A stretch of 35,346 nt of DNA from Acidobacteriota bacterium (GTDB lineage: Bacteria; Acidobacteriota; Terriglobia; Bryobacterales; Bryobacteraceae). Shown here in pieces: positions 1 through 35,346 of the stretch. The stretch covers positions 1 through 35,346 of the forward strand of contig JACOTZ010000092.1 in the NCBI GenBank assembly GCA_016178155.1. Reading direction: 5' to 3'. The position numbers and the translations under genes are program-made. How positions within the stretch are numbered: position 1 is the stretch's first letter; each line of letters starts with the position of its first letter. The notes beneath the pieces are model-generated. The model saw only the letters and a program-made list of their open reading frames with translations, had not been told where the DNA came from and searched no databases.

Positions 1-35
1 CCGGTGCTACAACGATCCCATCGAGCATGGCCAGA

Positions 36-57
36 AGCGGACAGGATTAGGTCCGCA
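36..57. repeat. Inverted repeat, first of two look-alike hairpins
   Basis: The arms GCGGAC and GTCCGC enclose an 8-base loop. The same arms recur at 114-133 with a different loop, and on the minus strand both are followed by a T-rich stretch ending TTCTGG. This copy has no run of T, so it is a poorer terminator than its partner. It may be one of a family of small repeats or part of a mobile-element end. Confidence 0.45.
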
Positions 58-107
58 CTATCTCTGCGTAACCTACTGAAATATCGTTGGAAACCGCTCG
101 GCTCCAG

Positions 108-133
108 AAAAAAGCGGACAGCTATTTGTCCGC
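108..133 (-). terminator. Probable Rho-independent terminator after hicA
   Basis: Read on the minus strand, a GCGGAC/GTCCGC stem with an 8-base loop is followed directly by six T. It lies about 90 bases beyond the hicA stop codon, in the right orientation to end hicBA transcription. Confidence 0.55.
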
Positions 134-222
134 ACCCTCAGCCGGCCCACCGCAATCTTTTCAAGGGTTTCGGACCCCTATGTCAGGAGGTCTGGAGTCA
201 GGATTGCGAGCGCAGGCGGCGT

Positions 223-414
223 TTATCCGGCCGGATCGGGGACAGATAACCGTCGGCATATGCGCTTCGCGAGCAGATTTGAGATCTCGACGTGGCGGGG
301 AACGGCTTCAGCGTGCCCTGTCAGCGGATTCTCCCAAAGTGAGTGTTCCTTGCCTTCCCGCCGCAGCACGCAGCCGTTGATTCGCAGATGCCGAGGCAAG
401 CTTTCACGCTTCAT
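223..414 (-). CDS. hicA: HicA-family mRNA interferase toxin
   Basis: This 63-residue protein has the length and layout of HicA, a small double-stranded-RNA-binding-fold toxin that cleaves mRNA. The motif GKEHSLW holds the expected catalytic histidine (residue 24). It is followed by the family's typical AVPRH segment and a C-terminal helix containing LAKRICRRL. The ATG overlaps the hicB stop codon as ATGA, so the two genes are translationally coupled, with antitoxin first and toxin second. Nothing in the frame suggests damage. The family call is firm; activity in the cell is inferred. Confidence 0.83.
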   Translation of the reverse strand: MKRESLPRHLRINGCVLRREGKEHSLWENPLTGHAEAVPRHVEISNLLAKRICRRLSVPDPAG

Positions 415-626
415 CCGACGACAACGAGCTCACGCTCGGCGTCCGGCGGAAGCCCCCGCAATGAATCTTCACGACGGTGTTCGAGTATCAGTGCTATTGC
501 TTCGCGGAGGTTCTGGAGGCATTCGTCGCGGGTGCGGCCCTGTCCGTTGGCGCCTGGAACCTCTGCGCAATACGCTATGTACCAGGGTCCGTCCCTTTCG
601 ACGACAGCTGTAAACTCGTTCCGCAT
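411..626 (-). CDS. hicB: HicB-family antitoxin
   Basis: This 71-residue protein has the HicB partial RNase H-like fold signature: an N-terminal strand with EFTAVVERDG, then WYIAYCAEVPGANGQG, then a helix with LQNLREAIALILE. No separate DNA-binding domain is visible after the fold, so it is a short HicB. The family neutralises HicA by covering its active site and often represses its own operon. It is the first gene of the pair and its stop overlaps the hicA start by four bases. No strong ribosome binding site was seen before the ATG at 626. Confidence 0.83.
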   Translation of the reverse strand: MRNEFTAVVERDGPWYIAYCAEVPGANGQGRTRDECLQNLREAIALILEHRREDSLRGLPPDAERELVVVG

Positions 627-739
627 GACGCCAGTTTAGCGCGATGAACACCTTGATTCCGGGACCGGCTTCGCGCTGCAAGTTTCGGCGGTACTGAAAA
701 ACGGCGCTACCGGAATGTGCCCCCGCCGCTCCGGGCCTC

Positions 740-1948
740 CTACGGCCACACGGGCGTCACTGCGTCATTGTCCTGAAGCGGGCGCTCGACCGGCAGTGCG
801 ACGGCCTCGCCTTCCGCGACGCCGCTCAGCACCTGGATGCGCGTCACGCTCGATATCCCGAGCGTCACCGGCTGCCAGCGGATGCGGTCGCCCGCGAGCT
901 TGAACACGCCGGACTGGTCGCGCTGCCGCCGCAGCGCCTCCTTCGGAATGGTGAGCGCGCCCTCGACGACGCGCGAGCGGATCTCGGCGTTGATGTTAGT
1001 GCCGGGGAGCAGGCTGAGATCGGGATTTTCGATGATGCAGATGACCTCGCCCACCTGGCGCGTGCCGAGCGTGACCACCTGGGTGGGGATGCGCTCCACT
1101 CCTCCCTTCCACTGGCGGCCGGGCAGCGCATCCCACGTGATGGTGACCGGCATGTCTTTTGCGATGCGGCCCAGCTCGGGCTCGTCGACGTAGACGATCA
1201 CGCGCAGCCGGCCGAGCAGGCCGATCCGCGCGACTTCGTCGCCGGGATTGAGGTAGGCGCCGGGCTTGGGGTCGAACTGGTAGAGCGCCCCGGTCATGGG
1301 CGCGCGGATCTGGCTCAGCGCAAGGCGCAGGCGGGCGGCCTCGGCGCTGCTCTGCGCTTCCCGCAGGCGAGCCTCGGTAGCTTTGCGGTCGGCGGGCGCG
1401 ACCAGTGCGCCGCGCTTGCGCTCGAGCGCCTGGATCTGGCGCTCGGCGGCTTCCATGCGGCGCCGCGCATTCTCCACTTCCGCGGGCGTGGCCGCCTTCT
1501 GATCGGCGAGGCGCCGGAGAGTTTCGTATTCCTGGCGCGCGATGTTCAGATCGGCGCGGGCGCGCTCGAGGCCGCTTTCGATCTCAGCCTGCTCGGTGGG
1601 ACGGCCGCCGCCGCGCAGGCCCTCGAGCTCCGCGTTGATCTGGCTGATGCGGGCCTCGGCCGCCGCGAGCTGCGCGCGCGCGTCAGCGGCGCTCAGTTCC
1701 ACCAGCAACTGGCCCTGGGAAACCGGCTGGCCGCGCTGGACGTGCACCCGCTCGACCGCGCCCGAGGTCTCCGCCCGCACCGCGGTCCACTCGATCGGCT
1801 CGACCTTGCCGTTCGTGTTCAGCGTGCTGACCAGGGTCTCGCGCGTGACCTTGGTGAAGGGCACCTGGGGCGGCGCCGCGCGCCGGACGATTAGCCAGGC
1901 AAACACGGCGCCGACTGCAATCAGGACGAGGAGAAGGCGTTTCCACAT
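740..1948 (-). CDS. HlyD-family periplasmic adaptor (membrane fusion protein)
   Basis: This 402-residue protein is of the type that links an inner-membrane ABC or RND exporter to the outer membrane. From the chosen start (MWKRLLLV) there is one N-terminal membrane anchor (about residues 4-21), then a first lipoyl half with SGAVERVHVQRGQPV, a long Ala/Glu/Arg-rich coiled-coil hairpin (about 78-205), the second lipoyl half with LSQIRAPMTGALY, and beta-barrel and membrane-proximal domains to the end. The open frame extends 11 residues further, but the start at 1948 shares one base with the stop of the upstream dehydrogenase gene (TGATG) and gives a cleaner signal anchor. No transporter permease, ATPase or TolC-like gene follows; the next gene is hicB. 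What it exports is unknown. Confidence 0.85.
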   Translation of the reverse strand: MWKRLLLVLIAVGAVFAWLIVRRAAPPQVPFTKVTRETLVSTLNTNGKVEPIEWTAVRAETSGAVERVHVQRGQPVSQGQLLVELSAADARAQLAAAEARISQINAELEGLRGGGRPTEQAEIESGLERARADLNIARQEYETLRRLADQKAATPAEVENARRRMEAAERQIQALERKRGALVAPADRKATEARLREAQSSAEAARLRLALSQIRAPMTGALYQFDPKPGAYLNPGDEVARIGLLGRLRVIVYVDEPELGRIAKDMPVTITWDALPGRQWKGGVERIPTQVVTLGTRQVGEVICIIENPDLSLLPGTNINAEIRSRVVEGALTIPKEALRRQRDQSGVFKLAGDRIRWQPVTLGISSVTRIQVLSGVAEGEAVALPVERPLQDNDAVTPVWP

Positions 1949-3048
1949 CAGGGCACGATCACGGTCTTTCCGGAAATCCACTGCCGCGTGGTCTGCAGCG
2001 CCTCGTCCGCGCGGTCGAGCGCGAAGCGGTGCGTGATCTGGCGCGCGAAGCGATGCTTCCAGCCGGTCTCGTTCAGCAGCCCCAGCGCGCGGTCGACGTG
2101 CCGCGGCTCAAAGCCCCAGGAGCCGATCATCTGCAACTGCTTGCGCGTGACGGTGTGGGGATTGAAGGAGATGCTGCCGGCGTCGGCATATTGGCCGAGC
2201 ACGAGAAACCGGCCGCCGTCGCGGCAGTACTCGAGGCCTTCGTTTACGGCATCCGGGTGGCCGACACACTCAATTACGACGTCCGCACCGTAGCCGCCGG
2301 TTGCGTCGAGGACCTGGCGGCGGCGCTCCGCCAGGCCGGCGGCGGCCGCGACATCGATGGTGACGTGCGCGCCGAACTCGCGCGCCCGCTCCAGCCGGTG
2401 CGCGGGACCGCCGGTCACGATCGCGCGGGTCGCGCCCGCCTGCAGAGCGACGGCGAGCGCCGCGAGACCCACGGGACCGGAGCCCTGGATCACCACGGTG
2501 TCGCCCCAGTTTACGGGCGCGCGCTCGATGCCGTGGATGGCCGTGGTCAGGGCGCAGCCGGCGCCGACCACGGCCTCCGTGGGCAGCTCGTCCGGAATGC
2601 GGAAGATCGCCGTGCCAGCGCGCAGCAGGATCTTCTCGGCGTAACCGCCGCGCAGATGCGGCGGCTCGTCGGCATTGTACGAAATACCGTAGGCCTTGCG
2701 GTTGAGGCAGCGCGTCGGCTGGGCTTTTTGGCGGCAGTAGTAGCACTCGCCGCAGATGATCGAGCTGGCCCAGGTGACGCGGTCGCCGGGCTGGAGCGGC
2801 CGGCCGCGCCAGTCCTTCTCGAGCCCTGGACCAAGCGTCTCCATGCGGCCGACCGTCTCGTGGCCGAGCACGACCGGGATGGGAATCGCGAGCTGACCGA
2901 GCCACAGGTGGACGTCGGTGCCGCAGATGCCGGCCATCTCGACGCGCGCCAGCGCCTCGCCCGGTCCGGGCGCGCCCGGCTCGGGGTAACTGCGGATCTC
3001 GAGGGGCTGTTCGAATTGCGCGAGCACCGCGGCCCGCACGGCGCTCAT
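1948..3048 (-). CDS. Zinc-dependent alcohol dehydrogenase family protein
   Basis: A medium-chain dehydrogenase/reductase of 366 residues. The catalytic zinc site is recognisable as GICGTDVH (Cys about 42) and LGHE (about residues 62-64). A structural zinc loop has four cysteines in C-x2-C-x2-C-x8-C spacing starting near residue 99. The Rossmann-fold glycine motif GSGPVGLAALAVA lies in the middle. The start at 3048 is preferred over one 13 codons upstream because it overlaps the preceding stop codon as ATGA and begins at the family's usual N-terminus. It oxidises or reduces an alcohol or polyol with NAD(P); the substrate cannot be read from the sequence. It sits between a small unknown gene and an adaptor gene in a tightly coupled string. 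Confidence 0.88.
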   Translation of the reverse strand: MSAVRAAVLAQFEQPLEIRSYPEPGAPGPGEALARVEMAGICGTDVHLWLGQLAIPIPVVLGHETVGRMETLGPGLEKDWRGRPLQPGDRVTWASSIICGECYYCRQKAQPTRCLNRKAYGISYNADEPPHLRGGYAEKILLRAGTAIFRIPDELPTEAVVGAGCALTTAIHGIERAPVNWGDTVVIQGSGPVGLAALAVALQAGATRAIVTGGPAHRLERAREFGAHVTIDVAAAAGLAERRRQVLDATGGYGADVVIECVGHPDAVNEGLEYCRDGGRFLVLGQYADAGSISFNPHTVTRKQLQMIGSWGFEPRHVDRALGLLNETGWKHRFARQITHRFALDRADEALQTTRQWISGKTVIVP

Positions 3049-3530
3049 GTCCGAGGCCTCGCGCAGTAATCGAAGAGCAACTGCCATTCAGCGCGCTGCA
3101 CTTCGCGCGCGTACAGCTCCTCGCGCGAGCCCGGATGCTTGCGGGCGTGCTCGCAGTAGTCGATAAAGGCGAACGGGTCCCATTCGTCCGCGAGGCTGAT
3201 CGGCCTGGCGCCCTCATGGCGCGTGTGAATCTCGCTCGCCGCCTCGTGGAGCTGCGGAAACACGGGGTGCTTGCCGGTGCGGCTGAACCAGTAGGCGGCA
3301 TTGCCGGGATCGGGCTCCTGGCGGTGCAGAATGGCGTGCCAGAAGCTGCCCTCGGGCGTGTGCAGCTCCTGCGCGGCGCGGTGGCACTCGTCGTAGCAGG
3401 AGAAGTAGAGCAGCAACCCGCTGTAGGCCGCTTCCGGCGCGGCGCTGTCGGGAAAAAGCTGGCGCGGCTGTTTGCCGCAGATGAGCCGGCGCGCGTCCTC
3501 GGAGGAACATTCGCCTTCAGCCAGCGGCAT
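3045..3530 (-). CDS. Conserved small protein of unknown function
   Basis: A 161-residue protein with no signal peptide or membrane segment. The centre is rich in Trp, His and aromatic residues (FWHAILHRQEPD, then AAYWFSRTGKHPVF), and the C-terminal part has DPFAFIDYCEH. From memory, proteins with this 'HAILHRREPD ... YWFRRVGRHP' pattern occur as uncharacterised proteins in soil bacteria; I know of no function. The coding character is good. The gene is joined to the dehydrogenase gene by a 4-base overlap and lies 75 bases after the glucan synthase gene. Confidence 0.72.
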   Translation of the reverse strand: MPLAEGECSSEDARRLICGKQPRQLFPDSAAPEAAYSGLLLYFSCYDECHRAAQELHTPEGSFWHAILHRQEPDPGNAAYWFSRTGKHPVFPQLHEAASEIHTRHEGARPISLADEWDPFAFIDYCEHARKHPGSREELYAREVQRAEWQLLFDYCARPRT

Positions 3531-3605
3531 CAGCCGCTGCCCGTCTCCTTCGAGTGCGAGGATTGCCGCGCTTGCTCGACCTGCGCACCTCAGTGTGCGA
3601 GCCCG

Positions 3606-6600
3606 TCAACCGGCGTGAATTCGAATCACGTGCTTATCGCTGTCATCCCTCAGCCGGATCTCCCGTTTGCAACGTTCGCCACCGTTCTCTACTTCAATGC
3701 GATACTCAGTCCGGCCATATCGGAAGGTTAGGATGTAGCCGGGCCAGTCGTCCGGTATTACAGGCTCGATGGCCAATCGATCGCCTCGCAACTTGAAACC
3801 CAGAACTTCCTCCAACCATACCCGGTACATCCAGCCCGCCGATCCGGTGTACCACGTCCAACCCCCACGCCCGACCTGATTGTCGAGCGAATAGACATCC
3901 GCGGCTACTGCATAGGGCTCCGTTCGATACGTGGCGTAATCCTCCGGCGTGCGTGAATGTTCAATCGGATTGAGCATTTGCAGAACCTCGACCGCACGCT
4001 CTGCGTTTCCGAGTCGGGCAAAAGCCATCGCCACCCACAAAGCCGCGTGTGTGTACTGGCCGCCGTTCTCCCGCACACCCGGGGGATAGCCCATGATGTA
4101 GCCGGGATGCGGAGTGGAATGGTCCAATGGCGGCGTGTAGAGGAGCACAAGCTTCTCCTTCCTGCGGATCAAATGTTCGTCGACAGAGCGCATCGCCTGC
4201 GCCGCCCGATCCGAATTGGCCGCGCCGCTGATCACCGCCCATGACTGAGGCAGCGAATCGATACGCGCTTCTTCGTTCTCTCGCGAGCCCAAAGGCGTCC
4301 CATCGTCAAAATAAGCGCGGCGATACCATTCGCCATCCCAGCTCGTGCGCTCGACTGTTTCGCTCAGGCGGCGTGCTCTCTCGCGGTACTCGCTCGCCAG
4401 ATCCTCCTCACCGCGGCCATCGCACAGACCGGCGAACCTGGTCAAAACGACGATGAGAAACCATGCCAGCCAGACGCTTTCGCCCCGGCCTTCATCTCCG
4501 ACGCTGCTCAAGCCGTCATTCCAATCGCAGGACCCGATCAGGGGTAGTCCATGAGGCCCGTGCGTGTCGCCCTTCTCAATCGCCCGGCGGCAATGCTCGA
4601 ACACTGACGCGTTCTGGATGGAGATCGCAGGCTGAAAATAGGCTTCGTGCTCATCATCTTTCAACTGCGGACCCTCGATAAACGTCGTAGCCGCATCCAG
4701 AATCTCCGTGTCGCCCGTGATCTCGACGTACTCGCAGACCGCAAATGGGAGCCACAGCAGATCGTCCGAGCACCTGGTGCGAGCACCCGCTCCGGAAGGT
4801 GGATGCCACCAATGCTGCACATCTCCCTCGACGAACTGCCGGGAGGCAGCTCGCAGGATCGTCTCGCGCGCGATCTCCGGCGCTGAATACACAAACGCCA
4901 GCGCATCCTGCAACTGGTCTCTGAAACCATAAGCCCCGCTCGACTGATACAAAGCGGAACGTCCCCAGATACGGCAGCTAAGCGACTGGTAGAGCAGCCA
5001 CCGATTCATCAGAAAGTCAACCGAAAGCACCGGCGTCTGCACCTGAATCGTCGTCAATAAGTCATCCCACGCATTGCGCGTGTCCGCGAGCGCCTGTTCA
5101 ACGGTCTCCTCATCGAGGTAACGCAAAGCCAGACGCCGGCCATGCGCGGCATCGTCCGCCTGTCCAAGCAGAATCACGACTGTTTTCTCTTCTCCAGGGC
5201 CGAGCTCGAACTTGGTTTGCAGTGCCGCGCAGGGGTCGAGTCCGAGACCTGTTCGTCCGGAAAGCGATCTGCGCCGAAGAGCGGCCGGCGCCTCGGCCGA
5301 GCCGTTGCGTCCCAGAAATTCCGCGCGATCGCTGGTATATGAAACGGCGTCGGGCGCCATGGCAGCGAACGCGATCCGATCCCCGTAATCGGGATGATAC
5401 GGATTACACGCGAACAAAGCTTTAGCGTTGCTGTCCCAGGAGCAGCCGACGTGCATCTGTGTTATCTCACGATGTGTGCCGAGCACGAGCTCCGAATATG
5501 ACGTTACCGAGAGACGACGAGGCCGAGAGGAACTGTTCCGGATACGCAGGCGCTGTACGCGCACCGGGTCAGCCCCGTCGGTATCAACGGGCACGAAGGT
5601 CAGAAGTGTCTGATCCAGCGCATGACTGTTGTGCTCGAACTCCGTATATCCTTGGCCGTGCCTGGCGCGATAAGCGTCGAGTTCCCGCACCGGCAGCGGC
5701 GTGGGTGTCCAAAAAGCTCCGCTATCGTCGTCACGAATATAGATTGCTTCGGTGGCGACGTCCGAAACCGGATCGTTATTCCACGGCGTCAACCGGTTCG
5801 ACTGGCTGTTACCATACCAGCAGCAGCCCGAGCCCGATTCGCTAACGAGAGCTCCGAAAACAGGATTCGCCATTACGTTGATCCACGGGAGGGGCGTAAA
5901 TGCATTCGGCCCCAGGTAGACGGCATATTCGCGACCGTCAGGCGTGAATCCCCCGAGGCCGTTGAAGTACGGAAGCTCGAGAAAGGGCAAGACGCCCGAT
6001 GGTTGTTCTTCGATACTCTTGACCTGCAGGGGTGGCGGCAGCGGAGTTCCTTCCGATGGACTGACTAGCTGGCTGGAAAGGCGGCCGGGGACAATGCCCA
6101 GCGTCGCAGCGGCAGCGGTGAGAATCAGATTCAGATCTTCCTCGGGAATCTGGTTTGCGTTGCGCAGGAACACGCCGCCAGGTTGATCCACGCCGGTGTG
6201 CGACGAGTGCGCCTCCACCAGGCGGCGTAACTGCTGATGCAGCGGTTGCTCGTAACTGGCGGGCTCACGGTTCAGGATCACCAGGTCAGCTTTAAAGCCT
6301 CGCAATCGCCAATAAGCATGGGCAACGAGAACTTCGCGGACCAGATTGAGGACCTGCTCATTCGCAACCAAGACGGCCACAATCGGCAAGTCGCCCGAGA
6401 TTCCGTACGTCCAAAGTCTCGACTGCCCCAGCCTGTTCTGGCGCAGACGCTCCGCTGGTGCGCGCATTCGGATGTTCGGATACAGCAGGTGACTTGCGAG
6501 TTCGTCAAAGCGGAATCCCGCGTCGCTCTGAATGCCAAGGTACCTGTATTCGAGTTGCGCGTGCGACCAAGCGAGTTCAAATGCGCGGCTGTAGCTGGCA

Positions 6601-9600
6601 GAATCACGGTACTTGGCGATGAGATTCATCAGGTCCTCCCGCGACGCCGCCGCCATCGTTACGAGCGTGATCTGCTTCTGTTGCCTGGGTTCCAAGAAAA
6701 ACCGCCGTCTCATGACGAACACAGGATCGAGAACGTAGCCATCGTTTTCCTCAACCGACATTGCCGGGTTTTGCCAGCTATGTCCCCGTGCAAGGAATCG
6801 CGCGCGGTCCGTTTCATAGTCGAAGGGCCTGTCCTCTGCAGGGCTTTCGGTCATCAACTGGGCGACCCAAACGGGCGGATCGCCGATAGATCGAGTCCGG
6901 CGCCATGCGAGTAGGGCTTGCACAGCGGGCAGCGCCTCGGTCTGAATGAACAGCTTGTTGAAACCCGGATGTGCGCGGTCTGCTTCATGCGGGGCAAGGC
7001 TCAATTCAGTGCCGGTGGTCAACTCGAGCTTCCGGCCCCGCGAACCGTGATTGGTGAGCGTGATCCGCCGAATCTCGGCGTCGTCTTCGGGCGACACCGT
7101 CACTTCCACCTGCGATTCGATGCCGAGTTTGCGGCGCCGGAACTCAGCGCGGTCCGCGCTGAAGATGGCCCTATAACTCGGGTCCCTCGCATTCACAGGC
7201 TGATGCGTTGCAGACCAGACGGTGTTGCTATCTTCCTCGCGCAGATAGAAGAACATTCCCCAGTTGTCGCGGGTTGGATCGGAGCGCCAGCGCGTAATAT
7301 CGAAGCCCGCCCAGCGGCTATAGCCGGACCCCGCATTGGTAATCATCAGTGCATATCGGCCGTTCCCCAACAAATGGACGCGCGGGATAGGCGTGTCCTC
7401 GTCGAGCACCTGGTAGGCAGACGCTGGCGGCTCCGAGATCCGCCGCATGGCAACGTGATCCGATGGCTGGTGAACGAGCATTGAGGGCTGAGGGGGGATC
7501 CGCTCAAACAGCAGCGGCTCCACGGCCTTGATTCGCCGGTTGCGATGAAATCGCTGCTGCATAATGCCGCCGCTGAGCAGATTGTTTATGGCCATCAGAG
7601 TCATTCCCAGATGATGAGCCATGTACGTGTAAACGATTACTCCTCGCCCGCCTTGCCTTTCCTGCTGGCGCGTATAATCCAGCGATTCATAAAATCCCAT
7701 GCGCCCGTACATGCCCAATTTCTCCAGGCGCTTGAGATTCTCAACGGCTTGCTCGGGATCCACCAGCAAAGCAAGCGCGGTGGCGTATGGCGCCACCACC
7801 AGATCCTCCTCCAACCCTCGCTTCATACCAAGTGATGGAACACCGAATGCCCGATATTGATAGATTTTGTGGGAATCGAGCGCGCTGTAGGCGCTTTCCG
7901 AGATTCCCCATGGCACGCCCCGTCTTTCTGCGTATGCGATCTGGCGTTTCACCGCTGCGATGCAGGCGTTCTCGAGCAGAGAGTTCCGAAAGCTTCGGGT
8001 GAACAGCAGCGGCATCAAATACTCAAACATGGTCCCGCTCCAGGAGAGCAGTACCTGGCCATCGGAAGAGGTGTAGGGGCGCCCCAACGCCAGCCAGTGC
8101 TGCACGGGCGCATCGTCTTTGGCAATAGCGACCAAACTGCTCAAACGCGCTTCACTCGCGAGCAGGTCGTAGTGTGCGGAGAAGTTCAGCTGGCTGCCCA
8201 CCTGGTATCCAATCGCAAAGAGGCGCCGATCGGTGTCATAGAGAAACTGCATACTCACGGCGGCGGCGAGATCTTCGCTCATTTCACTGAGGCGCCTGGC
8301 CCCCGCGAGCAAGTCTCTGGATGCTGCGCACGCTTTCACGTACTCCGCCGTCAGGTCCGCTATCCAGGCGATGAGGGCTGCCGGCAGCTCGGCTTCAACG
8401 CCGCCGTCTTTCGAAATCTGCTGCAGCACCCCGGCCTTTCCGCCAGCCATGTCACCTAAGGAAGGCAACCGTTGCAGCACCCGGCGGCGCGCCGCTTGCG
8501 CGCTAGCCCCGAGAGGCTGCAGAAACTCGTCTGGAGGACCCGACAGAACCTCCGCCCATCGCACGTAGCGGTCGAAATACTCGGTCCAGCTCTGTATTTG
8601 CCGTTCCAGCCGGGTAAACCAGTAGGCACGCTCCTGGGTGTCCGAGACGCTCCATCGCAATGAATCAGTCAACTTGCGCGCCGGCTCGGCACACAATCGG
8701 ATGCGTTCTACGATTTCTATGCCGGCAGATTTTTCGTGCAGCAGCGCCCGCAGCGCCTTCAGAGGGACGGCCGTCGCTTGGTCTGACCGGAAACGCTCGG
8801 CGATTACACTCAAAGTGTCCGCAAGTCCCCGCTGTGCGCGCTCCTCCACTTGCTGTTGCTCGTCCAATTCGCGGGCGGACTCCGCAAGCACCCACAAGCT
8901 TGCCAGGAAATTTCCGCTGTCGACCGTGGACACATATTTGGGCAACAGGGGATCGAGCGTCCGCACGTCATACCAGTTGAGGAGGTGGCCCTCGCAGCGC
9001 TCCAACTTCTCCACGGTTTCCAGGGTCGCCGTACATCGCTCAACCATCTGCTCCGGAGTGAGAAACCCGAGGTCGCGGGCCGAAACGGCCGACATGAGCC
9101 ACAGGCCGATGTTGGTGGGCGAGGTCCGGTCGGCAACTTCGACGCGCAGCGCTTCCTGGCTGTTGTCAGGAGGCAGCCAGTTGCGCTCCGGTCCGACGAG
9201 ATCGTCAAAGTAACGCCAGGTTTCTCGCGCCGTGCGCCGCAGATAATATTGCTCGTTGATCGCTACCTCTTCCGATCTTCTCAGCGCGCGCCGCTGCCAA
9301 CGGATCCAGTGCTGAACCGCCGGAGCGGCAACCCAGAGCAAAAGATACGGCGTCCAAGCCGGCGCCCAATAAATGCCGCGGATGTTCAGCGCCAGCAGAA
9401 AAGCGGCCGCCAGGGCGGAGATGAGGAAGAACTGGGTGCGGAACGCCTGCCGGTGCGAGCCGGCGGCCCGGTGCGACATTTCCGCGGTCTGCCACTCCAG
9501 CAGGTGGCGCCTACTCACCCGGAGGCGATAACAGGCCCGAATGATGGCGTCCAGTGCTATGTATGCCTGGTGCGGCAGGAAGGCAGCCATGACAATCGCC

Positions 9601-12600
9601 CGATTCAAATCGCTGCTGGCTTCACTCCAGGCCCGCACGTCCCCGCGCAATCGTCGCACCAGACGTTGCAGTAGTCGAAGGCACAGAGGTACCAGTAGCA
9701 CGGCGGCCACCAGGATGCTTGCGGCGGCGGGAGCGGCGTGAAGGCTCCAACTGCAGATCAGGAGTATTAACGATGCTGCGGGCAACAGGCTGCGGCGAAG
9801 ATTGTCAAAGATCTTCCAGCGATTGATCAGCCTTAATGGATTCGGTGCTCGGCCTGGCTCTTCTCCAGCCGGAATGCGCGGCCAGATCCAGGCAGCGATC
9901 TGCCAATCGCCGCGGATCCATCGATGCTGCCGCTTGCAGTAGCTCGTGTAATCGTACGGGAACTGCTCGAATAGTTCCACGTCGGACGCCAATGCGACGC
10001 CGGCGTGCGCTCCTTCAATGAGGTCATGGCTGAGCAGCCGCTGCTGCGGGAAGCGTCCTGTTAATATTTTGTGGAAGGCCCGTACATCGTAGATCGCCTT
10101 TCCGTGATAGATCGCTTCGCCGAACAGGTCCTGATAGACGTCGGAAACCGGTTGGCAATAGGGGTCGCTTCCCCGTGCATCCGAAAACAGTCTCGTGAAC
10201 CGCGTCGCCGTTGCCGATGGCAGGGTAATACTCACACGCGGCTGAATGATCGTGTAGCCGTGCAAGCGGCGTCCGTCCGTAAGTTCCACGCGATTCAAGG
10301 GGTGCGCGATGGTTTCGACAAGTCTCCGGGCACTGCCGTGAGGGAGTTGAGTGTCGGCATCGAGCGTGATCACGTAACGGATGCCTGATGGCGGTGATCC
10401 GGCCTGCACGAGAATTCCCGAGTCCTCGCCGTTCAGGAAACGATTGAGTTCCTCCAGTTTGCCGCGTTTTCTCTCCCATCCGATCCAGCGCCGCTCGCCC
10501 TCGCACCATACGCGCTCTCTATGAAAGAGAATGAACTTACCAGTGCCGTGACGCGCGTTGAGCTGCTCCAGCCCTGTCACCGCTATCCCAAGCAGTCCGT
10601 CGTCTTCCGGCATCTCAGGCGCTTCTGCATCGGTGAAGTCCGATAAGAGCGAAAAGCAGATGTTAGCGTCGGGGTTGGCTAAGTACCGTACTTCCAGCCT
10701 GTCGATCTCGCCGGCGACTGAATCCGGTGTCAACAGCATCATCGGGACGACCACAAGAGCACGGCAGTCCTCCGGCACACCCTCTTCGAAGGACATCTTC
10801 GGCAGCACGCGCGGAGGCATGAGCCAGGTGAGGCACTTCTGCAGCAGGTAACTCGCCAGTTCGCTGGCTGGAAACAGCGCGAGCGTTCCCAAAAGCAGCC
10901 ACAGCGGGAGCGGCAGGACTCCCATAGACTGCGCCCCGAAGAGAAATGCGGTTGCAATTCCTGCGGTCAGGGCGGCGAGACTCCCGAGATACAGCGGTGT
11001 CGCATGCCTCGAGAGAAATCGCATCTGCCGTTCGCGCCAGGGAACGCGGCGTTCGAGGCGTCTTTCGAGCTCCGGCAGACCTTCGCCGAGGAGGTAGTAA
11101 GCCACGCATCCCTCACGACCGCCCGGCGAAGCTCCCCGGGCCAGCTCCACCGCAAGGTGCGCCACGTCCCACTCGGAAGAATTCGATTGTCGCGCACATT
11201 GTTCCACCATGCGGCGGCAACGGTCGCGTGTGTCGAAATCGCTGCGGCTGTGAATACCTGCCGGATCTCCGCGAAGAATCGCTTCCATCCGGCTCACCGC
11301 CTCGACGATGTTCGGATACTGCAGTTCGGAGAGATGGCGCAAGCTTCCAATCGCGCCTGCGATTAGCATCAGGTCGTTTACTTCTTCGGCGTGCTCGCTG
11401 CGGACGATGTCACCTAAGCGGGTGCCTGTCTTCTCCTCCATCCATTTCTGAATCGGAGCAAGCGCTGACTCTTCCTTATGCAGATGTTCTCCGAGGCGCG
11501 CTATGAAGTGCGCTGTCAGCTCGTTGCTCTCGCGGTCGAGCTCAGATACCATTCGCTCGAACTGTTCCGGCCCTCGATGGGCGGCGCTCAGAAGACGAGT
11601 GGCCCAGAAATCGGCTGATTCCTTCTGGTGCTGGCGCAAACTCGTCAGCTCCGACAATCGCCGCAGCCGCTGCAGCAGCACCAGGCGCAACATCAGCGGG
11701 AATACCCACAATTCGGCAATGGTCAACGGAGACTTATGCTGATAGGCGTCAAGAAAGCTGAGGATTCCCTCTACCGTCAGGTGATGGCTGGTGAGATCGA
11801 TCAGCTCGGCGGCAAGCTCATACACGCGCAGCTCGACGGGCCCCCTGGTATCCACAAGCACCGGAAGAATCTTGTTGTGGTTGTCAGGCAGATTGTGGCG
11901 GATGTCGGCGATGTGCGAACGAATCAGGTAAGCGTTATCGAGCAGCCACTCGGCTGCGTGGGTAATCCCGTAATCCAATCGTGCGGCTTCCGCCAAATCT
12001 GCCCTCGCACGTTCAAGTGCAGCTTCGCAGGTTCGCAGGCTTGGCAGAAGCGAGCGTGATGTCGTGCGCAGCCGTAGTTCGTGTGAAGCGGCCAACTCTG
12101 CCGCGCGCGCCGGTAGGCTGGCCGTGCTTACGGGTTCGCGGTGCTTCCGGTCAGTCCCAGTGCGAGAAGCGAACCCGGTCACTGGGCGGATCGCAAATAC
12201 AGACACGTGCGATATGTGCCGCAAGACGGCGATGGCGTCGGCCGTCCGCTCTTCGGTTTCCTGAATGACGACGAGGCTTTCTCCGGGGAGTAGAAAGCGC
12301 CCGTAGTGGTCAAGTACGATCTTTCTGATTCCGAATCCGAGCCACAGCGTGCCAAACCAGGTGACCAGGAAACCGCAGAATCCCGCGACGGCCAGCCACG
12401 ACAGCTCGACCTCGAAAAGCTCGGCCGACACTGCGAAGATCACTGCCACGACGGCTCCGAGCGCAGCACGGTCGCAAGGTCCAAGTCCGGCGTGAAAGAA
12501 GCTCAGGTTTCCGTCGTCCCCTCGCTTCACCACCGCCGAGCGCCGGAACCCATTCTTCCGCGCTTCGTGAAGCGCTTCCTCGGCGTGCTCTTCAGCGCTG

Positions 12601-12638
12601 TAAAACCCGAGGACCAGTCTGGATTTCCCAAGTTTCAC
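3606..12638 (-). CDS. ndvB: Cyclic beta-1,2-glucan synthase (GT84/GH94 type)
   Basis: This giant 3010-residue inner-membrane enzyme is slightly longer than Brucella Cgs and rhizobial NdvB (about 2830-2870). Positions are approximate. Membrane segments lie near residues 58-110. A glycosyltransferase core has LDADTQLPHG (about 763) and HRWIRGDW (about 903). More membrane segments follow at 940-990 and 1060-1110. A glucoamylase-like domain spans 1465-1690 (LLSWSGTMFEYLMP; FGVPSLGMKRGLEEDLV). Two GH94-type beta-sandwich modules lie near 1765 and 2240. A C-terminal phosphorylase-like domain has QHWWHPPSG (about 2610) and SCDWNDGLS with the expected catalytic Asp (about 2707). The family polymerises UDP-glucose and uses the phosphorylase part to set chain length before ring closure. 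The product is usually a periplasmic or exported cyclic glucan involved in osmoadaptation and host or surface interaction. The start is GTG. It is first in an apparent operon ending with an HlyD adaptor. Confidence 0.92.
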   Translation of the reverse strand: MKLGKSRLVLGFYSAEEHAEEALHEARKNGFRRSAVVKRGDDGNLSFFHAGLGPCDRAALGAVVAVIFAVSAELFEVELSWLAVAGFCGFLVTWFGTLWLGFGIRKIVLDHYGRFLLPGESLVVIQETEERTADAIAVLRHISHVSVFAIRPVTGFASRTGTDRKHREPVSTASLPARAAELAASHELRLRTTSRSLLPSLRTCEAALERARADLAEAARLDYGITHAAEWLLDNAYLIRSHIADIRHNLPDNHNKILPVLVDTRGPVELRVYELAAELIDLTSHHLTVEGILSFLDAYQHKSPLTIAELWVFPLMLRLVLLQRLRRLSELTSLRQHQKESADFWATRLLSAAHRGPEQFERMVSELDRESNELTAHFIARLGEHLHKEESALAPIQKWMEEKTGTRLGDIVRSEHAEEVNDLMLIAGAIGSLRHLSELQYPNIVEAVSRMEAILRGDPAGIHSRSDFDTRDRCRRMVEQCARQSNSSEWDVAHLAVELARGASPGGREGCVAYYLLGEGLPELERRLERRVPWRERQMRFLSRHATPLYLGSLAALTAGIATAFLFGAQSMGVLPLPLWLLLGTLALFPASELASYLLQKCLTWLMPPRVLPKMSFEEGVPEDCRALVVVPMMLLTPDSVAGEIDRLEVRYLANPDANICFSLLSDFTDAEAPEMPEDDGLLGIAVTGLEQLNARHGTGKFILFHRERVWCEGERRWIGWERKRGKLEELNRFLNGEDSGILVQAGSPPSGIRYVITLDADTQLPHGSARRLVETIAHPLNRVELTDGRRLHGYTIIQPRVSITLPSATATRFTRLFSDARGSDPYCQPVSDVYQDLFGEAIYHGKAIYDVRAFHKILTGRFPQQRLLSHDLIEGAHAGVALASDVELFEQFPYDYTSYCKRQHRWIRGDWQIAAWIWPRIPAGEEPGRAPNPLRLINRWKIFDNLRRSLLPAASLILLICSWSLHAAPAAASILVAAVLLVPLCLRLLQRLVRRLRGDVRAWSEASSDLNRAIVMAAFLPHQAYIALDAIIRACYRLRVSRRHLLEWQTAEMSHRAAGSHRQAFRTQFFLISALAAAFLLALNIRGIYWAPAWTPYLLLWVAAPAVQHWIRWQRRALRRSEEVAINEQYYLRRTARETWRYFDDLVGPERNWLPPDNSQEALRVEVADRTSPTNIGLWLMSAVSARDLGFLTPEQMVERCTATLETVEKLERCEGHLLNWYDVRTLDPLLPKYVSTVDSGNFLASLWVLAESARELDEQQQVEERAQRGLADTLSVIAERFRSDQATAVPLKALRALLHEKSAGIEIVERIRLCAEPARKLTDSLRWSVSDTQERAYWFTRLERQIQSWTEYFDRYVRWAEVLSGPPDEFLQPLGASAQAARRRVLQRLPSLGDMAGGKAGVLQQISKDGGVEAELPAALIAWIADLTAEYVKACAASRDLLAGARRLSEMSEDLAAAVSMQFLYDTDRRLFAIGYQVGSQLNFSAHYDLLASEARLSSLVAIAKDDAPVQHWLALGRPYTSSDGQVLLSWSGTMFEYLMPLLFTRSFRNSLLENACIAAVKRQIAYAERRGVPWGISESAYSALDSHKIYQYRAFGVPSLGMKRGLEEDLVVAPYATALALLVDPEQAVENLKRLEKLGMYGRMGFYESLDYTRQQERQGGRGVIVYTYMAHHLGMTLMAINNLLSGGIMQQRFHRNRRIKAVEPLLFERIPPQPSMLVHQPSDHVAMRRISEPPASAYQVLDEDTPIPRVHLLGNGRYALMITNAGSGYSRWAGFDITRWRSDPTRDNWGMFFYLREEDSNTVWSATHQPVNARDPSYRAIFSADRAEFRRRKLGIESQVEVTVSPEDDAEIRRITLTNHGSRGRKLELTTGTELSLAPHEADRAHPGFNKLFIQTEALPAVQALLAWRRTRSIGDPPVWVAQLMTESPAEDRPFDYETDRARFLARGHSWQNPAMSVEENDGYVLDPVFVMRRRFFLEPRQQKQITLVTMAAASREDLMNLIAKYRDSASYSRAFELAWSHAQLEYRYLGIQSDAGFRFDELASHLLYPNIRMRAPAERLRQNRLGQSRLWTYGISGDLPIVAVLVANEQVLNLVREVLVAHAYWRLRGFKADLVILNREPASYEQPLHQQLRRLVEAHSSHTGVDQPGGVFLRNANQIPEEDLNLILTAAAATLGIVPGRLSSQLVSPSEGTPLPPPLQVKSIEEQPSGVLPFLELPYFNGLGGFTPDGREYAVYLGPNAFTPLPWINVMANPVFGALVSESGSGCCWYGNSQSNRLTPWNNDPVSDVATEAIYIRDDDSGAFWTPTPLPVRELDAYRARHGQGYTEFEHNSHALDQTLLTFVPVDTDGADPVRVQRLRIRNSSSRPRRLSVTSYSELVLGTHREITQMHVGCSWDSNAKALFACNPYHPDYGDRIAFAAMAPDAVSYTSDRAEFLGRNGSAEAPAALRRRSLSGRTGLGLDPCAALQTKFELGPGEEKTVVILLGQADDAAHGRRLALRYLDEETVEQALADTRNAWDDLLTTIQVQTPVLSVDFLMNRWLLYQSLSCRIWGRSALYQSSGAYGFRDQLQDALAFVYSAPEIARETILRAASRQFVEGDVQHWWHPPSGAGARTRCSDDLLWLPFAVCEYVEITGDTEILDAATTFIEGPQLKDDEHEAYFQPAISIQNASVFEHCRRAIEKGDTHGPHGLPLIGSCDWNDGLSSVGDEGRGESVWLAWFLIVVLTRFAGLCDGRGEEDLASEYRERARRLSETVERTSWDGEWYRRAYFDDGTPLGSRENEEARIDSLPQSWAVISGAANSDRAAQAMRSVDEHLIRRKEKLVLLYTPPLDHSTPHPGYIMGYPPGVRENGGQYTHAALWVAMAFARLGNAERAVEVLQMLNPIEHSRTPEDYATYRTEPYAVAADVYSLDNQVGRGGWTWYTGSAGWMYRVWLEEVLGFKLRGDRLAIEPVIPDDWPGYILTFRYGRTEYRIEVENGGERCKREIRLRDDSDKHVIRIHAG

Positions 12639-12840
12639 GGTATGCGCCGCGACGACATCAGAGATGCATCAGGTCCAGAGTCACGAGGACACTTATATTG
12701 TGCATGGCAACAGACGCCGGTGGCTCGGATCTCGCCGCCGCTGGAACCCCAAATGATCCCGTTTCGCGCGGCGCGCACGGTTATCAGGTTAAAGCCATGG
12801 TTAAAGTGGCGCCGTCGTTTCATGTAAGTGATTGATTCTA
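12639..12840. other. Spacer between ndvB and tRNA-Thr
   Basis: About 200 bases with no supported gene. A short direct repeat GGTTAAAG occurs twice near 12785-12803. A TATAAG hexamer about 60 bases before the ndvB GTG on the minus strand could be a -10 element, but I found no matching -35 box at normal spacing. Confidence 0.3.
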
Positions 12841-12916
12841 TGGAGCCGGCAGAGGGACTTGAACCCCCGACCCTCTGATTACAAATCAGATGCTCTACCA
12901 ACTGAGCTATGCCGGC
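12841..12916 (-). tRNA. tRNA-Thr (anticodon TGT)
   Basis: On the minus strand a complete cloverleaf begins GCCGGCATAGCTCAG. The 7-bp acceptor stem GCCGGCA/TGCCGGC closes, the anticodon stem TCTGA/TCAGA carries the loop TTTGTAA (anticodon TGT), and the T-arm reads GGGTTCAAGTCCC. The 3' CCA is encoded, and the total is 76 bases with CCA. Confidence 0.97.
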
Positions 12917-12923
12917 CGGACGG

Positions 12924-12998
12924 TGGAGCGGGAGACGGGAATCGAACCCGCAACCAACAGCTTGGAAGGCTGTGACTCTACCATTGAGTTACTCCCGC
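12924..12998 (-). tRNA. tRNA-Gly (anticodon TCC)
   Basis: On the minus strand the gene begins GCGGGAGTAACTCAATGG. The acceptor stem GCGGGAG/CTCCCGC closes, the anticodon stem ACAGC/GCTGT carries the loop CTTCCAA (anticodon TCC), and the T-arm is GCGGGTTCGATTCCCG. CCA is encoded. It lies 7 bases upstream of tRNA-Thr, so one transcript probably carries both. A TACAAT hexamer at 13019-13024 (minus strand) is well placed as a -10 box. Confidence 0.97.
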
Positions 12999-13160
12999 CT
13001 GGCGGAGGATCACTTTTCATTGTAGATCACGCCGGTGGGAAACCCAGCGCTGCCCCGGTCTTGTGCCCTGCGCAGGACGAGCGGTCGCGGGCGTTCCCCT
13101 CACCTTTGCAGGCATGGACGATTGCCGGAGATTGAGCGGGAGCGCTCGGCGTTCCCCCGA

Positions 13161-14549
13161 TCAGCTATAAAACTCCCGCCTGTGCTGCTCGGCGTAGCCT
13201 TGCAGCCGCGCGGCCACGTCTGGAAATCTTTCGATCACGTTGGTCGTTTCGAACGGGTCGCCTTCCATATCGAAAAGCGAGAGCTCGATCCGGTCTTGCC
13301 GGTACTTGCCGGCCATGCCGTCGCGGCCGGCTTCGGCCAGGGTGCGGTAGGCATGCGGGAGGTGCAGTTTCCAGCGGCCGTCGCCGCTGATCACGCCCTC
13401 GAACGCCGGGCCCGTGGAGAACGCATAATACTCGTGCGGGTTTCTCGCGCCGACCTGGTCTGTGATGAGATCCCACACGTTTCTGCCGTCCACCGGGTTC
13501 TTCGGCAGGGACGCGCCCGCGAGCTGTGCAATCGTGGGCATCAGGTCTATCGAGCAAAGGGTCCTTTTCGAAATCGTGTCGGCTTTGATTTTGCCCGGGT
13601 ACCGCATGATGCATGCGCTCCGCGTGCCGCCGTCAAAGCTCGTGGCCTTGGCCTCTCGAAAGGGTGTCTTGCCGGCATGGTTGCCGTATGAAATCCAGGG
13701 TCCGTTATCCGAAGTCATCACGACCAGGGTGTTGTCGTCAAGGCCGGCGGATTTCAGCGCCTTCATGATCTCGCCCACCGACCAGTCGATCTCCATCATG
13801 ACGTCGGCGTAGAGGCCCTTTCCGGACTTGCCCTTGAACTTGTCGCTGCAGAACAGTGGCACATGCGGCATCGACTGAGGAACATAGAGGAGGAACGGCT
13901 TGCTCTTGTGGCGGCTGATGAAATCGACCGCGTGCTCGGTGTACCAGGTGGTGAGCATCGGCTGATGCTCTTTGGTCACCCTTTCGATCTTCACCCTGCC
14001 GTTCTCCCAAAACTGGAGCGGATACTGCTTGAATCTCTCCGGACTCTCCGGATGGAATTCCCACATGTCGTTGGAGTACATCAGACCGCAGGATTCATCA
14101 AAGCCGCGAGCGGGAGGCCGCGTATCGGGCTGGTCGCCGATGTGCCACTTGCCGAACACCGCGGTCGTGTATCCGGCGGATTTGACCACCTGTCCCATGG
14201 TGGCGAACCCCGGGTCGAGTCCCCGCGCCCGCGGCCCGTGCGCGCCGACCACCTTCGTCCGGCCCGGGTAGCATCCGCTGAGGAGGGCTGAGCGCGATGC
14301 GGAACAGATCGCCTGCGGCACGTAAAAGTTGGTGAACCTGCAGCCTTGCCCGGCCAACCGCTGCACATTGGGCGTGGGATACTCGGTTCGGCCGAACGGC
14401 CGGAAGTCGGCGTAGCCCGAATCGTCGAGAAAGATGATTACGACGTTCGGCTGCTTTCCCTTCTGGCTGGCCTTCAGCGAAGAGGGCACTCCCATGCCGG
14501 CGAGTCCGAGGCCCGCCGTTCTCAGGAACTCCCTGCGATTGGCAATCAT
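13161..14549 (-). CDS. Tat-exported arylsulfatase-type sulfatase
   Basis: This 462-residue sulfatase of the alkaline-phosphatase superfamily hydrolyses sulfate esters outside the cytoplasm. The N-terminus NRREFLRTAG is a twin-arginine signal followed by a hydrophobic stretch. Metal-binding aspartates lie in FLDDSGYAD. The formylglycine motif is CSASR (Cys about 82), which fits C-x-(P/A)-x-R and must be converted to formylglycine by a maturase encoded elsewhere. FGKWHIGD and TSDNGPW give further active-site residues. The start at 14549 is chosen because GGAG lies 11 bases ahead and it places the Tat motif at the N-terminus; the frame itself opens 12 codons earlier. The substrate is unknown; polysaccharide sulfate is the usual guess for soil and marine relatives. 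Confidence 0.9.
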   Translation of the reverse strand: MIANRREFLRTAGLGLAGMGVPSSLKASQKGKQPNVVIIFLDDSGYADFRPFGRTEYPTPNVQRLAGQGCRFTNFYVPQAICSASRSALLSGCYPGRTKVVGAHGPRARGLDPGFATMGQVVKSAGYTTAVFGKWHIGDQPDTRPPARGFDESCGLMYSNDMWEFHPESPERFKQYPLQFWENGRVKIERVTKEHQPMLTTWYTEHAVDFISRHKSKPFLLYVPQSMPHVPLFCSDKFKGKSGKGLYADVMMEIDWSVGEIMKALKSAGLDDNTLVVMTSDNGPWISYGNHAGKTPFREAKATSFDGGTRSACIMRYPGKIKADTISKRTLCSIDLMPTIAQLAGASLPKNPVDGRNVWDLITDQVGARNPHEYYAFSTGPAFEGVISGDGRWKLHLPHAYRTLAEAGRDGMAGKYRQDRIELSLFDMEGDPFETTNVIERFPDVAARLQGYAEQHRREFYS

Positions 14550-14635
14550 TTTGTTCGCGTCTCCTTCGCCAACCAGCATACACACAGCCCGTGCGCTGCC
14601 GCGGCGGAGAGCGGTCGCGGCGCGGACTGCGGCGT

Positions 14636-14799
14636 CTAGCTACTTTCCGGCGCAAAATTCGGTTTTTGGGACGTCCAACCGCTCGCTCACGCTCGGCTCC
14701 GTTACAAGTCCTGCGCTACCAACGGCGTCTTTCTGAGCCACGACCGTTAGGGAGTGGTCTTCAGGCGAAGACGGCATTTTTGCGCCGGAAAGTAGCTAG
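14636..14799. repeat. Nested inverted-repeat element (MITE- or REP-like)
   Basis: A perfect 22-base inverted repeat (14636-14657 and 14778-14799) begins CTAGCTACTTTCCGGCG at both outer ends. Inside it lies a second, imperfect pair of arms: 14679-14699 (CCGCTCGCTCACGCTCGGC) and the opposite arm at 14735-14757. The whole 164 bases could fold into one long hairpin. No protein is encoded. It fills the gap between the sulfatase and SRPBCC genes and could also act as a transcription barrier. The outer ends carry CTAG, a sequence some transposases target. Whether it is mobile cannot be told from one copy. Confidence 0.7.
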
Positions 14800-14948
14800 C
14801 GGCTCAAGGGCCACGCAGCCACGCAAGCCTCGAGCGCGTGCCCGGGAGACTTGGGCGCGAACTGCGCGACGTCCGGCAGGGCGGGTTTGGGTTTGCCAGC
14901 ACAGGCTTCCGCGACGGCCGGCAGCCGCGGAGCCTGCAAATCGTGTTC
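14800..14948. other. Spacer after the inverted-repeat element
   Basis: GC-rich sequence between the hairpin element and the end of the SRPBCC gene. No supported gene, terminator T-run or operator was seen. A frame reading on from the SRPBCC gene in another phase looks like a shadow. Confidence 0.3.
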
Positions 14949-15410
14949 TCAGCGGTGGTGAACCGGTTCGTGGCCGGTGTGGGCCGCACCGTAGGTGTCA
15001 TGCTCGATCTTGCGGCCTTTGCCTTCGACCAGGTGCTGGATGGATTCGAGCGTGTGCCGGACATAGTGGTGGATCTGCCCGGCCTCGCGGTCGTCCGGTT
15101 GCGGGCCCGCGATGTGCAAATGAACGCGGACCGTGCATGTCTCCCGGTCGCCCTCGACGAACAGGTCGCCGCGGTAGTCGCGGCCTCCAGCCGAGTGCCA
15201 CTCCATGCGGTGCTCCGGGGCGAGGACGCGCAGCACGCCTTCGCTTTCGAACGGCCGGCCCGCATCGCCCTTGAGGCGGACGTGGCCGCGCTCGTCGACG
15301 CGCACTTCGTCCACGCCCGGCATGTACTGCCGCAGGTTCTCCGGGTCGGAGACGAATTGGAAGGTCGGCTCCGCCGGCGCATTTACGGTGATGCTGTGAT
15401 CGATGTCCAT
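14949..15410 (-). CDS. SRPBCC-family protein (START/Bet v 1-like fold)
   Basis: A 153-residue cytoplasmic protein. The N-terminus IDHSITVNAPAEPTFQFVSD is the standard opening of the SRPBCC/polyketide-cyclase superfamily. It is followed by alternating strands (HRMEWHSAGGRDYRGDLFVEG) and a C-terminal helix (HHYVRHTLESIQHLVEG). These folds bind hydrophobic ligands; no catalytic role can be read. The tail is rich in His. The stop of the upstream sod gene lies only 13 bases before this start, so the two are probably one transcript (sodC first). Confidence 0.78.
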   Translation of the reverse strand: MDIDHSITVNAPAEPTFQFVSDPENLRQYMPGVDEVRVDERGHVRLKGDAGRPFESEGVLRVLAPEHRMEWHSAGGRDYRGDLFVEGDRETCTVRVHLHIAGPQPDDREAGQIHHYVRHTLESIQHLVEGKGRKIEHDTYGAAHTGHEPVHHR

Positions 15411-15423
15411 GGCTTCATCTCCC

Positions 15424-16038
15424 CTACTTCCTGGCGATCACGCCACAGGCAATCCGGTCACCGGCGTTGCCCGCCGGGTCGGACTGGCGGTCGTCTTCCT
15501 TTGCGTGGATGACAAGCGCAGTGCCGCCGGACTTGAACAAAGATGCCTCGTCACCGCCCAGCGTGGCGCCGCCCGCCACGACGTCGAATTTGGCTTTGCC
15601 GTCATGGCCGATCAACAGATTGGGCAGGTCGCCGGCATGTGGGCCGAGCGGACTCAGATCGCCATGCGCCTTGCCGGCCGGATTGAAATGCGCTCCGGCC
15701 GACTTGAAATCCGGCGTTTCGCACGAGCCGGACTCGTGGACGTGGAACCCGTGCGGTCCGTGCGGCAGGTCATGGACTTCGCCGGTGATGCGGACGCCGT
15801 CTGCGTGTGCAAACAACCGGGCGGCGCCGACGGTCTTGCCTTTCGCGTCCTTGAGCACGACCTCGCCGGCAGGCATGTCGGTGCGGGCCCGCGAGGCCTC
15901 AGGAGTCGGGTACTCGCGGGAGCTCGCCTCGCGCTGTGGTTCGACGCCGCCGCGCTGCGCCGCGGAGGGCTCCCTGCGCGTGCAGGCCAGTACGGACAGC
16001 AACGCCGTAACCGTGAGCATAACTGCGAATTGTTTCAT
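15424..16038 (-). CDS. sodC: Cu/Zn superoxide dismutase, exported lipoprotein
   Basis: This 204-residue enzyme converts superoxide to hydrogen peroxide and oxygen outside the cytoplasm. The signal peptide ends in SVLAC, a plausible lipobox with Cys 19, and a low-complexity linker of about 35 residues follows. The metal ligands are all visible: HGFHVHESGSC (copper histidines and first disulfide Cys), FNPAGKAHG, GPHAGDLPN (zinc His and Asp), and LVIHAKEDD (copper His). The second disulfide Cys lies in DRIACGVI near the C-terminus. GGGAG lies before the ATG. It is co-oriented with and close to the SRPBCC gene. Confidence 0.93.
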   Translation of the reverse strand: MKQFAVMLTVTALLSVLACTRREPSAAQRGGVEPQREASSREYPTPEASRARTDMPAGEVVLKDAKGKTVGAARLFAHADGVRITGEVHDLPHGPHGFHVHESGSCETPDFKSAGAHFNPAGKAHGDLSPLGPHAGDLPNLLIGHDGKAKFDVVAGGATLGGDEASLFKSGGTALVIHAKEDDRQSDPAGNAGDRIACGVIARK

Positions 16039-16094
16039 CGGGAATCTCCCGAATGTTGGACAGACTGGAGCGCGCGGCGTTTCGCCCCGCCTCG

Positions 16095-16124
16095 CCCGGC
16101 CGCACGGCTGACCGGGCGGCCGGG
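16095..16124 (-). terminator. GC-only hairpin between smc and sodC
   Basis: A perfect 9-bp stem CCCGGCCGC/GCGGCCGGG with a 12-base loop lies just after the smc stop on the minus strand. There is no T-run, so it is not a classical Rho-independent terminator, but it may mark the end of smc transcription. Confidence 0.35.
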
Positions 16125-16203
16125 CCGGGGCGTTTGGCGGTGGGCCGTGCTCGCGCCTCGCTTTGCGAGTCGCGTACGTGGATGCGGCCGGCGGGCCGCG
16201 CGG

Positions 16204-19914
<3,711 letters not shown>

Positions 19915-20419
19915 AGCCTTACCCTCCAATAGAACATATCCGCTGGCGAATGTTGCAGCGGCTCGGGGGTGATTCCATGGTAAACGGCGGTTGGGTGGAA
20001 TTGCAAGCACTGGAAGTACTGTGTTTTGTGGTTTTTCCAGCGATACCACAAGATGTAGCGTGAAGGACGCTCATATCGCGGTGACACAGCGCCCGAACCT
20101 CATGAGGCAGCGCCCCCGGCAAGCACGTGCCTGCCGCGGGTCCCGAGTGCGGGTTCTCCACGGTGCTGTGAAACGCCGCCAGAATATGGGGGGTCAACTT
20201 CAAACTGGAGAAACGCTATTCGTCAGGGTTGCAGTTGGATGAATTACACTTTCGCGCGCGCCCTCGACGATGTCGAAGGATGCAACGAACTGGGGGAAGA
20301 CGACGGCAACGCTCCATTTGCGAACCAATACGACCGCTCAATTGCACGGTCGCCGGGCGGCAGCCACATCGAGGTATCGATGTATCACGAGCGCGACGGC
20401 GGCGCTGTTCCCGGCGGTC
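19915..20419. other. 505-base spacer upstream of smc
   Basis: This holds the smc ribosome binding site (GGAGGG just after 19920 on the minus strand) and presumably its promoter, which I could not place with confidence. Near 20031-20056 the arms TTGTGGT and ACCACAA form a small inverted repeat. Near 20118-20141 there is an imperfect palindrome around CACGTG. Open frames on the plus strand here are extensions of antisense shadows of the next gene. No gene is supported. Confidence 0.35.
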
Positions 20420-23302
20420 TCAGTTGCCCGAGCCGCTCCGGTAATCGATCCAGACGGGGCTGGCCCAAGCTATTTTGCGGTCCTGTTGCTCGACGCGCAC
20501 GTAATAGTAGTGCCGGCCGGGATCGAGACTTGGCTCGCGGAACGTGAACTCCATGGTTTCGCCCGAGCCCGGGCGCGTGTGAACGTACCGGCTATCGCGG
20601 ATCACCGCGACTTCTTTGATGTTGCCGGTTCCGATCACCTTCACGTACAGCTCCGGGACGCTCTGGCTCGCATACGCGTCGCCGTGGATGTACTCGGTCT
20701 TTCCGTCGCGGAGCCGGAAGTCGAGAATGATATTGCTGTTGGCCGCGTAGGTGTGTCTCTTCCGCATGGCATCCACAAGTCCCTGCCGTGTGTAGGATTC
20801 GGCCAGCACCATGGCATAGGAAGTGTGTGTCGAGACGTGGTCGGAGCTGGCCTGAACGCCGAGTTTGTAACCCTTCGCCCAGGCATTCCAGACGAAGCCG
20901 AGCGGCCGATAGCCGCCCGCCCACAGGTCGGTGCGGCGCTCGGAGGGGGCGAGCGGGGCGCCTTCGTGTTCGGCCGAGGTCCTCGCGCCCTGGAAGATTT
21001 CGACGATGGGCTCGAGGTCCGCGTCGTTGTCCCGCCAATCCGTGCCCATGCCGGTATGCGAGGTGTGCGAGGTCGCGATGCCCTTGGTCGCCCGCAGATG
21101 CGGATAGAGCCGCGGGCCGGTGCTGGTCTTGCGCTCCTCGGCCGTGATCGGCAGCGTGCGATTGCCTCGTTCGGCGTAGATGATGTTGCGATGGCCGTTT
21201 GGGTAGGACAGGCTTCTCTCGTATCCGAACAACGGGACGAAAAAGCCCGGCACGTGAAACATGTCTTCGGATTTCTCGATGCGCCACCAGGTGTACTCCT
21301 GATCATTGCCGGAGTTGTGGTCGGTAACGACATAGAAATCCATGCCGGCGGCGTCGATCATATAGCGGTAGGAGGAGAAGAGGCTGCCGTCGCCGGCGCC
21401 GTCGAAGGAAATGTCGGTGTGCCGGTGCATATCCCCGCGATAGATCCGGTATGTCTTGCCGTTCGCCGTGATGGAGTGCTGGCGAATGGCGGAGATCTGC
21501 TGCTTCTCGCGCGGCTCAGTGGGCAGCCGGGCCGGAGCTTCCGTGCCCCGCGGCCCCAGTTGCAGCTCCTCCGCCGGCGCGTTGCCGAACTGCCCGGCGG
21601 CGTTCGCGACGAGAACCTGGTTGTCCCGCGGCGGATGTCCAAACGGCGGACCGCCCCACAGGCGCTGATCTGTCACCCAGGTCAGGTACACTTCACCGCC
21701 CGGAGCGGCCGCGGCGTCAATCGGGCCTTCGTTGCGGCCCACGCTCTCGGGCACGGTAACCGGCGGGGACCAGCGGTCACCCGAGTAGCGGGACGCCATG
21801 ACCTCCCATTTGCCGCCCGCCGCCCAGAGCGATTCCGGGCGATTGGCCGAGGTCCGCGGCCGGAAGAAGACCCATATCCGCCCCTTCGCATCGGCCACGA
21901 GCCTCGGTGTATGCACGTAGCGGCGGACGGAATGGCGGACGTTCTCGTTCAGGTCGTCACGCGGCGCAAGCCATCTCGAGCCGTCGTACACGGCGAAGCG
22001 GATCTTCCGCGACTGGTAAATGCCGGCGCCGCCGGTGAGCTGAAAGCCGGTGTCCTTGGCCCAGTTCTCTTCGGCCTCGTCGTAGCCGACCCAGACGCGG
22101 TTCAGGCCGTCGACGGCGACGCTCGGATGCGCGTGAAAACGCGGCGTATCGGTCACGCGGAGCAGGTCGCCTGCAGCGCCGTTGCGAACCGGCCGCATGC
22201 GTATGTTGTAGCTCCCGCCGTCGAAGCTGTCCCAGGCAATCCACGCCGTCCCCTTGCTGTCGGCGGCGACATCGGGCGACCAGTCGTTCGCGCGCGGGTC
22301 CTTTCCGGGATCGCTGAGGCTGATCTCTTTGCTCCACGAGCCGCGCCGCAGGGACTTGTAATAGATGTCCGAGCGGCCGCGGCGCGCGCTTTGCCAGACC
22401 AGATGGAGGGTTCCATCGCGGCCGGCGACAAGGCGGTGAAAGAGATTGTTGCCCGAGCCGGAGGTCAGGGATTCCGTGGCGCTCCACGAGTTGCCGTCGT
22501 AGGAGCGCGCCTTGAGATGCCAGTCGGGACCATTCCGCTCGCTCCAAACGACCCGGAAGCTGCCGCGCGCGTCAGCGGCCACGCTGGTAGAGAAAAAGTC
22601 GCCGGAGCGCTCGCTGACTTTCAGCGGCTCCGACCATGCGCCGGCCCTGCGAAACCGGCAGAACACGGTATCGGCACGATCGCGGTATGCGATCCACGCC
22701 ACGGCGAGATTGCCGTTGCGGTCCGCCGCAATGGATGGATAATCGTCTTCCAGCGTATCGGTGGTCAGGTGTTCGACGGGAGCCACGCGGAATACCTCCA
22801 CCCGTGTGTTGAGCACGTGCAGTGGAGACGCCTCGGGCACCTCCTGGAGGCGGAATGAAAAGTTGCCCTGTTTGGTCTTGACGCTGACCTCGGCATCGTC
22901 CGGCGCGCGGTAATAGACGGTCACACCGGCGGTCATGACCCGCGTGGGATTGGAATCCGGCAGCTCGTTCGGATGCATGCCGCCGGCGTGGCCGGGCCAT
23001 TCCGTCGTGCCGGCGATCCAGCTATTGCCCGGCCCCAGGCTCGCCTTCTCGGAGAAGTGATGGCCGCGGAGCTTCACGATTTCCCCTCGCGAGAGCGCGA
23101 CCGATCCGTCCCAGGGCACGACTTCGGAATCCTTGATGCCGAATTCGATATTGAGGGCGCGAACCGGAGACGAAACCGGCGCCTGCAGGCCGGCGGCGAC
23201 GCCCGCTCCGCTGATACCGGATCCACGCTGGACAGTAATGGCAGCGGCGAGGACCGCGGCCAATACGAGAGAGGCGAGCGCAACGTGTTTACCAAGCTTC
23301 AT
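20420..23302 (-). CDS. Secreted DUF3604-type protein with PHP-like metal site
   Basis: A 960-residue protein with an N-terminal signal (KHVALASLVLAAVLAAAITV). Residues of roughly 180-540 form repeated blades of the kind seen in sialidase-like or BNR propellers, each with a pattern like PSIAADRNGNLAVAWIAYRD or PDVAADSKGTAWIAWDS. The last third begins near residue 624 with YRGDMHRHTDISFDG and continues VVTDHNSG, the metal-binding start of a PHP/DUF3604 domain; TSHTSHTGMGTDWRD and QASSDHVSTHTS add further histidines. PHP relatives are metal-dependent phosphoesterases, but DUF3604 proteins have no firmly known substrate. GGAG lies six bases before the ATG. The gene diverges from the hydrolase at 23426. 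Confidence 0.82.
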   Translation of the reverse strand: MKLGKHVALASLVLAAVLAAAITVQRGSGISGAGVAAGLQAPVSSPVRALNIEFGIKDSEVVPWDGSVALSRGEIVKLRGHHFSEKASLGPGNSWIAGTTEWPGHAGGMHPNELPDSNPTRVMTAGVTVYYRAPDDAEVSVKTKQGNFSFRLQEVPEASPLHVLNTRVEVFRVAPVEHLTTDTLEDDYPSIAADRNGNLAVAWIAYRDRADTVFCRFRRAGAWSEPLKVSERSGDFFSTSVAADARGSFRVVWSERNGPDWHLKARSYDGNSWSATESLTSGSGNNLFHRLVAGRDGTLHLVWQSARRGRSDIYYKSLRRGSWSKEISLSDPGKDPRANDWSPDVAADSKGTAWIAWDSFDGGSYNIRMRPVRNGAAGDLLRVTDTPRFHAHPSVAVDGLNRVWVGYDEAEENWAKDTGFQLTGGAGIYQSRKIRFAVYDGSRWLAPRDDLNENVRHSVRRYVHTPRLVADAKGRIWVFFRPRTSANRPESLWAAGGKWEVMASRYSGDRWSPPVTVPESVGRNEGPIDAAAAPGGEVYLTWVTDQRLWGGPPFGHPPRDNQVLVANAAGQFGNAPAEELQLGPRGTEAPARLPTEPREKQQISAIRQHSITANGKTYRIYRGDMHRHTDISFDGAGDGSLFSSYRYMIDAAGMDFYVVTDHNSGNDQEYTWWRIEKSEDMFHVPGFFVPLFGYERSLSYPNGHRNIIYAERGNRTLPITAEERKTSTGPRLYPHLRATKGIATSHTSHTGMGTDWRDNDADLEPIVEIFQGARTSAEHEGAPLAPSERRTDLWAGGYRPLGFVWNAWAKGYKLGVQASSDHVSTHTSYAMVLAESYTRQGLVDAMRKRHTYAANSNIILDFRLRDGKTEYIHGDAYASQSVPELYVKVIGTGNIKEVAVIRDSRYVHTRPGSGETMEFTFREPSLDPGRHYYYVRVEQQDRKIAWASPVWIDYRSGSGN

Positions 23303-23425
23303 CGTTCACTCCACGATGCAGTTACTTTATCAGCAAGCTGCGTCCGGCGTTCGCGGAAAAATGCGATCCAGTAGTTCAGAGCGATGGGCCAGCCTGCGAC
23401 TGTGGTAGACTGGCGCGATCCTGAC
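23303..23425. promoter_or_regulatory. Divergent promoter region
   Basis: The 123 bases between two divergent genes must hold both promoters. I saw no convincing -35/-10 pair. A TAGACT hexamer at 23406-23411 would give the plus-strand gene a very short leader if it were used as a -10 box. Confidence 0.3.
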
Positions 23426-24289
23426 ATGATCTCGAAACTGGTTTGCGGTTGCGTGCTGGCCGCCGGAGTGGCGGTGGCGGTGGAGCGCGGCGAGGAAATC
23501 CGGCTGTGGCCGGGCGGCGCGCCGGGCTCGGAGGGCGAGACCGCGGCGGAGGTGTTCGAGGCGGGCGCGAATCCGAAGCTGCAGAAGCGGTTTACGGTGG
23601 TGCATTATCCTTCCATCTACGTGTTCCTGCCGGAGAAGGAAAAAACGACCGGCGCGGCCGTGGTGGTCGCGCCGGGCGGCGGTCATCGCACGCTGGTGAT
23701 CGATAAAGAAGGCTACGAGATTGCCGCGTGGCTGAACGCGCGGGGCGTGGCGGCGTTCGTGCTGAAGTACCGGCTGGCGCGGACGGCGGGTTCGCGCTAC
23801 ACAGTGCAGGAGCATGCCCTGGCGGACACGGCACGGGCGATCCGGCTCGTGCGCAGCCGCGCGAAGGAGTGGAGCGTCGATCCGGCGCGGATCGGGGTGA
23901 TGGGCTTCTCGGCGGGCGGTGAATTGGCGGCGCTCGCGGAGACCCGGTTCGATCGCGGCAACGACGGCGCGAGCGATCCGGTCGAGCGAATGAGCTCGCG
24001 GCCGGACTTCGCCGTGGTCGTCTATCCGGGTTACCGGCCGGGAACGGTGACGGTGCCGAAAGACGCGCCGCCGGCGTTTCTGGTCTGCGCCGATGACGAC
24101 CGGTCGCACGTGGTGACGACGGTGAATCTCTACCTGGATTTGCAGAAGCAGGGTGTGTCGTCGGAGATGCACATTTACGCGAGCGGCGCGCACGGGTTCG
24201 GGATGCGCCCGTCCGAGAAGCCGGTGGCGACCTGGCCGGACCGGTTAAGAGATTGGATGGCGGAGCGGAAGTTGCTCGGACAGCGATAG
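23426..24289 (+). CDS. Secreted alpha/beta hydrolase (esterase type)
   Basis: This 287-residue protein resembles acetyl-xylan-esterase-like and BD-FAE-like hydrolases. The signal peptide MISKLVCGCVLAAGVAVAV is followed by EEIRLWPGGAPG, a common opening of secreted members. The oxyanion motif is APGGGH, the nucleophile lies in GFSAGG (Ser about 162), the acid is in CADDD, and the histidine is in GAHGFGM. The start is placed at 23426, 14 codons inside the longest frame, because that gives the signal peptide. It probably removes acyl groups from plant or microbial polysaccharide; the substrate is inferred only. It converges on the DUF4440 gene, with only about 70 bases between their stops. Confidence 0.85.
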   Translation: MISKLVCGCVLAAGVAVAVERGEEIRLWPGGAPGSEGETAAEVFEAGANPKLQKRFTVVHYPSIYVFLPEKEKTTGAAVVVAPGGGHRTLVIDKEGYEIAAWLNARGVAAFVLKYRLARTAGSRYTVQEHALADTARAIRLVRSRAKEWSVDPARIGVMGFSAGGELAALAETRFDRGNDGASDPVERMSSRPDFAVVVYPGYRPGTVTVPKDAPPAFLVCADDDRSHVVTTVNLYLDLQKQGVSSEMHIYASGAHGFGMRPSEKPVATWPDRLRDWMAERKLLGQR

Positions 24290-24358
24290 CTCGGCAATCG
24301 CGGGCGCGGTGTCAGTAGAAAGCACGGACGTGCGCGCCGGCGAGATACACACTGTCAT

Positions 24359-24835
24359 TCAGCGATTCCCCGCGTCCGGCTGCCCGATGTCCGCCACGAT
24401 TTTGTACGATCCGTCCTTCTGCCGCCGCCAGGTGGTCTGGTATTTGCCCGTCCGTTCCACGATCTTGCCCTCCCGATCAGCGACACGGCTGCGCCATGTT
24501 CCGTAGGTGAAGCCGAGTTCGCCGTCGGACGAGATCATCCCGCCCCGCGGGTTCCAGCGCAGCGTGGGCTTGCGGCCGCCGAAGACTTTCTGGTAGTGGT
24601 CGCGCGCTTCGGCCTTGGTGCGCAGCACGGGACGATCGGGCGCGAAGACCACGACGTCGTCGGCCCAGTGCGCCATCCAGCCCTCGACCCCGCGCTCCGC
24701 AAAATCGCGGCAGAACCGCGCATCGAGCTCCATCAGCTTGCGAACCCCGGCGCCCGGCGCGGCGGCAAGGTCGGGGACGCAGCCGTCCTGGGCCGGCAGC
24801 ACTACCGCCGCGAGCAGTCCAACCAGCAGCTTCAT
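24359..24835 (-). CDS. DUF4440/SnoaL-like secreted protein
   Basis: A 158-residue protein with an N-terminal signal (MKLLVGLLAAVVLPAQ) and an NTF2/SnoaL-like cone fold: FCRDFAERGVEGWMAHWADD, then a short strand with VFAPDRPVLRTKAEARDHY, then LGFTYGTWRS and GKYQTTWRRQKDGSYKIVAD. Such proteins are common and mostly of unknown function. The ATG overlaps the argR stop by four bases (ATGA), so it is the last member of the arginine operon by position, though nothing links it to arginine metabolism. Confidence 0.8.
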   Translation of the reverse strand: MKLLVGLLAAVVLPAQDGCVPDLAAAPGAGVRKLMELDARFCRDFAERGVEGWMAHWADDVVVFAPDRPVLRTKAEARDHYQKVFGGRKPTLRWNPRGGMISSDGELGFTYGTWRSRVADREGKIVERTGKYQTTWRRQKDGSYKIVADIGQPDAGNR

Positions 24836-25266
24836 ACGGCAACATACTCCATGAATTTATTGTGCAGACGTACGGCCGTCGGTGTGTCCGGCGCGATCAC
24901 CAGCACCGTGTCGTCGCCGGCGATCGTCCCCACCACCTCCGGCCACTCTTCGTGATCGATGGCGCTCGCGAGCGAGCTCGCGTGCCCGGGCAGCGTCTTC
25001 ACGACGACGAGATTTTGCGCGGTGCGCGCACCGGTCATGGCCTCAGCGGCGATGGTCGCGAGCGACGGCCCCGGAGCGACGCGGCTCACCTGCGCGTAGC
25101 CGTCCGGCGTTTTCACCAGCCCCAGCTCGCGGATGTCGCGCGAGAGCGTTACCTGCGTGGCCTCCACGCCCATGGCCTTCAGCTCCCGCAGGAGCTGCTC
25201 CTGCGTGCGCACCCTGGCTTTCCGGATCAGACGCAGAATAAGGTCCTGGCGGTAAGCTTTGTTCAT
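24832..25266 (-). CDS. argR: Arginine repressor ArgR
   Basis: A 144-residue hexameric arginine-responsive regulator. The N-terminal winged helix has TQVTLSRDIRELGLVKT as recognition region. The C-terminal arginine-binding oligomerisation domain ends with GTIAGDDTVLVIA, whose GTIAGDDT motif is nearly invariant in the family. The start at 25266 overlaps the argGH stop (ATGA); a longer frame upstream is only the shadow of argGH. Two ARG boxes before argF make this operon an expected target, so ArgR should repress its own synthesis when arginine is plentiful. Confidence 0.94.
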   Translation of the reverse strand: MNKAYRQDLILRLIRKARVRTQEQLLRELKAMGVEATQVTLSRDIRELGLVKTPDGYAQVSRVAPGPSLATIAAEAMTGARTAQNLVVVKTLPGHASSLASAIDHEEWPEVVGTIAGDDTVLVIAPDTPTAVRLHNKFMEYVAV

Positions 25267-27770
25267 CGCATCGAAGCGAGCCGCGCCTCGGCCTCGGCGA
25301 GCGCCTTGCCGACCCATTCCGGCCCCGTGCCGCCGGGCAGCTCGCGCGTCTTCATGCCCTCGCAGGGATCGAGCAGCCGGGCCATCTCTGGCGTGAACTC
25401 CGGGGCGAACGCGGCGAGCTCCTCGGGCGTCCATTGCGCGGGCGACTTCCCCCCCTTCACGCTCTCGAGCACCAGCTTGCCGACAAGCTGATGCGCGCGG
25501 TGAAACGGCACCCCCGCGCGCGCGAGCGCCTCGGCGAGGTCCGTCGCCACAACCCAGCTCTCCTGCGCCGCGAGCGCCGTCTTCGAGCAGTGGAGCGACG
25601 CCGAGTCGACCACCGCAGCGGCCATGCGCAGCGAGCCGCGAAGCTGGTCCACCGCATCGAACAGCGGCTCCCAGCCCTCCTGCAGGTCGCGGTTGTAGGT
25701 CATGGGCAGGCCCTTCGCCGTCATCAACAACGAGGTCAGGCTGCCGAAGACCCGCCCGCACTTGCCGCGGATCAGCTCGAGCGAGTCGGGATTCTTCTTC
25801 TGCGGCATCAGGCTCGAGCCGCTGGTCACGGCATCGCTCAGCTCCAGAAAACCGAACTCCTCGCTCGAGTAGAGAATCCAGTCCTCGGCCAGGCGGCTGA
25901 GATGAAGCATCGCGATCGAGGCGGCGGATAGAAAGTCGAGCTCGAAGTCGCGGTCGCCGGCGGCGTCCATGCTGTTGCGCGTCACCGCCGTGAAGCCGAG
26001 CTCGCGCGCGATCGCCTCGCGGTCGAAAGGGAAGCCGCTGCCGGCGAGCGCCCCCGAGCCCAGCGGCATGACGTCGGCTCCCGCGCGCGCCTGCTCCAGG
26101 CGCTCGCGGTCGCGCGCGAACATCTCGAAATACGCCAGCAGGTAGTGCGGCCACAGCACCGCCTGCGCCCGCCGCAGGTGCGTATAGCCGGGCAGCACCG
26201 CGTCCGGGTAACGGCGGGCGAGCCGCAGCAGCGCCTCGAGCAGCGCGGCCAGCTCGGCCCCGGCTGCGTCGATCTCCTCAAGCAGCCATAGCCGCACGTC
26301 GAGCGAGACCTGCTCGTTGCGGCTGCGCCCGGTGTGGATCTTGTCGGCGAGCCCGCCCACCTTCTCCCGGAGCTTGCGGATGACCAGCGTGTGCACGTCT
26401 TCATCGGCCGCGCCTTCAAAGAACGATGAGTGCTCCGCCTCCGCGCTAAGCTTCGCAAAGGCGGACCCCAGCCGCTCCACTTCCGCGGCGCTCAGGACGC
26501 CGGCCCGCCCGAGCGCGCGCGCAAACGCAACGGAGCCCCGGATGTCGGCGAAGACCAGGCGCCGGTCGAAGTGCAGCGATCCCGAGAAGCGCTCGAAGAC
26601 CTCGGAGGGACCGCTCTCGAAACGTCCGCCCCAGAGCTTCATTCGCCCTGCGTCATGGCCCGCACCTTGATTGAGCGAGTAGAGCGAGTTCGGCGACCGG
26701 CGGCTCACCGGCTCGAGATTGCCCTTGAACAGCCGCAGCGTGACCTCGCCGCTGACCGGCTGGTTGGCGGCGTCGAAAAACGCGTCCAGCGCCTCGCGCA
26801 GCGGCGTGAACCAGAAGCCGTTGTACACCAGCTCCGCATAGTCGAGCGCCAGCTTCTGCTTGTAGTGCAGGATGTTTTTATCCAGCGCCAGCGCCTCGAG
26901 CTCGCGATGCGCCGCCAGGATCAGAGTCCCTCCGGGCGTCTCGTAACACCCGCGCGATTTCATCCCCACGAACCGGTTCTCCACCAGGTCGATGCGGCCG
27001 ATGCCGTGCTCGCCGCCGAGCCGGTTCAGCTCTTCGAGCAGACCGACAGCCGAAAGCTTGCGCTGGCCGTTGAGGGAGACCGGCGTCCCCCGGTCGAAGC
27101 CGATCGTGACCTCGGCCGGCGTGTTGGGCGCGTCCTTGGGACTCCGGGTCAGCATCCAGACGTCGTCAGGCGCGGCGTTGGCGGGATCTTCGAGCGCGCC
27201 GCCCTCGTGCGAGATGTGCCAGATGTTGCGGTCGCGGCTGTAGATCTTGGTTGTGCTTTGAGCGATGGGCACGTTGTGCCGGGCCGCGTATTCAATGGCG
27301 TCCTCGCGCGACCGGATGTCCCACTCGCGCCAGGGCGCGATGACCGCGAGCTGCGGCGCCAGCGCCTTGTAGGTCAGCTCGAAGCGCACCTGGTCATTGC
27401 CTTTGCCGGTGCAGCCGTGGGCGACCGCGTCGCAGCCGCTGGCCAGCGCCACCTCGACCTGCTTTTTCGCGAGCAGCGGGCGCGCGATCGAGGTGCCCAG
27501 CAGGTACTTGTGCTCGTAGACGGCGCCTGAGCGCACCAGCCGCCAGAGGTAATCGGTGACGAACTCCTCGCGCATGTCGGCGATGTGCACGTCGCTGGCG
27601 CCGGTCTTGAGCGCCTTCTCGCGCAGGCCCTCGAGCTCGTCGCCGCCCTGGCCGATGTCGCCGCAGACCGCGACCACCTCGCAGCCGTAATTCTCTTTGA
27701 GCCACGGAATGATGATGGACGTGTCCAACCCGCCCGAGTAGGCGAGGGCCACTTTTTTCGGTTTGTTCAT
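25263..27770 (-). CDS. argGH: Argininosuccinate synthase-lyase fusion (ArgG-ArgH)
   Basis: One continuous 835-residue frame. Residues 1-376 are argininosuccinate synthase: AYSGGLDTS (ATP pyrophosphatase loop), GDIGQGGDEL, HGCTGKGNDQVRFEL, APWREWDI. Residues 377-835 are argininosuccinate lyase, starting at MKLWGGRFESG, with HTGRSRNEQ and the fumarase-family signature GSSLMPQKKNPDSLE. Together they convert citrulline and aspartate, via argininosuccinate, to arginine and fumarate. The synthase part is some 20-25 residues shorter than usual and lacks its C-terminal tail; at the joint (AGRMKLWGG) the usual AGFIK-like end of ArgG runs straight into the MKLWGGRF start of ArgH. The Met at 377 could also be an internal start, with only a weak AGGG ahead. 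It lies 23 bases after argF and overlaps argR. Confidence 0.93.
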   Translation of the reverse strand: MNKPKKVALAYSGGLDTSIIIPWLKENYGCEVVAVCGDIGQGGDELEGLREKALKTGASDVHIADMREEFVTDYLWRLVRSGAVYEHKYLLGTSIARPLLAKKQVEVALASGCDAVAHGCTGKGNDQVRFELTYKALAPQLAVIAPWREWDIRSREDAIEYAARHNVPIAQSTTKIYSRDRNIWHISHEGGALEDPANAAPDDVWMLTRSPKDAPNTPAEVTIGFDRGTPVSLNGQRKLSAVGLLEELNRLGGEHGIGRIDLVENRFVGMKSRGCYETPGGTLILAAHRELEALALDKNILHYKQKLALDYAELVYNGFWFTPLREALDAFFDAANQPVSGEVTLRLFKGNLEPVSRRSPNSLYSLNQGAGHDAGRMKLWGGRFESGPSEVFERFSGSLHFDRRLVFADIRGSVAFARALGRAGVLSAAEVERLGSAFAKLSAEAEHSSFFEGAADEDVHTLVIRKLREKVGGLADKIHTGRSRNEQVSLDVRLWLLEEIDAAGAELAALLEALLRLARRYPDAVLPGYTHLRRAQAVLWPHYLLAYFEMFARDRERLEQARAGADVMPLGSGALAGSGFPFDREAIARELGFTAVTRNSMDAAGDRDFELDFLSAASIAMLHLSRLAEDWILYSSEEFGFLELSDAVTSGSSLMPQKKNPDSLELIRGKCGRVFGSLTSLLMTAKGLPMTYNRDLQEGWEPLFDAVDQLRGSLRMAAAVVDSASLHCSKTALAAQESWVVATDLAEALARAGVPFHRAHQLVGKLVLESVKGGKSPAQWTPEELAAFAPEFTPEMARLLDPCEGMKTRELPGGTGPEWVGKALAEAEARLASMR

Positions 27771-27793
27771 AAATGTCGTGTGCAGCCGCGTGT

Positions 27794-28729
27794 TCAGCCG
27801 AGCAGCATCAGCAGCAGCGCTTTCTGCGTGTGCAGCCGGTTCTCGGCCTGGTCGTAAACCACCGAGTTCGGATGCTCCATGATCTCGTCGGTCGTTTCCT
27901 GGCCGCGCCGGGCGGGAAGACAGTGCATGAAAACCGCCTCGGAGCGGGCCTTGGCGAACAGGCCGCTATTGATCTGGTACGGCTGAAAAATACGGCAGCG
28001 GTCCGGGAGTTCGTTCTCCTGTCCCATGCTGGCCCAGACGTCGGTATAGACCGCGTGCGCGCCCGTGACGGCTTCCGCCGCTTCATTCGTGAAATGAAGG
28101 GTTCCGCCGTTCTCGGCCGCCAGCCGCCGGCCCTCGGCCACGATCTCCGGCCGCGCTTCGTACCCGAGCGGCGTCGCCAGCCAGAAATGCATGCCGAGCC
28201 GTGCCGCGTCGAGCATCAGCGAGTGCGCGACGTTGTTGCCGTCACCGACAAACGCCAGCTTGAGCCCGGCGAGCTTGCCGAACTTCTCTTTGAGCGTGAA
28301 GATGTCGGCGAGCGCCTGGCAGGGATGATAGAGATCGCTGAGGGCGTTGATCACCGGCACGGTCGACCACTGCGCCAGTTCGTCGATGGTTTCCTGGCGC
28401 AAGGTCCGGGCCACGATGCCCTGGGTCCAGCGCTCGATATTGCGCGCAACGTCCTTCACGGGCTCGCGCTCCGCGATCGGACCGACGCAGGTAACTGAGT
28501 CGCCGCCGAGCTGCTTAATCGCGAGCTCGAAGGTCAGGCGCGTGCGCAGCGACGGTTTCTCGAACAGCAGGCTGAGGTAGCGGCCATTCAGCGCCTTGAC
28601 GTAGCGCTCCGGCGTGCGCTTGACCTTGTGCGTCAGGTCGAGGACAGAGTTGAGCTCATCGACCGACAGGTCGAGATCCTGTGTCAGGTCCTGGGCCTGC
28701 CAGGCGGGTCTGGGTGAAGTTGTCGCCAT
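27794..28729 (-). CDS. argF: Ornithine carbamoyltransferase
   Basis: This 311-residue enzyme makes citrulline from ornithine and carbamoyl phosphate. Visible motifs are the carbamoyl-phosphate loop FEKPSLRTRLTFE, HPCQALADI, the amino-acid-binding AFVGDGNNVAHS region, and HCLPARRGQE near the C-terminus. It is first in the arginine operon and supplies citrulline to the fusion enzyme encoded next. The ATG at 28729 lies just downstream of two ARG boxes. Its first 50 codons and whole control region occur again near the right edge of the window. Confidence 0.95.
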   Translation of the reverse strand: MATTSPRPAWQAQDLTQDLDLSVDELNSVLDLTHKVKRTPERYVKALNGRYLSLLFEKPSLRTRLTFELAIKQLGGDSVTCVGPIAEREPVKDVARNIERWTQGIVARTLRQETIDELAQWSTVPVINALSDLYHPCQALADIFTLKEKFGKLAGLKLAFVGDGNNVAHSLMLDAARLGMHFWLATPLGYEARPEIVAEGRRLAAENGGTLHFTNEAAEAVTGAHAVYTDVWASMGQENELPDRCRIFQPYQINSGLFAKARSEAVFMHCLPARRGQETTDEIMEHPNSVVYDQAENRLHTQKALLLMLLG

Positions 28730-28741
28730 CGCGTACCGCCC

Positions 28742-28778
28742 TATGAATCTTTATTCAGTCTAATGAATAATCACACAT
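28742..28778 (-). promoter_or_regulatory. Tandem ARG boxes (ArgR operator) of argF
   Basis: Two 18-base sites are separated by one base. The first (28742-28759) is TATGAATCTTTATTCAGT, a full TGAAT-N4-ATTCA palindrome. The second (28761-28778) is TAATGAATAATCACACAT, close to the enterobacterial ARG box AATGAATAATTACACATA. Their half-sites start 20 bases apart, about two helical turns, as ArgR hexamers need. The pair ends 13 bases before the argF start codon and overlaps the likely promoter. Confidence 0.88.
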
Positions 28779-28796
28779 TTCGGGGGCGGGATGCAA
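28767..28796 (-). promoter_or_regulatory. Candidate argF promoter
   Basis: On the minus strand TTGCAT (28791-28796), an 18-base spacer and GATTAT (28767-28772) form a plausible but weak promoter. The same two elements with the same spacing survive in the displaced copy near 34.6 kb. The -10 element lies inside the upstream ARG box, so ArgR binding would block it. Confidence 0.5.
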
Positions 28797-28899
28797 GTGC
28801 GTCCGGGGGCGGGCGGCAGCCCGTCGCCGGATCGCTTCCGTTACTGCCTAAGACTTTCGCTTCCGCGGGATGTCGTTCATAATGGGAGAGAAGGAAGTC

Positions 28900-29094
28900 A
28901 TGGAAGCCAGACTCGGGGCGCAGACTGAATACGAATTCCAGGGGCGCCGAGTATCGGCCCTGGGCTTGAGGCTGCGCGCAATACGCGAACAGATCGAGGT
29001 GGCGGCTGCGCGCGGTGAGACTAAACTTCTGAACCGTGAAGAGCTGGATCGCGAGCTGGAAAATCTAAGGTCTGATGATCCGGACCTTCATTGA
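28900..29094 (+). CDS. Putative antitoxin of a PIN-domain pair
   Basis: A 64-residue, strongly charged, mostly helical protein (LRLRAIREQIEVAAARG, NREELDRELENLRSDDPD). I do not recognise its family. It is called antitoxin because it directly precedes and overlaps, by 20 bases, a PIN-domain toxin gene. The start at 28900 is chosen because AAGGAAG sits just ahead; an in-frame ATG 30 bases upstream (28870) is the alternative. Confidence 0.68.
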   Translation: MEARLGAQTEYEFQGRRVSALGLRLRAIREQIEVAAARGETKLLNREELDRELENLRSDDPDLH

Positions 29095-29494
29095 TTCGGG
29101 CGTTCTCATCGCTGCTGCGCGAGCTGAACATGCCGAGTCCGAGCCGGCTCTTCGATTGCTGGAAGACCCAGGCCGCCGGATGCTTACGAGCATGTTCGTC
29201 CGGCTGGAGGTTTACCCGAAAACTGCCTTTCACGCGTACGCCCTCCAGAGGGCGTTTCTGAACGAATTTTTCATGGACCCTTCGCTGGAATGGGCCAGCG
29301 ATCTAAGTGGGCTTGTCAATTTGGCCATCAGCGAATCAGAGCGGCATGGTCTTGCCGCTATGGACGCACTACATGCCGCAGCCGCCCTGCTGCTCGGGGC
29401 AGAGGAGTTCGTCACCACCGAGAAGCCCGGCAAGCCAATCTATCGCGCCGATGGATTCCACGTTCTGCACATCTCGACTTTCCAATCGACCTAA
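29075..29494 (+). CDS. PIN-domain toxin (VapC-like)
   Basis: A 139-residue PIN-domain protein, typically an Mg-dependent ribonuclease cutting tRNA or rRNA. Acidic residues are in the expected places: FIDSGVLIAA (Asp 7), FVRLEVYP (Glu 45) and AAMDALHAAAALLLGA (Asp 97). The last site reads FVTTEKPG, with Glu where Asp is more common. It overlaps the small gene before it, which fits a toxin-antitoxin operon. A hairpin with a CGTTGCT/AGCAACG stem follows the stop. Confidence 0.82.
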   Translation: MIRTFIDSGVLIAAARAEHAESEPALRLLEDPGRRMLTSMFVRLEVYPKTAFHAYALQRAFLNEFFMDPSLEWASDLSGLVNLAISESERHGLAAMDALHAAAALLLGAEEFVTTEKPGKPIYRADGFHVLHISTFQST

Positions 29495-29508
29495 TTTCGA
29501 GCAGGATT

Positions 29509-29544
29509 CGTTGCTGGGACTCGGCTCGTGCTCCCGAAGCAACG
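29509..29544 (+). terminator. Hairpin after the PIN toxin gene
   Basis: The arms CGTTGCT and AGCAACG, with an inner GGGA/TCCC pairing, start 15 bases after the toxin stop. There is no T-run, so it is a possible weak terminator or an RNA-stabilising end. Confidence 0.35.
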
Positions 29545-29672
29545 TCAGGCTCCGGAGAACGGTGTTTTCGGGTGGGAGCCGCCAAATTTCGACATGGCGT
29601 GGCGCATGGCAGGCCGCGTACGGTTCGAAGCAGCCTATTCGCCAGAGGACGTTGTCTACGAACGATTGATGG

Positions 29673-29881
29673 ATGACCCTGCAATTCGGTGAACTCATCC
29701 TGATTCGAATGCAGTTTCACCAGACGAATGGAGCCAAAGTTCGTCCGGCAGCCAGGAAGGGAGCCATCGACAGTACAAGCATCCCGGCAAAAAGGGGCGT
29801 GTGACCATCGCCGGCCATCCTTCGATGGACCTGGACTCGAAGACGCAGAATAGTATCCTGAAACAAGCAGCAGGGCTGAAA
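29673..29881 (+). pseudogene. Degraded hicA toxin gene
   Basis: The last 40 or so codons before the hicB-like start read EGSHRQYKHPGKKGRVTIAG and then a typical HicA C-terminus (NSILKQAAGLK). That includes the active-site GSH motif and the family's usual tail. The expected N-terminal half is spread over other phases: KFVRQPGR appears in a neighbouring frame just upstream, so at least one frameshift has occurred. There is no stop in the HicA frame before the hicB start; one extra A near 29881 would explain the loss of a normal overlapping stop. The start coordinate is approximate. Confidence 0.65.
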
Positions 29882-30089
29882 ATGAGATATGCCGTTCTGT
29901 TTGAAAAGACCGAGGCCGGCTACAGCGCATGTGCCGGATCTGCCTGGATGCGTTGCTGCCGGAGCTACGATCGAGGAAACAACTGAGCTGATTCGCGGAG
30001 CCCTCCGAATGCACCTGGCTGGCATGATAGAGGACGGACAGCCTATTCCGGAACCGAAGACCATCGCGGAATACATCGTCACCGCCTAA
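29882..30089 (+). pseudogene. Frameshifted hicB antitoxin gene
   Basis: The first codons read MRYAVLFEKTEAGYSA, the normal start of HicB. The sequence then changes phase near 29929 and continues HVPDLPGCVAAGATIEETTE, followed by IRGALRMHLAGMIEDGQPIPEP, the normal rest of HicB, to a stop at 30089. A loss of two bases or gain of one at the joint explains it. As sequenced, the first frame ends after about 35 residues. It directly follows the hicA remnant, in the order hicA-hicB, opposite to the intact pair at the left edge. Confidence 0.72.
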
Positions 30090-30110
30090 ATCACCCACCA
30101 CCACTCGTCA

Positions 30111-32375
30111 TTACCGCGTAGCAACCCAAATAACTATCGGCTCACGAGCTGGAATACCCGCCACTATAGGCACGACCTCGAAAAATCCGGTACTCGTTTG
30201 CTGAAGCTGAACCTGAACCTGAGCAACTCCAGAGACGGCACCAGGCGAAGTAGTTGTGGAAAGAATACCTGCTCCCGTTGCACCCGGAGTGATTTCGACA
30301 GGTGGGCCAGGGATAATGGCTCCGGTTGCTTGCAGAGGTTCAGTTGGCCCCAAACCATTCATAAAGATTGTCACCGTGGAACCAGGCTGCGCTCCATGCG
30401 AGCAGGTGTTCAAAGTTCCATCGGCGTTGAGCGCCAGCGCATGTTGAGCGTGGCTGACGCCAATGCCACAGTAGAAATGGCCCGGTACGTCCGAGAGGAG
30501 GGCATCCGGCGAGAGAAAGACGCTTGGCTGCCGCTGAACTACAGGCAACGTTTTCCTCTCCATCAATCCTACACCCGGACTGACCACCTGCATCTCAACT
30601 GAATCCTGCCCGGCAATCTCATACGGCACCTGAATATTGATCTGCTTGCCCGAGGTGTACAGCACCGGCGCGACAATGCCATTAAATGTTATACTGACGC
30701 CTCGGAACGAGGAGGCGCTCCCGCCGGGAGGAACAGCGGCGCGAGAGGGCGCAATACGTGGACCGAAAATGCTGAGGACCTGTCCGGGAGCAACTCTTGT
30801 AAGCTGCACGTTGTCGGCAGGGTCGGTCAAGCAAGCCAGGTGCTCAGATCCAAAAAGATCAACCCTTGCAGCCATACCGTTGCTGCCGGCGGCGATCACG
30901 CTTCCGTCAGGCCTCACAGCCAGGGCCCAGGCGCTTGACGAAGTGCTCTGAGTATCAGGAAAACACGATGCGTACGTGCATGCCGGCGCCCCATAGATCA
31001 GTTGCGACGGGCTCAGGTTCGCGCCATCTGGGCTCAATCGGGCAACGAAACCGACACCCTGGGTGACAGCCGGTCCACAGCCAGCCGGGGCCGACGCGGA
31101 TAAACCCGGCAGGTCGTTCGAATTCGCCTGGCCGGTGATGTAGATATAACCATGATCTACGGTCATATCCGAAATCGCGTCTCGAACCGACCCGCCGAAA
31201 AAAGTGGACCAAATCAGGCCCGTACCGGTGGCATTGAGCTTCGTAATGTAACCGGTTGAGGGTGGCGGGTCAACCCGTCCTCTATCGGAAGGCAGGCTTG
31301 GCGGTGCTGGCGCATTGGCTACGTACACCGTCTGCAATGCCTGTGCTGTGATCGGATAATCGGCTGAGTTGGTGGTGCCCGCAATGATCGCGTTACCGGC
31401 AGCGTCTACAGCGATGCCGGCAGGCGTCGCTCCAAACGAACCGGTTACGAAAGTGGCATAGCCGAGTTTCGTCGCAGTCGGGTTGAGTTTTTCCACGAAT
31501 TGGTAGCTACACGGCAGGTAAACAATACCGCTGCCACGGCATACTTTGACTTGCGCGCTATCCTGAAACGCGCCAGGACTGGTTTGCAACGGCACGTTCC
31601 CTCCGATCGGCCCGGTCGCTGCGGCAGCGGTGTAGATATTCCCCTGCGGATCAAGTGCCAGGACTGTACCGCCGTATGCGAGTGTTGCGAACACAAGTTT
31701 GCTCAGGCCAGGGTCGAATTTCGCCAAGAAGAAGCCGTTGCCGGAGCCAGTGTCGCCAGGCGTAGTTGGAAACCCATCGGCGGATGACGTTCCCGTGAGA
31801 TACACCTCGCCCGTATTGGCGATCGCCAACGCACGGCCGGACGTCCGCGCGCTGCCGCCGAAATAGGTTGCGGATTGGACTTGTCCTTCAGGGGACAGCT
31901 TGGCAAGGAACGCCTGGCCGCCGTTCGCTGTTCCCAGTGCTGGCTGCAGTGCGCCCGAGGTTATTGGAAAATTGTTCGATAACGTGAAGCCCGCGACGTA
32001 AACGGATCCATCTGTCCCCAGCGCAATCGCCCTCGCAATATCGTCCGCGGAACCAGACAGGACGGTTTTGTAGAGCTGCGATCCGTCTGCCGAGAGCTTC
32101 GCCACGAACGCATCGGTGAGATTGCCCGTTTTGGCATCGCCCGGCGTCACCGAACCGGCAATGTAGATGTTGCCGGCGTTATCGATCCGAATCGCTCCGA
32201 GATGTGTGCCGTCGGGCTGCCGAGGAAATAGCCTCACCTGTCCGGCGAATGCCGGGATCACCAACAACGTACATAGTGCGTACTCCATAGAGGATGCGCC
32301 CCAGCGCACAAAGAAACGACGATGCGATCGATTAGACGCAGAACTCTTGTAGAGACCACTCGAACGCAGCTTCAC
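30111..32375 (-). CDS. Secreted beta-propeller (SBBP) protein with TIGR03437-type C-terminus
   Basis: A 754-residue protein. A hydrophobic signal-like segment (MEYALCTLLVIPAFA) starts at residue 30. Residues of about 45-520 are SBBP repeats, e.g. IRIDNAGNIYIAGS, IALGTDGSVYVAGFT and IAVDAAGNAIIAGTT, spaced as in a multi-bladed propeller. From about 535 to the end is the domain abundant in Solibacter-type genomes: FNGIVAPVLYTSGKQINIQV, then MNGLGPTEP. The GTG start at 32375 overlaps the stop of the upstream gene (GTGA), suggesting coupling; a start at residue 30 (32288) would give a more usual signal peptide. The role is unknown, probably surface or extracellular binding. Confidence 0.82.
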   Translation of the reverse strand: MKLRSSGLYKSSASNRSHRRFFVRWGASSMEYALCTLLVIPAFAGQVRLFPRQPDGTHLGAIRIDNAGNIYIAGSVTPGDAKTGNLTDAFVAKLSADGSQLYKTVLSGSADDIARAIALGTDGSVYVAGFTLSNNFPITSGALQPALGTANGGQAFLAKLSPEGQVQSATYFGGSARTSGRALAIANTGEVYLTGTSSADGFPTTPGDTGSGNGFFLAKFDPGLSKLVFATLAYGGTVLALDPQGNIYTAAAATGPIGGNVPLQTSPGAFQDSAQVKVCRGSGIVYLPCSYQFVEKLNPTATKLGYATFVTGSFGATPAGIAVDAAGNAIIAGTTNSADYPITAQALQTVYVANAPAPPSLPSDRGRVDPPPSTGYITKLNATGTGLIWSTFFGGSVRDAISDMTVDHGYIYITGQANSNDLPGLSASAPAGCGPAVTQGVGFVARLSPDGANLSPSQLIYGAPACTYASCFPDTQSTSSSAWALAVRPDGSVIAAGSNGMAARVDLFGSEHLACLTDPADNVQLTRVAPGQVLSIFGPRIAPSRAAVPPGGSASSFRGVSITFNGIVAPVLYTSGKQINIQVPYEIAGQDSVEMQVVSPGVGLMERKTLPVVQRQPSVFLSPDALLSDVPGHFYCGIGVSHAQHALALNADGTLNTCSHGAQPGSTVTIFMNGLGPTEPLQATGAIIPGPPVEITPGATGAGILSTTTSPGAVSGVAQVQVQLQQTSTGFFEVVPIVAGIPAREPIVIWVATR

Positions 32376-33323
32376 TGCGCTATCTCAACAGATGTTACGG
32401 AAAGCTGGATGCCCGACGAAGTCAATGCGTCATTGGGATCGGTCCGTTGCGTCCCCAAGGTGACGTATCCATTCATCCTGGATGTCGTTGCTCCGTAGTT
32501 TACACCTCCAGATGAAGTATCAACATTGAAGGCGGTTATCTGCGTCGAATATGTCGAATCCCAAACCTCAACCCTGAACTTGTACGTTGAATCCCAGCCC
32601 GCCCAGAACAGATAGCCGTTGAAGTAGTACGTCGTTCCCGTTGTCAAGTTAGTAATTTCCGTCGGGAAAAAGTATTCGGATACCAAAGGAGCGGTGCTCG
32701 GGTCCTCAGTGGCGTTCGGCGCTCGGCTCGTCCGGCACCAGGGATAGTTCGAATTGTCGTAGATGCTGCAGTTTGAGTTGGTTGACCAGTAGAAGTAAGT
32801 CTTGTCGAGAGATGCACCGGGACTCATTTGACGATAGAAGCCAAACTCTCTCTCGCCGGCCCAATCCGCCCGCTCACCAAAGTAAATGGCTTCATACATG
32901 TTCCCCGAAGACCCGCTCACCGTCCCTGAGAACGCCGCTTTCGGGCGGATACCAATGACCGCAGATTTTTGAGAACTCGTCTGGCCGTAGGAAGGTTGCC
33001 GAACTGGGTTGTTACCGGTTGCATCATATGCGGTATATACCCCTAGCGAAACCGAGTAATAGAACCACCAAGGCGGAGTAGCGGAAGAATTTCCAGCCAG
33101 TAGGGTATGTTTGCGTGTCTGCCGAACCAGTCTTGGTGTTGGGATAGGCGAACGGAGACTGTATTGAAGTCACCGTGGTACGGCTCGTGCTATTATTTAT
33201 GAAAGAAAACGCTTGGCTGTTCTCTCCGCTCATTATCGCGGTATAAGTCTGCGCAGACACGTTCACACCAAAACCCAAGAATGCAACCGTCGCCAGAGCA
33301 ATCCGAATTGGTTTCGGCTTCAT
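32372..33323 (-). pseudogene. Secreted hypothetical protein, split by a one-base frameshift
   Basis: The first part starts at 33323 with a clear signal peptide (IRIALATVAFLGFGVNVSAQ) after GGAG, and runs to about 33097 (TYPTGW). There the phase changes. The other frame goes on as NSSATPPWWFYYSVSLGVYT and leads without interruption into the frame ending at 32372. Removing one A of the AAA near the joint restores a single protein of about 316 residues, rich in aromatic, Ser and Thr residues and with paired cysteines (NSNCSIYDNSNYPWC). It has no family I recognise. As sequenced, the first frame ends at 33024. It could be a sequencing error, a real inactivation or a slippery site. Its stop overlaps the start of the propeller gene. 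Confidence 0.72.
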
Positions 33324-33364
33324 AAGTGTAATCTCCTATCGTGAGGGATCAAATATCAAACGGC

Positions 33365-34079
33365 CTATTTTGCGCGCAGAGTGAATACGGCTAGAAACTC
33401 ATCACTGCCATAAGTGGCCGGCATGGGAATCGGGGCGTTGGATAGGTAGGCGTTCCCATTCGCATCGAAGAGTTGAGCGCGGATGCTGCTCATGCCGAGA
33501 TTCCATCTCATACTCGTCGGGATAACGGTGGCTGCTTCGACCGCATTAGAGACGGTCGTTGAAGGTACAATTTGAAGGGGGATGCGCGTGCGGGTGATGC
33601 CTTCGTCGGCAAAAACGTGCAGGAGGAGGGGATCGGGAACGGCTAGCGTGCCTAGGGGAGAGCGAAGAAGCCCGTCGGCGTCGATAACCCTTAATCGCAT
33701 TCGAATTCCGACCGGCGCAGTCATGCGTACTGCAGGCATATTAACTCCAGCCTTGACTTCAATGGGTTTGGAGAACCTGCAGGAGTCTGCATAGTTGCCC
33801 GTCGCGGCAGAGCACAACCGGTACGTATATCCCGCCGTGGCAGCCACGGTAAATCGTCCGTCAGATCCCGTTCTCGTTTCGATGACCCTAACAGGCCTCG
33901 TTGAAGACGTTGCGGTTATCTTTACTTGAGACAGGGGCTGGAGCGAATCTTCGGTAAGTAGCTGCCCGGGTAAGTAGCTGCCCGACTAAAGTGACGGTTT
34001 GCGCGCTGACGTGTGGGCAGATGAACAGGAGAGTGACGGCCAGGGAGGCGCGGGATGGTGGGACACGGTTGATGAGCAT
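33365..34079 (-). pseudogene. Secreted carboxypeptidase-regulatory-like protein, broken by a 16-base duplication
   Basis: The N-terminus (start 34079) has a signal peptide (LAVTLLFICPHVSAQ) and then VTLVGQLLT. The sequence then repeats 16 bases exactly (33953-33984), shifting the phase; the original frame reaches a stop at 33888. With one repeat unit removed the protein reads VGQLLTEDSLQPLSQVKITA and continues TGSDGRFTVAATAGYTYRL, a typical CarboxypepD_reg-like or Cna_B-like beta-sandwich, to the stop at 33365 (about 232 residues). The region after the duplication is intact. It lies 41 bases before the next secreted-protein gene and is first in that set, behind a good promoter. Confidence 0.75.
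33953..33984. repeat. Perfect 16-base tandem duplication inside a coding region
   Basis: The unit GGTAAGTAGCTGCCCG occurs twice head to tail (33953-33968 and 33969-33984). As 16 is not a multiple of three, it shifts the reading frame of the minus-strand gene; deleting one unit restores it. Confidence 0.95.
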
Positions 34080-34284
34080 TCTTCGTTCTCTAGATTTAAG
34101 AGTGGTAAAAAAAATCGCTGGTGCAAGACTGTTTACGTCGAGGATTATCCAATCGTACTACAAGTTTTAGAACAAGTCAACAAAAAAAACCAGCCGTATC
34201 TTCCCCTACCAGAGAGCGCCAAGGCCGTTATTTCCCGCTAGTCCGGCATTTTTGGCAGGCGCGACGGACGGCTCCACTCGACGC
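34080..34284. other. AT-rich leader and spacer
   Basis: Upstream of the secreted-protein set. It is clearly richer in A/T than the rest of the window and includes two runs of eight A. It holds the promoter listed separately. A plus-strand open frame across it (33999-34241) starts inside the antisense of a signal peptide and has no family character, so I do not call it a gene. Confidence 0.35.
34152..34180 (-). promoter_or_regulatory. Promoter of the secreted-protein gene set
   Basis: On the minus strand TTGACT (34175-34180), exactly 17 bases and TACGAT (34152-34157) match the housekeeping consensus well. The expected transcript start lies about 65 bases before the ATG at 34079. Confidence 0.6.
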
Positions 34285-34336
34285 GGTATAAGGTTCTGGA
34301 CAACTACCCCGGTATAAGGTTCTGGACAACTACCCC
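34285..34336. repeat. Perfect 26-base tandem duplication
   Basis: Two identical 26-base units (34285-34310, 34311-34336) each begin GGTATAAGGTTCTGGACAAC. The sequence is non-coding and lies between the secreted-protein promoter and the argF copy. It could be the end of a lost mobile element or a slipped-strand duplication. Confidence 0.92.
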
Positions 34337-34371
34337 AGCGCCCGCGAGTCGGGTTGGGTGCCTTAAAAGCA

Positions 34372-34557
34372 TTACAGCAGTAGCACTTGTAGGATCTGGA
34401 GCGGACGGCGGCCATGCAGCGCCTTGCCGTAGCGCTCCGGCGTGCGCTTGACCTTGTGCGTCAGGTCGAGGACAGAGTTGAGCTCATCGACCGACAGGTC
34501 GAGATCCTGCGTCAGGTCCTGGGCCTGCCAGGCGGGTCTGGGTGAAGTTGCCGCCAT
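34372..34557 (-). pseudogene. Truncated duplicate of the argF 5' end
   Basis: The frame starts ATG at 34557 and reads MAATSPRPAWQAQDLTQDLD and on, with nearly all of the first 50 residues identical to argF in this window. Similarity ends exactly after the codons for Gly-Arg at 34408, and 11 unrelated codons follow before a stop. All catalytic parts of the enzyme are missing. If translated it would give a 61-residue peptide, but it cannot be an ornithine carbamoyltransferase. Confidence 0.88.
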
Positions 34558-34635
34558 TGCGCACCTATGAATGTTTATTCAGTCTACTGAATAATTACAC
34601 ATTCTGGGCACCGGATGCAAGTCCGCCCGGTGGGT
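34408..34635 (-). repeat. Second copy of the argF promoter-operator-start region
   Basis: About 228 bases are a diverged copy of 28580 to about 28812. The copy includes 150 bases of coding sequence, the leader (with four bases missing between start codon and operator), both ARG boxes and the -35/-10 elements. Differences are scattered single bases, several of them silent, so the copy is not brand new. The right boundary is approximate. Confidence 0.9.
34566..34602 (-). promoter_or_regulatory. ARG boxes in the displaced argF copy
   Basis: Box 1 (34566-34583) is TATGAATGTTTATTCAGT and box 2 (34585-34602) is TACTGAATAATTACACAT. Both half-site cores are kept, and box 2 is closer to the enterobacterial ARG box in its AATTACACAT part than the argF original. 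TTGCAT (34615-34620), 18 bases and AATTAT (34591-34596) would be the matching promoter. Confidence 0.8.
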
Positions 34636-34949
34636 CGAGGCGGTCCGGCGCCCAAGTTGGCAGGGCGGCGGCTCCAGGGGGCAAGGAAGCTGCACCTGCT
34701 TGGGGTCGTCTGCGGAGCGTTCCAGACAGCGAGCGGGCGCGTGAGCCAGGCGCGCAGCTCTGCTGCTTTCGAGGCTGCGCCGCCCGCGCCTGCGTCCCTG
34801 CGTTCTCGTTTGCGGCGAGACCGAACGGTGCGTCAGCGCTGCATTGTCTACAGTTCGCTGGAGACTCGGCCGCGAGACCCGGCTTGCGCGGGCGGCCTCT
34901 AGGTCGCGGCGAGCAGCGCATCAATGACTTCGGCCAGGCCGGAAAGCCT
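34636..34949. other. GC-rich stretch with no supported gene
   Basis: About 310 bases between the argF copy and the RHS-like remnant. Frames are open on both strands but show no family character. On the minus strand a short frame ends GLAEVIDALLAAT before a stop at about 34900; it looks like a natural protein end but is too short to name. It is probably more gene debris. Confidence 0.3.
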
Positions 34950-35190
34950 TTATCGCGTGCGCAGGTGTGCGGCCTCGACCAGCCGGTTCTCGATATCGTA
35001 GGTCGCGTCAGGTTCGGCATCGTCGTCAGGTTCCCGTTCGCGTCATAGCCGTAGCCCGCCGAAATAATGCGGTTCGTCGCTGTGTTGTAGTTCAGCACCA
35101 ACGGCGGCGGCGCGCTCCCTTTCGTCACCGCCGTCGCCGTCCGGTCAACCGCGATTTCTGCCTCGCCGCCCTCCGCTCCATGAGCGGCAT
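34950..35190 (-). pseudogene. RHS/YD-repeat protein fragment, frameshifted
   Basis: On the minus strand the frame reads AVDRTATAVTKGSAP, then LNYNTATNRIISAGYGYDAN and GNLTTM, which is a YD (RHS) repeat. Near 35020 the phase changes and the sequence continues DATYDIENRLVEAAHLRTR to a stop at 34950, again typical of RHS proteins. No complete RHS core or toxin tip is present. The upstream limit is uncertain because the sequence beyond about 35185 belongs to other fragments. Confidence 0.6.
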
Positions 35191-35233
35191 CACCGTCCCC
35201 AAGCCCGACGGAGCCTTCTATTTATTTCCCCGG
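35160..35233 (+). pseudogene. Fragment resembling an aminotransferase C-terminal segment
   Basis: On the plus strand about 25 codons read LAALRSMSGITVPKPDGAFY and then LFP, the motif near the C-terminal domain of class I/II PLP-dependent aminotransferases of the AspB type. Continuing codons are the antisense of the next fragment and lose the similarity. It is very short, so chance is possible, but the GAFYLFP motif is specific. Confidence 0.4.
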
Positions 35234-35346
35234 ATGGCCGGAGTCTCCGACGGCCCGAAAGCGGAGTTCGAAACGAACACCCAGTAGTCGCTCAGGCGCT
35301 CGCTGCAGCAATCCGTCCGGTTCCAGATCTCGATCCGGCTGATCGT
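35218..35346 (-). pseudogene. F5/8 type C (discoidin/fucolectin-like) domain fragment, cut by window edge
   Basis: The minus strand, entering from the right edge, reads ISRIEIWNRTDCCSERLSDY and WVFVSNSAFG, characteristic of fucolectin-like carbohydrate-binding domains. It ends at a TAG at 35218 soon after ETPAIRGN, where the similarity stops. The rest of the gene lies outside the window; it may be a truncated C-terminus rather than a dead gene. Confidence 0.55.

Follow-up and report, generated by a model that had tools for sequence, protein, structure and literature searches.

We asked whether an exact 16-bp tandem duplication in a gene for a secreted protein works as a reversible switch or is a lesion by which the gene lost its function. 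The duplication lies at positions 33953-33984 of the window, i.e., the whole stretch of DNA that was analysed, which is one entire contig (C287) of 35346 bases with its right end at 35346. The draft genome has 477 contigs, a total of 5.60 Mb and a completeness of 87%. The best matches of its argF product come from MAGs named Acidobacteria, Bryobacterales, Bryobacteraceae and the like, with at most 71% identity, which makes an uncultivated member of the Bryobacterales the most likely source.

The duplication and the gene it breaks

The array has a period of 16, with 2.0 copies and a 100% match, as reported by Tandem Repeats Finder and read directly from the sequence. It occurs a single time, as a 32-bp array, in the 5.60 Mb of its own genome. 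These observations bear out the exact 16-base tandem duplication described in an earlier note on this DNA. Allowing up to one mismatch, the 16-bp unit was found nowhere in its own genome beyond its two copies. At its edges the array stops at exactly two copies with zero extra matching bases, as do four of the 14 exact tandems in the census described below, itself counted. The following features are involved:

33953-33968, minus strand: lower of the two 16-bp copies, read in the same frame as the 205 downstream codons
33969-33984, minus strand: upper of the two 16-bp copies, read in the same frame as the signal peptide
33888-34079, minus strand: truncated reading as the sequence stands, with the signal peptide, then out of frame to the stop (63 aa)
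33365-33982, minus strand: rest of the secreted CarboxypepD_reg-like gene, open for 205 codons, with its stop at 33367-33365
34152-34180, minus strand: promoter-like site upstream of the start; one found versus 1.0 expected in shuffled sequences, no functional evidence

The host gene is encoded on the minus strand, from 34079 to 33365, and consists of a signal peptide and a carboxypeptidase-regulatory-like domain. Since 16 is not a multiple of three, translation goes off frame at the array and stops after 63 codons. The frame of the signal peptide (from 34079) and the downstream frame (from 33982) are offset by 97 nt, which is 1 modulo 3, as is 16. Each copy encodes GQLLT, the upper one in the frame of the leader and the lower one in the frame of the domain. 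The offset, the early stop and the 205 codons that are open downstream confirm that the duplication breaks the gene. Across these 205 codons the downstream frame has no stop, versus seven to 11 in each of the other five frames, and its codon-usage score (-0.110) is barely separated from that of one frame on the opposite strand (-0.114). The leader resembles a signal peptide and ends in SAQ, as judged by eye on the translation, and it sits directly before the domain, as judged by eye and from the spacing.

The break is not old, because the 205 downstream codons carry no second lesion. The earlier note had found no other damage in the downstream frame, and this holds for the gene itself; it fails for the neighbours, of which the next gene is frameshifted and the hicB is split. 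A very recent event, as had been suggested, is possible, with weak support: 16 identical bases survive a divergence of 5% with a probability of 0.95^16, i.e., about 0.44, and the identity of the two copies tells little about their age. The downstream piece scored 20.5 bits against the Pfam profile PF13620 (CarboxypepD_reg), below the cut-off of 32.3, and its predicted fold, modelled for this piece alone, had a mean pLDDT of 43.5. The model thus gives no confirmation of the beta-sandwich proposed earlier, although the CarboxypepD_reg domain of the family fits it. Sequence matches in the PDB had E-values of 0.1 or worse and were taken as chance.

Homologues and the ancestral copy number

We found family matches (E ≤ 0.001) in 25 of the 237 family genomes, own genome included, and 37 matches in all, counting the query. 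The best match outside the query had 40% identity over 52 residues and the others had 21-36%. Three homologues were scanned with PF13620, of which two passed the cut-off (42.0 and 38.9 bits) and one scored below it (23.2 bits). These results favour placing the product in a secreted family whose domain is of the CarboxypepD_reg type, in agreement with the secreted protein of the earlier note. In family members a single frame runs through the leader, a strand of the I-x-G-x-V pattern and the domain, and the downstream frame of the window gene aligns with the family from this same strand on (MAFFT). The upstream piece was misplaced by MAFFT, and its spacing was taken by eye and from a separate spacing count. 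Five loci were dropped: L003, L154 and L155 (wrong best frames), L166 (partial frame) and L167 (no match). The family alignment was also made without L158, L161, L162 and L165, and it included the paralogue of the own genome, which came from a separate search.

In the upstream frame of the window, six residues separate the post-signal Q from the G of the first strand. The same spacing was found in three of the 13 members listed (L004, L006 and L164); of the remaining ten, three lack such a Q, six have values of 3 to 9 and one gives a spurious value of 43. Because the spacing from leader to strand matches that of these three members and the copies encode GQLLT in their respective frames, a single unit was most likely ancestral. 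The earlier note held that one unit would restore the signal peptide and the domain, and the one-unit spacing of the family agrees with this. A related-locus search of genome_contigs gave 211 pattern matches and no relative, and searches of 41 and of 237 genomes gave distant relatives only, none of them close enough for one and two units to be compared.

Exact tandem duplications in the genome

We made a census of tandems in 141 of the 477 contigs (1,642,728 bases, window included), with contigs longer than 20 kb cut to 20 kb, except for the window. It gave 14 exact tandems of period at least 13, or about nine per Mb, of which two are in the window. When the 140 sampled stretches other than the window were simulated once with an order-3 Markov model, no exact tandem of this period range appeared. 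Such tandems exceed chance, yet they are ordinary in this genome and not rare. A genome-wide set of switches was considered and rejected, as a recognisable gene was not shown to be split by any of the 12 exact tandems outside the window (period at least 13). For five of these 12, the overlapping open frames (five in all) had no Pfam match at E 0.01.

Three exact tandems of this genome (L093:7744-7810, L117:919-964 and L054:233-266) have a common GTCGCGGCTCGG core and are perhaps an interspersed repeat family.

A probably lineage-specific segment next to argF

The broken gene lies in a segment upstream of argF, for which we annotated these features:

28580-28828, minus strand: 5' end of argF and leader; the intact argF (OTCase gene) is 27794-28729, and this stretch is copied at 34408-34652
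29693-30086, plus strand: hicAB-like toxin-antitoxin pair; the HicB match covers the profile from position 16 on and does not share the frame of the preceding piece
30111-32375, minus strand: intact 754-aa SBBP beta-propeller protein with a TIGR03437 (Solibacter C-terminal) domain
32372-33323, minus strand: next gene downstream, for a secreted protein, whose reading changes frame near 33090, where no tandem repeat lies
34284-34336, no strand: second exact tandem duplication, with a 26-bp unit, intergenic, upstream of the broken gene and about 300 bp from the 16-bp array
34408-34652, minus strand: second, truncated argF 5' end; the match is 89% as a whole and 96% over 158 bp

The gene at 32372-33323 begins 41 bases past the broken gene, in the same direction, and ends with its stop at 32372; its leader also ends in SAQ. 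One family homologue, L256, reads both of its pieces in a single frame, the first with a weak E-value of 0.15 and the second with 8e-15, and this one family member is the main evidence for the break. The hicB-like reading is likewise split over two frames, its N-terminal piece having been assigned by eye. A PIN-domain frame at 29075-29494 (E 3.4e-8, above the Pfam cut-off) adjoins the hicAB-like pair.

The kilobase bins between 29 and 35 kb have a GC content of 0.53-0.61. The open frames of this segment are short, with two exceptions (the 754-aa gene and the broken neighbour's second piece), whereas the stretch from 1 to 28 kb is nearly all long frames. At 80 argF loci of relatives, no counterparts of the segment's proteins were found near argF, save one weak SBBP match (L178). 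The simplest reading of the 29-35 kb stretch is a lineage-specific segment in decay. Its intact 754-aa gene speaks against poor sequence here, and it shows that the decay has not gone to completion.

From 34408 to the contig end, we recognised by eye, beside the truncated argF copy, fragments that resemble YD-repeat and aminotransferase coding sequence. Contigs C445 and C205 carry parts of these fragments as well. Within the final 1.1 kb of the window lie the truncated argF copy, other gene fragments and the 26-bp exact tandem, of whose unit an 18-base part was found nowhere else in the own genome with up to two mismatches. The two argF 5' ends, 5.8 kb apart, flank the AT-richer segment, an arrangement suggestive of an insertion or a rearrangement by which a truncated argF copy was left behind.

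A switch or a loss of function

The earlier note had proposed phase variation; slipped-strand gain and loss of the 16-bp unit would then turn the secreted protein off and on. The array is indeed an exact tandem whose unit is not a multiple of three, it is placed at the frame break and near the 5' end of the gene, and the downstream frame is undamaged. There is also a precedent in the capsule genes of pneumococci, where an excerpt of PMC4022640 links duplications to switching. The array, however, has only two copies of a unit that occurs nowhere else in the genome, and we have one sequence with a single copy-number state and no allelic variation. The next gene is frameshifted where there is no repeat, so the loss of one unit would not restore the gene set, and other genes of the segment are also broken. 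Nor was a gene switch shown at any of the 12 exact tandems outside the window. Phase variation is thus unsupported, and we hold it to be distinctly improbable. In one particular form of it, a free-living acidobacterium would use the duplication as a reversible switch of a secreted beta-domain protein, its population being a mixture of one-unit and two-unit cells and the frameshift of the second gene a separate accident; this seems very improbable.

An artefact of assembly or scaffolding near the contig end would mean that the 16-bp duplication, and the 26-bp one, are absent from the real DNA. The genome is a fragmented draft, the distance of the window's two exact tandems from the end of the contig is 1.0-1.4 kb, and this end holds the fragments that recur elsewhere in the genome. 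Yet other exact tandems of the genome are well inside contigs, e.g., 4081 and 4444 bases from the nearer end, and k-mer assembly requires reads across the junction. The stretch is not generally error-ridden, because an intact 754-aa frame lies between the broken genes. We therefore regard an artefact as unlikely. It is extremely improbable that the functional form is the 63-aa product or one started internally, e.g., at the GTG at 33847 (160 aa): the frame 33847-33365 is open and has this start, but its product would be devoid of the signal peptide and of the first strands that the family keeps. Programmed frameshifting was rejected, as the break is explained by the exact two-copy unit and by the one-unit spacing of the family. 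An insertion sequence that was excised and left a footprint was disfavoured, since the unit occurs nowhere else in the genome; a target duplication of 16 bp is also unusually long for an insertion sequence.

We conclude that the array is probably a loss-of-function duplication in a decaying, lineage-specific segment, and not a switch. A 16-bp tandem duplication would have arisen by chance within the codons of the first beta-strand of a secreted carboxypeptidase-regulatory-like gene, after which ribosomes would leave the frame and stop after 63 codons. The AT-richer, lineage-specific segment upstream of argF, in which the gene lies, would by then have held several broken genes. Because several genes of the segment are already broken, the duplication may be read as a further loss-of-function lesion in decaying DNA. 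Slippage could physically remove one unit, as in any tandem duplication, and nothing shows that this serves as a switch. The duplication, the frame break, the one-unit spacing of the family and the broken neighbours were observed; a single origin, a lack of selection and a low reversion rate of the duplication are what we infer.

Comparison with known systems

Spontaneous duplications with phase variation in pneumococcal capsule genes (type 3 locus, cap8E and tts) are attributed to Waite et al. (2001, 2003) in the excerpt of PMC4022640. The likeness is that a tandem duplication inside an ORF turns the gene off; the difference is that phase variation is reported there, whereas here there is one static environmental sequence beside broken genes. 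In the simple-sequence-repeat contingency loci, of which an excerpt of PMC3711429 gives the AGTC repeats of Haemophilus influenzae mod as an example, the frame is likewise set by the number of tandem copies, but these loci have many short units and the array has two copies of a long one. Table 1 in the same excerpt tells phase variation from pseudogenes by homologues with frame breaks, in a cluster of 5 or more. Among the 36 other family matches, stops inside the match were found in two (G241:C406 and G236:C20), short of such a cluster.

A literature search on phase variation and tandem repeats in Acidobacteria listed two papers, both genome-wide surveys, and a search joining the Pfam name with the phylum returned no paper; one on duplications at microhomologies returned mainly work on cancer and yeast. 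If both states were shown, duplication-based switching would extend from pathogens to soil-type Acidobacteriota. As it stands, the locus means little more than a further example of a short duplication that breaks a dispensable secreted-protein gene in a decaying segment.

There is also a likeness to frameshift pseudogenes in general, in which an otherwise open gene is interrupted by a single indel whose length is not divisible by three; the locus is a single such case among other broken genes of its segment. As expected of these, the family reads the site in one frame, and neighbouring genes have also decayed, with the 754-aa gene intact. The break differs from theirs in being made by an exact 16-bp duplication, and not by an indel of 1-2 bases, so that exact reversion is possible in principle.

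Follow-up and report, generated by a model that had tools for sequence, protein, structure and literature searches.

We analysed a window of 35,346 nucleotides, a whole stretch of DNA taken from the start of contig JACOTZ010000092.1 of an Acidobacteriota bacterium (Bryobacteraceae, assembly GCA_016178155.1). The source is an 87%-complete MAG of 477 contigs, and the contig stops 0.7 kb beyond the second of the two argF starts described here. The argF gene heads a cluster with argG, argH and argR. Its start is present twice, as copy A before the intact gene and as copy B near the contig end:

24832-25266, minus strand: argR, arginine repressor, in the same cluster as argF (PF01316 and PF02863, both matched within the final 144 residues of the ORF that ends at 24832)
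27794-28729, minus strand: argF, ornithine carbamoyltransferase, intact, 311 aa (PF02729, PF00185)
28580-28729, minus strand: copy A, the first 50 codons of the intact argF, as used in the repeat, protein and divergence comparisons
28744-28777, minus strand: copy A operator, before the intact argF
34408-34557, minus strand: copy B, truncated argF head, codons 1-50
34568-34601, minus strand: copy B operator, tandem ARG boxes TGTGTAATTATTCA-6-TGAATAAACATTCA, overlapping the -10 element
34602-34652, minus strand: copy B upstream part with the -35 element TTGCAT, 36 of 51 nt the same as in copy A

In the same cluster, argG and argH form one open frame of 835 aa (25263-27770, minus strand), in which argG lacks its C-terminal tail (IASFTMGA...GFINLIGLP...) and runs straight into argH. 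The tail is present in 50 of 50 related loci with adjacent argG and argH and is found nowhere else in this genome, where the frame is the only one of its kind. It may be a real fusion, damage or an assembly error.

Positions 34408-34652 of the minus strand repeat the argF promoter, its tandem ARG boxes and the first 50 codons; the main copy lies at 28580-28828. The comparison of the window with itself gave two blocks in direct orientation, 28580-28737 against 34408-34565 (158 nt, 96%) and 28740-28828 against 34564-34652 (89 nt, 80%). The distance between these direct repeats is 5.8 kb. When the whole genome was searched with the argF start, copy B was matched with 323 bits (E 1.5e-88) and no third copy was found, no other match in the 5.6-Mb MAG exceeding 38 bits. 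The argF protein as query matched the intact gene, 34405-34557 (codons 1-51) and, at 29%, a single distant paralogue. Copy B ends at codon 50-51, with no homology to argF beyond, and read-through of its head gives an ORF of 61 aa (34372-34557). It is cut off on the side that faces the segment between the copies, while its other side is joined to DNA where the GC returns to 0.66. The initial annotation had claimed a second argF control region with both ARG boxes and the first 50 codons, next to gene debris, and the repeat, genome and protein searches bear this out, as does the debris itself. The proposed extent, 34408-34635, was right at its start and too short at its end, which lies at about 34652.

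Both copies carry the promoter elements TTGCAT-17 nt-T(G/A)ATTA, overlapped in each case by two ARG boxes with 14-nt cores and centres 20 bp apart. To score them we used an operator profile from 137 argF loci drawn from Bryobacteraceae and other Acidobacteriota, of which 122 had a recognisable operator, 89 of them distinct; the window itself was excluded. With a profile median of 59.8, the operator of copy A scores 60.0 and that of copy B 63.2, above 69 of the 89 distinct family operators. Only three sites in the genome carry the perfect palindrome TGAATNNNNATTCA, namely both argF operators and a position between convergent gene ends (G000:C459:2337-2350; TonB-like and ispG-like by eye), which is probably not a promoter operator. 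No known RNA elements were found near copy B.

The two operators agree at all 20 half-site bases. They differ at three of 34 nt, all outside the half-sites (P = 0.06). It had been proposed that the half-sites were kept while other positions changed; their identity holds, but at this P value the pattern is weak, and the coding part (4/150) is better conserved than the boxes (3/34). Each of the three differing letters is also seen at its position in the family operators, and random three-change mutants of operator A reach the score of B with P 0.0006. As random mutants so rarely match it, the plain reading is that both promoters would have been working argF promoters while they diverged. ArgR, encoded in the same genome and cluster, could plausibly bind the operator of copy B, since its fit to the family profile exceeds that of the working operator. 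Copy B has the predicted elements that ArgR binding and the start of transcription need.

The substitution comparison of the two copies that the initial annotation had suggested was carried out and shows that the divergence is uneven. We counted 4 differences in 150 nt of coding sequence, 3 in 34 nt of operator, a 4-nt indel in the leader and 15 differences in 51 nt of upstream sequence, i.e. the heads are 97% identical and the upstream parts 71%. Three of the four coding changes alter the protein, as would be seen in a dead copy, and one is silent. Coding and upstream divergence differ 11-fold (Fisher P 3.5e-7), and the best single change point is placed 7 nt past the ATG (range -46 to +17). 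Such a step near the start codon is expected if a crossover took place at that point and the recipient supplied both heads. A single simple duplication would not produce it.

The DNA between and beside the copies contains the following features:

28829-34407, no strand: foreign-looking segment of 5.58 kb, GC 0.561, tetranucleotide distance 0.20
28870-29094 and 29075-29494, plus strand: a small ORF and an overlapping PIN-domain ORF (PF01850 on the second)
29700-30089, plus strand: remnants of a HicA/HicB toxin-antitoxin system (PF07927 on a partial frame; PF15919 at 29889-30089)
30111-32375, minus strand: beta-propeller protein with a Solibacter-type C-terminal domain (PF06739, TIGR03437)
34653-35346, no strand: right flank with native-like GC and gene fragments (RHS-like, aminotransferase and F5/8C-type domain pieces)

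The GC content of the segment compares with 0.643 for the remaining window and 0.65 across 12 pieces taken elsewhere in the genome, and its tetranucleotide distance with 0.023-0.084 for other 5.6-kb windows. A two-breakpoint fit of GC, examined after the repeats were already known, placed the borders at 28740 (28480-29020) and 34620 (34330-34660), inside both argF starts. As the segment carries a Solibacter-type domain, its donor may be a lower-GC relative rather than a distant organism. The ORF pair at 28870-29494 looks like a toxin-antitoxin pair, the pairing being inferred; it is apparently intact and adjoins the decaying HicA/HicB genes. Three further frames (33888-34079, 33365-33847 and 33024-33323) look broken.

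Two exact head-to-tail duplications are present at 33953-33984 (16 nt, inside one of the broken frames) and at 34284-34335 (26 nt, 72 nt away from the cut end of copy B). They are the only ones in the window with units of 12-200 nt. The 26-nt repeat was considered as an IS end and rejected, because a second occurrence was found neither in this genome nor in 237 family genomes. In the right flank, which is a patchwork, the aminotransferase piece is about 90% identical to a gene on contig C445 and the F5/8C-type piece 80% to a gene on C205. We take this flank as probably native from its GC and its resemblance to genes elsewhere in the genome, over 694 nt that are full of fragments.

To compare the locus with its relatives, the operator pattern was searched in 237 genomes of one family. 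An operator within two mismatches was found in 60 of them, and the loci that we checked place it before argF. The operator is doubled in four genomes, this MAG and three others (G003, G005 and G154). In these three the second operator lies at a contig end that overlaps another contig (141 nt exactly, 311 nt with 4 mismatches and 610 nt at 96.9%). Because the contig ends overlap, each is most likely one locus split by assembly, and we rejected them as recurrent second copies. The search of related genomes for the same extra copy, also suggested beforehand, thus gave no clear internal second copy in any other of the 237. The nearest related argF is 71% identical. Self-comparison of 80 related argF loci gave repeats, which are not counted here as copies of the argF start. 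We also considered that the argF start is spread by a repeat family or a mobile element; with only two copies in the genome and no match to the argF start in plasmids, phages or viral contigs, it was rejected.

On balance, we favour the reading that the locus is the scar of a foreign-DNA insertion, in which copy B would be the left-over original promoter and head of argF. DNA of foreign composition lies between the copies with its borders at the copies, and a homologous junction at one end is combined with a non-homologous one at the other. That copy B is the original is probable, judged from the composition, the side of the truncation and the fit of the operator. The exact recombination route is less certain than the general reading. 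According to our model, the incoming DNA would have carried a related argF promoter at one end, and this end would have recombined by homology around the start codon of argF, so that the intact gene may now use the incoming promoter (copy A). At the other end, a non-homologous join to codon 51 in a further copy of the chromosome would have left copy B, which consists of the original promoter and the first 50 codons. This route would account for the direct repeats, for the truncation on the segment side and for the compositional borders at the repeats. Both heads would come from the recipient, and the promoters would differ by the distance between donor and recipient. ArgR binding to copy B should persist, and a short transcript under arginine repression may start there and run into the segment, encoding a useless 61-aa peptide; copy B would be a relic and not a device. 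Integration of a circle carrying an argF start by a single (Campbell) crossover is disfavoured: it predicts two heads as far apart as donor and recipient, whereas they are 97% identical next to upstream parts that are 71% identical. Among the ideas of the initial annotation, the landing mark of a failed duplication comes nearest to the insertion scar. The landing mark may stand; the event, however, would be a foreign insertion, and the far copy is probably the original and not a displaced one.

The first alternative is a plain segmental duplication, in which the argF start was copied to 34.4 kb, its body was lost or never copied, and the low-GC DNA came to lie between by chance or later. We regard this as unlikely. 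There are only two copies, on the same strand of the same contig, and beside copy B the flank contains further short, diverged pieces of genes that are present elsewhere in the genome, so small pieces do get scattered here. However, both the 11-fold gap between coding and upstream divergence and the GC breakpoints inside both copies are left unexplained unless extra events, e.g. gene conversion, are added.

An assembly artefact, i.e. a contig that fuses two organisms or strains at a common argF start, appears quite unlikely. A MAG in this many contigs, the doubled operators at overlapping contig ends in three other family genomes and the deviating composition of the segment would all fit it. 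However, the two copies lie inside a single contig, and an assembler would find no common sequence at the junction 34407/34408 to mislead it. The artefact would require two independent false joins at the same gene, and copy B also differs from copy A by substitutions and an indel.

It is very doubtful that copy B serves as a donor promoter, driving arginine-repressed expression of the genes at 30111-34079. The genes are on its strand, no terminator-like site was found at 33900-35346 and its -35 and -10 elements resemble those of copy A, so this suggestion from the initial annotation keeps some room. The next ORFs downstream, however, look like broken frames, one with the 16-nt tandem duplication, and a separate promoter-like site is present at 34180-34152. 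We give equally little credence to another proposal, that a foreign promoter rewired the intact cluster from argF to argR in a single step and that the abandoned native operator 5.8 kb away, which has the better fit, competes for ArgR and measurably changes arginine control.

Least probable of all is the decoy offered by the initial annotation, here taken as a site under selection that titrates ArgR and moves the arginine set-point. Its operator is above the family median with all half-site bases present, and with only two promoter-type perfect palindromes in the genome it would double the strongest site. But such a copy is seen in no other family genome, an intact operator could reflect recent displacement alone, the sparing of the half-sites lacks significance, and among many ArgR hexamers a single additional site should have little effect. 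The idea has no direct support and is not needed. A literature search on ARG-box decoys yielded nothing with the terms tried.

If the insertion scar is correct, a biosynthetic operon took the promoter of a relative in one insertion and kept the same repressor logic. This would give Acidobacteriota a small, concrete example of a promoter replaced through horizontal transfer. It would also mean that an apparent extra regulatory copy can be the abandoned original, and that composition, the side of the truncation and the divergence step jointly point to the older copy.

Several known systems resemble parts of this locus. E. coli K-12 has the duplicate genes argF and argI and, as here, two ArgR-controlled promoters for ornithine carbamoyltransferase in one genome; there both genes are whole, while the second one here is a stub of 50 codons. 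Genomic islands and prophages enter gene ends and supply a replacement piece, which leaves, as at this locus, a foreign segment between a restored intact gene and a truncated left-over in direct orientation. In contrast to such site-specific islands, no integrase, transposase or other recombinase was recognised among the ORFs scanned in 28829-34407, and the segment is bordered only by a diverged repeat of 245 nt and not by short identical att sites. The ArgR operators of E. coli consist of two 18-bp ARG boxes 3 bp apart (PMC6640053). Two palindromic boxes likewise lie over the promoter in both copies here and at 122 of the 137 family argF loci examined, with centres 20 bp apart, which is a spacing of 2 bp by the 18-bp count of E. 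coli, and in copy B there is no intact gene behind them. Homology-facilitated illegitimate recombination is a described process in natural transformation and in E. coli conjugation (PMC3240628). The event at argF is inferred from one MAG, and its likeness to that process lies in the absence of any recombinase seen and in foreign DNA placed between a homologous border and a non-homologous join.
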